Shown here: positions 1 to 64,000 of the stretch, one piece after another
How the letters are laid out: each line of letters opens with the position of its first letter
Position numbering within the stretch: the stretch's first letter is position 1
Source: Saccharofermentans sp.
GTDB lineage: Bacteria; Bacillota; Clostridia; Saccharofermentanales; Saccharofermentanaceae
Length of the DNA stretch: 64,000 nucleotides
Assembly: GCA_024685385.1 (NCBI GenBank)
Contig: JAIKVV010000079.1
Coordinates: forward strand, 1 to 64,000
Direction: 5' to 3'
Translations under genes and position numbers: made by a program
The notes under the pieces: model-generated
The model's input: the letters and a program-made list of their open reading frames with translations, nothing else
What the model was told of the DNA's origin: nothing
Databases searched by the model: none

Positions 1-1
1 T

Positions 2-847
2 GCAATGGCTATCAAGTATTTTGACGGCACTCTTCCCGTTGATAAGGAATTCAACGATTCCGATAACGATCTGCTGGAGCAGCTCGATGCATTGCCCGCA
101 TTCGTATCCGATACATTCGAGACGATGCGCTTCTCCGAAGGCCTTGCCAAGATCTTCAGCGTTATCGCCCGCGCAAATAAGTATATCGATGAGAACGAGC
201 CCTGGAAGCTTGCCAAGGATGAGTCTGCAAAGCCCCGTCTTGCCGCAGTTCTCTATAATCTCCTTGATGCCATCAGGCGCGTTGCGATCCTCCTTGAGCC
301 CGTAATGCCTCATACATCGCCCAAGATCTTCGAACAGATCGGCGCTGATGAAACTAATACTACATGGGATTCCGCTTCCGTAAGACACGGCCTTGCAGCT
401 GATGTTACGGTTACAAAGGGAGACGTTCTCTTCCCTAGGATCGATATCGACAAGGAGATCGAGGAACTCAATAAACTTTTCCCCGCAGAAGAAGAGAAGG
501 GTAAGGAATTGGAGCCCTTAAAGCCCTTGACGAAGTTCGATAACTTCGCTGCATTGGATCTTCGAGCCGTTAAGGTCATTTCCTGCGAGAAGGTCGAGAA
601 GTCCGATAAGCTCCTGAAGTTCAAGGTTGATGACGGCTTCGGCGAAAGACAGGTCCTCTCGGGAATCGCCAAATACTATAAGCCTGAAGATCTTGTAGGA
701 AAGACATTGGCGATGATAGTTAATCTCGAGCCCAGGAAGATGATGGGTCTTGAGAGCAACGGCATGATCCTCTCCGTTAAGTACGGTGACGGATATAAGG
801 TAATCGAGTTCGACGATTCTGTTGAAGCAGGCGCTGACATCAGTTGA
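2..847 (+). CDS. metG: Methionyl-tRNA synthetase, C-terminal part
   Basis: Charges tRNA-Met with methionine in the cytoplasm. Only the last 281 or so residues are present; the catalytic domain lies upstream of the window. The visible part starts in the helical anticodon-binding domain (signature FSEGLAKIFSVIARANKYI, then ENEPWKLAKD). It then has a linker and, from about residue 180, a C-terminal EMAP/Trbp111-type OB-fold tRNA-binding domain (LDLRAVKV, KVEKSDKLLKF, QVLSGIAKYY, NLEPRKMMGLESNGMIL). That appended domain is usual for the longer, dimeric bacterial MetG. An in-frame ATG at 5 is internal and is not the start. The tatD-family gene follows after 6 bases, so the two are co-transcribed, an arrangement common in Bacillota. 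Confidence 0.95.
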   Translation, partial: AMAIKYFDGTLPVDKEFNDSDNDLLEQLDALPAFVSDTFETMRFSEGLAKIFSVIARANKYIDENEPWKLAKDESAKPRLAAVLYNLLDAIRRVAILLEPVMPHTSPKIFEQIGADETNTTWDSASVRHGLAADVTVTKGDVLFPRIDIDKEIEELNKLFPAEEEKGKELEPLKPLTKFDNFAALDLRAVKVISCEKVEKSDKLLKFKVDDGFGERQVLSGIAKYYKPEDLVGKTLAMIVNLEPRKMMGLESNGMILSVKYGDGYKVIEFDDSVEAGADIS

Positions 848-853
848 TCTTCC

Positions 854-1711
854 ATGAGCAAGCACAAGCCGACAGCTCATTACGAAGGCCCGGGAGAGTT
901 TTTCGATACCCATGCGCACCTCTACGACCGGAAATTCGAAGAGGCAGGCAGGACAGCTGAAGAGATCCTGACGGCTGCCAAAACTGCAGGTGTCAGCAAG
1001 GTATTGGTCCCTGCGGATTCGGTTGAGACATCAAGGCTTGCATGTGGCTTTGCGAACGTAAATGACGGCAGATACGGTGTGGATATCTACTATTCAATAG
1101 GTGTCCATCCGCACGAAGCCAAGACCTGGTGCAGCGAAGCGGAGCAGTTTATCCTTGAACGGCTCGGATCCGACCGCGACATCAGACTCAGAGCCATAGG
1201 CGAGATAGGATTGGATTACTATTACGACTTATCTCCCAGGGATTGCCAGAAGAAGGTCTTCTCAAGGCAGCTCGACATTGCATATGAGGCTGACATGCCG
1301 GTCATACTGCATGAAAGAGATGCCACGAAAGATACGATAGACATAATTAAGGCTCAGGCAGATAAAGGCGCTCTCAGGGCAGAGCCCGGAGTATGCCACT
1401 GCTGCTCGATGTCAGCAGAAGCTGCAGCGGAACTTGTGAAGCTCGGTTTCTACATAGGATTTGACGGACCTTTGACTTTTAAGAATAATGTTAAGGGAGT
1501 GAAGCTTGCAGAGAGCGTCCCTGTCGACAGGATCGTCATTGAGACAGACAGTCCTTATCTTACGCCGGAACCTAACCGCGGAAGGCGCAATGAGCCTGAA
1601 TATGTCCCCTTTGTGGCGGCAAGGCTGTCTGAGATAATGAACATGGATATAGAGGAAACGGCGAGGATAACATTTGAAAACGGCTTAAAGCTTTACGGGC
1701 TTGACCGGTGA
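854..1711 (+). CDS. TatD family metal-dependent hydrolase (YabD-like DNase)
   Basis: Predicted metal-dependent nuclease of the amidohydrolase fold, 285 residues, cytoplasmic. Family landmarks are present in order: the N-terminal metal site FDTHAHLYD, the IGEIGLDYYYD motif with its metal-bridging Glu, the HERDA histidine, a VCHCCS motif in place of the usual HCFS, and the C-terminal IETDSPYLTPEPNRGRRNEP signature. Members cleave DNA or RNA 3' ends in vitro; the physiological role is unsettled. It follows metG directly, as in many Bacillota. The first 13 or so residues before FFDTHAHL are longer than in typical homologues, but no better start is visible. Confidence 0.9.
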   Translation: MSKHKPTAHYEGPGEFFDTHAHLYDRKFEEAGRTAEEILTAAKTAGVSKVLVPADSVETSRLACGFANVNDGRYGVDIYYSIGVHPHEAKTWCSEAEQFILERLGSDRDIRLRAIGEIGLDYYYDLSPRDCQKKVFSRQLDIAYEADMPVILHERDATKDTIDIIKAQADKGALRAEPGVCHCCSMSAEAAAELVKLGFYIGFDGPLTFKNNVKGVKLAESVPVDRIVIETDSPYLTPEPNRGRRNEPEYVPFVAARLSEIMNMDIEETARITFENGLKLYGLDR

Positions 1712-1723
1712 AAGGAGTAAGTG

Positions 1724-2317
1724 ATGAAGGTATCTAGGAAAGATGTTATACTGATCGTCATTACGGTGATAATGCTTGGAATACTCGTAGGAGGATTTAT
1801 CTACGACCGCACTCCGGCTCTGCTCGACAGGACAAACTGCTTCCTTATCTCCGAAGATGAGAATCTCGAGATCCGTGATGTGACAAAATACGGATTCATG
1901 TATAACCGTGTTGCATATGAGGCCAAGATAGAAATCGTAAACGGATATTGGGAGACATACTATTATGCTCTTGCCAACCTCTATCAGAATGAAGGTCAGC
2001 TGATGGATTTCAAGGAATTTCAGAAGTATTCGGAGGAGAGCCTGTCAAAAGTTACCGTTAAGCCGCATCCTTCGAGCGATGCCACTGTCTGGCTCATGGG
2101 AACGAAGCTTGAATATGACAGGAGCAAATACGCTACGCTGAATACGGGCAAATCAACGGAACAGACAACGCCGACACTTGATCTTACAGGAGGGAAGACG
2201 GCTGCAACGGATGTGACAACTATTGCAGACAGCAGTTATAAAGGAGCTGCCGCGGTATATATAATCGATCAGGAATCGGACGGAAAAGCATATCTTTATA
2301 TATACTATTCAAAATAA
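1724..2317 (+). CDS. Small membrane-anchored protein, function unknown
   Basis: I do not recognise this 197-residue protein. It has one N-terminal membrane segment (about residues 7-28, LIVITVIMLGILVGGFIY) and an otherwise soluble, probably extracytoplasmic region with a Thr-rich stretch around residues 145-170. The start is set at ATG 1724, 6 bases after a strong AAAGGAGT site; the GTG at 1721 is possible but less likely. It begins 12 bases after the TatD-family gene and is probably the last gene of the metG transcript, which ends at the hairpin at 2333. Confidence 0.6.
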   Translation: MKVSRKDVILIVITVIMLGILVGGFIYDRTPALLDRTNCFLISEDENLEIRDVTKYGFMYNRVAYEAKIEIVNGYWETYYYALANLYQNEGQLMDFKEFQKYSEESLSKVTVKPHPSSDATVWLMGTKLEYDRSKYATLNTGKSTEQTTPTLDLTGGKTAATDVTTIADSSYKGAAAVYIIDQESDGKAYLYIYYSK

Positions 2318-2332
2318 AGACCATGAATCACG

Positions 2333-2360
2333 GAAGCGGTGTCAACACCGCTTCTTTGTT
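2333..2360 (+). terminator. Hairpin ending the metG-tatD transcript
   Basis: Arms GAAGCGGTG (2333-2341) and CACCGCTTC (2346-2354) form a perfect 9-bp stem with a TCAA tetraloop, followed by a short T-rich tail. The weak tail makes termination likely but not certain. Confidence 0.7.
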
Positions 2361-2417
2361 GAAAAGGCTCTGAAACAGCGCTATATCAGGCCATTTGATA
2401 TTTTTCTGAAAAAGTTG

Positions 2418-2447
2418 TTGACACAACGGTAAATAATCGTATATAAT
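2418..2447 (+). promoter_or_regulatory. Sigma-A-type promoter of the tRNA cluster
   Basis: Consensus -35 TTGACA at 2418-2423 and consensus -10 TATAAT at 2442-2447, 18 bases apart. Both hexamers are perfect, and the expected start point lies about 28 bases before the first tRNA. This is the strongest promoter seen in the window, as expected for stable RNA. Confidence 0.85.
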
Positions 2448-2481
2448 TTTCAAGCGTTTTAAGGAACCTTGAAAGCACAAT

Positions 2482-2557
2482 GGAAGCTTAGCTCAGCTGG
2501 GAGAGCATCTGCCTTACAAGCAGAGGGTCACAGGTTCGAGCCCTGTAGTTTCCACCA
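2482..2557 (+). tRNA. tRNA-Val (anticodon TAC)
   Basis: Complete cloverleaf with an encoded CCA end. The acceptor stem pairs GGAAGCT with AGTTTCC, the anticodon loop CTTACAA places TAC at 2515-2517, and the T loop GGTTCGAGCC is canonical. The discriminator base is A (2554). First of three tRNA genes in one transcript. Confidence 0.97.
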
Positions 2558-2560
2558 AAT

Positions 2561-2638
2561 GGCGCAGTAGTTCAGCCTGGTTAGAATGCCAGCCTGTCAC
2601 GCTGGAGGTCGAGGGTTCGAGCCCCTTCTGCGTCGCCA
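2561..2638 (+). tRNA. tRNA-Asp (anticodon GTC)
   Basis: Complete cloverleaf with encoded CCA. The acceptor arms GGCGCAG and CTGCGTC pair with one G-T, the anticodon loop CTGTCAC gives GTC, and the discriminator is G (2635). It starts 3 bases after tRNA-Val. Its final A is also the first base of the following hairpin. Confidence 0.97.
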
Positions 2639-2670
2639 CATGAGCCGGCTCGAGAGTCGGCTCGTGTTTT
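2638..2670 (+). terminator. Terminator-like hairpin between tRNA-Asp and tRNA-Phe
   Basis: A 12-bp stem pairs 2638-2649 with 2656-2667 (one T-G and one G-T pair) around loop TCGAGA, and the sequence runs into TTTT at 2667-2670. It has the form of an intrinsic terminator, yet tRNA-Phe begins at 2671 with no room for a promoter between them. It therefore acts either as a partial terminator or as a processing signal for the tRNA-Asp 3' end. Confidence 0.7.
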
Positions 2671-2746
2671 GCCCAGATAGCTCAGTTGGTAGAGCAGGGG
2701 ACTGAAAATCCCCGTGTCCTTGGTTCAATTCCGAGTCTGGGCACCA
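2671..2746 (+). tRNA. tRNA-Phe (anticodon GAA)
   Basis: Complete cloverleaf with encoded CCA. GCCCAGA pairs with TCTGGGC, the anticodon loop contains GAA, and the T loop is GGTTCAATTCC. The discriminator is A. It must be transcribed by read-through of the hairpin at 2638-2670, since no promoter fits in between. Confidence 0.97.
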
Positions 2747-2778
2747 AAGACCGTATCCTCGAGATGCGGTCTTTTTAT
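2746..2778 (+). terminator. Intrinsic terminator of the tRNA cluster
   Basis: A 12-bp stem pairs 2746-2757 with 2763-2774 around a 5-base loop and is followed by a T-rich tract. As at tRNA-Asp, the stem starts on the last A of the tRNA CCA end. Confidence 0.9.
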
Positions 2779-2836
2779 TTTGTAGTATAATGTTATCCGG
2801 ATGTCCTCCGGGATATGCCTTATACGGGAGGGATAT

Positions 2837-5575
2837 ATGAATAAGTATTTTTCTATGGGGAAAGAGGAGACGCTGGCTGACCTTCAGACGGACAGTAAGA
2901 CCGGTCTCAGTTTTGCAGAGGCAAAAGAACGCCTTATCAAGTACGGATCCAATACTCTCGGTGAAGAGAAGAAGACTCCCCTGTGGAAGAGGTTCCTTTT
3001 ACAGTTCTGCGATGCCATGGTCTTTATCCTGATCGGCGCAGCCGCCCTTTCAGCTTATATGGCAATGAAGGAAGGCACTTCCGAAGGCTGGATAGATGTA
3101 ATAGTTATAGTTGCGATAATAATCCTGAATGCCGTTCTCGGTGTTTATCAGGAAGGCAAAGCGGACAAGGCTCTTGATGCCTTGAAGAAGATGAGTTCTC
3201 CCAAGACAAAGGTCCTTCGTGGCGGATCTGTTACCCTGGTCGATTCCGAAACCGTGGTCCCCGGTGACATAGTCCTGATCGATGCGGGTGATGCTATCGC
3301 ATCAGACATGAGACTTATCGAATCAGAGTCACTGAAGGCTGACGAATCTTCTCTTACAGGCGAATCGCTACCTTCTGAAAAAGACTGTAATGCATCTCTT
3401 TCCGAAGACTGCGGCATAGGCGACCGCACGAATATGGTCTTTTCGGGCACGGTCATTACTTACGGAAGAGGCAAGGGTGTCGTTACTGCAACCGGAACAT
3501 CTTCCGAACTCGGCAAGATCGCAAAGCGCTTGACAGACATCAAGGATGAGACTACTCCCTTACAGAAGAACCTCAATTCTTTAGGCAAGATCTTAGCGAT
3601 CGTCTGCGTTATCGTCTGCCTCATAGTCTTTGCAGTCAATGTATTTGTACAGAAGAATACGATAGAAGATTCGCTCATGACGGCAGTATCTCTTGCAGTT
3701 GCAGCCATCCCCGAGGGCCTGGCAGCGGTTGTTACCATCGTTTTGTCGCTCGGCATGACCACGATGGCTCAGAGAAATGCAATAGTCAAGAAACTTTCTG
3801 CGGTAGAGACTTTGGGCTGCGTCGATGTTATCTGTTCGGATAAGACAGGTACACTGACACAGAACCAGATGACGGTCCGCGTTATCTATTCCAACGGAAA
3901 GATAATGCATGTATCAGGCGGCGGATATGCTCCCGAAGGAGACATAACGGATGTTGACGGACAGATCGTTGAAGCGCCCCGTGAACTCGTTTTAAGCTCT
4001 GTTTTATGTAATGACGCTTCGATAGTAAAAGATGAAAACGGCAAATACAACTGCATCGGCGATCCGACGGAGGGCGCTCTTACGACATTGGGATCCAAGT
4101 GCGATCTCCTGAGAGATGAGGTCCTCGCCAAGTATCCGAGACTTGCTGAACTGCCTTTTGATTCCGACAGGAAGATGATGACGACATTCCACGATATCGA
4201 CGGCAGATACATAAGTTATACAAAGGGCGCGCCCGACATCATGCTGGCAAGATGCAAGTTCTATGATGACAACGGCGAGATCAAGCCCATGACTTCGGAG
4301 ATATTGAAGAGGGCAGAGAAAGCCAACCACGATTTTGCCTGCAAGGCGATCAGAGTCCTGGCTTTCGCTTACAGGCTGTATGATGATAAGTCTTTTGACG
4401 GCGTAACATTTGCTTCAGAGGAAGATATGGTCTTCTTAGGCCTCATCGGCATGATCGACCCGCCCCGAGACGAAGCCCGTGATGCCATTGCCGTCTGCAG
4501 ACAAGCAGGCATACGTACCGTAATGATCACGGGTGACTATAAGGATTCCGCATCCGCCATCGCTGACAGCCTCAAGATGTGCGACGGAGAGGTGAAAGCC
4601 CTTTCCGGCGGTGACCTCGAAAAGATGTCCGATGATGAATTGAGGGAAGCCGTGGAGAATGTAAGCGTTTACGCCAGAGTTGCTCCCGAGCATAAGGTCC
4701 GTATAGTTTCTGCCCTGAAAGATAAGAACCATATAGCTTCCATGACCGGTGACGGCGTCAATGATGCCCCGGCTCTTAAGGCTGCTGACATCGGCGTAGC
4801 CATGGGCATAACGGGAACTGATGTTTCCAAGAACGCTGCGGACATGATCCTGACCGATGACAACTTCACGACCATCGTGGGAGCCGTCGAGCAGGGAAGG
4901 ATAATATATTCCAACATCCGCAAGTTCGTAGGCTTCCTTCTGTCCTGCAACATAGGTGAGATACTGATAGTATTCATATTGTCGCTCATCCCCAACAGCG
5001 TCATCCCGGGCATAGCAGCCCCCATGACAGCCATCCAGCTCCTCTGGCTGAACCTCGTTACTGACAGTTTCCCCGCTCTGGCTCTGGGCCGCGAACTCGG
5101 CGAACCCGGCATAATGAAGGAGCCTCCCCGCAGGAAGGGCGAGCCCATCATAAATGCCAGGATGAGGACTCTCATAGGGATCCAGGCTGTAGTTCTCTTC
5201 ATCAGCGTTGCAACAGGCTTCCTGGCATCGCTCCTTTCGGGAAATTCCTTCTTCGCATCGGCTGATATCAAGCCTATAGATACGGCAAGGACAGTGGCTT
5301 TCGCAACCTTGATCTGTGCCGAGCTCTTCAGGGCATTCGCATCCAGATCCGAAACGGTGTCGGTATTCAAACTGGGTTTCTTCTCGAACCGCTTCATGAA
5401 TATCTCCGTTCTGATATCACTGGCTCTGACTCTGGCTGTCATCTATATTCCGAAGGTTAATACCATCTTCGATAATGTGCCTTTGAACCCCACGGCCTGG
5501 CTCGTTATCCTGCCTCTTGCGGTGCTTCCTTTTGCCGCAGGCGAGATTTACAAATTGATACGATTGCATAAATAG
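2837..5575 (+). CDS. Calcium-type P-type ATPase (P2 family cation pump)
   Basis: ATP-driven cation pump in the cytoplasmic membrane, most like bacterial Ca2+-ATPases; 912 residues. Seen in order: an N-terminal cation-ATPase domain (LADLQTDSKTGLSFAEAKERL), membrane helices at about 55-105, the actuator motif SSLTGES, helices around 240-300 with the PEGLAA transport motif in M4, the phosphorylation motif CSDKTGTLT with Asp335, the nucleotide-binding KGAPD motif, TGDGVNDAPALK, and a C-terminal helix bundle containing LLWLNLVTDSFPALALG. The PEGL and NLVTD motifs favour Ca2+ over heavy metals, but substrate is inferred. ATG 2837 is chosen because GGGAGGG lies just upstream; the earlier in-frame ATG at 2801 has no ribosome site. 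A TATAAT at 2786-2791 may be its -10. Confidence 0.92.
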   Translation: MNKYFSMGKEETLADLQTDSKTGLSFAEAKERLIKYGSNTLGEEKKTPLWKRFLLQFCDAMVFILIGAAALSAYMAMKEGTSEGWIDVIVIVAIIILNAVLGVYQEGKADKALDALKKMSSPKTKVLRGGSVTLVDSETVVPGDIVLIDAGDAIASDMRLIESESLKADESSLTGESLPSEKDCNASLSEDCGIGDRTNMVFSGTVITYGRGKGVVTATGTSSELGKIAKRLTDIKDETTPLQKNLNSLGKILAIVCVIVCLIVFAVNVFVQKNTIEDSLMTAVSLAVAAIPEGLAAVVTIVLSLGMTTMAQRNAIVKKLSAVETLGCVDVICSDKTGTLTQNQMTVRVIYSNGKIMHVSGGGYAPEGDITDVDGQIVEAPRELVLSSVLCNDASIVKDENGKYNCIGDPTEGALTTLGSKCDLLRDEVLAKYPRLAELPFDSDRKMMTTFHDIDGRYISYTKGAPDIMLARCKFYDDNGEIKPMTSEILKRAEKANHDFACKAIRVLAFAYRLYDDKSFDGVTFASEEDMVFLGLIGMIDPPRDEARDAIAVCRQAGIRTVMITGDYKDSASAIADSLKMCDGEVKALSGGDLEKMSDDELREAVENVSVYARVAPEHKVRIVSALKDKNHIASMTGDGVNDAPALKAADIGVAMGITGTDVSKNAADMILTDDNFTTIVGAVEQGRIIYSNIRKFVGFLLSCNIGEILIVFILSLIPNSVIPGIAAPMTAIQLLWLNLVTDSFPALALGRELGEPGIMKEPPRRKGEPIINARMRTLIGIQAVVLFISVATGFLASLLSGNSFFASADIKPIDTARTVAFATLICAELFRAFASRSETVSVFKLGFFSNRFMNISVLISLALTLAVIYIPKVNTIFDNVPLNPTAWLVILPLAVLPFAAGEIYKLIRLHK

Positions 5576-5592
5576 AAACGCTATGTTATTAT
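5564..5592 (+). promoter_or_regulatory. Promoter of secG
   Basis: -35 TTGCAT (5564-5569) and -10 TATTAT (5587-5592) are spaced 17 bases apart, with a TGn extension before the -10. It overlaps the 3' end of the ATPase gene and is 42 bases from the secG start. Confidence 0.6.
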
Positions 5593-5633
5593 TTATCGGC
5601 AATAATCAAATTCTTATATAGGAGATGCACAAA

Positions 5634-5891
5634 ATGGGTGTCGTCAATATCATTCTTTCAGCACTTGATGCCATTCTGGCATTGGCAATAATCGTACTCT
5701 TCCTCGTTCAGGAAGGTAATGACCGCGGTATCGGCGTCGTTGCAGGTTCCAATTCCTCCAACGATTCATATTACAGCAAGATCAAGGGCAAGTCGCGCGA
5801 GATGCAGCTTAAGAGATGGACAGTCATCTGTTCCGTTCTGTTTGCCATTATCTCCATTGTTCTTTATCTGTCACTGGCCCGCAACTGGTAA
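5634..5891 (+). CDS. secG: Preprotein translocase subunit SecG
   Basis: Small accessory membrane subunit of the SecYEG export channel; 85 residues, typical for the family. Two membrane helices (about 5-25 and 60-80) flank a cytoplasmic loop carrying the family-typical VQEGNDRGIGVVAG stretch, which matches the SecG signature of Gly-rich residues after a QEGND-like motif. ATG 5634 is preferred over the ATG at 5625, since the GGAG site at 5621-5624 would touch the latter. In many Bacillota secG is followed by rnr; here rnr lies about 4.4 kb downstream, with ribosomal genes between. Confidence 0.9.
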   Translation: MGVVNIILSALDAILALAIIVLFLVQEGNDRGIGVVAGSNSSNDSYYSKIKGKSREMQLKRWTVICSVLFAIISIVLYLSLARNW

Positions 5892-5912
5892 GAGCCGGTA
5901 AAGACTGAACTT

Positions 5913-5950
5913 AATGTGCCGCCTTTAACGGGCGGCATTTTGTTTTATAT
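5913..5950 (+). terminator. Intrinsic terminator after secG
   Basis: TGCCGCC (5917-5923) pairs with GGCGGCA (5931-5937), extended by weak AT pairs, and is followed by ATTTTGTTTT. Confidence 0.85.
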
Positions 5951-5969
5951 ATATAAATATAAAAAGCAC

Positions 5970-5998
5970 TTGATATTGATTAATCCTTCTGATACTAT
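5970..5998 (+). promoter_or_regulatory. Promoter of the rpsB-tsf operon
   Basis: -35 TTGATA (5970-5975) and -10 TACTAT (5993-5998) with a 17-base spacer. The predicted transcript begins near 6005, just before the structured leader. Confidence 0.75.
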
Positions 5999-6011
5999 AT
6001 TCGGGCATAAA

Positions 6012-6076
6012 AAGCACGCGGTGCTCCTTTTCTGCCGTTTAGATCCGGGAAGCCCGGGCGGTCGGCACCGCGGAAG
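6012..6076 (+). ncRNA. Structured rpsB leader RNA (candidate S2 autoregulatory element)
   Basis: The rpsB 5' leader can form a closed multi-part structure. CGCGGTGC (6017-6024) pairs perfectly with GCACCGCG (6065-6072). Inside it, CCG (6035-6037) pairs with CGG (6059-6061), and CCGGG (6045-6049) pairs with CCCGG (6053-6057) around an AAG loop. The element ends 12 bases before the ribosome site. Ribosomal protein leaders in many bacteria mediate feedback repression, and an rpsB leader is a known class. Whether this belongs to that class cannot be shown without covariation data. Confidence 0.6.
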
Positions 6077-6100
6077 TTCAAGACAAGGAGGAATATTTTT

Positions 6101-6928
6101 ATGCCCGTTATTTTAATGAAGCAGCTCTTGGAAGCAGGTGTGCACTTCGGTCACCAGACAAGACGCTGGAACCCCAAGATGCGCGAGTACATCTTTACAG
6201 AGCGCAACTCCATCCACATCATCGATCTCCAGAAGACAGTCAAGAAGGTTGACGAGGCTTATGATGCCATGGTCAACTATGCAGGTCTCGGTGATGTTCT
6301 TTTCGTAGGAACAAAGAAGCAGGCTCAGGATTCCATCAAGGAAGAAGCTCAGCGCTGCGGCGGTTTCTACATCAACTACCGTTGGCTCGGCGGCACTCTC
6401 ACAAACTTCGCAACGATCAAGAAGAGAGTTGCACGTCTTGTAGAACTCCGCGAGATGGAGCAGAACGGTGATTTCGACATCCGTCCCAAGAAGGAAGTTG
6501 CAAAGCTCAAGCTCGAGATGGAGAAGCTCGACAAGAATCTCGGCGGTATCGTCGGAATGAATTCCCTTCCTGCAGTTATCTTCGTTGTTGACACAAAGAA
6601 GGAGCACAATGCAGTTGCAGAGGCTAGAAGACTCAATATCCCGATCATTGCCATCGTCGATACAAACTGTGATCCTGACGAAGTTGATCACGTAATCCCC
6701 GGTAACGATGACGCTATCCGTGCTATCAAGCTCATCACAGCTAAGATGGCTGACGCCGTAATCGAAGCTAACCAGGGCGTTGACGGTTCCGCAGAGGGTG
6801 CTGACATCGATTCTGCTATCGCAGAAGCTGATACGGCAGCCATCGAGGAAGAAATGGCAGAGGAAGCAACTGAGGCTGAAGAAGCAACATCCATCGAGGA
6901 AGTAGTTGCAGCTGAAGAAGAAGCATAA
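6101..6928 (+). CDS. rpsB: 30S ribosomal protein S2
   Basis: Structural protein of the small ribosomal subunit; 275 residues. It has the typical start ([19 protein letters not shown]), the coiled-coil region around 95-140, and the conserved [23 protein letters not shown] and [27 protein letters not shown] motifs. It ends with an acidic Ala/Glu-rich tail (about residues 228-275) beyond the core fold. AAGGAGG at 6085-6091 lies 9 bases from ATG 6101. tsf follows after 14 bases, the near-universal rpsB-tsf arrangement. Confidence 0.98.
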
Positions 6929-6942
6929 TAGGGAGGAAAGAT

Positions 6943-7884
6943 ATGGCTAATATTTCTGCACAGCAGGTTAAGGAATTAAGAGAACTCACAGACTGCGGTA
7001 TCATGGACTGCAAGAAGGCTCTCATGGAGAGCGACGGTGACATCGAGAAGGCTAAGGCATGGCTCCGTGAGAAGGGTATGGCTAAGGCTGAGAAGAAGTC
7101 TTCCCGTATCGCAGCTGAGGGTGCTGTTTACTCCAAGATCACAGATGACAAGAAGACAGGTGTCATGGTAGAAGTCAATGTTGAGACAGACTTCGCTGCC
7201 AACACAGATAAGTTCAAGAATTTTGTTGACGCTGTTGCAACAGATATCCTTGAGACAAAGCCCGCAGACAGAGATACACTCTTGGCTTCCACACTTTACA
7301 ACGATCCTTCCAAGACGATCGAAGTCTTCACAAAGGAAGCTATCGCTGATATCGGTGAGAACATCTCCGTAAGAAGATTCGTAGTTTATGAAGTAAACGG
7401 CAACGGCGCTGTTGCATCTTACATCCACATGGGCGGTAAGGTCGGCGTTATGACCGAGATCGTTGTAGGTGACGATTCCGTCGTCACAACAGACGCTTTC
7501 TCTAACTTCGCAAAGGATATCGGCATGCAGATCGCAGCTTCCAACCCTAACTGGGTATCCGAGGCTGACGTTCCCGCTGAAGAGATCGCTAAGGAAACAG
7601 AGATCGTTAAAAATAAGGCTCTCGAAGAAGGCAAGCCTGAGAACATCATCATGGACAGGATCGTTCCCGGACAGATCAAGAACTTCTTCAAGCTTAACTG
7701 CCTCCTCGATCAGGAGTTCGTTAAGGATGATTCCATGAATGTTGCATCTTATGTTGCATCCGTTGCCAAGGAACTCGGAACCGACATCTCCATCGTAGCT
7801 TTCACACGCTATGGTCTTGGTGAAGGCATCGAGAAGAAGGTTGACGACTTCGCTGAGGAAGTAAGAAAGCAGGCAGGACTGTGA
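6943..7884 (+). CDS. tsf: Translation elongation factor Ts
   Basis: Guanine-nucleotide exchange factor for EF-Tu; 313 residues. The N-terminal UBA-like domain contains the hallmark LRELTDCGIMDCKKALMESDGD. The first core domain shows the GVMVEVNVETDFAAN motif, essential for displacing Mg2+/GDP from EF-Tu, and the second subdomain follows. A good GGGAGGA site precedes ATG 6943. The stop codon overlaps the next gene's GTG (GTGA). Confidence 0.98.
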   Translation: MANISAQQVKELRELTDCGIMDCKKALMESDGDIEKAKAWLREKGMAKAEKKSSRIAAEGAVYSKITDDKKTGVMVEVNVETDFAANTDKFKNFVDAVATDILETKPADRDTLLASTLYNDPSKTIEVFTKEAIADIGENISVRRFVVYEVNGNGAVASYIHMGGKVGVMTEIVVGDDSVVTTDAFSNFAKDIGMQIAASNPNWVSEADVPAEEIAKETEIVKNKALEEGKPENIIMDRIVPGQIKNFFKLNCLLDQEFVKDDSMNVASYVASVAKELGTDISIVAFTRYGLGEGIEKKVDDFAEEVRKQAGL

Positions 7885-8486
7885 GAATAAGAAATTCCGT
7901 TATTGTAAGCGCCATCTCGGTGATCTTGTGCACATCGTTCCTTTTGAGCGGATGTACTTCTGCCGCTGCGAAGAAGATCGAAGGCGATTACAAGGCTGAA
8001 TACGATTCCACTTATATCCTCGAAAGCATTTTCGAGCAACAGGCTTATGACGTAAAGGCTGAAGGGGTGATAATCACCCCTTACAGCCTTTCTTTGAAAG
8101 ACGGCAAGTTCACCATCGAGATGGATGTTGACGGTTACAATAAATCCTTTGTCGAGTATATCGATAATAACATCGACGCCATCACGACTGCGATGATCGT
8201 ATCCTACGGTTACGGCGATGACGAAGAGTCCAAAGAGGAGTTCCTCACTTATACAACTTTCAATACATTTGAGGAATTCAAAGAATATATCAAACAGGAC
8301 TTCATAGCTACCATGGGATTTGACAGCATGACAAGCCAGACCAAGACCGGCAAATATTCCGTATCCGGCAAGAACATCAAGTTCAAGCAGAGTGATTACG
8401 AGTTTACGGGAACCATCAATTCTGACGGAACCCTGACGGTCGAGGGAGCCGATGTATCGCCTCTTGAATTCTCACTGGTGAAATAA
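7881..8486 (+). CDS. Secreted lipoprotein, function unknown
   Basis: A 201-residue protein with a type II signal peptide: positive start MRIRN, hydrophobic stretch, and lipobox LLSGC with lipid-attachment Cys25. The mature part has no family I can name; it contains FTIEMDVDGY and a C-terminal FTGTINSDGTLTVEG pattern like those of lipocalin-like or DUF-type beta-strand lipoproteins. The GTG start overlaps the tsf stop by 4 bases, implying translational coupling to a highly expressed operon. This attachment is unusual and not explained by function. Confidence 0.75.
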   Translation: MRIRNSVIVSAISVILCTSFLLSGCTSAAAKKIEGDYKAEYDSTYILESIFEQQAYDVKAEGVIITPYSLSLKDGKFTIEMDVDGYNKSFVEYIDNNIDAITTAMIVSYGYGDDEESKEEFLTYTTFNTFEEFKEYIKQDFIATMGFDSMTSQTKTGKYSVSGKNIKFKQSDYEFTGTINSDGTLTVEGADVSPLEFSLVK

Positions 8487-8513
8487 TAAGTCTTTTATCC
8501 TGATAATGAAATG

Positions 8514-8545
8514 AAGACTGCCGGCAGATGCCGGCAGTCTTTTTA
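8514..8545 (+). terminator. Intrinsic terminator of the rpsB-tsf operon
   Basis: AAGACTGCCGGC (8514-8525) pairs perfectly with GCCGGCAGTCTT (8530-8541) around an AGAT loop and continues into a T tract. Confidence 0.93.
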
Positions 8546-8580
8546 TGTTCACCGCATTTAATGTACTTTCTCCGGCGTTG

Positions 8581-8589
8581 TGATAGAAT
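8581..8589 (+). promoter_or_regulatory. Extended -10 promoter of the acyltransferase gene
   Basis: TGA-TAGAAT at 8581-8589 is an extended -10 (TGn plus hexamer). No good -35 is visible at the right distance. It lies 35 bases before the GTG start. Confidence 0.5.
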
Positions 8590-8623
8590 CAGTCTATAAG
8601 GATGGAAGGGGAGATGATCTTCG

Positions 8624-9697
8624 GTGGATAAAGCTTCTGAACGGCATTTGAAATGGATCGATCTGGTCAGGGTCATCGCTATAGTATGCGTTTTGATCTG
8701 TCATTCTGTTGAGCTGCTGTACGGGGAAGACGATCTGAATAATTTCGCTTTCAGAGTTTATATCTTCATATGTTTTGCGTTCGGAAGACTGGGTGTGCCT
8801 TTGTTTCTCATGATAACAGGCTATCTTTTGCTTGACAGGCATTATGACGAGACCGTTATAAAACGCTTCTGGACAAAAAAGTGGCTTAATCTTCTTGCGT
8901 GTACCGGGATCTGGTTCCTTATCTACGAGGTCTTTCTTTTCGCAACGGGAAGAGGGACTGCTGATCCCCTCAAACTTATCCAGGAACTTGTGATCACCAG
9001 AAACATAGATCTTCCTCAAACCTGGTATATGGGCATGATCCTTGCGGTATACATACTTATACCTTTTGTTGCCATTGCCATTAACTCGGTAGATAAAAAA
9101 CTTCTGCTGTTCCCCTTTATTATCTTCTTTGTTTACGAATTCGGAAGAGAGACAGTGGATTCTTTCATCGAATTCATAAAGCCCGAATACATGATGAATA
9201 CCCAGTTTGTTTCAGGTTTTTCCGGAGGCGTATGGGGTATATACGTTGTCACGGGTTATCTGTTAAAGAAAGGCATATTAAAGAAAATAAACAATATAAT
9301 ACTGATCATGGGCCTTTTGGTATCGCTTGTTGCCCTTTTTGTATTTATGATGACCCAGACTTTCTTTGGAACGATTTCCAGCTTGTATGTCTGGTATGAC
9401 AATATCTTTGTTTTTACCGGGTCATTGATGCTGTTTGAACTGCTTTCAAGGATTCCTGATCTCAAGGGGACCGGTTACAAGCTGATCAGATTTGTTGCCA
9501 AGTATACCTTTCCGGTATACCTGACACATTCCATGATCATGATATTATTGCTGCCTGTGGTAAACAAGATCCCGGCGGATAAAGCGGTCAAATCCTGGAT
9601 GCTTATAGCAGCAGGACTCGGAATCGGGCTTGGAATTTCCAAACTCCTTGCCATGATCCCCAAAGCCGGCAGATTCATTACATATGTTAAGGAATGA
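8624..9697 (+). CDS. Acyltransferase family 3 integral membrane protein
   Basis: Polytopic membrane protein of 357 residues and about ten helices, of the acyltransferase-3 family, whose members O-acetylate or O-succinylate cell-surface polysaccharides, peptidoglycan or lipids. The N terminus carries the family pattern RHLKWIDLVRVIAIVCVLICHSVE, with the Arg and His that are probably catalytic, followed by GRLGVPLFLMITGYLLL. The acceptor cannot be read from sequence. The start is a GTG at 8624, about 10 bases after an AAGGGGAG site. The next gene starts 11 bases after its stop. Confidence 0.85.
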   Translation: MDKASERHLKWIDLVRVIAIVCVLICHSVELLYGEDDLNNFAFRVYIFICFAFGRLGVPLFLMITGYLLLDRHYDETVIKRFWTKKWLNLLACTGIWFLIYEVFLFATGRGTADPLKLIQELVITRNIDLPQTWYMGMILAVYILIPFVAIAINSVDKKLLLFPFIIFFVYEFGRETVDSFIEFIKPEYMMNTQFVSGFSGGVWGIYVVTGYLLKKGILKKINNIILIMGLLVSLVALFVFMMTQTFFGTISSLYVWYDNIFVFTGSLMLFELLSRIPDLKGTGYKLIRFVAKYTFPVYLTHSMIMILLLPVVNKIPADKAVKSWMLIAAGLGIGLGISKLLAMIPKAGRFITYVKE

Positions 9698-9708
9698 GGA
9701 GGATAAAT

Positions 9709-10308
9709 ATGGATGCTCCGATCGAAACCGTAAAATATAAGAACGGACAGAAGGAAGCGGCCTTTTATGCGGAACGCCTGGAATATGACGGCAAAGTCCT
9801 TATGTATGATGACATAGAGGAAGTTACTGTAAATGCTTCCAACAGCAAGGTCTTCGGGCTTGTCTTTTATCTTTCCAATTTCGCATTTGATTTTGCATTT
9901 AAAGACAAGGCAGGGAATATGCATCATGTGGAAAGAAGGGGCACTTCTCTATACGGAATAGGATCTGCGACCAGGGTGTTGCATGAATATGATGAAGTCG
10001 CACCTCCCATGTATGACATAGTGATCGCAAGCGTCATAAGAAGACTTATCGGGATCGTAAAAGAGGGCGGCAGCATTGAACTCTGCGGCATGACGATCAC
10101 TGCTGATTCCATATCCTTCAGGCACCTGGGAGAAGATGTCGTAATAAACAAGGAAAACTATGAGGGAGTGAAGATATCTTCTGATCCTTCATATGTATAT
10201 ATCTACATGAGAGATTCGAAAGGCAAAGTGATACAGGCGAACAGGATCGATTCGGCAAAAGCGAATGCCTGCCTGATAAAACCTGTAATTAAACATTTCT
10301 TCGGGTGA
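9709..10308 (+). CDS. Conserved hypothetical protein, two-part beta-rich
   Basis: 199 residues, no signal peptide and no convincing membrane segment. I do not recognise the family. Two halves show a similar pattern of short beta strands (about 10-45, ERLEYDGKVLMYDDIEEV, and about 125-170, MTITADSISF then VYIYMRDSKGKV). This would fit tandem PH-like or stress-response PH folds, but that is only an impression. ATG 9709, 5 bases after GAGGAGG, is chosen over ATG 9694, which overlaps the preceding stop. It lies in an apparent operon between the acyltransferase and rnr. Confidence 0.6.
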   Translation: MDAPIETVKYKNGQKEAAFYAERLEYDGKVLMYDDIEEVTVNASNSKVFGLVFYLSNFAFDFAFKDKAGNMHHVERRGTSLYGIGSATRVLHEYDEVAPPMYDIVIASVIRRLIGIVKEGGSIELCGMTITADSISFRHLGEDVVINKENYEGVKISSDPSYVYIYMRDSKGKVIQANRIDSAKANACLIKPVIKHFFG

Positions 10309-10312
10309 TGAC

Positions 10313-12226
10313 ATGGCAAGACATAAAAAAGAACAGCATCATTACAGAAAAATAGGTCCCGGCGCCAAGCGCATGGGCAGGAATGACAGCCTTACGGGCA
10401 GATCGAAAAATTCTTTCCGCGCCGCAAAGAGCATGCCTGAAAACTTGGTATCCGATGCGCCTTCCAACTATGCCGAACTTGCGCCGAGAGGGCCTGAAGG
10501 TGTCAAGAATACGGTAGTAGGGCTTTTGAGACCCAAAGGAAAGGGGGGAGAAGTCATTCCCGGCGCATCTTTCAGGGAAGCGGATTTCGGTCCCGTATCC
10601 ATATACAGCAAGGATCTTAACGGCGCTCCCTTCGGAATGACCGTCGTATGCGAGATCTTAAATCCTTATGCCCATAAGGGCCAGTTCCGCGGCAAGATCG
10701 TAGAAGTCCTGGGCGATTACGGCAACAGCAATGTAAGGATGACTGAAGTCATCAGAAGATACGGCTTAAAGCAGGATTTCCCGGATGAAGTAAAGGCTGA
10801 GATCGAGCCTGTCGGAATAAGCCTCACGGATGAGGAGGTCGACAGGGAGATAAGCCGTGGAAGACGTGATCTTCGGGATCTTCTTACCATAACGATAGAC
10901 GGTGAGGATGCCAAGGATTTGGATGATGCAATCACCCTTGAACGCCTTTCCAACGGGAATTGGCACCTTTATGTACATATAGCGGATGTTTCAAATTATG
11001 TCAGGGAAGGAACGGCGCTCGATGAGGAAGCATTTACAAGGGGAACGTCGGTCTATCTTGCCGACAGGGTCCTTCCCATGCTTCCGGCCAAGCTTTCCAA
11101 CGGCATATGCAGCCTTAATCCCAATGCGGCAAGGTTCACGATGACATGCGAGATGGAGATCGATGACGACGGCAAGACCATCAGATCCGATATATATGAA
11201 AGTGTTATCGTATCAGACCGCAGGATGAGCTATAACGAGTGTTACAGGATACTGACGGAGCCTGATGACGGTGACCTTAATGAATACGGGCCGATCGTCA
11301 ATATGCTGACTGAGATGAAAGTATTGGCGGAGATCCTGAAGAGGATGAGAGAGAGAAGGGGAGCCATTAATTTCGAATTTCCGGAGACTAAGGTCATACT
11401 GGATGATGAAGGGAATACGACTGATGTCATGGCTTATCCCATTAACTTCTGTCACGGGATCATAGAATCATTCATGATCGCTGCCAACGAGTGTGTTGCC
11501 GAGACCTTCAACAAGCTTCAGTATCCTTTCGTATACCGTGTCCACGATGATCCTGATCCAATCAAGATAGCAGGTTTCAACATGGTCGCAAGGCATCTCG
11601 GGATACCGGGAAGGATCCCTTCCGAAGCAAAACCGATCGACATAGCAAATTTCATGGCGAATGCTTACGATAACCCCAGAAGGGAACTTCTGGAAGAACT
11701 TCTCTTAAGATCCATGGCAAAGGCCGTATATGATTCCATCAACTTCGGCCATTTCGGTCTGGCATCGAAGTTCTACTGCCACTTCACGAGCCCGATCAGA
11801 AGATATCCCGATCTTTATATCCACAGGGTAATAAAGAGTTATCTGAAGGGTGAGGATAAGAAGTCCCATTTCGGAGGCAAAGTGGGAGTTGTTGCAGTTC
11901 ACAGTTCCGACATGGAGAGAAATGCCGCCGAGGCAGAACGCGCTTCCGTCCAGGTCAAGGTCTGCGAATACATGAATGAGAGGATAGGAGAGGTCTTTGA
12001 AGGCAGGATATCAGGGATAATCCCGTCGGGAATGTTCGTAAGACTTCCAAATACCATTGAAGGTTTCGTTCCTTTCAGGACTCTGCCTGAGCATTATACA
12101 TTCGATGAGAGAAGGTACTGCGCGCAGTCATCAAGAAGGATATTCAATATAGGCGACGATGTAAAGGTCGAAGCAGTCAATGTCGATATGGAGTACGACC
12201 GTATCGATTTTGAGATCGTCAGTTGA
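10313..12226 (+). CDS. rnr: Ribonuclease R family exoribonuclease
   Basis: Processive 3'-5' exoribonuclease, 637 residues, which degrades structured RNA and takes part in tmRNA-linked quality control. Domains in order: a basic N terminus (MARHKKEQHHYRKIG), a cold-shock OB domain from about residue 60 (GLLRPKGKGGEVIP), the RNB catalytic domain with the metal-binding motif TIDGEDAKDLDDAITL (about 200-216), CHFTSPIRRYPDLYIHR (about 500), and a C-terminal S1 domain (GEVFEGRISGIIPSGMFVRLPNTIEGFVPF). The helix-turn-helix N terminus of longer RNase R proteins is missing, so it is shorter than the E. coli enzyme (813 residues). Its TGA lies inside the -35 of the aspS promoter. Confidence 0.93.
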   Translation: MARHKKEQHHYRKIGPGAKRMGRNDSLTGRSKNSFRAAKSMPENLVSDAPSNYAELAPRGPEGVKNTVVGLLRPKGKGGEVIPGASFREADFGPVSIYSKDLNGAPFGMTVVCEILNPYAHKGQFRGKIVEVLGDYGNSNVRMTEVIRRYGLKQDFPDEVKAEIEPVGISLTDEEVDREISRGRRDLRDLLTITIDGEDAKDLDDAITLERLSNGNWHLYVHIADVSNYVREGTALDEEAFTRGTSVYLADRVLPMLPAKLSNGICSLNPNAARFTMTCEMEIDDDGKTIRSDIYESVIVSDRRMSYNECYRILTEPDDGDLNEYGPIVNMLTEMKVLAEILKRMRERRGAINFEFPETKVILDDEGNTTDVMAYPINFCHGIIESFMIAANECVAETFNKLQYPFVYRVHDDPDPIKIAGFNMVARHLGIPGRIPSEAKPIDIANFMANAYDNPRRELLEELLLRSMAKAVYDSINFGHFGLASKFYCHFTSPIRRYPDLYIHRVIKSYLKGEDKKSHFGGKVGVVAVHSSDMERNAAEAERASVQVKVCEYMNERIGEVFEGRISGIIPSGMFVRLPNTIEGFVPFRTLPEHYTFDERRYCAQSSRRIFNIGDDVKVEAVNVDMEYDRIDFEIVS

Positions 12227-12251
12227 CATATCAAGGCGTTTATTGTACTAT
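12223..12251 (+). promoter_or_regulatory. Promoter of the aspS T-box transcript
   Basis: Perfect -35 TTGACA (12223-12228, containing the rnr stop codon) and -10 TACTAT (12246-12251) with a 17-base spacer. Transcription would start near 12258, before the T-box stem I. Confidence 0.8.
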
Positions 12252-12261
12252 CTCATTCATA

Positions 12262-12513
12262 AAATGCGATGACAAAGACAGGTCTATCCGCTTATCGCAC
12301 CACAGAGAAGGCAGCCATTGGCTGGAAGCTGCCGTGAATCGAACCGGATAAGATAACACTTTCGAGCAGAGATCTGAACAGTTTAACTCAGTAGGTGATC
12401 CGTCAGGCAGCGTTAATGCCTTCTCAAGAGACCGTGCAAAGAGTACGGTAATTCAGGTGGTACCGCGGACATGTTAAGTTCGTCCTGAGCATGAATTTGC
12501 TCAGGGCGTTTTT
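12262..12513 (+). promoter_or_regulatory. T-box riboswitch controlling aspS
   Basis: Leader that reads the charging state of a tRNA and switches between antitermination and termination. The stem I region holds the AGAGA and GTGAA conserved elements flanking a GGCAGC/GCTGCC distal stem, and TATCCG/CGGATA pair nearer the base. The T-box sequence AGGTGGTACCGCGG is at 12455-12468. The terminator pairs CGTCCTGAGC (12481-12490) with GCTCAGGGCG (12499-12508), followed by T5. The specifier is not certain: GAT (Asp) at 12347 or 12352, or AAC (Asn) at 12355, each followed by A, are candidates. The tRNA-end-binding bulge reads TGGT. Confidence 0.9.
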
Positions 12514-12563
12514 GTTTTCGGGCAAAGAGATAGAGTAACTAAATGATCCGGAGGTATCAGGAT

Positions 12564-14309
12564 ATGGCAAACATCTATAGAGACAAGGTAATCAACGAGA
12601 TCAGCGAAGCCGATATCGGTTCTGAGATCAAGGTCGCAGGCTGGATAGAGAATATCCGTGACCACGGCGGCGTATCCTTCATCGATCTTCGTGACATGTA
12701 TGGCGTCCTGCAGGTCGTTATGCGTGACACTACGCTTCTTACGGGTCTCGTAAAAGAGGACTGCATCTCCATCGAAGGCGTTATCGAGAAGCGTGATGAG
12801 GAGACATATAACCCCAAGATCGAGTCCGGTACCATCGAGCTCGAGGCTCATAAGGTTACTGTTCTCGGCAAGGTTACATCCCAGCTTCCTTTCGAGATCC
12901 AGACATCCAAGGAGATCCGTGAGGATGTCCGCTTAAAGTACAGATTCCTTGACATGCGTAACCGCAAGGTTCGCGATAACATAATCTTCCGTTCACAGGT
13001 TATCTCCTTCTTAAGACAGAAGATGACCGACATGGGCTTCCTTGAGATCCAGACACCTATCCTTACGTCTTCATCTCCTGAGGGTGCCAGGGACTATATC
13101 GTTCCTTCACGTAAGTTCAAGGGCAAGTTCTATGCGCTTCCCCAGGCTCCCCAGCAGTTTAAGCAGCTCCTGATGGTATCCGGCATCGATAAGTATTTCC
13201 AGATCGCACCCTGCTTCCGCGATGAGGATGCAAGGGCAGACAGATCCCCCGGAGAATTCTACCAGTTAGACTTCGAGATGGCTTTCGCTACCCAGGAAGA
13301 TGTCTTCGCTGCAGGTGAGGAAGTCCTGACGGCAGCATTCGAAAAGTTTGCTCCCGAAGGCGCGTCCGTTACGGCCGCTCCTTATCCCGTTTACAGCTAT
13401 GCACAGGCAATGCTCGAATTCGGTTCGGACAAGCCTGATCTCCGCAACCCCTTGAGGATAATTGATGTAACAGATTTCTTCCAGAGATGTACATTCGCTC
13501 CTTTCCACGGAAAGTGCGTAAGAGCTATCAATGTTCATGCCAAGCTTTCCAAGGGTCAGCATGAGAAGATGCTGAAATTCGCCCAGAGCATCGGCATGGG
13601 CGGCTTAGGCTATCTGGAAGTTCTGGAAGATATGTCATATAAGGGACCTATCGACAAGTTCATTCCCGATGACATGAAGAGTGAGCTTCGTGACCTTGCA
13701 GGACTTGCTGCAGGTGATACGATCTTCTTCATTGCCGATGTTGAGTCTCAGGCTTGCCTTTATGCAGGACAGATCCGTAATGAACTGGGCGCAAGGCTCG
13801 ATCTCATCGAGAAGAACGCATTCAGGTTCTGCTTCGTCAACGATTTCCCCATGTATGAATATGACAAGGAAGTCGGTCATTATATCTTTACGCATAATCC
13901 TTTCTCCATGCCTCAGGGCGGCCTTGATGCGTTGAACAACAAGAAGCCCGAAGAGATCCTGGCATACCAGTACGACATCGTTTGCAACGGCATAGAGCTC
14001 TCTTCCGGCGCCGTCAGGAACCACGATCTGGAGATCATGAAGAAGGCTTTCGAGATCGCAGGCTACAGCGAGGAAGACTTAAAGACCAGATTCGGAGCTC
14101 TCTATAACGCATTCAAGTTCGGCGCTCCTCCGCATGCCGGCATGGCTCCCGGAGTTGACCGTATGCTCATGATCTTAAGAGGAGAAGAGAATATCCGTGA
14201 AGTCATTGCATTCCCGATGAACGGGAATGCCCAGGATCTCCTCTGCGGCGCTCCCGGTGACGTAACCGAGATGCAGCTGCGTGAGACCCATATCAAAGTA
14301 AGACAGTGA
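12564..14309 (+). CDS. aspS: Aspartyl-tRNA synthetase (bacterial type)
   Basis: Class IIb synthetase, 581 residues, cytoplasmic. Order: an OB-fold anticodon-binding domain (GWIENIRDHGGVSFIDLRD, about 26-44), the catalytic domain with motif 1 around LEIQTPIL, the SSPEGARDYIVPSR flipping loop, motif 2 (FRDEDARADRSPGEFYQLDFEM), the bacterial GAD insertion (about 280-420), and motif 3 (GMAPGVDRMLMIL). ATG 12564 sits 9 bases after GGAGG; ATG 12543 has no ribosome site. His34 in RDHGG is at the position where a His has been linked to nondiscriminating AspRS, which also charges tRNA-Asn. Its stop overlaps mtaB by 4 bases. Confidence 0.96.
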   Translation: MANIYRDKVINEISEADIGSEIKVAGWIENIRDHGGVSFIDLRDMYGVLQVVMRDTTLLTGLVKEDCISIEGVIEKRDEETYNPKIESGTIELEAHKVTVLGKVTSQLPFEIQTSKEIREDVRLKYRFLDMRNRKVRDNIIFRSQVISFLRQKMTDMGFLEIQTPILTSSSPEGARDYIVPSRKFKGKFYALPQAPQQFKQLLMVSGIDKYFQIAPCFRDEDARADRSPGEFYQLDFEMAFATQEDVFAAGEEVLTAAFEKFAPEGASVTAAPYPVYSYAQAMLEFGSDKPDLRNPLRIIDVTDFFQRCTFAPFHGKCVRAINVHAKLSKGQHEKMLKFAQSIGMGGLGYLEVLEDMSYKGPIDKFIPDDMKSELRDLAGLAAGDTIFFIADVESQACLYAGQIRNELGARLDLIEKNAFRFCFVNDFPMYEYDKEVGHYIFTHNPFSMPQGGLDALNNKKPEEILAYQYDIVCNGIELSSGAVRNHDLEIMKKAFEIAGYSEEDLKTRFGALYNAFKFGAPPHAGMAPGVDRMLMILRGEENIREVIAFPMNGNAQDLLCGAPGDVTEMQLRETHIKVRQ

Positions 14310-15580
14310 AAGTCTATTTCCTGACCCTAGGCTGCCGCGTCAATCAGTATGAGACTGACGCGGTCAGAGCAGATTTCATTGCTGCGGGACACGAGATAAC
14401 GGAGCGGCCCGAAGATGCCGATTGCCTGATCGTAAATACCTGCTCCGTTACGGGTGAAGCAGACCGTAAGTCACGCCAGATGTTAAGGAGGATGGCAAGG
14501 GCTAATCCCGATGCCATCGTCGTTGCCATGGGCTGCGCATCTGAGCTTGCCGACGGTGTGGTCGATGCGGACATCGTATTGGGCACCCGTGACAAGAATC
14601 TCTGCTTATCCAAGGTCGAAGAATACGCAGGATCCAGGGACCATAAGACAAGTCATGTTCGTCCGCCCGTATCCCGGACCGACAGTTACCACGACTTCGG
14701 CACGGTCCTGTCTCCTGAAGGGACAAGGGCTTTCCTTAAGGTTGAAGACGGCTGCAACAAGTTCTGCACCTACTGCGTTATCCCTTTTGCTAGAGGAAGG
14801 GTCGCGAGCAGGACGGAAGAGTCGGCAATAGAAGAAGCAAGATTCCTCGCAGGAGAAGGTTATAAAGAGATCGTTGTTTCCGGCATCCATGTCTGTTCAT
14901 ATGCAAAAGACCGCGGCGGGGACATAATGGATCTTTTGGAATTGCTTAAGAAGATCGCTGAGATACCGGGTATAGTAAGGCTCCGATTAGGGTCAGTCGA
15001 ACCCATGTCTTTGACTTATGAATTCCTGAAGGGGCTTTCTGAGACCGGCGTTGCCTGTCCCCATTTTCACATGTCTCTTCAGAGCGGATCCGATACAGTC
15101 TTAAAGCGCATGAACCGCGACTATACATCGGCTGAATTTGAAGAGAAGGTCAGGATGGTAAGGGACCTTTTTCCGGATGTTTCCATAACGACCGATATTA
15201 TATGCGGTTTTCCCGGAGAGACCGATGAGGAGTTTTCAGAAACTCTTGCATTTGCCCGTAAGATAGGACTTGCCAAGATCCACTGTTTCCCTTATTCGGT
15301 GAGAGAGGGAACGGTCGCAGCCGGTATGCCCGGCCAGATCGCGCCGGAAGTAAAGAAAGCAAGGAATCTTAAGCTTATAGCCTTATCCTCTGAACTGGAG
15401 AAAGCATTTGCCGGATCCTTTATAGGGAAGCAGGTTGAAGTCCTGGTCGAACAGGATAATGCGGGCTATACCGCAAGTTATGTAAGGGCAAAGATAGAAT
15501 CTGAAGACCGTATCGAGCCCGGAACGCTTGTCAGCGGAACGGTTGTCCGGATCAAAGACGGCGAACTGATAGTTAAATAA
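14306..15580 (+). CDS. mtaB: tRNA t6A37 methylthiotransferase MtaB
   Basis: Radical-SAM enzyme that converts t6A to ms2t6A at position 37 of ANN-decoding tRNAs. The 424 residues contain the N-terminal UPF0004 domain with TLGCRVNQYETDAVRA, characteristic of MtaB rather than MiaB, and Cys residues for the auxiliary cluster (TCSVTGEAD, MGCASEL). The radical SAM motif CNKFCTYCVIPFARGR lies near residues 150-165, and a C-terminal TRAM domain follows. GTG 14306 overlaps the aspS stop, so the gene is coupled to T-box-controlled aspS. Confidence 0.93.
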   Translation: MKVYFLTLGCRVNQYETDAVRADFIAAGHEITERPEDADCLIVNTCSVTGEADRKSRQMLRRMARANPDAIVVAMGCASELADGVVDADIVLGTRDKNLCLSKVEEYAGSRDHKTSHVRPPVSRTDSYHDFGTVLSPEGTRAFLKVEDGCNKFCTYCVIPFARGRVASRTEESAIEEARFLAGEGYKEIVVSGIHVCSYAKDRGGDIMDLLELLKKIAEIPGIVRLRLGSVEPMSLTYEFLKGLSETGVACPHFHMSLQSGSDTVLKRMNRDYTSAEFEEKVRMVRDLFPDVSITTDIICGFPGETDEEFSETLAFARKIGLAKIHCFPYSVREGTVAAGMPGQIAPEVKKARNLKLIALSSELEKAFAGSFIGKQVEVLVEQDNAGYTASYVRAKIESEDRIEPGTLVSGTVVRIKDGELIVK

Positions 15581-15597
15581 GAGAAGGTGAGGATAAG

Positions 15598-16398
15598 ATG
15601 GATATCAAAGATAAGAGGATCGATGACGGCAAGGCATTCGACTGGGGCAGGACTTCAGCCGAATATGCCAGATACCGTGACATATATCCCGAGGAATTCT
15701 ACCGCAAGATCGTGGAACTCGGCCTTTGCATTGACGGACAGAAAGTCTTGGACTTAGGGACGGGTACTGGAGTGTTGCCGCGCAACATGTACCGTTTCGG
15801 AGCAAAGTGGCTTGGAACGGATATCTCTCCCGAACAGATCGAACAGGCAAAGATCCTTTCGGCTAAAGAAGGAATGGATATAGATTACATGGCTGTCTCA
15901 GCCGAAGATATCGATTTTCCCGAAGGAAGCTTTGATGTTGTCACCGCCTGCCAGTGTTTCTGGTATTTTGATCACGAGACTCTCATGCCAAAACTTTCAT
16001 ATCTTCTGAAAGATTCCGGAAAGATACTTGTTCTTTTCATGTCCTGGCTTCCTTCGGAAGACCCAGTCGCCGGGGCTTCGGAGAAAATGGTGCTCAAGTA
16101 TAATCCGAGCTGGACAGGCGGAGGTGAAACAGTCCATCCCATTCATATACCTGATGCCGCATATAAGCTTTTCGATCTTACGGATCACGGTGAATACAGG
16201 GTGGATGTTCCTTTTAGCAGGGAATCCTGGCATGGCAGGATGTTTGCGAGCCGCGGTATAGGAGCTTCTCTTTCCCCGGATGAACTGGCTATGTGGGACA
16301 GGGAACATAAGGAAATGCTGGAGCGAATCTCGCCCGAGAAGTTTAACGTAAAACATTATATGGCATATGCAGTCCTTTCAAAGAAGCAAGGAGTTTAA
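15598..16398 (+). CDS. Class I SAM-dependent methyltransferase
   Basis: 266-residue cytoplasmic protein with a Rossmann-type methyltransferase core. The SAM-binding motif VLDLGTGTGVLPRNM is at about residues 45-60 and the acidic post-strand-2 motif GTDISPEQIEQAK follows. DVVTACQCFWYFDHE corresponds to motif II. The acceptor is unknown; it resembles the UbiE/methyltransferase-11 group. Third gene in the aspS operon, 17 bases after mtaB, with a GAAGGTGAGG ribosome site. Confidence 0.85.
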   Translation: MDIKDKRIDDGKAFDWGRTSAEYARYRDIYPEEFYRKIVELGLCIDGQKVLDLGTGTGVLPRNMYRFGAKWLGTDISPEQIEQAKILSAKEGMDIDYMAVSAEDIDFPEGSFDVVTACQCFWYFDHETLMPKLSYLLKDSGKILVLFMSWLPSEDPVAGASEKMVLKYNPSWTGGGETVHPIHIPDAAYKLFDLTDHGEYRVDVPFSRESWHGRMFASRGIGASLSPDELAMWDREHKEMLERISPEKFNVKHYMAYAVLSKKQGV

Positions 16399-16399
16399 T

Positions 16400-16840
16400 A
16401 TGGATATCAGGGTAATGACCATTGCAGATTACGATAAGGTATGGGATCTTTGGATGTCATGCAAGAACATGGGCTTTAACAATCTGGATGATTCCAGAGA
16501 GGGCATCGGAAAGTATCTTGACCGCAACCCGAAGACAAGCTTTGTTGCCTGTGAAGGCGACCGGATCATTGGAGTCATACTGACCGGACATGACGGAAGG
16601 CGCGGTCTTATCCACCATATGGCCGTTGCAGAAGACATGAGAGGGAAGGGGATCGGCAAAAGCCTTCTTAATGAGGCTCTTTCGGCACTGAAAGCTGAAG
16701 GGATCAATAAAGTCGCATGTCTTGTATTCGGATATAACGAGACGGGGAATGCCTTCTGGGAGAGTCAGGGCTTTACGCTCAGGACGGATATCAACTACCG
16801 TAACAAGGCTTTGACAGAAATGGAGAGGCTCGATACCTGA
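16400..16840 (+). CDS. GNAT family N-acetyltransferase
   Basis: 146 residues with the GNAT fold: the acetyl-CoA loop signature HHMAVAEDMRGKGIGKSLL at about residues 72-90, preceded by an IGVILTGHDG beta strand, and a C-terminal AFWESQGFTLR motif. It resembles YpeA/RimI-like acetyltransferases; the substrate is not readable. ATG 16400, 6 bases after AAGGAG (16388-16393), begins one base after the preceding stop; the in-frame ATG at 16367 would overlap the methyltransferase and is not used. Confidence 0.87.
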   Translation: MDIRVMTIADYDKVWDLWMSCKNMGFNNLDDSREGIGKYLDRNPKTSFVACEGDRIIGVILTGHDGRRGLIHHMAVAEDMRGKGIGKSLLNEALSALKAEGINKVACLVFGYNETGNAFWESQGFTLRTDINYRNKALTEMERLDT

Positions 16841-16900
16841 ACGCAAATCTTTGTTATCACGAGAAAAAAGAAAAAACAAAGGTTAAATATCCTCCAAGTG

Positions 16901-16909
16901 TGGTAAAAT
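16901..16909 (+). promoter_or_regulatory. Extended -10 promoter of ireB-ruvX
   Basis: TGG-TAAAAT at 16901-16909. TTAAAT at 16883-16888 is a weak, closely spaced -35 candidate. Confidence 0.5.
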
Positions 16910-16941
16910 AGCAGATATAAAACAGCAGGGGGATTCGTCGA

Positions 16942-17193
16942 TTGGATAACCAGGACACGACAAAATTTAACCTGTCAGGGGATAGATATGCGGACGTCAA
17001 AGCGCTTATGACGTATGTTTTGAATGCTCTCAAGGAGAAGGGTTATAACCCGATCAATCAGCTTGTAGGGTATTTTATTTCCGGTGACCCGACCTATATT
17101 ACGAGCTACAAGGGTGCCCGCGGACTGATCAGAAGGATCGACCGTGACGAACTCCTTGAAGTCATCATCAGCGAGTTCTGTGAGAAACTTTGA
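16942..17193 (+). CDS. ireB: IreB family regulatory phosphoprotein
   Basis: 83-residue cytoplasmic protein of the former DUF965/UPF0297 family. In Enterococcus faecalis, IreB is a small substrate of the PASTA kinase IreK that negatively influences cephalosporin resistance. Family features are DTTKFN near the N terminus, YVLNALKEKGYNPINQLVGYFISGDPTYIT, and ARGLIRRIDRDELLEVII. The start is a TTG at 16942, 8 bases after GGGGGAT. The following ruvX and DUF1292 genes match the conserved yrzL-yrrK-yrzB order of Bacillota; the alaS often found upstream is absent here. Confidence 0.93.
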   Translation: MDNQDTTKFNLSGDRYADVKALMTYVLNALKEKGYNPINQLVGYFISGDPTYITSYKGARGLIRRIDRDELLEVIISEFCEKL

Positions 17194-17199
17194 TCTGAT

Positions 17200-17622
17200 A
17201 TGGGAAGGATAATGGGCATAGATTACGGCATGCGCCGTATCGGTATTGCTTTGTCTGATGTAACTCATCTCATAGCAAAAGGATCTGAGACCATCAATTG
17301 GAATGGCCGTGATATTGATTGGGCTTTAAACCGCATAGGCGAGATAATCAAGGAACAGGATGTCACGGATATCGTATTGGGAAGACCTTTGAGGACTGAC
17401 GGGACGGGATCAGAGACCCAGGAGAAAGTCGAAGGATTTGCAAAGCTGCTGGAAGATACATACGGGCTTCCGATCCACTATATCGACGAAAGATTCACGA
17501 CAGTCATTGCCGCACAATATCTTCATGCGGCCGGCAAGAAAGCCGATAAGCACAAGAAAGTCATCGATCAGGTGGCTGCCGAAGTCTTTTTGCAGGATTA
17601 TCTTGACAGCCACAGGTCCTGA
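17200..17622 (+). CDS. ruvX: Putative Holliday junction resolvase RuvX (YqgF)
   Basis: 140-residue RNase H-fold protein. The family is proposed to act as a Holliday junction resolvase or in pre-16S rRNA processing. Visible motifs are GIDYGMRRIGIALSD with the first catalytic Asp, GRPLRTDGTGS, and the second acidic site YIDERFTTVIA. Six bases after ireB. The ATG at 17212 (GIDYG context) is a possible later start. Confidence 0.92.
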   Translation: MGRIMGIDYGMRRIGIALSDVTHLIAKGSETINWNGRDIDWALNRIGEIIKEQDVTDIVLGRPLRTDGTGSETQEKVEGFAKLLEDTYGLPIHYIDERFTTVIAAQYLHAAGKKADKHKKVIDQVAAEVFLQDYLDSHRS

Positions 17623-17670
17623 TGACCCTTTTCAAGGCATTATTCACTCTATGAATGTCTTTCCCTTATT

Positions 17671-17679
17671 TGTTATAAT
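17671..17679 (+). promoter_or_regulatory. Extended -10 promoter of the DUF1292 genes
   Basis: TGT-TATAAT at 17671-17679 is an ideal extended -10; no clear -35 is seen. It lies 46 bases before the next start codon and would allow the DUF1292 pair to be transcribed separately from ruvX. Confidence 0.6.
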
Positions 17680-17725
17680 ATAAAGAGTATGTGAAAGACT
17701 AATACCAAACTGGGAGGTGAATAAT

Positions 17726-18049
17726 ATGGATCAGGAAAATATCATTACTCTTAAAGACGAAGAGACAGGCAAGACCCAGTCTTTCTTCCTTGACGACAAA
17801 TTTCTTCTTAACGGAAACGTCTATGTGTCTCTTATCGTTCTTCCCGAGGGAGCAGAAGAAGATCCCGATTTTGATTTTGACGATCTTCCTGAAGAGATAG
17901 ACCTTGTCATCATGAAGGTTACGACAGGTGAGGACGGCGAGGATCTTCTTTCAACGCTTGATGAGGAAGAAGAGGATATCGTTTTCGATTATTACGACAA
18001 GATCTGTGAGATGTACGACGAAGAAGACGATACTGAAGACGAAGAATGA
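17726..18049 (+). CDS. DUF1292 family protein (YrzB-like)
   Basis: 107-residue, highly acidic cytoplasmic protein. The opening MDQENIITLKDEETGKTQSF and the YVSLIVLP strand are typical of DUF1292. The second half has poly-acidic runs ending in DTEDEE, longer than in many members. Function is unknown; its neighbours are the conserved ireB and ruvX. ATG 17726 follows GGGAGGTG by 6 bases; the GTG at 17717 lies inside the ribosome site and is rejected. Confidence 0.85.
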   Translation: MDQENIITLKDEETGKTQSFFLDDKFLLNGNVYVSLIVLPEGAEEDPDFDFDDLPEEIDLVIMKVTTGEDGEDLLSTLDEEEEDIVFDYYDKICEMYDEEDDTEDEE

Positions 18050-18074
18050 TCCCGGGTTTTCAATATAGAGAATC

Positions 18075-18491
18075 ATGAAAAAGAACAGGACCGACAGAAA
18101 TACCAACCGCAGGAAAGCGGCGGCCATCAAGGCTGACCGCAGAGCCAAGGCAGCGGGCGAGCACATGAAGAGAAACGCCGGCGATGAGCTGGTCGTCATA
18201 AGAGACCCTTATAACAAGAAGGATTTCTATATGATGATGATCGATAACTTCGTGCTTGCGAAGGTCGAGTATGTCGTCATGTATAACTACGTTCCCGATG
18301 ACGGCAACCACAGGAAGCCTGAGCTGGTCATCATGAGGACCACTTTCTCTGATAACGGTGAGCAGTTCTTTTATTCCATCAAAGACAGCGCTGAACTTGA
18401 GAGGGCTTTCGTGTTGTTCATGAGGAGATATTACGGATCCAGCATTCCCGATAAACAGACCAAGAACGGCGTTATGACCGGAGGTCTGTAA
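18075..18491 (+). CDS. Second DUF1292-like protein with a basic N-terminal extension
   Basis: 138 residues. The first 40 are strongly basic (MKKNRTDRNTNRRKAAAIKADRRAK). The rest follows the same strand order as its upstream neighbour: VEYVVMYNYVPD aligns with YVSLIVLP, PELVIMRTTFSDNGEQFF aligns with IDLVIMKVTTGEDGEDLL, then a helix with RAFVLFMRRYY. I infer a diverged DUF1292 duplicate whose basic head could bind RNA or the acidic partner; neither is shown. Its stop overlaps the next ATG (TAATG). Confidence 0.65.
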   Translation: MKKNRTDRNTNRRKAAAIKADRRAKAAGEHMKRNAGDELVVIRDPYNKKDFYMMMIDNFVLAKVEYVVMYNYVPDDGNHRKPELVIMRTTFSDNGEQFFYSIKDSAELERAFVLFMRRYYGSSIPDKQTKNGVMTGGL

Positions 18492-19402
18492 TGATGGCGA
18501 CGGTTAAACGTGTCATATTTTCATGCCTCAAGGCCATCCTTGCCTTGGGGATCTTTGTTTTCTGTTCCGTAATAGTAATGTATCTTTTCAGTCTGTTGAA
18601 TATTGACAGACATACCTATGCAGGGGTCGCGTGTACATGCACTAACATTCTTACGCTCGGCGCTCTGTGGCTTTTCTGGCAGATAGACCGGCAGAAGGAA
18701 GAATATATCTTCTTCAACAAGACCAGACCCGTCAAGGTTATCTGCACCTTGTTCGTGGCTTTGGGGCTTACCGGATTCGTAGTCGTCTATATGCTGGCAG
18801 CCAATTACATTTCGGAATATCTTGAAAGCCTGAAGGAGAATCTTGATCATTACAGGGAAACCATAAACAGGTATACTGAGGTTCCCCAGCAGGAGGTTCC
18901 CTTGTGGGACAGCCTGCTCTACATATTTGCGACCTGCACTCTGGTCCCTCTTTGTGAGGAATTCATGTTTAGGGGAGTATTCATGGGAAAGATGAGGATG
19001 ATCATGCCGGCAGGATTTGCAGTCCTTGTCCAGGCTGTCGTTTTCGGTCTCATGCACGGGATCACCATACACATCGGTTATGCCCTCGTCTGCGGCATAG
19101 TAATGGGAGCCGTATATCTTTATTGCGGCAATCTGTGGATGTCGGTGCTTATCCATGCAGTCTTTAATCTTCTCGGATCGGCACTGCCGAATCTTCTTGC
19201 TTTGGAGCAGTTCGGCATAGCCAGGGATATCCGTACCGAGATCAGTTATGTGCAGACATTGTGCGAATATTTCCTGATGTTCCCCGCAGCCGTTGCCTTT
19301 GTATATCTTTGGTACTCATACAGGAAATCAAAAGAGCAAAAGACTGAAGAACAAACATCAGACGGCCTTTCAGTGTCTGAACAGGAGGCCTCGACATGCT
19401 GA
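18491..19402 (+). CDS. CPBP family intramembrane metalloprotease
   Basis: 303-residue polytopic membrane protein. The CPBP (CaaX protease/bacteriocin-processing, Abi) active-site motifs are present: CEEFMFRGVFMGKMR (EExxxR, about residues 155-169), VFGLMHG (about 190), and LIHAVFNLLG (about 219). Members cleave membrane-embedded substrates, process peptides or confer self-immunity. It overlaps the following large gene by 7 bases, so the two are probably made together and may be functionally linked. Confidence 0.88.
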   Translation: MMATVKRVIFSCLKAILALGIFVFCSVIVMYLFSLLNIDRHTYAGVACTCTNILTLGALWLFWQIDRQKEEYIFFNKTRPVKVICTLFVALGLTGFVVVYMLAANYISEYLESLKENLDHYRETINRYTEVPQQEVPLWDSLLYIFATCTLVPLCEEFMFRGVFMGKMRMIMPAGFAVLVQAVVFGLMHGITIHIGYALVCGIVMGAVYLYCGNLWMSVLIHAVFNLLGSALPNLLALEQFGIARDIRTEISYVQTLCEYFLMFPAAVAFVYLWYSYRKSKEQKTEEQTSDGLSVSEQEASTC

Positions 19403-22400
19403 GATTATCCGAATTCAGACTTGCAGCCACAAAGAGAAGGGGCCTTAGGCTCTTCTTTATGATCACTATTGCGGTCATCCTCATTGCGGCAGTCCTTCTT
19501 ATCTGGATGGGAATATTCGGTTTCCGCGCAGAATACGTAAATATCGGCTTCCGTGATGAATTAAGAGGTGATTCCTTTTCCGGAGCAGGCGTTAACATCG
19601 ATCATGTTCCCAGCATAAACCTGGTAAGGGATGCTTCATTTGAAACGGGATATGAATACATCAATCTGACGGCAACTGATTTTGACGGTAAGAACATCTA
19701 TTTCAAATCCGATTCGGTTACGGGCATCAGCAGCGATCTTGAAAAGATATCAGGCGGCGACATCCGTGTTCTGGGAAGCGATTCCGACGGAGTCATGCAC
19801 CGTAAGTACACAGGGAAAGTCGAATCTTATTATCCCGAATCGATGGCTGAAGTAAACGACATGATGACATTTGTCACCGGCGGTTTCATTTCCGAGATCT
19901 CCGATGTTGAAGTATACGGAAACTGTGTCACCCTGTTATCCGGCGACGGTGTGATATATGCTGACATTACAGGCGCATCGCCCGTAAGGACCGGCGGTGA
20001 GGAGGTTTTGTTCTCCGCTCTGGCTTCGTCAGGTGATATCTGTTACGCGATAACTTCCGACGGCACGATATATGAAGCTTCTGACGGAAGATCCTTTGTT
20101 GCGGTAACAGAAGCAAATGAAAAGATCAGGAACATCTCTTACTGTGTTGCAGTTTCCAACAAACTGCTCATAATGAACAGCGCGGGCGACATCTTTATCT
20201 ACAACAACGGTCTCTTCGAGGTGGATCTGCCTGTAGGCAGCCGCCCTTCCTGCATAGGAAAGATAGGTGATGTGTTTGCTGTTGCGGGCGAGGAGGGAAT
20301 ATTCTATTCCGGGAACGGTTTTGTTTTCCGGAAAGTGTCCGATACCGGAGTGAAAGGTGACGACATAGCTGATGTCGCTTTCTCAGACAAAGTGTTTTAC
20401 ATTGTTTCGAAGTCCGGCGATCTGATCGTCTGCAAAGAGGACGGCATAAAGGAGAGAAAGGCGGCTTTCGATGCGGGATCACAGGTCATCAGGTCAGCCG
20501 TCTGCAGTCAGGAAGGAAAACTCGTAATATCAACCTCTGACAGAGTTGCCATGTCTTTTGATGATGAGAGCGGGGCATATACGATCATTTCCACGGTTGA
20601 TACCGCAGTTGACGACCTTCTTGCATGGTCAGGAGACGGTTTCATATATTCGTCGGGAAGGAAGCTTTACAGAGCATCAGTCCTTTCCGTAATAAAACTC
20701 AGCGAATCGGTGGCTCCCGACAGCATAAGCCGCGGAGATATCTGTTCCGTGATGATTGATCCCGTCATGAACATATCCACTTCTTCATCTGAAGACGACT
20801 GGGTAAGCCTGGGAGAAGAACTTCTCTGGGACATTTACGGAAAGGGAACATCGGTATCCTATGCCACTGAAGCCGTATCGGGCAAGAAGGCTCTTAAACT
20901 TACGGGTTCGGGTGACGGCGTTCATGTTATTTCCCAAAGGCTTCTCGGAACTTCGGAGGAAAACTTCATTCCGGATGAATTCTACCAGTTAAGATTCAGC
21001 GCAAAAAGCTCCGAGGATCTTCAGATCACATGCTGGCTCAAGGGCGAAAAGTTCGGCAGGATATCCTTTACCGGAGATGTTCAGGCAGGTTCGGTCAAGA
21101 CCTTGTCGACTCTTTTTGCAGTTACCGACAGCATGCTCGGCGATGACACGGTCAGGCTTTATATCTCTTTCAGCGGGACGGGGACCGTCTACATAGATGA
21201 TGTATATCTGGGTCCCGACGGCATAAGGGAAAACTATATTCCTCAATATCTTACGGATCGCCTCAGGGATTCTTCTCCTTCAGCCGTCAGGCTCGGAGGT
21301 TTGACGATCGGCGGTGAAGGATACAGCCCCGACATCATGTATTCCCGTTCCCAGGCTTCAAGGACTCAAAAGATCTCGACAGATGAAGGTCAGATCAGGA
21401 TATCCTCCTGTGACTCTCTTGAGGATTGCCTGGATATGGTAGCTTCATCCGGCGCGGATCCCTGGATCGTCATAGGATCCTGTGCCGGCGAGAATGATAT
21501 AGATAAGTTCATGTCTTATATGTGCGGGACTGCCACGGAAGGATTCGGGGCAAGAAGAGTTTCCAACGGAACTGCCATGCCCTGGAGCCGCAGGTTTGAC
21601 CGCATCTACATAGAGATAGCTGATACCGATCTTTGTTTTGCCACTGATTCTGCCAGGGGAGGTTACGTTGATTACATAATCTCCGTCATAGAACAGTCGG
21701 AATATTATCCTGCGATCAAGGAAAAAGTCGTTTTCCTGGACGGCATGAAATATGACGGAGGCATAAGATTTTCGAATGCCGACAGTCATACCCTTAACGT
21801 AAATGCCAGCGACATAAAGGAACTCGGTAATTCCGATCTGTATTACATGGTCAATGTTGCAGCTTTCTATAACCGGATCAACATGGAAGCAGAGCGTTCC
21901 AGAAATGTATCTGACAGCGGACAGTATATTTCTTCACTGTCTCTTGCCGAATCAGCCAGCTGCGCTGAATATACCGCCATGTTCCTTTGCGAAGAGGCGG
22001 GATTCGTCGAGATGCCCATGATGAACATAAGGATAGATTACAGGCCCGCATACTATAAGACGGATAAGATCTTCCTGGACGGGGATAGCGCATTGAACCT
22101 CTTTTCGACCATGAAGATGATGTCTGACGTTACGGGCGGCAATACGTCCGTCATGTATGTCCCTGAACTTTCGGATCCGATGGATGCCTCATCAGGCGAG
22201 AATGCCGGAGATTTTAAGAAGATGTGCGGCGTATTTGCGATCTCAGGGACTTACGGGAACAAGCATCTTGTCATTGCCAACTGTTCAAATGAGATGAAGC
22301 AGTTTGTCATTACCTCGGCGGGCGCGGAACTGTTTAATTCCTATGCGACAAAATACTCCTCGGAAGGCAAGGTCATAAGCAGCGGCAAGTTCGGAAAGCT

Positions 22401-22461
22401 CTTTAACAGACGTGTCCTTAATGCAGGAGAAGTCCTGATAGTCAAGGTCGAAGATAAGTGA
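19396..22461 (+). CDS. Large membrane-anchored extracytoplasmic protein, carbohydrate-enzyme-like
   Basis: 1021 residues: a short basic cytoplasmic head, one membrane segment (about 20-41), then an extracellular body. An NLVRDASFETGYE motif near residue 75 resembles the start of carbohydrate-binding modules. Residues about 165-440 carry repeated DGVIYADI, SDGTIYEA and AGDIFIYNNG units, suggesting a beta-propeller. About 470-610 looks like a CBM4/9-type jelly roll ending TVYIDDVYLGPDG. From about 615 (PSAVRLGGLTIGG) to the C terminus (NRRVLNAGEVLIVKVEDK) the layout recalls GH51-type arabinofuranosidases, but I cannot point to the two catalytic Glu. It may be a degenerate or binding-only derivative. 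It overlaps the CPBP gene and converges on the transglutaminase gene 6 bases away. Confidence 0.7.
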   Translation: MLRLSEFRLAATKRRGLRLFFMITIAVILIAAVLLIWMGIFGFRAEYVNIGFRDELRGDSFSGAGVNIDHVPSINLVRDASFETGYEYINLTATDFDGKNIYFKSDSVTGISSDLEKISGGDIRVLGSDSDGVMHRKYTGKVESYYPESMAEVNDMMTFVTGGFISEISDVEVYGNCVTLLSGDGVIYADITGASPVRTGGEEVLFSALASSGDICYAITSDGTIYEASDGRSFVAVTEANEKIRNISYCVAVSNKLLIMNSAGDIFIYNNGLFEVDLPVGSRPSCIGKIGDVFAVAGEEGIFYSGNGFVFRKVSDTGVKGDDIADVAFSDKVFYIVSKSGDLIVCKEDGIKERKAAFDAGSQVIRSAVCSQEGKLVISTSDRVAMSFDDESGAYTIISTVDTAVDDLLAWSGDGFIYSSGRKLYRASVLSVIKLSESVAPDSISRGDICSVMIDPVMNISTSSSEDDWVSLGEELLWDIYGKGTSVSYATEAVSGKKALKLTGSGDGVHVISQRLLGTSEENFIPDEFYQLRFSAKSSEDLQITCWLKGEKFGRISFTGDVQAGSVKTLSTLFAVTDSMLGDDTVRLYISFSGTGTVYIDDVYLGPDGIRENYIPQYLTDRLRDSSPSAVRLGGLTIGGEGYSPDIMYSRSQASRTQKISTDEGQIRISSCDSLEDCLDMVASSGADPWIVIGSCAGENDIDKFMSYMCGTATEGFGARRVSNGTAMPWSRRFDRIYIEIADTDLCFATDSARGGYVDYIISVIEQSEYYPAIKEKVVFLDGMKYDGGIRFSNADSHTLNVNASDIKELGNSDLYYMVNVAAFYNRINMEAERSRNVSDSGQYISSLSLAESASCAEYTAMFLCEEAGFVEMPMMNIRIDYRPAYYKTDKIFLDGDSALNLFSTMKMMSDVTGGNTSVMYVPELSDPMDASSGENAGDFKKMCGVFAISGTYGNKHLVIANCSNEMKQFVITSAGAELFNSYATKYSSEGKVISSGKFGKLFNRRVLNAGEVLIVKVEDK

Positions 22462-22467
22462 TGCTCA

Positions 22468-23733
22468 TCATTTGTTGCGGTTGATGGCCATATCGTTATC
22501 GGCATCCATGAAATAGAATCCCCATCTGCGTGAATCTGCGCCGACTTCGATCGCGTAGGGTTTTCCGTCAACATCTATGAATGCGCGGTAGTGCTGTCTG
22601 TAACCTGTCCTTGCAACGAGATAAGCATCGTAGCCCAGGTAGTTCATCATCATGACCAGGGCTCCGTTATACTGGAGACACTGTCCGTATTTATATGTGA
22701 AGATAACGTCAGCCGTGGAGTATTTGGCCGAGTATTTGTAGGTCTTGTCATATGTGGAGTTCATGTTGATCCACCAGAGGGTGAAGGCGATCTTCTCTCC
22801 GTCAGTCCAGGAACTGTGGAAGTAATCCGATTCGAACTTCTTGATGGCCTCGATATCCTTTTTTGTGAAGTTGATCTTGCTCGTGGAATACTTCTTGGAT
22901 GAGTCTGTGGTCTTATACATATAGCAGTTTATGGACTTGGTGTTGGAAGGCCCCGGCTTGATGTTCTTGAACATGGCGATGCCGTCAACAAGGGAATAAT
23001 GACGCCTTACGTCTTCGATATAAGGAACTTGCAGATCTGTCTTTGCGATCTTTATCGATGCGCGGCTCTCTCTGGTATTGCCCTGTTCATCCTTGCAGAT
23101 GGCGGTAAGGTAGATCTTGCACTTGCCGTTTGTACCCGTGAGGCCGGGGTAGCAGGAACGTCTTAAACTGGTCGAAGTCTTATCGGAATTGATGAACTTG
23201 ATCAGGGCTCTTTCGCCGTTGTTGTAATAATAAAGCGCATATTTGGTGCAGGATACGGCTTTCCAGCTGATCTCGGCCTTGGCTCCGGAGACGCTGAAGG
23301 ATTTGATCACAGGCTTGGAAGGGGATGTCGTTGCACGGATCTCGGAACTAGCAGTATATATCGTGCTGTTTCCGGATCTGCGGTAGCCCTTGACGCCGAT
23401 AGTGTAAGTGGTTCCGCCCTTAAGGCCGGTGAGTTTGTAATTCAGAGTGGTCCTGTCAACGGTCGCGATGTTCTTAGTCTTGCCGTCCTGAACCGTATAT
23501 ATGACATATCCGCTGGAGCCTGCAAGGGATTCCCAGCAGATCTTGATCTTTGTCTCGTAACTCATATAGCCTTGGGTTATCGCAACCTTGCTCGACTTGA
23601 ATTCGCTGTCCGTGATGGCATCGTCATCGCTGCCTACGGCTCTTACTTGTGAACGAAGGGCAAAAGGGAAGATGAGGCACAGCATCAGGAGCGCAAATAC
23701 CGGGATAAAGAGCTTTTTTATCGATATCTTCAT
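22468..23733 (-). CDS. Secreted FN3-transglutaminase-like protein
   Basis: 421 residues with a Sec signal peptide (MKISIKKLFIPVFALLMLCL, cleavage near residue 32). Two fibronectin type III-like modules follow (about 50-140 and 145-235; WESLAGSSGYVIYTV, YTIGVKGYRRSG, KAEISWKAVSCTKYALYYY). The C-terminal third holds a transglutaminase-like core with a Cys in YGQCLQYNGALV (about 350), a His in QHYRAFIDVDG (about 378) and an acidic residue in AIEVGADSRRW (about 395), fitting a Cys-His-Asp triad. Such proteins occur on Clostridia cell surfaces; substrates are unknown. It is read after the DUF4364 gene, whose 3' end supplies its GGAGGAA ribosome site. Confidence 0.8.
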   Translation of the reverse strand: MKISIKKLFIPVFALLMLCLIFPFALRSQVRAVGSDDDAITDSEFKSSKVAITQGYMSYETKIKICWESLAGSSGYVIYTVQDGKTKNIATVDRTTLNYKLTGLKGGTTYTIGVKGYRRSGNSTIYTASSEIRATTSPSKPVIKSFSVSGAKAEISWKAVSCTKYALYYYNNGERALIKFINSDKTSTSLRRSCYPGLTGTNGKCKIYLTAICKDEQGNTRESRASIKIAKTDLQVPYIEDVRRHYSLVDGIAMFKNIKPGPSNTKSINCYMYKTTDSSKKYSTSKINFTKKDIEAIKKFESDYFHSSWTDGEKIAFTLWWINMNSTYDKTYKYSAKYSTADVIFTYKYGQCLQYNGALVMMMNYLGYDAYLVARTGYRQHYRAFIDVDGKPYAIEVGADSRRWGFYFMDADNDMAINRNK

Positions 23734-23736
23734 AGA

Positions 23737-24276
23737 TCAGAGTTCCTCCGCCTTGTTGTTCAATGCTTCAGTTACGGCTTTGGACAGGTCCTGTCCCTTG
23801 TTTCTCCAGTTGCTGCATATGGCATTAGCTTCATCGGCGCCGGAACAGATAAGGTTTATGTTTAAGTCTTCGGACGAAAGACTGACCCTGACCCTGCCGT
23901 CTCCTGAAGGCTCGCAAGATGCTTTGAACCTTTCAAGTTCGGATATCTTCGTGTTAAGTTCCCTGCAGGCAGCATCCAGGTGGCTTCTTACTTCCAGATT
24001 GATCGAAGGAACGATGTCCTCCAGAACGGCGATGCCTCCGTCGCTCAACATGAGCTGCTCCGTTCCGCCGATAGCTTCGCCCATGCCGTTCTCTCCGTGG
24101 GTAACGTCCATCAGGTTTCCTGCTATCAGTTCGGAATAAGCCTTGCTGAAAGTGAAAAATTCCATATAAAGGGAAGAAAGGCATTTGTCCATGAGCATGT
24201 GATAACTTATCCCCGGAACATTCCCGACGATATAAAGGATATGCACTTTAGCGTCTGCTGCGGACAGATCTGTCAT
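23737..24276 (-). CDS. DUF4364 family protein
   Basis: 179-residue cytoplasmic protein. The N-terminal half (HILYIVGNVPGISYHMLMDK, then a helix and LIAGNLMDV) has the winged-helix-like pattern of DUF4364, which is common in Clostridia and thought to be regulatory. The C-terminal half is less conserved. The start is ATG at 24276 on the minus strand, behind AGAGAGG; an upstream in-frame ATG at 24348 has no ribosome site. First gene of a two-gene unit with the transglutaminase-like protein, divergent from pgi. Confidence 0.8.
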   Translation of the reverse strand: MTDLSAADAKVHILYIVGNVPGISYHMLMDKCLSSLYMEFFTFSKAYSELIAGNLMDVTHGENGMGEAIGGTEQLMLSDGGIAVLEDIVPSINLEVRSHLDAACRELNTKISELERFKASCEPSGDGRVRVSLSSEDLNINLICSGADEANAICSNWRNKGQDLSKAVTEALNNKAEEL

Positions 24277-24356
24277 GACATTAACCTCTCTGTATGGATT
24301 AACACTCCTTATTATATAGCATTTTGCCGAAAAGTTCTCTTTTGGCAAAAATCAGG

Positions 24357-24385
24357 TTTAAGAGTCAGGTTCAGGGGTGTATACT
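24357..24385 (+). promoter_or_regulatory. Possible promoter of pgi
   Basis: -10 TATACT (24380-24385) and a poor -35 TTTAAG (24357-24362) spaced 17 bases. Placement is reasonable but the -35 is weak. Confidence 0.4.
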
Positions 24386-24427
24386 TTGTAATGCTTTTGT
24401 ATCATCAACATTCAAGGAGAATTATCT

Positions 24428-25777
24428 ATGATCACATTTGACTATCAGAACGCCCTCGATTTCATAGGCGGACAGGAAGCCATCGATCGGATCGAACCCC
24501 AGGTAAAGGTTGCATCAGACATGCTCGCGAAGAAGAACGGCCCCGGCAATGATTTTCTCGGCTGGCTCAACCTCCCTACCGCATATGACAAGGATGAATT
24601 CAACCGCATCCGCAAGGCAGCCCAGAAGATCAGAAGAGATTCTGATGTTCTCGTGGTTATCGGCATCGGAGGATCCTACCTCGGAGCCAGAGCCGTCATC
24701 GAATTGCTGAACCACTCTTTTTCCAATGCTCTGTCCAAGAAGGACAGGAAAGCACCCATGATATTGTTCTGCGGTAATTCCATCAGCGCCACATATCTGG
24801 CAGACATGATGGATGTTATCGAAGGAAAGAATATATCTTTGAACATTATCTCAAAGTCGGGTACGACTACTGAGCCTGCCATCGCCTTCAGGATCCTGCG
24901 CGCTTACATGGAGAAGAAGTACGGAAGAGAAGGGGCAAGGGACAGGATCTACGCCACTACCGATAAGAAGAAAGGCGTATTGAAGGGCCTTGCAGACGAG
25001 GAAGGTTACGAGACTTTCGTAGTTCCCGATGATGTCGGAGGAAGATTCTCCGTCCTGACAGCGGTAGGCCTCCTTCCGATCGCAGTTTCCGGAATCGATA
25101 TCCGCGAACTCATGAGGGGAGCTAGAGACGCTTCCAAGGAATACAAGAAGATGCCTCTTTCCGATAATCCCTGCTATCAGTACGCTGCAGTGCGCAACTG
25201 CCTCCTGCGTTCCGGCTATTCCACGGAGGTCATGGTCAATTACGAGCCTTCTTTCCACTATATGACCGAGTGGTGGAAGCAGCTCTACGGAGAATCCGAA
25301 GGCAAGGATCTGAGGGGCATATTCCCCGCAGGCGTTGACAACACAACGGATCTTCACTCCATGGGCCAGTATATCCAGGACGGAGCAAGGATCATGTTTG
25401 AGACCGTTGTCGAGATAGACAAGGCAAGAAGATCCTTTGAGATCCCCAACGATCCCGATAATCTTGACGGACTTAACTTCCTTTCCGGAATGGACATGAA
25501 TGAGGTAAATAAGAAGGCAATGCAGGGCACGGTCCTCGCTCATGTTGACGGCAAAGTTCCGAATCTTGCGATCCACATGTCGGAATGCACGCCTTATTGC
25601 CTTGGAGAACTCATCTATTTCTTTGAGAAGGCCTGCGGTATCTCCGGCTACATCCTCTCAGTCAATCCTTTCAACCAGCCCGGTGTCGAGGCTTACAAGA
25701 AGAACATGTTTGCCCTTCTCGGCAAGCCCGGATACGAGGATATGAAGGCTGAACTCGAGGCAAGACTTAAGGACTAA
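24428..25777 (+). CDS. pgi: Glucose-6-phosphate isomerase
   Basis: Interconverts glucose-6-phosphate and fructose-6-phosphate in the cytoplasm; 449 residues, the short form of Bacillota. Motifs: [53 protein letters not shown] and the catalytic-Glu region [22 protein letters not shown], with the closing [23 protein letters not shown] signature. AAGGAGAATT lies just before ATG 24428. Single-gene transcript ended by the hairpin at 25810. Confidence 0.97.
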
Positions 25778-25809
25778 GATCGAATAATGTTTCTTTTGAT
25801 CCGGTAAGC

Positions 25810-25844
25810 AAAGGGACCTGCTGAATATGCAGGTCCCTTTTCTC
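25810..25844 (+). terminator. Intrinsic terminator after pgi
   Basis: AAAGGGACCTGC (25810-25821) pairs perfectly with GCAGGTCCCTTT (25829-25840), 7-base loop, then T-rich sequence. On the minus strand the tail is weaker, but it could also serve the convergent DUF4173 gene. Confidence 0.92.
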
Positions 25845-25878
25845 TACACTTTATTCCATGACTTGAGTGATGACTCTG

Positions 25879-27477
25879 TTATCTTATCGAACTATGGTAG
25901 ATCCCGTTGTCGTTCTCGGTGATCCTTATTATCGTATCCTGGTACTTCTCGTGGAAATAATCGACTTTCCAATCGTTTCCGTTCAGCTTGGTAATGGTTA
26001 TCGTGTAAAAATCGTAGCCTTCGGGTTTTTCACATGTCAGGAACTCATCCTTGCCGATGAAGTTGCTTCCTGACCTTTTTTCGGTATGTTCTCCGATTAC
26101 TTCACTGTCATTGCCGTAGAATGTCCAGGTTACGGCGCTTATGTCTTCATTGAGATCAAGCTGCACCTCGCATCTGTTATAAACGCTTCCCGTAAGGTTA
26201 AATATGCCGGATGCAATGCACATCATGATGTATGTTGACATCGTAATGACCGTCCAGATACGCATATAGTCTTTCTTTTCGATGAAAAGGGATATTATCA
26301 CCAGGATGCATCCTGCGCCGAGGAAGACCGTTCCCCACATGGCGAGGATCCTCTTGGCCGTATAGCCGTAGATGGAGAAGTAGAGCACGAGCTTTGACAG
26401 GGATGATATGGCAAAGACAAGGCTTTCACACATAAGGAGGGTAAGAAGGATCTTGTTGATCACGGATCTGAATTCCTCTTTGAGGGTCAGAAATCTTATG
26501 ACGCAGAATACGAAAAGGTTGACTGCCATGATGCCGCAAAGTTCGAAGAATCCCTGTCTTGCATATTCAGCAAGAGTGAAACCTTCTCCGATCTTTCCCG
26601 AAAATGAATCAAAGTAGTAGTTGCCCCTGAAACAGAAGAATATGACATAGAGAAGATCGAAAAGGATGAGCAGGATCCTGCTTATTGCGACAGGCGCCGC
26701 GCGGAGCTTATCGAAAAATGCATCCGTACGGTTTCCGTCACTAAGCATGTCTTCTTCATCTTTTCTTGCACATCCCGAGAGCATTCCGTAAAGGTACATG
26801 CCTACGGGGAAAGCGAGGATCAAGGATACGATATCCTTGCCGACCTCTTCTGATGAGATATAATCGGTTATGTTGGAGATTATGTTGCCGAAAGAAGGAT
26901 CGATCTGCCCCAGGAGGTTGAGTGCGATCAGGAAAGCAGGGAAGATGAATACTATGGCGAGGATCCCTACGACTGCTTTGCCTTTGAATTTCTTTTCGCC
27001 GGCAAAAAGGCCTATGTCCTGAAAGACCCTTACGAAGTTTGCAAAGGGCCTTATTATCATCGTTACGAAGAAATCGCCGATTATGTATTCCGAAGTCCTG
27101 CCCTTAAGAAGGCCGCGGGACCTCACTGCGGTAGCATAGAATACCACAATGTGCAGGATGAGCATTGCAAGTTCGAGTTCCGGTGCAAAATGGAGAAGGG
27201 CAGCAGACAATAGGAGAGATGTATACCAGAATGTGTCTGATGCCGAGAACTTTCTTCTCTTGCACCTGCCTTCCAGGACCGTTTCATTCCAGATTATGAA
27301 AAGAAGGGTAAACAGGAGCTTTGCGACACCGTCGGGGACTTTGCCGTATGAAGTCAAACCGAAGATAAAGATCCTTGCATAAAGGAATGCGATGGGGAAT
27401 GCAAGTGAGATCCCGGCTCTGCCGCAGCTCTTATTGAGCTTTTCAGGGCGCGTTTGTATAAGGGAATAGTTTTCCAT
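25879..27477 (-). CDS. DUF4173 family integral membrane protein
   Basis: 532 residues with about twelve hydrophobic helices and a soluble C-terminal domain of roughly 110 residues. GEGFTLAEYARQGFFELCGIMAVN is the characteristic DUF4173 signature. The family's function is unknown. It is preceded by AAGGAG and lies last in a minus-strand unit with a small HTH regulator and a DUF2975 protein. That combination suggests a membrane sensor/stress module, by inference only. Confidence 0.8.
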   Translation of the reverse strand: MENYSLIQTRPEKLNKSCGRAGISLAFPIAFLYARIFIFGLTSYGKVPDGVAKLLFTLLFIIWNETVLEGRCKRRKFSASDTFWYTSLLLSAALLHFAPELELAMLILHIVVFYATAVRSRGLLKGRTSEYIIGDFFVTMIIRPFANFVRVFQDIGLFAGEKKFKGKAVVGILAIVFIFPAFLIALNLLGQIDPSFGNIISNITDYISSEEVGKDIVSLILAFPVGMYLYGMLSGCARKDEEDMLSDGNRTDAFFDKLRAAPVAISRILLILFDLLYVIFFCFRGNYYFDSFSGKIGEGFTLAEYARQGFFELCGIMAVNLFVFCVIRFLTLKEEFRSVINKILLTLLMCESLVFAISSLSKLVLYFSIYGYTAKRILAMWGTVFLGAGCILVIISLFIEKKDYMRIWTVITMSTYIMMCIASGIFNLTGSVYNRCEVQLDLNEDISAVTWTFYGNDSEVIGEHTEKRSGSNFIGKDEFLTCEKPEGYDFYTITITKLNGNDWKVDYFHEKYQDTIIRITENDNGIYHSSIR

Positions 27478-27507
27478 GATTTTTCTCCTTGGGTTTTTAA
27501 GCTAAAT

Positions 27508-27720
27508 TCAGTCTTCCGGATCGGGCTGGTATTCCAGTATGTCTCCGGGCTGGCAATCCAATGCTTTACATATGTCGTTTAAAGTCGAGAACCTTACGGC
27601 TTTTGCTTTCTGATTTTTCAAAATGGACAGGTTGGCCTGTGTTATGCCGATCCTGCTTGCCAGTTCGCCTGATGACATCTTACGGCGGGCCATCATAACA
27701 TCAAGATTTACGATAATCAT
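27508..27720 (-). CDS. Small Cro/C1-type HTH regulator (YozG-like)
   Basis: 70-residue DNA-binding protein consisting of a single HTH domain: MMARRKMSSGELASRIGITQANLSILKN, then IRFSTLNDICKALDCQPGDILEY-type sequence. Such single-domain XRE regulators are commonly paired with DUF2975 membrane proteins in Bacillota, as here. GGAGGTGA precedes the start. It probably regulates its own unit. Confidence 0.9.
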   Translation of the reverse strand: MIIVNLDVMMARRKMSSGELASRIGITQANLSILKNQKAKAVRFSTLNDICKALDCQPGDILEYQPDPED

Positions 27721-27735
27721 TTAAGGTCACCTCCG

Positions 27736-28206
27736 TCAGATAGTAAGATCCATCTCATCCTTCATCATTATCGCCTTGTCAAAGGCGGTCTTTACGCAAA
27801 GGACGATGAGAGCAATGAACCAGACGACTATGCTTAAGAATATGGAACCGGGCCAGATGACGGTCTCGCATGCGCAGGCTATGCCGCAGGCGACGAGTCC
27901 TCCCGTGATATATCCCATCAGCCGGGTGTTGCCCGTATCAAAAACGATGTCTTTTTCCATATTGGAAAGGAGTTTATATACGCTGAATATGACGACATAG
28001 CCGCAAATGGTTGCGACATAGAATATTATCGTGGTCAGAACGAGCGACATGATGTCGAATTTCTCGATCCAGCAGTAAGTAACATATCTTGCAATGGGAT
28101 ATCCTCCGATATCAGCCATCACGATAAGCGCGATGAATATTATGGATGCAAGTTTGCTGAGCCGGATGACGCCGGAACGGTATTTCTTTTCTTCACTGTC
28201 AGCCAT
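27736..28206 (-). CDS. DUF2975 family membrane protein
   Basis: 156 residues with four membrane helices (about 18-40, 55-80, 100-120, 125-145) and the conserved KLLSNMEKDIVFDTGNTRLMGYI loop that identifies DUF2975. Function is unknown. ATG at 28206 on the minus strand follows AAAGGAG; the longer in-frame reading from 28320 has no ribosome site and passes through the promoter. The partner HTH gene begins 15 bases downstream. Confidence 0.85.
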   Translation of the reverse strand: MADSEEKKYRSGVIRLSKLASIIFIALIVMADIGGYPIARYVTYCWIEKFDIMSLVLTTIIFYVATICGYVVIFSVYKLLSNMEKDIVFDTGNTRLMGYITGGLVACGIACACETVIWPGSIFLSIVVWFIALIVLCVKTAFDKAIMMKDEMDLTI

Positions 28207-28249
28207 GTTAAGCTCCTTTCGTGAACGGGATTTCTTCTTCACTGAATGC

Positions 28250-28278
28250 AATATAACATAACGATTTCTGTAAATCAA
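28250..28278 (-). promoter_or_regulatory. Promoter of the DUF2975-HTH-DUF4173 unit
   Basis: On the minus strand, -35 TTGATT (28278-28273) and -10 TATATT (28255-28250) with a 17-base spacer, 44 bases before the DUF2975 start. Confidence 0.7.
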
Positions 28279-28336
28279 CACTTTTTTATCGAAAAACAAT
28301 AAAATTATTCCGATTAACAAACAGCAACAGGAACAA

Positions 28337-28345
28337 TGGTATAAT
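28337..28345 (+). promoter_or_regulatory. Extended -10 promoter of the Gly-rich TPM-like gene
   Basis: TGG-TATAAT at 28337-28345, an ideal extended -10, 31 bases before the ATG. TTAACA at 28314-28319 is a distant -35 candidate (20-base spacer). It is divergent from the DUF2975 promoter. Confidence 0.6.
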
Positions 28346-28376
28346 AGGCGTATGTGAATAAGAGGAGGATAAGGTT

Positions 28377-29507
28377 ATGCCACATTCATCCGGAGGGGGC
28401 GGAGGATCTTTCGGCGGCGGAGGCGGTTCGTCGTTCAGCAGCGGAAGCGGTTCGGGAGGATCATCAGGCCACACCAGCAAAAATTATTTCCAAGGGGCCG
28501 ACAGGTATGTTTACTACCATAACGGCGAGCCTCATTATATCTATTCGGACAGGGACCCTTCAAAGGGAACATCAAAATGGAGATTTCTGATCCTTCTTTT
28601 TTATCTGCCCTTTCTGCTCGTTCTGGTTCCGATCTTTTCGAATGCCCTGCACAGGCCTGCCAAGCTGAATACGGATTACAACACCGGGATCGTTGTCGAA
28701 GACAATGCGGGGGTCATCAAGGATACAACCGATCTTGAAGCTGCCATGGAAGGCTTTTTCGATCAGACGGGAATTACACCTGCCTTGGTCACGGTCAACA
28801 ATGAGGACTGGCAAGGTGAAGAATACGGTTATCTCACGGATTATGCCTATAACTGCTACTTAGAACATTTCAATGACGAAAGACATTGGCTGATAGTCTA
28901 TTCCGAACCGAAAGACCCTTCTGAAGGTGACATTTACTACTGGGAAGGTATGCAGGGAGACGAGACGGACGAGATCCTTACGGAAGACAATCTGAATATC
29001 TTTAATCAGGTCTTTAACGATCAGCTTGCAGAAGGAGAAAGACCGGATGTCGCTTCATCGCTGGTCATGGCTTTTTCGAGCCTTGAAAACAGGACCATGA
29101 AGTCGGGCTTCAGTATCAGCAGGATCTTTCCGGCGGGCATAATGATCCTGTTTATCGTATTTCATGCTACGGGCGTGATCACAAGTCTTGTCAGGAGCGG
29201 AAGATACAAGAATGCGGTCCGGGTGGGCCTATCGTCTGATGAGGAAGCATGCTCCTCCTGCGGCGGACGCTATGTCAAAGGCACATCATCTACCTGTCCT
29301 CACTGCGGCGCCCCTGTCGGGACGAAGGAGAATGTGAATATAATCACCGGTGACAGGGCTGAATCCGTGCCTGTTTCCGGAATGGTTAATTCTTACGGTA
29401 CTGAGTTATATAATGGAAAAGTGAGGGCAGAAGACATAGACGATTCCGAACTTCCCTTATCACAAAGGATCAAGGGGATCTTCAAGAGCAAAGATGACGA
29501 GGAGTAA
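28377..29507 (+). CDS. Gly/Ser-rich, TPM-like membrane protein with zinc ribbon
   Basis: 376 residues. The first 33 are almost only Gly and Ser, mixed with His and Phe. A membrane helix (about 67-90) leads to an extracytoplasmic domain (about 95-240) whose opening IVVEDNAGVIKDTTDLEAAM and VTVNNEDW strand resemble the TPM domain (YgcG/DUF477). A second helix (about 246-272) returns to a cytoplasmic tail with a CxxC...CxxC zinc ribbon (CSSCGGRY, CPHCGAPV, about 290-312). In usual TPM proteins the Gly-rich part is C-terminal; here it is at the start. AGGAGG lies just before ATG 28377. Function unknown. Confidence 0.72.
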   Translation: MPHSSGGGGGSFGGGGGSSFSSGSGSGGSSGHTSKNYFQGADRYVYYHNGEPHYIYSDRDPSKGTSKWRFLILLFYLPFLLVLVPIFSNALHRPAKLNTDYNTGIVVEDNAGVIKDTTDLEAAMEGFFDQTGITPALVTVNNEDWQGEEYGYLTDYAYNCYLEHFNDERHWLIVYSEPKDPSEGDIYYWEGMQGDETDEILTEDNLNIFNQVFNDQLAEGERPDVASSLVMAFSSLENRTMKSGFSISRIFPAGIMILFIVFHATGVITSLVRSGRYKNAVRVGLSSDEEACSSCGGRYVKGTSSTCPHCGAPVGTKENVNIITGDRAESVPVSGMVNSYGTELYNGKVRAEDIDDSELPLSQRIKGIFKSKDDEE

Positions 29508-29510
29508 GGC

Positions 29511-29993
29511 ATGACAAAGGACAAGGCATACGCCTTCTACGGCAGTGACAATTGTGATTGCAGCAAGATCACGGAAGAATACCCGGGCATAACGGATCCC
29601 AAGGACCTTTACGATGCCCTTGAGTCCATTTGGTGTGCCGACACTTGCGCTCCGAGGATGAGGGATAAGTGGACAGAAGATAATAAGACATGGGGCCAGT
29701 GTTCAATAACGGCTTTTCTCGTGCAGGACATCTTCGGAGGGAAAGTCTACGGCATCCCGAGAGAAGGTGGAAATTTTCACTGCTATAATGTGATAGGGGA
29801 GGCTCTTTTTGATCTTACAAGCGAACAGTTTGGCGGTGAGGTATTGTCTTACGAAGATAATCCCGAGCAGTTCCGCGAAGTCCATTTTGCCAAAGAAGAG
29901 AAAAGACAAAGATATGAACTCCTCAAAAAGAGATTGAAGGAAAAGACGGATTTGATGCCACCGGGATCATCGTATTTCTTACCGGATGCATAG
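29511..29993 (+). CDS. YunG family protein, C-terminus altered
   Basis: 160 residues. LYDALESIWCADTCAPRMRDKWTEDNKTWGQCSITAFLVQDIFGGKVY, seen as shorter motifs from about residue 33, matches the YunG family, a small uncharacterised group with a conserved Cys in the WGQC motif and a His in FHCYN. An ordinary member ends close to RYELLKKRLKEK; here about 13 further residues (from DLMPPGSS) appear to be read from the edge of a different gene. It starts 3 bases after the preceding stop. Confidence 0.75.
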   Translation: MTKDKAYAFYGSDNCDCSKITEEYPGITDPKDLYDALESIWCADTCAPRMRDKWTEDNKTWGQCSITAFLVQDIFGGKVYGIPREGGNFHCYNVIGEALFDLTSEQFGGEVLSYEDNPEQFREVHFAKEEKRQRYELLKKRLKEKTDLMPPGSSYFLPDA

Positions 29994-30640
29994 GATTTGC
30001 CGTGATATGTCATTTCTATTCGTCCGATTCCAGAGGTTATTTCCTGCTGGGATATTTCGGATTATTCATGTTCGAAAACCTTTATGCGGGGAAGAAGGCA
30101 GAGATCAAGGGTCCCGCTCTTTCGGTCATACCCATTGCGGCGGCTGTTCTCTTATTTTCAGGCATGTGGACTTGTCATTTCAAGATGCCTGCAGATGATC
30201 TGAGCTATTCTTTCTCGGATGCGAAAGGCACGGCTGAAGCGGTCAATGCCCTCCCTCAGGATTCCGTGATCTACGACTACTGTGCCTGCCCGGGGGAGAC
30301 GGTACTGCCGTATCTTAACGAAGGAAAAGTCCTTAATACCATAGACGGCCACGTGATAAGCAATGATATTACTTTCTGGAACGAAAGACAGACAGAGTTC
30401 CTTAAGGGGGTTAATCCTACGCAATTCATAAAGGAATCCCGTCCTGAGCTTACGGAGATATATGTTCTTTATCCCCTGACCGAAAATCCGACTTTCCCTT
30501 CCCAATACAGAAACGAAGAATATCTTTCAAACGGATATGAATATGAGATCATCTACAGATCCCCTGAGGATGTATTCTATTTTGACGGTCTTGAGCGAAT
30601 GGGGATAATGAAGATAACCTTCCCCGCTAATGAGGGCTGA
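29918..30640 (+). pseudogene. 3' remnant of a polytopic membrane protein gene
   Basis: The frame is open from 29918 to the stop at 30640. It encodes ATGIIVFLTGCIGFAVICHF, a full membrane helix lying upstream of the first possible start (GTG 30002), then helices YFLLGYFGLFMFENLYAG and LSVIPIAAAVLLFSGMW, then a soluble region of about 140 residues. No ATG or ribosome site precedes the first helix, and the frame overlaps the end of the YunG gene. I infer a gene that lost its 5' part in a deletion joining it to yunG. An alternative is that it is translated from GTG 30002 as a 212-residue protein. Confidence 0.6.
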
Positions 30641-30731
30641 CTTCATCCGGCAATTCCTGTCAGATGATCCCGGAACATCTCATATTTTGTCTTTTATCCC
30701 TTTTTTTCTTCCCTATGTCATAAAAGTGTAA

Positions 30732-30737
30732 TATAAT
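30732..30737 (+). promoter_or_regulatory. -10 element before the 1534-residue surface protein
   Basis: TATAAT at 30732-30737; the -35 region (TTCCCT) is poor. The transcript would have a leader of about 65 bases. A short GCCG...GGCGGC hairpin is possible in it, but I recognise no riboswitch. Confidence 0.5.
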
Positions 30738-30809
30738 GTATTGGTCTAAAAATGCCGTTATTGGCGGCTAATTCTTTTGCCTTAGGGCAATATTGATCAG
30801 GAGGGATTT

Positions 30810-33800
30810 ATGTTTAAGACAATCAAACATGGATTTGTCGCATTTTTGGCCATAGTCATGGTCTTCTCTTATTGGAGCGTAGCGGTTTGGGCCGGTACGA
30901 ATGACGGATCCAATTATACGATCGAAGTCATCGATTCATATGATGGTGACATCGGCAGTTTCACTAACCTTGCAAACCACGGCAAGTATGTTGGCGGCAC
31001 CATCTACATGGACCAGTGCGGAGAAAACATTGATAATGTGCGCACCAAGATCAGAGCACTGGCAACTCCGCCGGATGAATCTGTCAGTCCTGTTGCTTTC
31101 AATGATGATAACAAGACATTAGTCAGAGGCGCTGAATATGTTCTGACCTATATACAGAATGCCAGAGACGAGAACTATCCCTACTATTATTTTAATTACT
31201 TCTCTGTCCTTCATGTCAAAGCGAATAATCCTTCTTTAGGTGCATTAAACGTTGAGTCGACGGATCCCAATGTCCTGAATGACAAACATGTATGTATGTG
31301 GGAGATGTCAGAGATCAGCAGTTCCACTGACAAGTATTTCCTTATGTATGTCTGTCCGCAGTCCAATCCCAGTTCGAGGATCTCCATTTCCCAGGGAAAT
31401 GACTCAGGTGCGGTCAATGTAGCCTTTGTAAAGGGTATAAAATTGACGGAATTCTTTGTCAAGGAAACCGAATATATCGAGCAGTCTCAGACTTCATCCG
31501 TTGCAGGATACGGAAAGATGAATGTAACTGATCAGAATACCAATGAAGTATATTCCGCGTATGTTATTGATGACGGTTATACATTTAACTACATTCCCGG
31601 TGATACGATGCATTTTGTCATCGACAGGACCAAAACAGACGGCGGTGATACTAATGATACCATGACATATAAGCTGTATAGAGGAAATACGGAGATTCCC
31701 CAGGGTCCCGGATTTACTGTTGTCCCTGATTCTGCCGGCAGCCTTAACGCAAGAGTAACTATTTCAGATGAAGTAGCTCATCAGGGTGATAATCTTGTCT
31801 TAAAGGTCGTTGAAGTTCCCGTAGGCAGCGGTCCTGACTTTAATCCTGACGAAGATCTCAGCAGACCTGTTATCTGCTTGAATATTAATGTTCTTAATTC
31901 AAATCCTGTTAAAACGATCAGTTTTAAGCAAGACAGTTATGAACTTACGACAGTTGAAAATAAGACAAAGGATATGTCCAAGGAAGTAGTCGTATCGCCT
32001 AACGATTATACTGATGTCGTTTTGTATACATCGGATGATCCTTCTGTAGCGACAGTAGACTATAACACAGGTGTTGTGACAGCTGTCGGAGTAGGTGAGA
32101 CTTATATCAGAGCTTTCCCCAAGAAAAACCAGTCACTTATTGCAAGCTGTAAGATCGTTGTAAAGAAGGATCTTCAGACAATACAGATCGATGAGCCGAG
32201 TATGGTCGTACAGGGACGTCAGGCTAATGTCGTATATTCAACAATACCTACGGCAGCTCAGGGTGTTAACCTTCAGGATATCGAATGGACATCAAGCAAC
32301 GATAATGTTCTTAAGGTGATCGGCCCTGATGCCAGCGGTAAAGTATATGTGAAAGCAGTTGCCAATGCTGCTCTGGCTAACGGCAGCAATGAGACCGTTA
32401 TCCTGACCGCTAAGGGAAAGAACGGAGTTTTCACAGAGAAAGCCATTACGGTATACCAAAATACACCTTCATCCGATATAGTCTATGCGGTTGAACTTAA
32501 CGGTACTTATGCAACCAATTTTCAGAAGTCACTTGTTCAGCTTGAAGGTGATTCTTATAAGATCTATGATGGTCAGTCCGTAAAGATCGGAACAACATTT
32601 ACAACGTCTTCTTCTTCTTCAGCTCCTTCTTCTGACTTGCTTGAGTGGAGAGTTACGGTCGAAGGTACGTCAATAGTTAATGCGGAACTCGATGAAGCAG
32701 AGACATATTTTACATACGAATATAACCCTGGCGCTTCCGATAAAGAACTTATCGTTCATTTTAAACAGTTCCAGAATGCCAAGATCCAGCTGATTGGTTA
32801 TGCAATCGGTGAGAATGGCGGCATAGATAATCCTCACGCTGTAAAGACTTTGCGCTTCAATGTAAATAAGAAGACGAGCAACATATATACTTATTATCCC
32901 AGCAACAACAACGGTGTTACATTGGATAATGTATGCGAAGGTAAAGATGACAAAGGAACAGAAGTAGTTCTTAAGTACATACTGGAGGAGAATGTTACCG
33001 AGAATCAGGACCTTATTCATGTGGTTTCTGAAAATCCGTCTGTATTGGAAGTCGCTGATTATTCCAATTTCTCAAGGACAGGAACGATTTACCTTAAAGC
33101 GTATAAGTATGGAACAGTTGACCTTTACCTGTATTCCGTATATGATCTTTCGCTGACTAAACCCGGTAAAAAGCCGACCTATTACGATACATACAGGAAA
33201 ATTACTGTTACTGTCCGGAGAAATATAGATAAGGCCGTGGTCGTACAGGACATTTCAGACAAGGTGTTTAAGAATGCTGCTTATAGTATCAATGACATCA
33301 AAGATGAATTGGCAATAACGTATGACGGCAACGAGCTGGTATATGGGAATAACTATAATCTTGAACTGAGCAACAACACAAATGCCGGTACATGCACCGT
33401 AACGATTAAGGGTTCCGGCGCCTCTTATGGCGGAACAAAAACAGTTTCTTTCAATATTGATCCTTATAGTATCTCCAATACCAGCCAGAGCACCGTTTCA
33501 ACGATTACTGTTAATGGAACGCATACTTATTCAGGTTTGGCTATCAAGCCGGGAGTTACTCTGAATATAAGGAAGTTCAACACCAATCTCAGACAAGACA
33601 ATGATTACTTCCTTGTCTATGACAATAATATCAATGCGGGCAATAATGCAAGCATTATGGCAGTAGGTGTCGGAAACTATACCGGTATTGTCATGACTAA
33701 TTTCACGATAAATCCTGCCAGTGTCGGTGAAATGAACATTACGAATATACCCGATGAATTCTATAACGGTAAAGAACATAAGCCTGACATACCTGCAACA

Positions 33801-35414
33801 AACAAGATGACAGGAGATAAACTCAATATCGGTATCGATTACCATCTTGAATATTTGAACAATGTAAATAAAGGACGGGCAACGATCAAAGTTACAGGTG
33901 AAGGAAATTATACCGGAACCAGAGAGGCTTACTTTGAGATCCGTCAGGCAACTATTGCCGATACTACGATCTCTTCGATCCCGGATCAGACATTCACATT
34001 TGGTGAGGCATTAAGACCTCCCGTAACTGTCACTTTTGACGGAAAGACTCTTGTCGAAGGTACCGATTACCGTATTGATTACAGGGATAACTATAATGCC
34101 GGCACGGCAACGGTTGTATTTATCGGATTGGGTGATTTTGGCGGAGAAACAACAAGAACCTTCAAGATCAACCCTTATAAGCTCACGGCTTCGAATACTA
34201 CTGTTACGGTAGATGAGCTGACCTATGACGGTACTGCCAAGAAACCTAATGTTAATGTGGTTCTCAAGGCAACCGGAAAGAACATCAATCGTAATGATGA
34301 AGGAAACGGTGATTTCAAGGTCACATATTCCAACAATGTCAATTCCGGAAACGGTGCTAAGGTAACCATTACCGGAACAAAGAACTTCACAGGTTCATTT
34401 GATAAGAACTTCACGATCAAGGGATTTGACATTGACAGAGTCGGAGTAGAGGGCATTCCTGAGCAGGCATATACCGGCAAGGCTGTTAAGCCGAAGGTCA
34501 AGCTTACTTTCATGGATAAGACCCTCAAAGAAGGAACAGATTATAAGCTTGCTTATTCTGACAACATCAAGTCCGGTGAGGCTACCATTACCGTTACGGG
34601 TCTCGGCAACTTCTACGGAACTAAGATCGTAAGATTCAGGATCAAGAATGCTCCTGTTTCGTTCAATACGGATCTTGTAAAGGTTGTAGCAGGCGGCGAA
34701 ATGAGGCTTCCTTACAGTGCATCTGAGAGCGTCAGCTTCTCATCTTCCAGCAAGAGCATCTGCACGGTAAATTCTGAAGGTGTTGTATTTGCAAAGATGG
34801 CAGGCTATGCAACGATCACTGCAAAGAGCGCATCCGGCATCAAGGCAACCATTAAGGTACTTGTTCTCTATAAGGATGTTCAGTCTGATGCTGATTTCTG
34901 GTATGAGCCTACTTACTACCTGACCGATAAGGGCGTTGCAAAGGGTTATGACAATCAGACCAACTTCAAGCCCGGTAATGAGTGCTCACGTGCACAGATG
35001 GTTACCTTCCTCTGGAGACTTTCAGGATCACCCGAACCCAAGACTAAGTCTACTACCTTCAAGGATGTAAAGAGCTCTGATTATTTCTACAAGGCAGTCC
35101 TCTGGGCAGTAGAAAAGGGTATCACCACAGGTATATCCAGCAAGAAGTTCGACCCTCAGGGAATCTGTACAAGAGCACAGACCGTTACATTCCTCTGGAG
35201 AATGGCAGGTAAGCCTAATCCTAAGGCTAAGACATCCAAGTTCAAGGATGTAAAGAGTTCCGACTACTTCTATAAAGCAACGATCTGGGCATCCGAGATG
35301 AAGATCGTAGCAGGTTATGATAACGGAACGTTCAAGCCTAAGGGCAAGTGCTTGAGAAGACAGATGGTTACTTTCCTTTATAAGTACGACAAGTTTGTTA
35401 ACGGAAAGGGCTGA
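30810..35414 (+). CDS. Large secreted surface protein: Ig-like and MBG-like repeats, SLH anchor
   Basis: 1534 residues with a signal peptide (about 1-29, FLAIVMVFSYWSVAVWA). An unassigned N-terminal region (30-365) is followed by two Big_2-type Ig domains (about 370-550, with DDPSVATVDYNTGVVTAVGVG), a mid-region (550-810), six MBG-like repeats (about 814-1290; each with an IPDQ or YDGTAKKP-type start, a GTDYRIDYRDNYNAGTATV-like core and an F-I end), another Big_2 domain, and three S-layer-homology domains (about 1353-1530; GYDNQTNFKPGNECSRAQMV, FKDVKSSDYFYKA). SLH domains bind pyruvylated wall polymers, so it is displayed on the cell wall. The repeat region is visibly more A+T-rich than neighbouring genes. 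GGAGGG precedes ATG 30810. Confidence 0.9.
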   Translation: MFKTIKHGFVAFLAIVMVFSYWSVAVWAGTNDGSNYTIEVIDSYDGDIGSFTNLANHGKYVGGTIYMDQCGENIDNVRTKIRALATPPDESVSPVAFNDDNKTLVRGAEYVLTYIQNARDENYPYYYFNYFSVLHVKANNPSLGALNVESTDPNVLNDKHVCMWEMSEISSSTDKYFLMYVCPQSNPSSRISISQGNDSGAVNVAFVKGIKLTEFFVKETEYIEQSQTSSVAGYGKMNVTDQNTNEVYSAYVIDDGYTFNYIPGDTMHFVIDRTKTDGGDTNDTMTYKLYRGNTEIPQGPGFTVVPDSAGSLNARVTISDEVAHQGDNLVLKVVEVPVGSGPDFNPDEDLSRPVICLNINVLNSNPVKTISFKQDSYELTTVENKTKDMSKEVVVSPNDYTDVVLYTSDDPSVATVDYNTGVVTAVGVGETYIRAFPKKNQSLIASCKIVVKKDLQTIQIDEPSMVVQGRQANVVYSTIPTAAQGVNLQDIEWTSSNDNVLKVIGPDASGKVYVKAVANAALANGSNETVILTAKGKNGVFTEKAITVYQNTPSSDIVYAVELNGTYATNFQKSLVQLEGDSYKIYDGQSVKIGTTFTTSSSSSAPSSDLLEWRVTVEGTSIVNAELDEAETYFTYEYNPGASDKELIVHFKQFQNAKIQLIGYAIGENGGIDNPHAVKTLRFNVNKKTSNIYTYYPSNNNGVTLDNVCEGKDDKGTEVVLKYILEENVTENQDLIHVVSENPSVLEVADYSNFSRTGTIYLKAYKYGTVDLYLYSVYDLSLTKPGKKPTYYDTYRKITVTVRRNIDKAVVVQDISDKVFKNAAYSINDIKDELAITYDGNELVYGNNYNLELSNNTNAGTCTVTIKGSGASYGGTKTVSFNIDPYSISNTSQSTVSTITVNGTHTYSGLAIKPGVTLNIRKFNTNLRQDNDYFLVYDNNINAGNNASIMAVGVGNYTGIVMTNFTINPASVGEMNITNIPDEFYNGKEHKPDIPATNKMTGDKLNIGIDYHLEYLNNVNKGRATIKVTGEGNYTGTREAYFEIRQATIADTTISSIPDQTFTFGEALRPPVTVTFDGKTLVEGTDYRIDYRDNYNAGTATVVFIGLGDFGGETTRTFKINPYKLTASNTTVTVDELTYDGTAKKPNVNVVLKATGKNINRNDEGNGDFKVTYSNNVNSGNGAKVTITGTKNFTGSFDKNFTIKGFDIDRVGVEGIPEQAYTGKAVKPKVKLTFMDKTLKEGTDYKLAYSDNIKSGEATITVTGLGNFYGTKIVRFRIKNAPVSFNTDLVKVVAGGEMRLPYSASESVSFSSSSKSICTVNSEGVVFAKMAGYATITAKSASGIKATIKVLVLYKDVQSDADFWYEPTYYLTDKGVAKGYDNQTNFKPGNECSRAQMVTFLWRLSGSPEPKTKSTTFKDVKSSDYFYKAVLWAVEKGITTGISSKKFDPQGICTRAQTVTFLWRMAGKPNPKAKTSKFKDVKSSDYFYKATIWASEMKIVAGYDNGTFKPKGKCLRRQMVTFLYKYDKFVNGKG

Positions 35415-35445
35415 TCGCTAGGCATAGCGCTTGATTGCAAAATTT

Positions 35446-35478
35446 CAGGGACCGTCTTTTGTGGCGGTCCCTGTTTCA
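35446..35478 (+). terminator. Hairpin after the SLH protein gene
   Basis: CAGGGACCG (35446-35454) pairs with CGGTCCCTG (35465-35473) and is followed by a short T run; a weak terminator before the stronger one at 35489. Confidence 0.7.
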
Positions 35479-35488
35479 TGTTACAGGA

Positions 35489-35526
35489 CAAAAAAATACA
35501 CCTGACAAGCAGGTGTATTTTTGTTT
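35489..35526. terminator. Bidirectional terminator between the SLH gene and leuS
   Basis: A 13-bp perfect stem pairs 35492-35504 with 35510-35522 (core TACACCTG/CAGGTGTA), flanked by A-rich sequence on one side and T-rich sequence on the other. It can thus stop both the plus-strand surface-protein transcript and the minus-strand leuS transcript. Confidence 0.9.
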
Positions 35527-35544
35527 TGATCATTAGGATAGCTC

Positions 35545-38031
35545 TTACTTAGCTACTATGTTTGCAAGCCTTCCTTTGACATAGATGAACTTGACGATGC
35601 TGCGTCCTGCAAGGGCTTCATCCAGGCGGCTGTCTGCCTTGACGATATCTTCGACCTGTGCCTGATCTGCATCGGAAGGGATATCGATCTTGAACTGGAT
35701 CCTGCCGTTGATCTGGACTGCGATCTCGACCGTATCAAGAACGAGAGCAGATTCATCGTAAACGGGCCATTCTTCGTTGAAGATGGAGTAACCGTTGCCC
35801 AAAGCTTCCCAGATCTCTTCCGTGAAGTGAGGCGCGAAAGGTGAGAGGATAAGGACTAACTTTTCGAATGCCTGTCTTAAGACTGCGGGATCGGCATCTT
35901 CCGACTGCTGATACTTGCCGATGGCATTAAGGAGCTCCATCATGCGGGCGATGGCCGTGTTGAACTGGAAGCGGTCAATGTCGGTTGTTGCTGCTTTGAT
36001 CGCATAGTTAACGGCGTAGTTAAGATCTTTGGCTGAAGCGATGGAAGCTGCCTCAGCGGAAGGAGTAATCGCAGAAGGTGCGACTTTTATAACATCTTCA
36101 GTCAACCTTTCGATCCTTCTTATGAACTTGACTATAGCCTGAAGACCTTCGTCGTTCCAGGGACCGCCGTCGATATAAGAGAAGCCGAATCCTAAGTAGG
36201 TCCTGAATACGTCAGAACCGTACTTGATGATGTAATCGTCAGGCATAACCGTATTGCCCTTGGACTTGCTCATCTTCTGTCCGTCGGAACCTAAGATTAC
36301 ACCCTGGTGTACAAGGCTCTTGAAAGGCTCGTCGAAGTCGAGAAGGCCCATGTCACGCATGGCCTTGGTGAAGAATCTTGCGTAGAGGAGGTGCATGGAA
36401 GCATGCTCGGCACCGCCTACGTACTTATCGACAGGGCACATCTTGTTGATCTTGTCCTTGTCGAAGATCTTATCTGCATTCTTGTTGTCTGCATAACGGA
36501 ACTGATACCAGGAAGAGTCAACGAAAGTATCCATTGTATCAGGATCACGCTTTGCATTGCCGCCGCACTTGGGGCACTTGCAGTTGATGAAGGAATCACA
36601 TTTAGCAAGAGGAGACTCTCCGTCGGGCTTGAACTCGACATCGTAAGGGAGGAGGACAGGAAGGTCTTCTTCCGGAACAGGTACGACGCCGCACTCGGGG
36701 CAGTGGATCATGGGGATAGGTGTGCCCCAGTAACGCTGACGGGAGATGAGCCAGTCACGGAGTCTGTAATTGACTTTCTTCTCGCCCATGCCCATGGTGG
36801 CAAGCTTTGCAACGATCGCATCGATCGCATCGTGCATCTCGAGCCCGTCGAATTCGCCTGAATTAACAAGGACACCGCTCTTCTCGCAGTAAGGGAGTTC
36901 ATCTTCAACTCCGGGAGCGGACTGGACTACACGGATGATCTCAAGACCGTATTTCTTTGCAAATTCAAAGTCACGCTCATCGTGTGAAGGAACAGCCATA
37001 ACAACGCCGGTGCCGTAGCCTGCGATGACATAATCGGCAGCCCAGATCGGGACCTTGCGGCCGTTTAAAGGATGGATGGCGTAAGATCCGGTGAATACAC
37101 CGGTCTTCTCACGTGTAGTGGACATTCTGTCTATATCCGTAACCTTGGAGGTTGCGCGCTTATATTCTTCAACTGCTTCGCGGCATTCGTCTGTCGTAAG
37201 CTTGTCGCAAAGTTCCGATTCGGGAGCAACAACAACGTATGTGCAGCCCATGAAGGTATCTGCACGGGTCGTGAATACTTCGAGCTTGACGGGATCGCCG
37301 TTATCGTCTGTAAGTTTCTCGCCGTTCTTCTCAACGAAAAGGGCTACCTGGGAACCTTCAGAACGGCCGATCCAATTGGTCTGGATCTTCTTTGTCTTCT
37401 CAGGCCAGTCGAGGTCGGGAATGCAGTCAAGGAGTTCCTGGGCATAATCGGTGATTTTGAAGAACCACTGAGTCATGTGCTTGTGGATGACTTCAGAGCC
37501 GCATCTCTCACATGCGCCGTCTACGACCTGCTCGTTTGCAAGGACTGTGTTGCAGGAAGGACACCAGTTAACGGGTGCGTTCTTTCTGTAAGCCAGGCCC
37601 TTTTCGAAAAGCTTGATGAAGAACCACTGGTTCCACTTGTAGTATTCTGGAGTGCAGGTGGCAAGCTCATAGTTCCAGTCGAAGGTTGCACCCATCTCGC
37701 GGAGCTGCTTTTCCATTGTCTCGATATTCTTCATCGTGGAATCCTTGGGATGGATTCCCGTCTTGATTGCGTAGTTCTCGGCAGGGAGGCCGAAAGCATC
37801 GAATCCCATGGGGTGGAATACATTAAATCCCTGCATTCTCTTCATCCTTGACCAGGAATCGGTAAGGGAGTAGTTATACCAGTGGCCCAGGTGAAGATTG
37901 GCGCCTGAAGGATAGGAGAACATCTCGAGGCAGTAAAGCTTCTTGCCTTCCTTGTTCTCGTCAAAGTTGTAAAGGCCCGTATCGGCCCACTTCTTTTGCC
38001 ATTTGCGATCGATGTCGATTGAATACCTCAT
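35545..38031 (-). CDS. leuS: Leucyl-tRNA synthetase
   Basis: Class Ia synthetase charging tRNA-Leu, 828 residues. Motifs: the HIGH-type signature [18 protein letters not shown] (about residue 38-55), a zinc-binding CPSC/CERCG pair near 155-175, the CP1 editing domain (about 225-420, [18 protein letters not shown] and [21 protein letters not shown]), the KMSKS signature [12 protein letters not shown] (about 587), an anticodon-binding domain, and a C-terminal domain ending [21 protein letters not shown] lies before the start. No T-box sequence is seen in the 138 bases upstream, unlike aspS. Confidence 0.97.
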
Positions 38032-38071
38032 TATTTTTATCTCCCGGTATGTTCTTATTTTTTAACAACTA

Positions 38072-38080
38072 ATTGTAACA
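38072..38080 (-). promoter_or_regulatory. Possible extended -10 promoter of leuS
   Basis: On the minus strand, TGT-TACAAT (38080-38072) is an extended -10, 41 bases before the leuS ATG; the -35 is not recognisable. Confidence 0.4.
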
Positions 38081-38099
38081 CTTGTTCGGCTTCTTGTGA

Positions 38100-38128
38100 T
38101 TGATTTTTAACGATTGTAATGTAATAAT
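38100..38128 (+). promoter_or_regulatory. Promoter and leader hairpin region of mreB
   Basis: -35 TTGATT (38100-38105) and -10 AATAAT (38123-38128), spacer 17. Downstream, within the leader, CGCATC (38152-38157) pairs with GATGCG (38164-38169). Confidence 0.55.
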
Positions 38129-38193
38129 TTATCTGTTTGCGATAAAGAATTCGCATCTTTTGTGATGCGTTGTCAATATACGAGGTGTTTAAC

Positions 38194-39204
38194 ATGGCAT
38201 TAGGAATGGAAATCGGCATTGATCTGGGTACAAGCTCAGTCCTCATCTATCAGAGAGGACAGGGTGTTAAGCTCGTTCAGCCTTCAGTTGTAGCAGTTAA
38301 CAGCAAGACCGGTAAGGTTCTGGCTGTAGGTGAGCAGGCAAGTCTCATGTTGGGAAGGACTCCTAACGTTGTTGAGGCCATCAGACCCTTAAGAGAAGGC
38401 GTAATCTCTGACTTCAGAGCAACCGAGGTCATGCTCAAGGCTTTTATCGGTGAAGTCTGCAAAGGCTTCAGGGCAACATATTTCAAGCCTACCATCGTTG
38501 TCTGCGTTCCTTCCGTCATCACACCTGTTGAACAGCAGGCAGTCGAGAATGCATGCCGTCATGCAGGAGCCAAGGATGTTTTCCTAATCAGAGAGCCTAT
38601 CGCTGCCGCCATCGGCGCAGGTATAGATATCACCAAGGCTTGCGGTTCCATGATCGTTGACATCGGCGGCGGCACTACTGATATTGCCGTTATATCCCTT
38701 TGTGAGCCTGTTGTGGATGCATCCTTGAAGGTTGCAGGCGACAAGTTCGACGAGGCCATTATCAAGCACGTACGTAAGCGTCACAACATCCTCATCGGTG
38801 AGAAGACTGCCGAGAAACTCAAGATCGAGATCGGCTGTGCTTATCCCCGTGACGAGGAGCTTACTTTGGATGTTCAGGGACGTAACATCATAACGGGTCT
38901 TCCTTCGACAGTTACGGTATCTTCAACAGAGATGCTCGAAGCTCTGGAAGAGCCTATCGGACAGATCTTTGAGGCGGTACATAATGTTCTCGAGAGGACA
39001 CCTCCGGAACTCATGGCTGACATCTCCCAGAGAGGCATCGTAATGACCGGTGGCGGAGCTATGCTCTATGGTTTGGATCACATGCTTTCGAACCGTATCG
39101 GTATTGATGTTTCCCTGGCTCAGGATCCCATCAGATGCGTTGTTATCGGAACAGGTAAATCTCTTGATCTCATGGATAAGTTCGCTGCTTTGAGCGACGA
39201 ATAA
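38194..39204 (+). CDS. mreB: Rod shape-determining protein, MreB/Mbl family
   Basis: Bacterial actin that forms filaments under the membrane and directs lateral wall synthesis; 336 residues. The N terminus MALGMEIGIDLGTSSVLIY is the phosphate-1 motif preceded by a short hydrophobic membrane-binding tip. Further motifs are VVCVPSVITPVEQQAVENA, GSMIVDIGGGTTDIAVISL (phosphate 2) and GIVMTGGGAMLYGLDHML (adenosine motif). ATG 38194 follows CGAGGTG by 6 bases; the in-frame GTG at 38170 lacks a site. It stands alone without mreC or mreD, so it is perhaps an additional paralogue (Mbl or MreBH type) of a full mre locus elsewhere. Confidence 0.93.
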   Translation: MALGMEIGIDLGTSSVLIYQRGQGVKLVQPSVVAVNSKTGKVLAVGEQASLMLGRTPNVVEAIRPLREGVISDFRATEVMLKAFIGEVCKGFRATYFKPTIVVCVPSVITPVEQQAVENACRHAGAKDVFLIREPIAAAIGAGIDITKACGSMIVDIGGGTTDIAVISLCEPVVDASLKVAGDKFDEAIIKHVRKRHNILIGEKTAEKLKIEIGCAYPRDEELTLDVQGRNIITGLPSTVTVSSTEMLEALEEPIGQIFEAVHNVLERTPPELMADISQRGIVMTGGGAMLYGLDHMLSNRIGIDVSLAQDPIRCVVIGTGKSLDLMDKFAALSDE

Positions 39205-39228
39205 ATCGTTTTTTGATAAGTTTTCTGC

Positions 39229-39262
39229 AGGCTGTTCCTTAGAGGGAACAGCCTTTTGTTTT
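39229..39262 (+). terminator. Intrinsic terminator after mreB
   Basis: AGGCTGTTCC (39229-39238) pairs with GGAACAGCCT (39245-39254) and is followed by TTTTGTTTT. Confidence 0.92.
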
Positions 39263-39265
39263 CTG

Positions 39266-39294
39266 TTGAATTTTGCTTTTAGTTTTTATATTAT
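39266..39294 (+). promoter_or_regulatory. Promoter of the hybrid histidine kinase gene
   Basis: -35 TTGAAT (39266-39271), -10 TATTAT (39289-39294), spacer 17. Confidence 0.65.
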
Positions 39295-39331
39295 TTTATA
39301 GGAACTTTAAAGGTCAGCAGGGGGAATGTTG

Positions 39332-42103
39332 ATGAAGACGATACAGACGAAGCTTATATTCGTTACTTTTATCATCATTTTTGTCGTTATCGGCGCTTTT
39401 CTTATCACGTCCACTACAAGAACAAACGCCATCCTGAATGATGACTCACAGGAGATCCTGGTCTCGGCTGCCGATTATCACGCTAATATCATCGATGACA
39501 ATTTTCGTTCCACAGAGCAGTCGGTCGGAACCATTTATAATTATGCCTTGAAAAGGGCAGAGACCTATACTGCATTCCTTCAGAAAGCGGACGAGAGAGA
39601 TAAATATACCTATGACGTTTCCGAGCTCGGCAAGAGTATTGCAGAGAATACCAGAGGAGCCATGGCCGTATATCTGCGCTACAATCCTGATGACTACGGT
39701 CCTACAAGCGGATTCTGGTATACGATAAATCTTGCGGATAACTCCTGGCAGCCTTCGGTTCCCACGGACATGAGCCTGTATGACAAGGACGATCTTGAAC
39801 ATGTCGGCTGGTATTATATTCCGATCGCTACAGGAGAACCCATGTGGATGGATCCTTATTACAACGCGAATCTGGGGGTTGACATGATCTCCTACATCAT
39901 CCCGTATTTTTATGATGAATATACTGTCGGAATTATCGGCATGGACATAAGCATGGACCTGCTCAAAGAGTCTGTTTCCAAGGTTTCGGTCTACGAAACG
40001 GGACATGCTTTCCTTATCGATAACAAAGCTAACGTAATCTACCATGAGGATATTCCCGACGGCAGGGATTATAAGGATCTGTCCGTTGAAGACCAGGAAT
40101 ATTTTAAGAGCATTCTTGATCTTAATCTCAATGAACTGACGGTATTCAAGTCACATAAAGGACAAGAGCAGAAGCTTATCCTTAAAGAACTTAAAAACGG
40201 CATGATACTCGGAATCTATGCGCCCAGCAGCGAGATCAATGCACCGAGAAGGAATCTCCTGATGCAGCTGCTCCTTATATCCGTCGTTATTATCGTCTTT
40301 GCTCTCATGATCGCCATGTTCTGGGTGCGTTCTCTCACTAAGCCTCTGAAGAAGATGACGAGCGTAGCAGAACATTATGCCGACGGTGATTTCAGCGAGC
40401 AGATGAGCGTTAAGAGTAAGGACGAGATCGGTATTTTGTCCCGAAGTCTTCAGACGATGTCTTCTTCGCTTCAGGAGCAGATCCGCCTGGCTGATTCCGC
40501 AAATAAGGCTAAGAGTGACTTCCTTGCCAACATGTCTCACGAGATCCGAACCCCTATCAATACGATCCTGGGCATGAATGAGATGATCCTTCATGAAGCG
40601 GAAGAGCCTGAGATACTGGATTATTCATCGAACATTCAGAATGCAGGCAAGACCTTGCTTTCACTTGTAAATACGATACTTGACTTTTCGAAGATCGAAG
40701 ACGGAAAGATGGAGATCATCCCCGTTAATTACGGTACGTCATCGCTCATAAATAATCTTGCGATATCCATCATGGAGCGCGCCAAGGCAAAGGAGCTCGA
40801 ATTCGTTGTTGATGTCGATGAGAATCTTCCTTCCGTCATGAACGGCGATGACATAAGAGTTGCCCAGGTAATAATGAACCTGCTTACCAATGCGGTTAAA
40901 TATACCGAGAAGGGCACGATCACTTTTACTTTCCGTGAACATTCAAGGGATGCTGACGGCATCGATCTTTTCGTGTCGGTAAAAGATACCGGAATAGGCA
41001 TCCGCGAGGAGGATCTGGAAAAGCTCTTCGAGTCCTTCGAACGTTTGGAAGAAAAGCGCAACAGGAACATTGAAGGAACGGGTCTCGGAATGGCGATCGT
41101 AAACCGCCTCCTTGCCATGATGGGAAGCCGTCTTGACGTTAAGAGCGAATACGGCAGGGGATCTGAATTCTCTTTCATTTTGCATCAGAAGATCGTTGAC
41201 GACCGCCCCATCGGTAATTATTCCGAAAGACTCCATAAGAGTTCTCACGGTGCAGGGAACCGCAGAAGGCTTACCATCAGCGGTGCTGATATCCTTGTTG
41301 TCGATGATAACGAGATGAACCTTAAGGTTGCAAAGAGCCTTATGAAGCTTAACGGGATCGTTCCGGATCTTGCCATATCGGGAAGCGATGCGATGGATAT
41401 GATACGCGGAAAGCACTATCATATTGTCTTCCTGGATCACATGATGCCTAAGATGGACGGCATCGAGACCTTGCAGAAAATGAGAGAACAAAAGCTCCTG
41501 CCTGAAGATACGACGGTTATCGCACTCACTGCAAATGCTATAGTCGGAGCCAAGGAGATTTATCTCGAAAAAGGATTCGATGATTATCTATCCAAACCGA
41601 TCGACATATCTAAACTGGAAGAGATAATTGTAAAATACTTACCGGCAGGTCTTTGCAAGATTGAGAAAACTGCGGCCGGAACGGAAGATCAGACTGCCCC
41701 GGAAGATGATGATCTTCCCCTCGAGTTTGCTCCTTCGGATGAAACCGATAAGATGAAACTTCTTTCTGACAGCGGATTGAACACTGAAGCAGGCGTTGGT
41801 TACTGTGCAGGTGATGAGGATTTCTACATTGAGATGCTTCAGACCTTTGCAGGCGAGTGGGAGGAAAAATCCCAAGCCATAAAGTCCGCATATGATAATA
41901 AGGATCTTGAAGATTATCAGATCCGCGTGCATGCGCTTAAGAGCGTAGCAAGGACTATAGGAGCAGATGATCTTTCCGACCTTGCTTTGGAACAGGAGAA
42001 TGCTTCCAAGGCAAAGGATGCTGCAGCAGTCGATAATGGTGTCAAGCCTTTGCTTGATGCATATTCTGATGTCGTAATGAAGATCCGGAATATAATCGGT
42101 TAA
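39332..42103 (+). CDS. Hybrid sensor histidine kinase with receiver and Hpt domains
   Basis: 923-residue membrane sensor. Order: membrane helix (about 5-28), extracytoplasmic double-Cache domain (30-300; YLRYNPDDYGPTSGFWYTIN, WMDPYYNANLGVDMISYIIP, IGMDISMDLL), second helix (about 303-328), HAMP (about 330-382), HisKA with the phosphoacceptor His in MSHEIRTPINTILG (about 402), HATPase with NLLTNAVKYTEKG, DTGIGI and GTGLGMAIV, a receiver (ADILVVDDNEMNL, Asp in VFLDHMMPKMDG near 702), and a C-terminal Hpt with its His in RVHALKSVARTIGA (about 866). All phosphorelay stations but no output domain are present, so a separate response regulator must exist. ATG 39332 is preferred, 7 bases after AGGGGG; ATG 39326 is too close. 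It converges on the xylanase gene. Confidence 0.93.
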   Translation: MKTIQTKLIFVTFIIIFVVIGAFLITSTTRTNAILNDDSQEILVSAADYHANIIDDNFRSTEQSVGTIYNYALKRAETYTAFLQKADERDKYTYDVSELGKSIAENTRGAMAVYLRYNPDDYGPTSGFWYTINLADNSWQPSVPTDMSLYDKDDLEHVGWYYIPIATGEPMWMDPYYNANLGVDMISYIIPYFYDEYTVGIIGMDISMDLLKESVSKVSVYETGHAFLIDNKANVIYHEDIPDGRDYKDLSVEDQEYFKSILDLNLNELTVFKSHKGQEQKLILKELKNGMILGIYAPSSEINAPRRNLLMQLLLISVVIIVFALMIAMFWVRSLTKPLKKMTSVAEHYADGDFSEQMSVKSKDEIGILSRSLQTMSSSLQEQIRLADSANKAKSDFLANMSHEIRTPINTILGMNEMILHEAEEPEILDYSSNIQNAGKTLLSLVNTILDFSKIEDGKMEIIPVNYGTSSLINNLAISIMERAKAKELEFVVDVDENLPSVMNGDDIRVAQVIMNLLTNAVKYTEKGTITFTFREHSRDADGIDLFVSVKDTGIGIREEDLEKLFESFERLEEKRNRNIEGTGLGMAIVNRLLAMMGSRLDVKSEYGRGSEFSFILHQKIVDDRPIGNYSERLHKSSHGAGNRRRLTISGADILVVDDNEMNLKVAKSLMKLNGIVPDLAISGSDAMDMIRGKHYHIVFLDHMMPKMDGIETLQKMREQKLLPEDTTVIALTANAIVGAKEIYLEKGFDDYLSKPIDISKLEEIIVKYLPAGLCKIEKTAAGTEDQTAPEDDDLPLEFAPSDETDKMKLLSDSGLNTEAGVGYCAGDEDFYIEMLQTFAGEWEEKSQAIKSAYDNKDLEDYQIRVHALKSVARTIGADDLSDLALEQENASKAKDAAAVDNGVKPLLDAYSDVVMKIRNIIG

Positions 42104-42145
42104 CTTTTCCTGCAATTATCATCTGCATTCAATACAGCATTTTTG

Positions 42146-42190
42146 ATCAAAAAAAGAGGACTGCCCTTTGTGAGCAGTCCTCTTGGACTT
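42146..42190 (-). terminator. Intrinsic terminator of the xylanase gene
   Basis: AAGAGGACTGC (42154-42164) pairs with GCAGTCCTCTT (42174-42184). Read on the minus strand it is followed by seven T, so it serves the xylanase; on the plus strand it lacks a T tail and would stop the kinase transcript only weakly. Confidence 0.88.
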
Positions 42191-42206
42191 TAGCGGCTTT
42201 TGCCGC

Positions 42207-44765
42207 TTATTTGACGAGATTGATCGTACCGAAGACTTCGGGATTCATGTAGCCCGTTCCGGTATCGTCAGCCCAGCTTATTGTGCCGAGTCTGGATCCT
42301 GAGGATCCTGCATCGTTGACCTGCAGTTCAAGACCTACGGAAGTGCCTGCAGCAGGCTTGATGTCTGTCCACTTGAAGGCTGCTTCGACGATATAACCGC
42401 CGTCTGTGATCTTAACGGCTGACTTCATGTTCTTCTCGTTGCATTTGTCACCGTTGAAACTCAGGAAGTTCTCGTAGCTTACGCGGTACTGCTTGTCGTC
42501 AGGCTCGTATCCGCCTGCCTTGCTGTTGTTCTCATCGATGAATACTTCGATGGAATCCTGTTCCCAGGCATTCTCGTTATCCTTGTTGAGAACATCGTCC
42601 TTAACATCGAAGAGGACATAGAGATAGTCCTTATCCCAGAGGAGTTTGGCAGTACCTGTGCACTGGGCGCCAAGGACTATGGACAGAGGCACCTCTTCAG
42701 CATTATTCCACGCATTGTCAACCTTGCCGTCGATCTTTACGCTGCCGCTCTTAACATCCATCGTGGGTCGTTCGATCTTCTTGATGTCAAAGTTGATCTT
42801 GGAGGAATCTACGAATGCCCAGTAAGCAAGCTTAGCCTGATATCTTCCGTCGAAGAGGAGAGGATACTGGGTCGTGGATCCGCTGCCTGCGCCGCCGACG
42901 TTATTGTAGGTCTGCAGCCAGGAATTGGGATCGATGACGCCCCATACTGTGAAGCCGGAGATGTCGATATCCTTATCGGCGTCAAGAGTCTTGAGGGACT
43001 CGTAGATCTGATTGATGTAAACTGCCTGGAGGTTTAATTCCTCGGGGAGATTTTCCTTGCTTCCGTCGAAACCTGCACTGGTCTTAACGTCGAATTCCGT
43101 AAACATTACCTTGTCTACGACCTTGGCATATTCTTTTACGCATGTTTCGATCTGGCTTACGGAAGGAGAGTTGACCGTATAGTGTCCCTGCATTCCGAAA
43201 CCGTCGATCCTTGTGCCGTCAACAGCCTTTACGGCCTTGATGAGCTTGACTATGCCCTCGCACTTTTTGGTATTGCATTCGTTGTAGTCATTGTAGTAGA
43301 GCTCGAGAGAAGCGGGAGCATGCTTGTTGGCATACTTGAATGCATTGACGATGAATTCGTTGCTGCCGTAGACCTTCCACCAGGAAGACTTGCTGCCGTG
43401 TGTTGAATCAGTGAGCTTATCAGCACCGGGTTCCTCGTCAGTCCTGTAGGTATTGGTATTGTCGCTTATGGCTTCGTTTACGACATCCCATCCGTAGAAC
43501 ATGCCCTTATACTTGCTGTTTTCTCCGGTGTAGTAATCCATCATGGTCTTGATGTACCACTCGAGACGCTTATTCATCTCGGCCTTGGAAACATAGTCTT
43601 TGGATGCATCGTAATCAACATGGAAGAACCACTCGGGGGTCTGGGAATGCCATACGAGAACATGTCCTCTGACCTTGATGACCTTGTCGGGATTATTGGT
43701 ATTCCATTCAAGGATCTTATCGAGGATGGCATCTGCGCGTGAATGATCAAGTACGGGAACTGTCATCTTTTCGCCGTTAAACTCAACTTCCTCGAGTTTG
43801 CTTACGGCATTGTTGTTGTAGCCGAACATTGCGTCAGGCTTGAGTTCGTTTCCGATCGTGATCGCATTGAAATGCTTGGTTACGATCTCCATGAGCTTCT
43901 CATCGGAAAGCTCGGACTGAACGATCGACACACCGCAGATGGCATCTTTTCCAAGACCTGCATCGGATGCGACAACGGAGGAAAGATCAGGAATATCCGT
44001 CTGTACTTCAGCGGGGCCCAGATCTTCTTCGGATTTATCAGGTGAAAGGATAACGCCTGCGACATAGTAGTCACCCTTGACGCAGTCGCCGTTACCGTAA
44101 TCCGTGCCCTGCTCGATGATGCGGATGACGGCCTTTTCGAGAGTTCCGCTCCACTTGGGCGTGAAAGTACCGCTGAACCTTGTCCATTCACCGGCTTTTA
44201 ACTGCTGGCTGCAGGCTCCGCTGATCTCGGGAGAATAAGATCCCAGATAACTTGTAGAACCGTTAACGGTAAGATAGGGAGCAAAATCGATCTGACGCTG
44301 ATCGGAAGGTGCTTTCTCATAATCGGAAGACAACTTGGCGAAAAACTCATATTTATAGGTTACGCCGTTTTGTACTTCAGCCGTTATGTCCTGTGCGAAG
44401 CAGTCGTAAGGAGAAGAAGTGGCAGGATCCCTGTCGATGACTGCATAGTTCGGATAGATGGCATATGCCTCTTTTTCATCGTTTCCTGCAGATATCTTGG
44501 AACCGCCGCATTCAATGGACCACATGCTTACATCGCTGTCTTCGAAGAAACCGTTCTTGATGATGGTGCCTTCGGCAGAGACTGTGCTCTGGATAGGCGG
44601 CATCGTCCAAGGCTCATCTTTGGTAGTTTCCGTTGTTTCTTTGGAACTTTCAGAAGTGCTGCCGGATGTGCTTTCGCCGGGATCCTGACTGTTACATGCA
44701 ACGCATGATAACAGCATTACGGATGCAAGCGCCGGAGCGACCAGATACTTAATACCTTTTTTCAT
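42207..44765 (-). CDS. Endo-1,4-beta-xylanase (GH10) lipoprotein with two carbohydrate-binding modules
   Basis: 852-residue secreted enzyme that hydrolyses xylan backbones. The lipoprotein signal (hydrophobic stretch then LLSCVAC, Cys21 or Cys24) is followed by a Ser/Thr-rich linker (about 25-50), an N-terminal CBM4/9-like module (about 65-245; IIKNGFFEDSDVSMW), and the GH10 barrel (about 265-650) with VRGHVLVWHSQTPEWFF, acid/base Glu431 in WDVVNEAISD and nucleophile Glu557 in MFTEFDVKTS. The C-terminal CBM9-type module (about 680-852; DVKSGSVKIDGKVDNAWNNA) completes it. GGAGG precedes the start. The lipid anchor would keep it on the cell surface, feeding released oligosaccharides to uptake systems such as that at 57-62 kb. 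Confidence 0.94.
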   Translation of the reverse strand: MKKGIKYLVAPALASVMLLSCVACNSQDPGESTSGSTSESSKETTETTKDEPWTMPPIQSTVSAEGTIIKNGFFEDSDVSMWSIECGGSKISAGNDEKEAYAIYPNYAVIDRDPATSSPYDCFAQDITAEVQNGVTYKYEFFAKLSSDYEKAPSDQRQIDFAPYLTVNGSTSYLGSYSPEISGACSQQLKAGEWTRFSGTFTPKWSGTLEKAVIRIIEQGTDYGNGDCVKGDYYVAGVILSPDKSEEDLGPAEVQTDIPDLSSVVASDAGLGKDAICGVSIVQSELSDEKLMEIVTKHFNAITIGNELKPDAMFGYNNNAVSKLEEVEFNGEKMTVPVLDHSRADAILDKILEWNTNNPDKVIKVRGHVLVWHSQTPEWFFHVDYDASKDYVSKAEMNKRLEWYIKTMMDYYTGENSKYKGMFYGWDVVNEAISDNTNTYRTDEEPGADKLTDSTHGSKSSWWKVYGSNEFIVNAFKYANKHAPASLELYYNDYNECNTKKCEGIVKLIKAVKAVDGTRIDGFGMQGHYTVNSPSVSQIETCVKEYAKVVDKVMFTEFDVKTSAGFDGSKENLPEELNLQAVYINQIYESLKTLDADKDIDISGFTVWGVIDPNSWLQTYNNVGGAGSGSTTQYPLLFDGRYQAKLAYWAFVDSSKINFDIKKIERPTMDVKSGSVKIDGKVDNAWNNAEEVPLSIVLGAQCTGTAKLLWDKDYLYVLFDVKDDVLNKDNENAWEQDSIEVFIDENNSKAGGYEPDDKQYRVSYENFLSFNGDKCNEKNMKSAVKITDGGYIVEAAFKWTDIKPAAGTSVGLELQVNDAGSSGSRLGTISWADDTGTGYMNPEVFGTINLVK

Positions 44766-45095
44766 ACTAACCTCCGTCTAAGTATTGATATTAAACTAAC
44801 CTCATATAATATAAACCAAAGGGCATGCATGAAAAACCGACAAATTATAGGATTTGTACTGATATTTATGTTGTATTTAACTAATGAAGAATCATTGTTT
44901 CCCGAAGTATTGCCACAAGTTAAGACAGTAAATTACTGATGTTTTGTTTGACAATAAAGATGACTAATGTTAAAGTTTCATTGTTCACGAGAATAAGTGA
45001 TTCCCGAATGATTGAATCTAAGTTGTTTGTTCCGCTATTTATTTGCGGAGATAATTCAGAGAAATTTATAATTATCGTTTGAAAAAGAGGTTTTT
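44766..45095. other. Xylanase-rho divergent intergenic region (330 bases)
   Basis: Holds the xylanase ribosome site next to its start and an A+T-rich stretch (44800-44940) in which no clear minus-strand promoter or palindromic operator can be picked out. The rho promoter (-35 TTGACA 44948-44953, -10 TAAAGT 44971-44976, spacer 17) and a rho leader of about 115 bases follow. The leader contains a small CCGC/GCGG hairpin near 45034-45050. No gene or non-coding RNA is recognised. Confidence 0.5.
44948..44976 (+). promoter_or_regulatory. Promoter of rho
   Basis: Perfect -35 TTGACA and a 4-of-6 -10 TAAAGT with a 17-base spacer. The long untranslated leader leaves room for the autoregulation by attenuation known for rho in other bacteria. 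Confidence 0.6.
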
Positions 45096-46886
<1,791 letters not shown>

Positions 46887-46889
46887 CGG

Positions 46890-46918
46890 TTGACAAGAGG
46901 GATATATTAAAGTAATAT
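46890..46918 (+). promoter_or_regulatory. Promoter of rpmE with overlapping palindrome
   Basis: -35 TTGACA (46890-46895) and -10 TAATAT (46913-46918), spacer 17. The -10 lies in the right half of a perfect inverted repeat, ATATATTA (46902-46909) and TAATATAT (46913-46920). The palindrome could be an operator or a weak terminator for rho. Confidence 0.7.
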
Positions 46919-46936
46919 ATTTCCCGCTAACACGAA

Positions 46937-46982
46937 AATCCGGTATGGCATACGTACGGATAAGATACGCGTCATATCTTTG
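46937..46982 (+). ncRNA. Candidate structured leader of rpmE
   Basis: Two hairpins in the leader: TCCGGTAT (46939-46946) pairs with ATAC (46950-46953) and CGGA (46957-46960) with a 3-base bulge, and AAGATA (46962-46967) pairs with TATCTT (46975-46980). L31 leaders that mediate autoregulation are known in Bacillota; membership is untested. Confidence 0.4.
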
Positions 46983-46999
46983 ATTGAGAGGTGAAAAGA

Positions 47000-47200
47000 A
47001 TGAAATCAGACATCCATCCCAAGGCCCAGCTGGTAACAGTCCGTTGCGCTTGCGGTGAGACATTTGAGACATGGTCCACGAAGCCTGAGCTCCGTGTTGA
47101 CATCTGCTCCAAGTGCCACCCTTTCTACACAGGCAAGCAGAAGCTCGTTGATACAGGCGGACGTGTTGACAAGTTCAACAAGCGTATGGGCAAATCTTGA
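47000..47200 (+). CDS. rpmE: 50S ribosomal protein L31, zinc-binding form
   Basis: 66-residue ribosomal protein of the large subunit, bridging to the small subunit. MKSDIHP at the start and FNKRMGKS at the end are typical. The Cys pattern CACGETF and [10 protein letters not shown] provides four zinc ligands, so it is the zinc-containing C+ type rather than the zinc-free paralogue. ATG 47000 follows GAGAGGTGA; GTG 46991 lies in that site and is rejected. Confidence 0.96.
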
Positions 47201-47221
47201 TAATCTTATATTGATCAAGGC

Positions 47222-47262
47222 GGGGCTGTCTCAGTATCTTGAGACAGCTCCTTTTATTTTTT
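47222..47262 (+). terminator. Intrinsic terminator after rpmE
   Basis: GGGGCTGTCTCA (47222-47233) pairs with TGAGACAGCTCC (47240-47251), with one G-T pair, followed by T4-A-T6. Confidence 0.94.
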
Positions 47263-47296
47263 CGGCGAAAACGGAGAAATCGGCAACGGAGTCATA

Positions 47297-47302
47297 TATA
47301 AT
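47297..47302 (+). promoter_or_regulatory. -10 element immediately before the lipid kinase gene
   Basis: TATAAT at 47297-47302. The expected start of transcription, about 7 bases later, falls on the A of ATG 47309. No convincing -35 is seen. Confidence 0.5.
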
Positions 47303-47308
47303 ATCCGT

Positions 47309-48313
47309 ATGGACATGAAATTTGTTTTTGTAGTTAACAGTAAGGCGAGACAGCAGGAGTTTGAGGATTTCATAAGCATGCTCAATTCCATGTCATCCAC
47401 GCATACGGCAGCTGTTGAGATAAGGCAGACGGAGTATGCAGGACATGCCGTAGAGATAGCCAAAGAGATTAAAGCTGCCTATGAAGGCAAGTCTGATGAT
47501 GAATGTGATACTGTCGTCATCGCTACAGGCGGAGACGGCACGATACATGAGATCGCCAATGCCCTTGCGGGGACACGAGTCCCCATGGGGATCCTGCCGC
47601 TCGGTACCGGAAACGATTTTTCGAGGACTGTCATGGATGAACAGCACAGATCAAATAAGGAACTGTGCCTGTCCGATATCCTTACGGGTAACATAAGGAT
47701 TGCGGATATAGATCTTATCAAGGTTGAATCTTACGATACGGCAGGGAAACTCATTCCCGAGTGTACCGCATGGTGCAATAATGTTGCATCGATCGGTTTT
47801 GATACTGATGTTCAGTCCATGGCCAAGGCCAAGGTTGCAAAGAACCCCAAGTCCAAATTCGTCCGCAGGACGGCATACATGACTTCTGCCGTATCCCTGC
47901 TTGTCGGAAACCGCGGTCATGACATGTCTTTTACATCCAACAGGGCAGACGGAAAGCCTTCAAGATCCGATAAGGACAGATATACGATGGTAGCCGTATG
48001 CAACGGCGGATATTACGGTGACGGCTTCCATCCGGCTCCTTTAGCGAGGGTCAACGACGGGCTGATGGACATATGTGTCATAGATGATGTTGCTCTCATT
48101 AAAGCCGTGGGCCTCTTGGGACAATATAAGAAGGGTACGCATTCCTCGTCTTCTGCTGTTGACAGTTTCCAGTGCAGCAGGATCACGGTCACTGCTCCCA
48201 AAGATAAGATCCTGCTCGGAAACTACGACGGAGAGGATTTTTCCGGTAACAGGATCGATTTCACACTGGTGCCGGACAGTCTGAGGCTCATGTTTTACGG
48301 AAAACAAGGTTGA
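47309..48313 (+). CDS. Diacylglycerol kinase family lipid kinase (DgkB/YegS-like)
   Basis: 334-residue enzyme of the DAGK catalytic family, which phosphorylates diacylglycerol or related lipids at the membrane. Motifs: FVVNSKA near the start, the nucleotide-binding VVIATGGDGTIHEIANAL, GILPLGTGNDFSRTV, and a later VAVCNGGYYGDGFHPAPLARVNDGLMD that carries metal-site acidic residues. No Shine-Dalgarno site is present before ATG 47309 or ATG 47315, and the -10 element is only 6 bases upstream, suggesting a leaderless mRNA. Confidence 0.9.
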   Translation: MDMKFVFVVNSKARQQEFEDFISMLNSMSSTHTAAVEIRQTEYAGHAVEIAKEIKAAYEGKSDDECDTVVIATGGDGTIHEIANALAGTRVPMGILPLGTGNDFSRTVMDEQHRSNKELCLSDILTGNIRIADIDLIKVESYDTAGKLIPECTAWCNNVASIGFDTDVQSMAKAKVAKNPKSKFVRRTAYMTSAVSLLVGNRGHDMSFTSNRADGKPSRSDKDRYTMVAVCNGGYYGDGFHPAPLARVNDGLMDICVIDDVALIKAVGLLGQYKKGTHSSSSAVDSFQCSRITVTAPKDKILLGNYDGEDFSGNRIDFTLVPDSLRLMFYGKQG

Positions 48314-48372
48314 AGCGCAAAGACTGCTTAGGTATCCGATCGAAATAACATCATAATCGAAGGAGATTATAT

Positions 48373-50409
48373 ATGAAATCATTACATGTCAGAGCCATCT
48401 CGTTCTTAATTGCGGTCTTTATCGCCGTATCGGGAATTGCTTTTTTTGCTGACAAGTTAAATGCTGCCACGGAAGAGACCCTGCTGATCGGATCTGATTC
48501 CGAAAATCCCTCCGCGCCAAGTCTCATCAATGTCTTCGAGTCTTTGGCTGGAGGCAATGTGCGTAATATAAACTCATTTCAAAAAGGAAGCAATCCTCCG
48601 TCTTCAGCCAAAGCCATAGACGTCGGCAGGACGGGTTCCGTCGTAGCCTGGGCAAAAGAAGTCACAGTTAATTATATGAAAATGTATGACATCTATTGGT
48701 ATTCCAAAGCATCCAAGGTATATCTTAACGAAAGATGCACCGGCATGTTTATCGGATGCAAATTCATGACGACCTGCGATCTGTCCGGTCTTGATTCATC
48801 CCGTGTAACAAAGATGGGCAATATGTTCTATCAGTGTGCAAACCTCAAAAAGATAAAGGGTCTGGATAAGTTCAACACATCGAATGTTACCAGCATGGCA
48901 GGCATGTTCAGTGGATGCAAAAAACTTACTGATTTCAGTTATGCACATTTCAATACCAAGAAAGTAACGAATTTTAATTCGATGTTTCAATATGTTCCTT
49001 TCAATGAGAAAAATGTCGATATCTCGGGATACGATACATCGTCGGCAACGAATTTGGCCGGCATGTTTATGCATTGTGAGAACCTTAAGACGCTGAAACT
49101 GGGAGAAAAGTTTACGACTTCCAATGTTATTAAAATGGTCGGCATGTTCAGCTACAGCCCCAATCTTAAGACGATCTATGTCAGAAAAAATTTCGATGTC
49201 AGTAAATTGGAACCAGATTACATCACTGTTATGTTTGACGGCTGCAGGAGTCTTGTCGGAGGTGCAGGCACTTCTTATGCTGCGATCGATGACGCACATA
49301 TGGATGATGAAGATTACGAAGAACATAAGACCCCCTTATATGCCAGGATAGATTCGGCATCGAAACCGGGCTATTTCACTAAATATGTTTCTGCGACCAA
49401 CACTCCTACGGCAACTGTTACCGTCACGGCCAAGCCCTCTAATAAGCCTACGGTCACGACAAAGCCTACGGTCACGACCAAACCAACGACCAAGCCTACT
49501 GTCACAACCAAACCAACGACCAAGCCTACGGTTACGACAAAGCCTACGACCAAACCTACGGTTACGACTAAACCCACGGTTAAGCCTACGGTTTCTGCTA
49601 CGCCGAGTCCTGCATCACCTTCCGGCGGACCCGTCGTAAAGCCCGGGATCGATCTCAGTTTGAAGAGCACTGTTGTCTGCGGCAAGTCTGTCAAGGCTTC
49701 CGTTAAGGTGACACCTTCATCCGCGACTGTTTCATTCAGCTCATCCGACAAAAAGATCGCAACGGTTGATTCAGCAGGCAATGTCAAGGGCATTATGGCA
49801 GGTAAGGTTACCATTACGGCAAAGACCTCTGCCGGTGTCAAGGCTTCACGCACGGTTCAAGTCCTCTATAAGGACGTTACCGACAGCGGCGAGTTCTGGT
49901 ATGAGCCGACAAATGATCTTACGAACAGAGGCGTAGTCAAAGGGTATGACAATCAGACCAGATTCAAGCCTGCCAAAAATTGCACAAGGGCACAGATGGT
50001 AACGTTTATCTGGAGGATGCAGGGAAGTCCTGAACCCAAGTCATCCAAATGCAGTTTCACCGATGTAAAGAGATCAGATTATTTCTATAAGGCCTGTATC
50101 TGGGGAAATGAGAATGGGATAGTTGAAGGATATAGTGACGGCAGATTCGGACCTAAGATCGTTTGCGCCCGCCGGCACGCCGTCACATTCCTTTGGAGAC
50201 TGGCAGGGAAACCTGATCCGTCCTCATCGAAAAATAAGTTCAATGACGTCAAGCGGAGCAACTATTTCTACAAGGCAACTCTCTGGGCATCGGAAAAGAA
50301 TATCCTGGCAGGTTATGATGACGGTACCTTCCGTCCGAATGTTGCTTGCCTGAGACGGCAGATGGTAACATTCCTATACAAATACAACAAGTTCATCAAC
50401 AAAAAATGA
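48373..50409 (+). CDS. Secreted surface protein: BspA-like repeats, Thr-Pro linker, SLH anchor
   Basis: 678 residues with a signal peptide (about 1-31). Residues about 115-290 hold BspA-type (DUF285) leucine-rich-like repeats of some 24 residues (MGNMFYQCANLKKI, NTSNVTSMAGMFSGCKKL, TSNVIKMVGMFSYSPNL). A linker of about 57 residues built from KPTVTTKPT units (352-409) follows, then a Big_2-like domain (about 432-495) and three S-layer-homology domains (about 498-675). The Big_2-SLH tail closely parallels that of the protein at 30.8-35.4 kb. BspA repeats often mediate adhesion in other bacteria; the ligand here is unknown. AAGGAG precedes ATG 48373; no clear promoter is seen. Confidence 0.9.
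   Translation: MKSLHVRAISFLIAVFIAVSGIAFFADKLNAATEETLLIGSDSENPSAPSLINVFESLAGGNVRNINSFQKGSNPPSSAKAIDVGRTGSVVAWAKEVTVNYMKMYDIYWYSKASKVYLNERCTGMFIGCKFMTTCDLSGLDSSRVTKMGNMFYQCANLKKIKGLDKFNTSNVTSMAGMFSGCKKLTDFSYAHFNTKKVTNFNSMFQYVPFNEKNVDISGYDTSSATNLAGMFMHCENLKTLKLGEKFTTSNVIKMVGMFSYSPNLKTIYVRKNFDVSKLEPDYITVMFDGCRSLVGGAGTSYAAIDDAHMDDEDYEEHKTPLYARIDSASKPGYFTKYVSATNTPTATVTVTAKPSNKPTVTTKPTVTTKPTTKPTVTTKPTTKPTVTTKPTTKPTVTTKPTVKPTVSATPSPASPSGGPVVKPGIDLSLKSTVVCGKSVKASVKVTPSSATVSFSSSDKKIATVDSAGNVKGIMAGKVTITAKTSAGVKASRTVQVLYKDVTDSGEFWYEPTNDLTNRGVVKGYDNQTRFKPAKNCTRAQMVTFIWRMQGSPEPKSSKCSFTDVKRSDYFYKACIWGNENGIVEGYSDGRFGPKIVCARRHAVTFLWRLAGKPDPSSSKNKFNDVKRSNYFYKATLWASEKNILAGYDDGTFRPNVACLRRQMVTFLYKYNKFINKK
49429..49600 (+). 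repeat. Tandem repeats encoding the Thr-Pro linker
   Basis: Imperfect tandem copies of 12- and 18-base units based on AAGCCTACGGTCACGACC, encoding KPTVTT and KPTT units. Silent differences among copies (CCTACG, CCAACG, CCCACG) show that the array is not freshly expanded. Copy number is likely to vary among strains. Confidence 0.85.
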
Positions 50410-50433
50410 TCAAGGAAACTTAACCCGATCCAA

Positions 50434-50465
50434 AAGAGCCGCCTTCATGGTGGCTCTTATATGTT
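50434..50465 (+). terminator. Hairpin after the BspA/SLH gene
   Basis: AAGAGCCGCC (50434-50443) pairs with GGTGGCTCTT (50449-50458), with one G-T pair; the T tail is poor. Confidence 0.75.
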
Positions 50466-50477
50466 TACTGCATTATA

Positions 50478-50486
50478 TGGTATAAT
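50478..50486 (+). promoter_or_regulatory. Extended -10 promoter of the STAS-cysE-sensor operon
   Basis: TGG-TATAAT at 50478-50486, an ideal extended -10, 28 bases before the STAS gene start. The -35 region is poor. No other promoter is evident before 55.8 kb. Confidence 0.6.
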
Positions 50487-50514
50487 CTTCTATTGAGAAC
50501 AGGAGGTGATCGCA

Positions 50515-50814
50515 GTGCTGGATGTCAGGAAGATCGCCAATGGCAGGGATTTGACATTTGTGCTTGGGGGAAGACTGGATACGACTACTGCACCTGAATT
50601 TGAAGCAGAGCTCAAAGCTTCGATGAACGGCGCAGAAAGGCTTATATTGGATATTGGGAAACTGGATTATATTTCTTCAGCGGGGCTGAGGGTTATCTTG
50701 TCCGCCCATAAGGCCATGAGCCGTCTCGGAGGGATGATAATCAAGAACCCGACGAGAGAAGTATATGAGATCTTCGAAGTCACGGGGACTTTGGGTATCT
50801 TTACTATCGAGTAA
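50515..50814 (+). CDS. STAS-domain protein (anti-sigma factor antagonist type)
   Basis: 99-residue single-STAS-domain protein of the SpoIIAA/RsbV type, which normally binds an anti-sigma kinase and releases a sigma factor. The phosphorylatable Ser pattern LDYISSAGLRVILSAHKAM (about residues 52-70) is intact. No kinase, phosphatase or sigma gene is adjacent, so its partner lies elsewhere. GTG 50515 lies 8 bases after AGGAGG; the ORF's earlier GTG at 50506 overlaps that site. First gene of the operon leading to the sugar sensor. Confidence 0.9.
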   Translation: MLDVRKIANGRDLTFVLGGRLDTTTAPEFEAELKASMNGAERLILDIGKLDYISSAGLRVILSAHKAMSRLGGMIIKNPTREVYEIFEVTGTLGIFTIE

Positions 50815-50840
50815 AAAGCTTTAGATTAGGAGCGGAAGAT

Positions 50841-51788
50841 ATGGAATTGTCTGATAACCGGCAAAGACTTGATAATCTGGCCCGAAAGATGAACGATAAC
50901 TACGAGCAGATCGAACTGCTCAACGCGCTTGGCAAGGATAAATTGCCTGACAGGGACAGGATCGTTGAGATCATCAAGGCCATCAGGAGACTTATGTTTC
51001 CCGGATATTTCGGACAGAACGATTTCGAGAAGTCGACTTCCCACTATTTTGCAGGTGAGATGCTCAGTTCCGTAATAGAAGAACTGAAGAAGCAGGTCGT
51101 CATCGCATTAAGATATCATGTGGATTCGGATGAGGATCTAGAAGAGATCAAGAACAGGGCAGAAGAGATCTGCTATAAGTTCGCTGAAAAACTCCCCGAG
51201 ATCCAGAAAGTATTGCTTACTGATGTTCAGGCTGGCGTTGACGGTGACCCCGCATCTTCTTCTGCCGAGGAGATCATCTTCAGTTATCCCGGTTTTAATG
51301 CCATTTTCATATACCGCATAGCACATGAATTATATCTTCTGAACGTGCCCTTCATTCCCAGGGTCATGACCGAGTACGGACACTCAAGAACAGGAGTTGA
51401 TATAAACCCGGGCGCAACGATCGGTGAGTATTTCTTCATCGACCACGGTACGGGCGTCGTTATCGGTGAGACTACAGAGATAGGAAAGAACGTTAAAGTA
51501 TATCAGGGCGTTACCCTCGGCGCTCTTTCCACGCGAAAAGGACGTCTTCTTACCGGCGTTAAGCGTCATCCTACCATCAGGGATAACGTTACCATCTATT
51601 CCAATGCATCGATTCTTGGCGGAGATACCGTTATCGGTGCCAACAGCACGATCGGAGGCAACGCATTCATCACGGAGTCCGTTCCGCCGAATACCAGAGT
51701 ATCCATAAAGAATATGGAACTTACCTTCATAGGCGATTCCAACGAGGCAGGATCGGGCGAATCAGGTCTTTGGGACTGGGTGATCTGA
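50841..51788 (+). CDS. cysE: Serine O-acetyltransferase
   Basis: 315 residues; makes O-acetylserine from serine and acetyl-CoA for cysteine synthesis. The helical N-terminal half (about 1-185) is of the long SAT type. The C-terminal half is a left-handed beta-helix with hexapeptide repeats: TGVDINPGATIGEYFFIDHG, TGVVIGETTEIGKNVKVYQG, VTLGALSTRKGR, KRHPTIRDNVTIYSNASILG and NSTIGGNAFIT, with the catalytic His residues in IDHGTG and KRHPTI. No cysK is adjacent. Its stop overlaps the next start (TGATG), tying it to the two-component genes. Confidence 0.92.
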   Translation: MELSDNRQRLDNLARKMNDNYEQIELLNALGKDKLPDRDRIVEIIKAIRRLMFPGYFGQNDFEKSTSHYFAGEMLSSVIEELKKQVVIALRYHVDSDEDLEEIKNRAEEICYKFAEKLPEIQKVLLTDVQAGVDGDPASSSAEEIIFSYPGFNAIFIYRIAHELYLLNVPFIPRVMTEYGHSRTGVDINPGATIGEYFFIDHGTGVVIGETTEIGKNVKVYQGVTLGALSTRKGRLLTGVKRHPTIRDNVTIYSNASILGGDTVIGANSTIGGNAFITESVPPNTRVSIKNMELTFIGDSNEAGSGESGLWDWVI

Positions 51789-53401
51789 TGGATCTGTTTA
51801 AAGTCTTTATCTGTGAAGACGAGAGCATAGTGCGCGAAGGTCTTCGCGACATGATCCCATGGGAAAAATACGGCTTTGAGTTTGCAGGCGATGCTCCTGA
51901 CGGGGAGATGGCTCTGCCCATGATCCGCAAGATTAAGCCCGATGTTTTGATCACGGACATCACCATGCCTTTCATGGACGGTCTTTCGCTTGCGAAGACA
52001 GTGACCAAGGAACTTCCCGACATTAAGATAATCGTCATAAGCGGTTACAGCGATTTCGAGTATGCCAGAAAAGCCATTCAGATCGGTGTTGAGCAGTACC
52101 TTCTAAAGCCGGTTACCAAGACTGACATGATCAATGTCCTTGAAGCAACAAGGAAAAAGATCATCGAAGAGAACGAGCAGAAGGACTATGTAAAGTTATA
52201 CGAGCAGGAATTCAAGAAGTTCGAGCGCATGTCCCACAGGGCTTTTTTCGAAAAGCTCGTCGAAGGGACAATGTCGGTCGAACAGATATATGAGGAAGCA
52301 GATAAACTGCATCTTAATCTTTCCGCAGATGAGTATAACATCGTAATCTTCTCCATCATGGATCAGGATCAGACTACATATTCGGGTGATGCTTCGGGAG
52401 TGACCGACAGCCTGCTGAATCAGTTCATGCAGTATCCGGATTACATCATCTTCAGGTGCAATCTCTTTTCATATGCAGTCCTTATCAAGGGAGACGGGGA
52501 GAGTCTGAAACGCATGGAAGATAAGTGCGTAAAGATGATAAGAGAGCAGTGTGAGATGTCATCGGCAAGGCTCGACTGGCATGTTGCCGTCGGCGTTAAG
52601 ACGAACAGGCTTTCAGGTCTTTCGTCCTGCTATCAGGATGCCAACAGGGCTTTTGCCTACAGGCATATATTCCCGACTCAGCACATCTTTACATCCGAGC
52701 AGCTCAAACCCGAACAGTATGTTCAGGATGAAGATGAGATCAACAAGATCGATGCGGGCAAGTTTGACCCCATGATCATAAGATATTTTGTACAGACAGG
52801 CACCATCAATGAGATAGGAACCTTTACCGATGAATATATGCAGAGCCTGGAAGGAAGCGTGCATTCGATCCTTTTCAGATACTATCTGTTGGTAAGCATC
52901 AGGGTTAATGTCGAACTTGCATTGAAGGAGTCGGGAGTTACACCCGAACAGATCTCAGATCTCCTTCCGACATTCGACATGAATACAGCTGCAGAGGAAG
53001 TAAGGAGCTATCTTAGAGACATTCTGACGGTTGCCATAAATCTGCGTGACACAGAAGCCCAGAAGAGGGGCAACGACATAATCGACAATGCCGTTAAGTA
53101 TATCAACGAACATTATTCCGATGAAGATATTTCATTGGATTCCGTAGCCGAAGAGATCAATATCAGTGCCAATTACTTAAGCGCATTGTTCTCTAATAAG
53201 GTCGGCCTTTCTTTTGTCGAGTATATAACCAGGAAGAGGATGGCCAGGGCCAAGATCCTTCTGCGCAATACATCCAAGAGATCCGGTGAGATCGCCAACG
53301 AGATCGGTTATAAGGACCCGAGATATTTTTCCTTTGTATTCAAGAAAAATCAGGGATGCACTCCCAGCCAGTACCGTAACGGGGAGATCGAGGAATCATG
53401 A
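51788..53401 (+). CDS. AraC-type response regulator (YesN-like)
   Basis: 537-residue transcription factor. The N-terminal receiver (1-120) carries the acidic pair in ICEDESIV, phosphoacceptor Asp near residue 57 in VLITDITMPFMDG, and Lys in LLKPV. A central helical region of some 300 residues follows, then a C-terminal AraC/XylS double-HTH domain (about 430-537; DSVAEEINISANYLSALFSNKVG and GEIANEIGYKDPRYFSFVFKKNQGCTPSQYR). Regulators of this class control sugar uptake genes together with YesM/LytS-type kinases. The start is ATG 51788 inside the cysE stop (TGATG); the frame's earlier methionines lie in cysE. Its stop overlaps the kinase ATG by 4 bases. Confidence 0.93.
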   Translation: MDLFKVFICEDESIVREGLRDMIPWEKYGFEFAGDAPDGEMALPMIRKIKPDVLITDITMPFMDGLSLAKTVTKELPDIKIIVISGYSDFEYARKAIQIGVEQYLLKPVTKTDMINVLEATRKKIIEENEQKDYVKLYEQEFKKFERMSHRAFFEKLVEGTMSVEQIYEEADKLHLNLSADEYNIVIFSIMDQDQTTYSGDASGVTDSLLNQFMQYPDYIIFRCNLFSYAVLIKGDGESLKRMEDKCVKMIREQCEMSSARLDWHVAVGVKTNRLSGLSSCYQDANRAFAYRHIFPTQHIFTSEQLKPEQYVQDEDEINKIDAGKFDPMIIRYFVQTGTINEIGTFTDEYMQSLEGSVHSILFRYYLLVSIRVNVELALKESGVTPEQISDLLPTFDMNTAAEEVRSYLRDILTVAINLRDTEAQKRGNDIIDNAVKYINEHYSDEDISLDSVAEEINISANYLSALFSNKVGLSFVEYITRKRMARAKILLRNTSKRSGEIANEIGYKDPRYFSFVFKKNQGCTPSQYRNGEIEES

Positions 53402-54834
53402 TTTCCGCCAGGGATAAGACCGGCAAGAACACCGTCCGCGGGAAGATGTACCGTCTTCTTTTGCAGATGTTCATTCCTATCGCAGGCATCTTCATCATAA
53501 TCTTCGCCATGATCCTTACACGTAACCTGATGTATGCTTCGGTGTCCGGAAATATAGTCAAAGCGTCCGGATTTAACCAGAACTTCAAGATCGAGATCGA
53601 TGAGCAGATGTATCAGTTCGTAAGCGGCAGGAGCAGCGAGATCCCATGGGATGACGTTGTTGCGGCAAGGACTCTTGCAGACGATCTTCTGAAGAATACG
53701 TCGAGCCCCGAGGGCCGCATGGCCATGAATAACGTTATTTCCTTATGCGTAAAGCTCAGCACCTACATGCAGCTGATAGAAAGGACTGCAAGCTACGACA
53801 ACCGCATGGCCCAGCTCGAGACGAATATCTACGGTATCACCAAACTGATAGAAGACTACATGTATTCTTACCTTTACTACGAAGCGGGACAGATGGCCCA
53901 GATCCAAAAGCAATTGGATTTCTGGCTTACGGTGGAGATCCTTTTCGTTGTTTTGGTCATGCTGATAGTAACGCCTATCGTATTGAGCAGGGCCGTAAAG
54001 ATCTCAAGGAGCATAACTGATCCCATCATAGCCATGAACAGCCGTGTCGAGCAGATCGGCGGAGGCGACCTGAGTCCGCAGACGCCTGTTGCGACAGATG
54101 ACATAAACCTTGAACGTCTCTCCACCGGTATCGAGGACATGGCTGCTAAGCTTGACAAGCAGATCGAACTCAACCGCGAAGAGCAGATCAAATTAAGAGA
54201 TATAGAGCTCAAGCTCATCCAGGCCCAGATCAATCCGCATTTTCTCTATAACACGCTCGATGCCATTGTCTGGCTAATAGAGATCGGCAAGAACGATCAG
54301 GCAGAGCAGATGGTAACTAGCCTTTCATCCTATTTCAGATCTTTCTTAAGCGACGGTAAGGACATTGTAACGGTTGCAGAAGAAAAGCAGCATATCCAGA
54401 GCTATCTTGAGATCCAGCAGGTCCGTTACAGGGATATCATGGAGTTTGAGATAGATATAGATCCTGCAATAGAGACGGCAAAGCTCCCCAAGATGACCTT
54501 GCAGCCCCTTGTCGAAAACGCTATCTATCACGGCCTTAAACCCAAGAGAGGCATGGGTAAGATAATCGTTAAAGGAGAAAAGAAGTATGGCGACATCATC
54601 CTCCGCGTAACCGACAGCGGTCTTGGCATGAATCAAACGGAACTTAATGAACTCAAGAAGCGCGTTCTTAATGAAGATACGACCAGCTTCGGCCTTACTT
54701 CTTCATATAAGAGACTTAAGATCCTATATGGAGAGGATTGCAGATTTGATATTGAAAGTACACCCGGAAAGGGGACATCCATCAGCATTAAGATCCCCGG
54801 AAAGGCAGAAATAGACGATGCGACGATTCTGTAG
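53398..54834 (+). CDS. Sensor histidine kinase (YesM/LytS type)
   Basis: 478-residue membrane kinase. Helix 1 is at about 18-41. An extracytoplasmic region of about 130 residues (45-180) is predicted to be all-helical, with no ligand-pocket motifs. Helix 2 follows (about 180-203, VEILFVVLVMLIVTPIVL), then HAMP (205-260), the His_kinase domain with the phosphoacceptor His in QAQINPHFLYNTLDAIVWL (about 281), and a HATPase (LPKMTLQPLVENAIYHGLKP, VTDSGLGM, SFGLTSSYKRL). The small helical sensor suggests that it reads a partner binding protein rather than sugar directly. The next gene, encoding that candidate partner, starts inside its 3' end. Confidence 0.93.
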   Translation: MISARDKTGKNTVRGKMYRLLLQMFIPIAGIFIIIFAMILTRNLMYASVSGNIVKASGFNQNFKIEIDEQMYQFVSGRSSEIPWDDVVAARTLADDLLKNTSSPEGRMAMNNVISLCVKLSTYMQLIERTASYDNRMAQLETNIYGITKLIEDYMYSYLYYEAGQMAQIQKQLDFWLTVEILFVVLVMLIVTPIVLSRAVKISRSITDPIIAMNSRVEQIGGGDLSPQTPVATDDINLERLSTGIEDMAAKLDKQIELNREEQIKLRDIELKLIQAQINPHFLYNTLDAIVWLIEIGKNDQAEQMVTSLSSYFRSFLSDGKDIVTVAEEKQHIQSYLEIQQVRYRDIMEFEIDIDPAIETAKLPKMTLQPLVENAIYHGLKPKRGMGKIIVKGEKKYGDIILRVTDSGLGMNQTELNELKKRVLNEDTTSFGLTSSYKRLKILYGEDCRFDIESTPGKGTSISIKIPGKAEIDDATIL

Positions 54835-55798
54835 TGTTTTATTATGTTTGGCTTTGATACTCGGCATGCCGGGATGCATGAAGACTTCAGATCCCGAGCC
54901 TACGGATAACAAGAAGTTCGTTATCGGCTTTTCGCAGGTAGGATCCGAATCTGATTGGAGGATAGCGAATACCAAGTCCATGACCGAGACTTTCAGCAAC
55001 GATCCCGAGTACGAATTTGTTATGGAGAATGCCAGACAGAAGCAGGAAAACCAGTTTGCTTCGGTAAGAAGGTTCATCCTTGACGGAGTTGACCTGATCT
55101 TAATAGCTCCCACCGTTGAAGAAGGCTGGCAGACAGTCCTACAGGAAGTGCACGATGCGGGGATCCCTGTCATCATCATGGACCGTTCCGTTGCCGTATG
55201 GGATAACAATCTCTATCTTACAAACATCGGATCGAATTTTCTGGGACAGGGAAAGAAAGCTGCCGACTGGCTTGCCAAAGAGACTTCAGATGATGAGCAG
55301 GTAAACATCCTTCATCTTCAGGGAACTATCGGCGCGACCGCCCAGATAATGAGAACAAAGGCTCTGGAAGATGCAGTAAAGGAACATTCTAACTGGGTTA
55401 TTTCGAGCCAGCTATACGGGGATTTTACCGAGGCCAAGGCATATGAGGTCATGACCGATTATCTTAAGGAAAACAGTGATATAGATGTCCTCTATAGCGA
55501 AAATGACAACATGACATTCGGCGCGATGAGAGCATTCGATGAAGCAGGCATAACATACGGCAAGGGAGGAAGGGTGAAGATAATCACCTTCGATGCCACG
55601 AAAGAAGCCTTGCAGTATTGCATGGACGGCAAGGTCGACCTTTGCGTTGAATGTAATCCTCTATTCGGTCCCCAGATCAAGGAGCTCATACAGCAATACC
55701 GCAACGGGGAACAGATCCCCAAGCAGGTCTATGTTGATGAGCAGGTGTTCGAATCAAAAGATCTGGATCGGGATTTTATCGACAAGAGGGAGTATTGA
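54818..55798 (+). CDS. Sugar-binding lipoprotein of the sensor system
   Basis: 326 residues. Lipobox LILGMPGC with lipid-attached Cys20, then a periplasmic-binding-protein type 1 fold (FVIGFSQVGSESDWRIANTKSM, LDGVDLILIAPTVEEGW, AGIPVIIMDRS, VDLCVECNPLFGPQIKELIQ). It is clearly paralogous to the transporter protein at 57299: ANTKSMTETF pairs with ANDKDMKATF, and ECNPLFGPQI with QCNPFQASYI. Because it overlaps the kinase gene by 17 bases and not the transporter, I infer a signalling rather than transport role, as XylFII has for LytS in Clostridium beijerinckii. Its TGA abuts the TGA of araR on the other strand with no base between. Confidence 0.88.
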   Translation: MRRFCSVLLCLALILGMPGCMKTSDPEPTDNKKFVIGFSQVGSESDWRIANTKSMTETFSNDPEYEFVMENARQKQENQFASVRRFILDGVDLILIAPTVEEGWQTVLQEVHDAGIPVIIMDRSVAVWDNNLYLTNIGSNFLGQGKKAADWLAKETSDDEQVNILHLQGTIGATAQIMRTKALEDAVKEHSNWVISSQLYGDFTEAKAYEVMTDYLKENSDIDVLYSENDNMTFGAMRAFDEAGITYGKGGRVKIITFDATKEALQYCMDGKVDLCVECNPLFGPQIKELIQQYRNGEQIPKQVYVDEQVFESKDLDRDFIDKREY

Positions 55799-56836
55799 TC
55801 AGATCTTCCAGGGAACTGTTATGTCTTTAACGGCACGCCCCTCTGCAGCAGCAATTGCAGTCTTTGCCAGAGCTCTTGCAAGGTAGCCTTCCTCATAACC
55901 TAAAGATATGAAGCCTGCTCCTCTTTGGGCATAGTAACTGTTGTCAAAGCTTGCTATGGTTATGTCTTCGGGTATCTTTATGCCTTTTCTTAGGAGCACT
56001 TTCATGAGATCATATGCGACCATGTCATTCTGGCAGATCACGGCATCGACTCCGGATGTGATGATCGCGGCATTCTGGGATATTATCCTGTCATTTCCGA
56101 TGAGGGTGCCTTTCTTATCCTTGTAGGACAAAAGCAGACAGCGGTGTTCATCGTAGGGGAGATCCAGTTCTGAAAGAGCATCAATATATCCTCTGTAGCG
56201 GTCCAGTCCCGTGGAATCGTCCATTCTGAAAATGCAGGCAATGTTCTTTTTGCCGAGGTCATGGAGGCGGTGAACCAGGATCGATGCTCCTTTCCTGTTA
56301 TCAGGAGCAACGTGCAGCGCACCTTCGAGTGAATTTGAATAATTACAGTAGATAACGGGTATTCCGGCTGAAATGATCTCACCTATAGTCCTGCTGTTGG
56401 GATTGGGGATCAGATCTTTTACGGGGTCGACTATCAGAGCAGCGGGCCGGTCCTTTAGTGTTCTCTTAAGGACATTTGCTTCACCGGTTATTCTGCCCTC
56501 GGTGCTGAAAGCCTTAAGATCGTATCTTGAATTCGAAAGAGCCGTCTTAAGTTCGGCTATAAGTGTGGGAGTTATGTATTTATCCACGTCTTCGGTCATG
56601 AAGAAGACAGTTCTGTTGCAGAAAGCGTCGTCGGCGATGTAAGAACCCGAGCCTGCACGCTTAACGATGAGGCCTCTTTGTCTTAGAACTTCAAGGGCTG
56701 CGCGGACAGTCTGCCTGCTGCACGAATATTCTTTGCACAGGTCCTGTTCGGAAGGAAGCTTGCTTATGCCGGCTGAGCGCATCTTGCGAAGTTCCAGTTC
56801 CAGTTTGTTGACTAATATCTTATATTTATCTGCCAC
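55799..56836 (-). CDS. araR: AraR-like GntR/LacI-type transcriptional repressor
   Basis: 345 residues. The N-terminal winged helix is GntR-type (LPSEQDLCKEYSCSRQTVRAALEVLRQRGLIVKRAGSGSYI, seen as consecutive motifs at about 24-66), and the C-terminal sensor domain is LacI/PBP1-type (about 75-340; AALIVDPVKDLIPNP, GIPVIYCNYSN, ACIFRMDDSTGLDRYRGY, DAVICQNDMVAYDLMKVL). This fusion is diagnostic of AraR, the L-arabinose-responsive repressor of Bacillota. The start is GTG at 56836. Operator-like repeats overlap its own promoter, suggesting autoregulation. It is divergent from the transporter operon and convergent with the three-component operon. Confidence 0.9.
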   Translation of the reverse strand: MADKYKILVNKLELELRKMRSAGISKLPSEQDLCKEYSCSRQTVRAALEVLRQRGLIVKRAGSGSYIADDAFCNRTVFFMTEDVDKYITPTLIAELKTALSNSRYDLKAFSTEGRITGEANVLKRTLKDRPAALIVDPVKDLIPNPNSRTIGEIISAGIPVIYCNYSNSLEGALHVAPDNRKGASILVHRLHDLGKKNIACIFRMDDSTGLDRYRGYIDALSELDLPYDEHRCLLLSYKDKKGTLIGNDRIISQNAAIITSGVDAVICQNDMVAYDLMKVLLRKGIKIPEDITIASFDNSYYAQRGAGFISLGYEEGYLARALAKTAIAAAEGRAVKDITVPWKI

Positions 56837-56868
56837 TTATAAGACCGTCCCCGTGGAATTCTAAGATA

Positions 56869-56897
56869 ATTATACAATGTAGATTGTACTCTTACAA
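56869..56897 (-). promoter_or_regulatory. Promoter of araR
   Basis: Minus-strand -35 TTGTAA (56897-56892) and perfect -10 TATAAT (56874-56869), spacer 17, 33 bases upstream of the GTG start. Confidence 0.75.
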
Positions 56898-56898
56898 T
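56873..56898. promoter_or_regulatory. Three-half-site operator array over the araR promoter
   Basis: TACAAT at 56873, ATTGTA at 56883 and TACAAT at 56893 repeat every 10 bases in alternating orientation, giving two overlapping 6-4-6 palindromes (56873-56888 and 56883-56898). AraR operators in Bacillus contain TTGTAC/GTACAA-type half-sites, so these are good AraR-box candidates. They cover both promoter hexamers. Confidence 0.7.
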
Positions 56899-56921
56899 TT
56901 TGTGGGGGGCAAGTCGGTAAT

Positions 56922-56967
56922 CTACAGGATGGGGTATTATCCCATGTTTCGCTGTAGGTTTTTTTAT
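56922..56967 (+). terminator. Intrinsic terminator in the araR-transporter intergenic region
   Basis: Outer stem CTACAG (56922-56927) with CTGTAG (56952-56957), inner stem ATGGG (56929-56933) with CCCAT (56941-56945), then a run of seven T (56959-56965). It is oriented to stop plus-strand transcription, although no plus-strand gene ends nearby except the binding-protein gene 1.1 kb upstream. Confidence 0.75.
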
Positions 56968-57199
56968 TGTGTTTGAATTTCTCCGTATCAGTATTTCCTA
57001 CATACATTAAGTCTTATGTCTATTTTGACGGTTGATTATATTGGGGCATTTAAAGACCGGCGCTTAAGATTTTCGACAATAAGACAAATTATATCCCACA
57101 AAATGGGCTGCAAAGAGCAGATCTGTCTGTTTTCAGAAGCGTATTTTTCAAGTTGTATTTATGCGTTTTTACCATTTGAAAAAGGGCATACGAGTTTGT

Positions 57200-57229
57200 T
57201 TGACCCGCAAAAGACCCTTGGTGTTTACT
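57200..57229 (+). promoter_or_regulatory. Promoter of the sugar transporter operon
   Basis: -35 TTGACC (57200-57205) and -10 TTTACT (57224-57229), spacer 18. The 4-of-6 -10 and long spacer suggest dependence on an activator. Confidence 0.55.
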
Positions 57230-57298
57230 AGGCTCAGAGCACAGGGGAACCGGTGCTGAAGAATTTCAAAATCCTATAAAGGAAAAAGGAGAATCATT

Positions 57299-58264
57299 AT
57301 GAAAAAGCTTGTAAAGATCTTGGTCTCTTCTGTTCTCGTAGGTGCAATGGCATTCTCAATGTGTGCATGTAACGCAGCAGGCGGCAAGAAGTCCAACGGT
57401 AAGATCAAAGTCGGTATCATCAACAATGATCCTAACGAGTCCGGTTATCGTACAGCAAACGATAAGGACATGAAGGCAACCTTCACGGAAGCAAACGGCT
57501 ATGAGGCATCTTTCGCTTATTCTCTGAAGAACGACGAGCAGATCGCTGCTGCACAGAAGTTCATTCAGGACGAGGTTGACTATCTCTTGATATCCGCTGC
57601 AGGCGTATCAGGATGGGATGGCGTTCTCGAGCAGGCTAAGAAGGCCGGCATCAAGGTTATCCTTTTCGACAGAACCATTGATGCAAGTCCTGACCTCTAT
57701 GAGGCTTCCATCGTATCCGACATGGATAAGGAAGGTGAGACTGCTGTTAACTGGCTCGCTTCCCAGAACCTGTCTGAGTACAACGTTATCCACATTCAGG
57801 GCGTCATGGGCTCCTCTGCACAGCAGGGCCGTTCCAAGGCTTTGGATACAAAGGTTGCAGCTGAAGCTAACTGGAATATCGTTAAGCAGCAGACAGCTGA
57901 GTGGAACGCAGAGACAGCACAGCAGATCGTACAGTCCGTTATCGATTCCGGCGAGAAGTTCAACGTAATCTATGCTGAGAACGACGATATGGCTAAGGGT
58001 GCCGTTCAGGCTCTCGATAAGGCTAACATCTCTCACGGTGTAGGCAAGGACGTTATCGTTATGGGCTTTGACTGCAACAAGTGGGCTCTTGAAGAACTCG
58101 TAGCAGGCAACTGGAACTATGACGGTCAGTGCAATCCTTTCCAGGCTTCTTACATTGACGATATTATCAAGAACGGTGCAAAGCAGAAGACAGTCATCAT
58201 GGAAGAGAAGGGCTTCGATGCTTCCACCATCACAAAGGATGACGTAGAAAAGTACGGAATCTGA
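57299..58264 (+). CDS. ABC transporter sugar-binding lipoprotein (YtfQ-like)
   Basis: 321 residues. The lipoprotein signal has a hydrophobic stretch ending SMCACN, with Cys24 (or Cys22) as lipid site, followed by a type-1 periplasmic-binding fold (IKVGIINNDPNESGYRTAND, VDYLLISAAGVSGWDGVLE, GIKVILFDRTIDAS, GFDCNKWALEELVAGNWNYDGQCNPF). It most resembles YtfQ-type proteins, which bind furanose sugars; in this arabinose locus L-arabinofuranose is a reasonable guess. A stable hairpin after it probably keeps its mRNA more abundant than the downstream genes. Confidence 0.92.
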   Translation: MKKLVKILVSSVLVGAMAFSMCACNAAGGKKSNGKIKVGIINNDPNESGYRTANDKDMKATFTEANGYEASFAYSLKNDEQIAAAQKFIQDEVDYLLISAAGVSGWDGVLEQAKKAGIKVILFDRTIDASPDLYEASIVSDMDKEGETAVNWLASQNLSEYNVIHIQGVMGSSAQQGRSKALDTKVAAEANWNIVKQQTAEWNAETAQQIVQSVIDSGEKFNVIYAENDDMAKGAVQALDKANISHGVGKDVIVMGFDCNKWALEELVAGNWNYDGQCNPFQASYIDDIIKNGAKQKTVIMEEKGFDASTITKDDVEKYGI

Positions 58265-58305
58265 TCCCAAACCCTAAACAGTTATACCTTTTAGCTAACC
58301 ACTGT

Positions 58306-58348
58306 GAATGTGCGATGCGATTCCCCCATCGCATCGCACATTCCTTTT
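58306..58348 (+). terminator. 16-bp hairpin between the binding-protein and ATPase genes
   Basis: GAATGTGCGATGCGAT (58306-58321) pairs perfectly with ATCGCATCGCACATTC (58328-58343) around loop TCCCCC, followed by C-TTTT-AAAG. The short T run suggests partial termination or a 3' mRNA stabiliser for the upstream cistron, allowing read-through to the ATPase gene. Confidence 0.75.
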
Positions 58349-58370
58349 AAAGAAACAGGAGGAGAAGACC

Positions 58371-59888
58371 ATGGAAAACGGCGCAGTATTGGAAATGCGC
58401 GGGATATGCAAATACTTCCCGGGCGTACGTGCGCTTGAGGATGTGGATTTCACTTTGAGAGAAGGCGAGATCCATGCTCTTATGGGAGAGAACGGTGCCG
58501 GCAAATCGACACTCATTAAGGTCCTGACGGGCGTATATCCCAAAGACGGAGGTGAGATCAACCTTACAGGTGTTGCGTCTAACGCACACATCAGATCACC
58601 TCAGGATGCACAGAAGCTTGGTATCGCTACCGTGTATCAGGAGATTACACTTTGCCCCAATCTGACAGTAGCCGAGAATATGTACATAGGCCGTACAAAG
58701 GGTCATCTCACGAATTGGAAGAAGATCAATGCCGATGCAGAAAAGCTTCTGGATGAACTCGGGATCCCCGCGCTGGCAACACAGCAGCTCGGAAGCTGCT
58801 CCATCGCCGTACAGCAGATGGTCGCGATCGCCCGTGCAGTGGATATGGACTGCAAGGTCTTGATCCTGGACGAACCTACATCCTCTCTGGATGAGCAGGA
58901 AGTCTTAAAACTCTTTAATCTCATGCGTTCCCTTAAAGAGAAGGGCGTAGGGATAATATTTGTTACACATTTCTTAGAGCAGGTATATGAAGTATGCGAC
59001 CGCATCACCGTGCTTCGTGACGGTAAACTGGTCGGAGAGTACATAATAGAAGACCTGCCGCGCGTCAAACTCGTATCCAAGATGTTAGGCAAGGATTTTG
59101 ATGACATGGCTGACATCAAGAGCGAATCTGATGCAGATAATATCGATTATAACGATATTCCGGTTTATGAGGCCAAAGACCTTACGGGAACCACAGGCAT
59201 AAAGCCTTTTGATTTCGAGATCCATAAAGGTGAAGTCAACGGCTTTACGGGACTTCTGGGTTCCGGCCGATCGGAATGCGTGCGCGCCATTTTCGGTGCG
59301 GATAAAACAAACGGAGGAAAGGTTTGGGTCAACGGCAAGCAGGTTAAGATCAATAAACCTCTTGATGCAATGAAGAACGGTATCAGTTATCTTCCCGAAG
59401 ACCGAAAACTTGACGGCATCGTAGGTGACCTTTCCGTAAGAGATAACATCATATTGGCTCTACAGGTCATGAAGGGCTTCTTCAGGCCTTTTACAAGAGC
59501 CCAGGCAGAGGCTTTTGCCGATGAATACATAAAGCTCCTTAGCATCAAGACCGCTTCTTCCGAATCGCCCGTCAATTCACTGTCGGGTGGCAACCAGCAG
59601 AAAGTAATACTTGCAAGATGGCTTCTTGCAAACCCCGTATATCTCATCCTCGATGAACCTACCAGAGGAATCGATATCGGAACCAAGGTCGAGATACAGA
59701 AACTCGTATTAAAACTTGCAGCGGAAGGGAAGAGCGTTACGTTCATTTCTTCCGAGATCGACGAGATGATCCGTACATGTTCAAGTCTCATCGTCATGCG
59801 TGACGGTAAGGTCGTAGGAGAACTTAAAGGCGACGACCTCAATCAGAACAAGATCATGGCAACGATCGCAGGAGGTGAAGGCAAATGA
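58371..59888 (+). CDS. Sugar ABC transporter ATP-binding protein (YtfR-like, two domains)
   Basis: 505-residue fused ATPase of the carbohydrate uptake transporter-2 class. The first domain has Walker A GENGAGKST, a signature region around SCSIAVQQMVAIARAV and Walker B LILDEPTSSLD. The second has the class-typical degenerate Walker A GLLGSGRSE, signature LSGGNQQKVILARWL and Walker B LILDEPTRGIDIG. ATG 58371 follows CAGGAGGAG; the longer frame from 58308 passes through the hairpin and is rejected. The stop overlaps the permease start (ATGA). Confidence 0.95.
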   Translation: MENGAVLEMRGICKYFPGVRALEDVDFTLREGEIHALMGENGAGKSTLIKVLTGVYPKDGGEINLTGVASNAHIRSPQDAQKLGIATVYQEITLCPNLTVAENMYIGRTKGHLTNWKKINADAEKLLDELGIPALATQQLGSCSIAVQQMVAIARAVDMDCKVLILDEPTSSLDEQEVLKLFNLMRSLKEKGVGIIFVTHFLEQVYEVCDRITVLRDGKLVGEYIIEDLPRVKLVSKMLGKDFDDMADIKSESDADNIDYNDIPVYEAKDLTGTTGIKPFDFEIHKGEVNGFTGLLGSGRSECVRAIFGADKTNGGKVWVNGKQVKINKPLDAMKNGISYLPEDRKLDGIVGDLSVRDNIILALQVMKGFFRPFTRAQAEAFADEYIKLLSIKTASSESPVNSLSGGNQQKVILARWLLANPVYLILDEPTRGIDIGTKVEIQKLVLKLAAEGKSVTFISSEIDEMIRTCSSLIVMRDGKVVGELKGDDLNQNKIMATIAGGEGK

Positions 59889-61000
59889 CAGAATCAAATA
59901 ATACAATAGGATCCGGTAAGTCCTTCAAGGGATTCGTCGGAAGACTTGTTCAGAATCAGCTGTTCATACCTATTGCAGCGCTTCTGGTATTGGTCATTTT
60001 TAATCTCGCTGCTGATCCTTCTTTCTTCAAAATCACGCTTGATCAGAACAGTGCAGGTGACCCCGTACTGTCAGGTTATCTCATAACGATAGTTGACTAT
60101 GCGTCAGAACTTGCGATCCTTGCGATCGGAATGACCCTTGTCACTGCGGCTTCAGGCGGACAGGATATCTCGGTGGGCGCCACGATCGCCATTGCCGGAT
60201 CCGTTGTGCTTAGAGTTCTTTGCGGAACAGATTCAAGACCCGAAAAGATGCAGGCTCCCATTATCGTGGCTTTCCTGATCTGTGTTATCGTATCGGCGCT
60301 TTTCGGCGCATTTAACGGTGCACTGGTCGCATTCTTCAAGATACAGCCGATGGTCGCAACGCTTATCCTTTTTACGGCCGGCCGTTCGATCGCAGCCTGG
60401 ATCAATAACAACGAGCTTCCCATCATTTCCGACCCGTCATTCGGTTATTACGGAAACTTTATTCCGGGAATACCTCTGCCGACGCCCGTTTTTATAGCGG
60501 CATTGTGCATGGTAGTTATCGCGCTCGTATTGAAGTTCACAAATCTGAGACTCTATGCTCAGGCAGTCGGAATCAATCCTTCATCTTCAAGGCTTAACGG
60601 AATCAATCCCCAGATGATCAAGTTCCTGACATTCGTTATCCTCGGCGTATGTGTAGCTGTTGCAGGATTCATAAAGGTTTCACGTCTTTCGACCATCAAT
60701 TATTCGGTTGTTGCCAAAGATATCGAAATGGACGTAATCCTTGCAGTTGCCCTGGGCGGAAATGCTCTTTCAGGCGGTAAGTTCAACATGACCGCATCGA
60801 TCCTGGGCGCATATGTTATCCAGTTCCTGACAACGACCCTTCTCAAGTTTAAGGTCGATTCGGCTGCAATCTCAGCTTACAAGGCAGTCGTAGTAATAAT
60901 CCTTGTTGTCCTGTCTGCTCCTTTCGTACGAAAGAAGATAGGCGAACTTCGTAAAAAGATCACTGCCCGCAAAGTGAAGGCAGCAAAGGAGGGCGTCTGA
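59885..61000 (+). CDS. Sugar ABC transporter permease 1 (YtfT-like)
   Basis: 371 residues, about ten membrane helices, BPD_transp_2 family. Conserved segments: ASELAILAIGMTLVTAASGGQDISVG, ALFGAFNGALVAFFKIQPMVATLILF, RSIAAWI, and VALGGNALSGGKFNMTASILGA facing the ATPase. ATG 59885 overlaps the ATPase stop; the second permease starts 1 base after its stop. Two distinct permeases imply a heterodimeric membrane channel, as in YtfT/YjfF. Confidence 0.93.
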   Translation: MTESNNTIGSGKSFKGFVGRLVQNQLFIPIAALLVLVIFNLAADPSFFKITLDQNSAGDPVLSGYLITIVDYASELAILAIGMTLVTAASGGQDISVGATIAIAGSVVLRVLCGTDSRPEKMQAPIIVAFLICVIVSALFGAFNGALVAFFKIQPMVATLILFTAGRSIAAWINNNELPIISDPSFGYYGNFIPGIPLPTPVFIAALCMVVIALVLKFTNLRLYAQAVGINPSSSRLNGINPQMIKFLTFVILGVCVAVAGFIKVSRLSTINYSVVAKDIEMDVILAVALGGNALSGGKFNMTASILGAYVIQFLTTTLLKFKVDSAAISAYKAVVVIILVVLSAPFVRKKIGELRKKITARKVKAAKEGV

Positions 61001-61001
61001 A

Positions 61002-62063
61002 ATGTCTGTAAACATAAACGTAAATACAGGTAAGAACAAACTCAGAAGGCGCGCTGCTCTTACTGATACCAATCTCCTTCTGTTTATAACGATAGGCGTA
61101 TTCATCGTAATGTATGTCTGCGCGATCATCTTCTTGGGCAAAGGTTTTACAAAGCCTCAGGCATTCTTTAACATCCTTAACGAAAACGCCTCGCTCATAG
61201 TGTTGTCATGCGGCATGAGCCTTGTCATGATCACCGGTGGTATCGACATCTCCGTAGGTCAGGTAACTTCGCTTGTCTGTATGGCCTGCGCAGTCTATCT
61301 GGATAAAGATCACGGCAACGGCGATGTCTTTACGTCATTATTCATTGCACTCGGTATCGGACTTGCATTCGGCGCAGTACAGGGTTTCCTCGTAGCTTAT
61401 CTCGAGATCCAGCCTTTCATAGTTACCTTAGCGGGACTGTTTTTCGCGAAGGGCATGACCACGATAATCAATTCATCGCAATTCAATGTCGAAAACGATC
61501 AGTTCAAGGTATTGAAGTCCACCGAAGTCAATGTCCCTCTTATGGGATCCTATAACAAACTCGGCGAATACATCCCGGGCTATGTTGAGATAGGCGTTCT
61601 GGTAGCGCTTGCAGTGGTCATCATACTGTTCGCTTTGTTAAGATGGACTAAGCTCGGACGCAACTTCTATGCAGTCGGCGGAAACAACCAGAGCGCAAAC
61701 ATGCTCGGCATCAACGTAAAGTTTACGAAGTTCATGGCACATCTCATCTGCGGTCTGTGCGCAGGCATCGGCGGATATGTATATTTCATGCATGTAGGTT
61801 CAGGATCACCTTCGCACGCAGCAGGCGCCGAGATGAACGCGATTGCTTCATCCATAATCGGCGGAACGATGCTTACCGGCGGTGTCGGCAACATAGCAGG
61901 AACCTTCTTTGGTGTACTGTCGCTCAGCACCATCAAGAACATCGTTGCTTCATTGGGTCTTGATGAAGCGTGGTGGACAAACATCACCGTTGCTGCAATG
62001 TTGTGTATCTTCCTCCTCGTTCAGAGTGTTATACTAGCTCGTAAGAACAAGAATAAGAAATGA
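61002..62063 (+). CDS. Sugar ABC transporter permease 2 (YjfF-like)
   Basis: 353 residues, about ten helices, of the same family as the preceding permease. Motifs: NASLIVLSCGMSLVMITGGIDISVGQVTSLVC, GFLVAYLEIQPFIVTLAGLFFAKGM, and SSIIGGTMLTGGVGNIAGTFFG. It ends in a basic cytoplasmic tail. An AAGGAGG site lies inside the 3' end of the upstream gene. Confidence 0.93.
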   Translation: MSVNINVNTGKNKLRRRAALTDTNLLLFITIGVFIVMYVCAIIFLGKGFTKPQAFFNILNENASLIVLSCGMSLVMITGGIDISVGQVTSLVCMACAVYLDKDHGNGDVFTSLFIALGIGLAFGAVQGFLVAYLEIQPFIVTLAGLFFAKGMTTIINSSQFNVENDQFKVLKSTEVNVPLMGSYNKLGEYIPGYVEIGVLVALAVVIILFALLRWTKLGRNFYAVGGNNQSANMLGINVKFTKFMAHLICGLCAGIGGYVYFMHVGSGSPSHAAGAEMNAIASSIIGGTMLTGGVGNIAGTFFGVLSLSTIKNIVASLGLDEAWWTNITVAAMLCIFLLVQSVILARKNKNKK

Positions 62064-62094
62064 TCTTACGGTCATTCGAAAAAGGAGGAACAAA

Positions 62095-63648
62095 GTGGAT
62101 CTTAAGAAAACAGCACTCGGAATTGAACTCGGCTCGACCCGTATCAAGGCAGTCCTTATCGATGAGAAGCATTTGCCGATAGCTCAAGGTGATTTTGAAT
62201 GGGAAAACCGCCTCGAAAACGGTATCTGGACATATTCATCCGAACTTATCGAGACAGGTCTTCAGACTTGTTTTGCAAACCTGAAAGCCGATGTCAAAGA
62301 GAAATTCGGAGTAACCCTTGATGAAGTAGGCGGCATAGGGATCTCTGCCATGATGCATGGTTATCTGCCTTTCGATAAAGACGGGAAGCAGCTCGCGGAA
62401 TTCCGCACCTGGCGTAACACCATAACGGGTCAGGCAGCCGACAAGCTTACTGAAGTACTGGGATTCAATATCCCTCAGCGCTGGAGCATAGCCCACTACT
62501 ATCAGGCGATATTGAATAACGAGTCCCATGTAGGAGATATTGATTATCTTACGACTCTTGCAGGATTCATTCACTGGCGTCTTACCGGACTTAAGGTCAT
62601 GGGTGTCGGAGAAGCATCCGGAATGTTCCCGATCGACAGTGACAAGTGCGATTACAATGAGACTATGCTGGCAAAGTTTAAAAATCTCACCGGTGTTGAC
62701 TTAAGAACGATCCTTCCCAAGGTACTCGTAGCAGGTGACAATGCCGGAACTCTTACGGAAGAGGGAGCAAGATTCCTGGATCCTTCCGGAGACCTTAAAG
62801 CAGGTATCCCCATTGCACCCTGTGAAGGTGATGCAGGCACCGGTATGGTTGCAACCAATTCCGTCAGAGTATATACGGGTAACGTAAGCGCAGGCACATC
62901 TGATTTTGCCATGATCGTAGTAGATCACGATTTGGGTGTTCATAAGCAGATCGATATGGTCACGACTCCTGCAGGCGCCCCTGTTGCCATGGTCCACTGC
63001 AATAACTGCACATCAGACATTAACGCATGGGTCAACCTCTTCAAAGAGTTTACGACCCTCTTCGGCGTCGATATCTCCAAGAATGACATGTACACAAAGC
63101 TCTTCCAGGCGGCTCTTGACGGAGACCCTGACTGCGGCGGTCTGTTGTCATTCAACTATTTCTCGGGAGAAGGAGTTACGGATCTTGATGAAGGCCGTCC
63201 GATCTTCGCAAGGACACCCGACGGCAACTTCAGTCTTGCAAACTTCATGAGAACACATCTCCTTTCCGCTCTGGCAACACTTAAGATAGGAATGGATATC
63301 CTCCAGGGTGCAGAGAACGTAAGGATCGATAAGCTCTACGGTCACGGCGGTTTCTTCAAGACTCCCGAGGTCGGTCAGATCATGCTGAGTGCAGCAGTAT
63401 CCGCTCCCGTATCCGTAATGGAGACGGCAGGAGAGGGAGGACCTTACGGAATGGCTCTTCTCGTATCCTATATGCTTCAGAAGGAAGACGGCGAGTCCCT
63501 GCCTGACTTCCTTGACAATAAGGTTTTCGCGAATGCAAAGAGTTTTTCCGTCATGGCATCCGATGCCGATATCGAAGGCTTCGAGAAGTTCCTCGCCAAG
63601 TATAAGGCGGCTCTTCCCATGGAAAAGATGGCTACGGAGGTATTGTGA
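62095..63648 (+). CDS. FGGY-family carbohydrate kinase, probable L-ribulokinase
   Basis: 517 residues. FGGY kinases phosphorylate sugars and sugar alcohols. Landmarks: phosphate-1 [17 protein letters not shown], the substrate loop [18 protein letters not shown] and [28 protein letters not shown] (phosphate 2), and the adenosine region [20 protein letters not shown]. It is not close to the classic AraB; it resembles the non-orthologous ribulokinases used by some Clostridia. Overlap with araD (TGATG) supports L-ribulose as substrate. GTG 62095 follows AAAGGAGGAAC. Confidence 0.88.
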
Positions 63649-64000
63649 TGTTAGAAGATCTTAAAAAGACAGTACTGGATGCCAACCTCCTGTTGCCCAA
63701 GTTTGGCCTTGTAACTTTTACCTGGGGCAATGTGAGCGGAATCGACCGCGAAAAGGGACTTGTCGTGATCAAGCCTTCAGGAGTCGAGTACGATTCCATG
63801 ACTGCTGATGACATGGTAGTTGTCGATCTTGACGGCAATGTCGTCGAGGGCAAGTGGAAGCCTTCTTCCGACACCCCTACACATGTTGTTCTCTATAAGG
63901 CATTCCCGAATATAGGCGGAGTAGTTCATACACATTCACGCTGGGCAGTCAGCTTTGCCCAGGCAGGCCGTGCGATCCCTGCAATGGGAACGACGCAGGG
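63648..64000 (+). CDS. araD: L-ribulose-5-phosphate 4-epimerase, N-terminal part
   Basis: Converts L-ribulose-5-phosphate to D-xylulose-5-phosphate, the last step of the arabinose pathway. The first 117 residues are present and the gene runs off the window. Class II aldolase fold: [29 protein letters not shown], the acidic residue in [12 protein letters not shown], and zinc ligands His94 and His96 in [12 protein letters not shown] 63648 overlaps the kinase stop. The missing part should contain the third zinc His. Confidence 0.95.

Follow-up and report, generated by a model that had tools for sequence, protein, structure and literature searches.

A CPBP intramembrane protease gene overlapping the gene of a membrane-anchored protein with a GH51-like barrel in an order of gut and rumen Clostridia

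The locus and its gene order

The window, that is, the whole stretch of 64,000 nucleotides analysed, carries on its forward strand a gene for a CPBP intramembrane protease and, immediately after it, the gene for a large membrane-anchored protein (Table 1). Both open reading frames proposed in the initial annotation were recovered at the same coordinates, together with their overlap. The large frame is not a chance one, since full-length relatives are found across the order, and its reality is strengthened by a confident AlphaFold2 model. An AGGAGG stretch lies shortly 5' of its ATG, at position 19396. An overlap of the two genes was counted at 71 of 78 loci, a figure which leans high, the most upstream start having been used for the count.

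Table 1. Features of the locus. Positions are those of the window; residues are numbered along the large protein.
Feature	Position	Strand	Basis
RuvX-like gene (presumptive name)	17200..17622	+	conserved cluster
Two DUF1292 genes, directly 5' of the protease gene	17717..18491	+	PF06949; conserved block
CPBP (CAAX/Abi-type) intramembrane protease, 303 aa	18491..19402	+	ORF; PF02517
AGGAGG, ribosome-binding-like site for the large protein, within the protease ORF	19383..19388	+	sequence
Overlap of the protease and large-protein genes, 7 bases	19396..19402	+
Large membrane-anchored protein, 1021 aa	19396..22461	+	ORF; relatives across the order
Basic N-terminal tail and predicted transmembrane helix, residues 1-46	19396..19533	+	AlphaFold2 helix, residues 5-46
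GxGxN ... NLVRDASFE, residues 63-90 (putative first barrel strand and jelly-roll start)	19582..19665	+	conservation
Beta-propeller, residues 147-431	19834..20688	+	VIA-align (Z 21.3, rmsd 3.4, 272 aligned); profile matches
CBM4/9-like jelly roll, residues 440-607	20713..21216	+	CBM_4_9 in relatives; long-GH51 alignment
GH51-like barrel, residues 608-913	21217..22134	+	Foldseek, VIA-align, hhalign
E740-I-A-D743-T744, at the place of GH51 GIGNE	21613..21627	+	hhalign
Q843, likely place of the nucleophile Glu (GQYI vs GEYA)	21922..21924	+	low-confidence part of hhalign
C-terminal beta sandwich, residues 914-1021	22135..22458	+	GH51 structures align to the model end (residue 417 of 417)

The two genes belong to a conserved block, ordered as mtaB, ireB, ruvX, one or two DUF1292 genes, protease and large protein, where mtaB, ireB and ruvX are names that we presume. 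In most relatives mtaB and ireB are close neighbours, unlike in the window, where they are separated by what we take to be a methyltransferase-like and an acetyltransferase-like gene (15598-16840, + strand). Further upstream, a T-box leader (12260-12490, + strand) stands 5' of an ORF of 588 aa, presumably an aspartyl-tRNA synthetase. The genes 3' of the large protein vary among relatives. In the window, a convergent gene (22468-23733, - strand) ends a few bases from the large-protein gene; its secreted-looking product matches the transglutaminase-like family PF01841 over the cut-off and fn3 just under it, and in L010 and L011, the two nearest relatives, ORFs of similar size and the same orientation are found at this place.

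The protease gene lies upstream of the large-protein gene in 78 of the 80 named loci, the two misses (L147 and L158) running off their contigs. It is likewise present in 39 of 40 loci picked across the order, and in 33 of them no gene is inserted, so that the protease is a strongly conserved neighbour. At six of the 40 loci (L051, L052, L056, L059, L060 and L061, all from one family), a gene that we take to be AsnA-like is located between the two, and in far families the protease is preceded by a presumably lysyl-transferase-like gene. At one locus (L073, genome G003) the large protein occurs without the protease, only 68 bases being found between DUF1292 and the large-protein gene; the sister genome G004 has the protease.

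Domains and ancestry of the large protein

The large protein, searched alone, gave no Pfam or NCBIfam match and, as a single sequence, no meaningful PDB match. The AlphaFold2 model of the whole chain, obtained from 79 sequences, has a mean pLDDT of 87.0 and a pTM of 0.80. The propeller-like region, the carbohydrate-binding jelly roll and the GH51-like region recognized in the initial annotation are all supported. When the profile of the large protein was compared with the PDB, mainly propellers were retrieved, with weak antibody-domain rows below them. CBM_4_9 (PF02018) is matched by 13 of 29 relatives, the best with an E value of 6.1e-6, the window protein itself giving no match, and the jelly roll aligns with that of long GH51 enzymes with an E value of 3.4e-9.

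Residues 605-1021, modelled alone, reached a pLDDT of 88.5, and all of the Foldseek ranks 1 to 44 obtained with this model are arabinofuranosidases. Its VIA-align comparison with the Thermotoga maritima arabinofuranosidase gave a Z of 21.2 and an rmsd of 3.7 over 362 aligned residues, with 8% identity; GH79 structures fall within about 1 Z of the arabinofuranosidases. When profiles were first compared on a narrower basis, with short GH51s from the same family, the match was weak (E 0.03). Broader sets on both sides produced a significant match: by using hhalign, a profile of 81 sequences from four families (residues 440-1021) was aligned to 33 long GH51s with an E value of 3.7e-14, spanning the jelly roll and the N-terminal half of the barrel. 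As controls, five other families of the same locus gave E values of at least 0.15, GH39 one of 0.38 and GH30 one of 0.0038. A GH51-type fold and ancestry of the large protein is therefore almost certain.

The closest architecture is that of the long GH51s with CBM4/9 (L228-L230; MgGH51, PDB 6zps), in which jelly roll, barrel and C-terminal sandwich follow each other in the same order, and which have in common with the large protein an ELVRNRSFE-like start and a G.LR..NG..PW block. The resemblance of residues 63-90 to ELVRNRSFE is a short and weak profile match (E 0.0076, 13 columns), and is by itself suggestive only. In long GH51s a strand and ELVRNRSFE are followed by the jelly roll, whereas in the large protein GxGxN and NLVRDASFE are followed first by the propeller. 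The latter thus appears, from this order of motifs, to have been inserted just after the SFE motif, inside the former enzyme. The large protein further differs from long GH51s in lacking the acid/base Glu, in having Gln at the nucleophile place and in its membrane anchor. Within the literature searched, a fused pseudo-glycosidase with a built-in propeller is considered a new part. An ordinary GH51 enzyme with a GNE motif is encoded elsewhere in the same genome (G000:C74:12666-13232).

No other large part of the protein is as well conserved as the barrel (mean pairwise column identity 0.46, vs 0.28 for the propeller), and all 79 aligned sequences share R632, W690, R721, E740, D743, D782 and Y786. 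The initial annotation had noted a lack of obvious catalytic residues, and in the alignment registers obtained both expected glutamates are indeed absent from the window protein. T744 occupies the place of the acid/base Glu, which is missing in 76 of the 79 relatives, window protein included; E is found there in three, the others having S, T, D or other residues. E740 was considered for this role, since its distance from PW, eleven residues, is that seen in short GH51s, and was rejected, profile alignments placing D743-T744 there. GQYI (residues 842-845) falls on GEYA in both alignments, within the low-confidence part of each; position 843 is E in 76 of 79 sequences, the exceptions, with Q, being the window protein and the two sequences most closely related to it. 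Both models have a strand starting at residue 843 or very near it, while the GH51 nucleophile lies near a strand end, which makes the register at 843 uncertain.

The barrel might nevertheless be catalytically active through a displaced pair of residues, such as D743 as the acid and E843 as the nucleophile in most relatives. E740 and D743 are invariant, E843 is nearly so, and three relatives (L132, L162 and L166) have Glu at both 744 and 843. Residue 744, on the other hand, varies freely, the window protein combines Thr 744 with Gln 843, and the strand start at 843 leaves the register itself uncertain; we regard such an activity as very improbable. Judging from the aligned residues, the large protein is very probably not an active arabinofuranosidase. 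The retention of a pocket that lacks the catalytic pair is suggestive of binding, and the protein is rather likely to bind a glycan.

At the N-terminus, the modelled helix of residues 5-46, together with the basic end, would make the large protein a type II membrane protein. A GIFGxRxEL-like edge at residues 39-47 is conserved in the genus. As a membrane-edge cleavage motif it was promising in the genus and failed in other families, and no membrane-proximal motif conserved across the whole order was found. A cytosolic anti-sigma domain, as expected of an RsgI-type sugar sensor, is absent, only about 20 residues preceding the hydrophobic stretch. At the other end, the AlphaFold2 model finishes with two strands (residues 1003-1008 and 1013-1018), and the myxosortase-type combination of C-terminal motif, helix and basic end was not found.

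Distribution across the order

Within the same family, 112 of 115 genomes have a relative of the large protein, and none of the 62 best assemblies lacks one; among genomes of the order with a completeness of 90 or more, the count is 103 of 113. The protein is single-copy in most genomes; two copies are present in G019 (contamination 7). Named relatives are labelled Saccharofermentans, Mageeibacillus, Ruminococcaceae or Clostridiales, and come mostly from rumen and gut. A profile search of 293 genomes of the class retrieved the members from the order itself and did not find the barrel outside it: almost only the propeller part was matched elsewhere, with the exception of two short weak matches, to columns 499-606 and 921-986. 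A scan of viral contigs returned no relative of the large protein.

The large protein is missing in 3 of the 115 family genomes and 10 of the 113 order genomes, 13 in all. Four of these also lack a RuvX match, which makes an assembly gap plausible for them. Among the nine with RuvX, eight regions were examined, G140 being left out with its RuvX at a contig edge. In G145 the large protein turned out to be present, cut by the contig end, and in G139 and G141 the contigs of the locus end before its position can be judged. G135 has neither DUF1292 nor protease nor large protein at the locus. In G136, G115, G116 and G117 the protease stands at the locus without the large protein and is followed by other genes; in G136 (locus L210), the place of the large protein is taken by a 367-aa ORF, presumably a transposase, which is possibly the cause of the loss.

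GH51 C-domain matches were lacking in 6 of 38 family genomes, all six of which have the large protein, and this speaks against a tie to arabinan feeding. As the protein occurs in almost every genome of the order, also where the GH51 C-domain gives no match, a role in the envelope of the cell itself is more likely than one tied to a particular plant sugar. Within this one order of gut and rumen Clostridia the protein is found nearly everywhere, as a rule in a single copy, a distribution pointing to a lineage-wide envelope function that is unnamed in the literature searched; among the matches listed there, no paper dealt with the family of the large protein or with a CPBP-GH51 pair.

The protease and its relation to the large protein

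The protease matches PF02517 with 69.3 bits (Pfam cut-off 22.4), and contains all of the family motifs, EExxxR, FxxxH and HxxxN, as EEFMFR (residues 156-161), FGLMH (185-189) and HAVFN (222-226). E156, E157, F160, R161, F185, H189, H222, F225 and N226 are identical in 79 of 79 aligned copies from the locus, G186 is kept in 99 per cent of them, and the catalytic motifs are intact in 39 of 39 proteases from the wider set of loci. Tested against myxosortase-type models, the protein stayed below the cut-offs (30.8 of 75 bits for MrtJ, 24.7 of 130 for MrtS and 20.8 of 100 for Mrt_core). The genome of the window, G000, has ten PF02517 places, one of them within an open frame of 736 aa, and assigning one of ten by neighbourhood is risky. 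By its scores the locus protease is an ortholog group, since it reaches 113-168 bits in genomes devoid of the large protein, whereas none of the other CPBP proteins fetched from G000 scores above 86 bits.

Rates of change were compared in a mirror-tree test over 54 of the 80 named loci. Given mtaB, the large protein correlates with RuvX at a partial r of 0.695 and with the protease at 0.602; the signal is unspecific, RuvX performing at least as well as the protease.

The protease could be a mere operon neighbour with an older task of its own, the overlap reflecting tight packing and the large protein being simply the last member of the block. The four genomes which keep the protease alone, with other genes behind it, fit this reading, and weigh most heavily against the idea that the pair is strictly dedicated; the persistence of the large protein without the protease in G003, the six loci with a gene between the two and the risk attached to ten CPBP places in one genome agree with it as well. 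The association of the pair at 39 of 40 diverse loci, mostly without an insert, contrasts with the varying genes downstream, and makes simple neighbourhood rather unlikely as the whole explanation.

CPBP proteins with a particular surface partner have been described before. In Staphylococcus aureus, SpdC (LyrA), a member of the CPBP family, is reported to form a complex with the membrane-bound SagB (PMC10482373, PMC12214887, PMC10581084), and its function does not need the protease residues (PMC10482373). Both SpdC-SagB and the pair in the window consist of a multi-pass CPBP-family protein and an N-terminally anchored partner of glycosidase type. SagB differs from the large protein in being an active glucosaminidase and in its fold. 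Among myxosortase-type proteases, MrtJ is reported to have one JDVT-CTERM protein as its sole target, and MrtX to be paired with MYXO-CTERM proteins (PMC11980579). These pairs likewise place a CPBP protease beside, or in a pair with, a dedicated surface protein; their targets have a C-terminal sorting tail, while the large protein has an N-terminal anchor. MroQ is similar in that a CPBP protease reportedly removes the N-terminal part of a membrane-associated substrate, and dissimilar in that this substrate is a small peptide. The initial annotation had proposed that a membrane protease cutting or releasing its own polysaccharide-binding partner would be a new surface-remodelling pair; a CPBP protein with one surface partner does have precedents, in SpdC-SagB and in MrtJ with its JDVT-CTERM protein. 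With these precedents, the differing tails and the scores below the myxosortase cut-offs, we regard the layout as a further form of pairings already described.

By analogy with SpdC, the protease might be a non-cutting membrane scaffold, which positions the large protein as SpdC does SagB. The layout shared with SpdC-SagB, in which a CPBP-family partner accompanies a glycosidase-like protein anchored by one N-terminal helix, and the failure to find a cleavage motif common to the whole order are what such a role would lead one to expect. It appears distinctly unlikely, as the catalytic residues are invariant at the locus and in the wider set, whereas SpdC reportedly requires none (PMC10482373).

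Our prediction, to which we assign an even chance, is that the large protein is a membrane-anchored, glycan-binding pseudo-glycosidase, with an anchor that the CPBP protease either acts on or holds. Its ancestor would be a long GH51 alpha-L-arabinofuranosidase equipped with a CBM4/9 jelly roll, in which a beta-propeller came to lie between the SFE motif and the remaining jelly roll. With the acid/base Glu lost and the likely nucleophile replaced by Gln in this lineage, the protein would bind rather than cut. Encoded beside an intact CPBP protease at the end of the same operon, it would be worked on at its membrane helix, and either be clipped free or be held in a complex. Direct action of the protease on the large protein is possible, at somewhat less than an even chance, and action by cutting, taken separately, is doubtful: the invariant active site favours cutting, and the lack of an order-wide cleavage motif, together with the cases in which the two genes are separated, favours caution. 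A bolder version, improbable as it stands, is an order-wide housekeeping module, in which the protease would have one dedicated, N-terminally anchored client, a propeller-bearing pseudo-arabinofuranosidase reading a wall glycan, with sugar occupancy deciding on clipping. For the question of whether CPBP proteases of Gram-positive bacteria cleave a dedicated client or retain it, the pair is a clean test case.

Elsewhere in the window, two large surface proteins are encoded on the + strand, at 30810-35414 and 48373-50409, with three SLH repeats and Big_2 domains, and one of them with DUF285 repeats.
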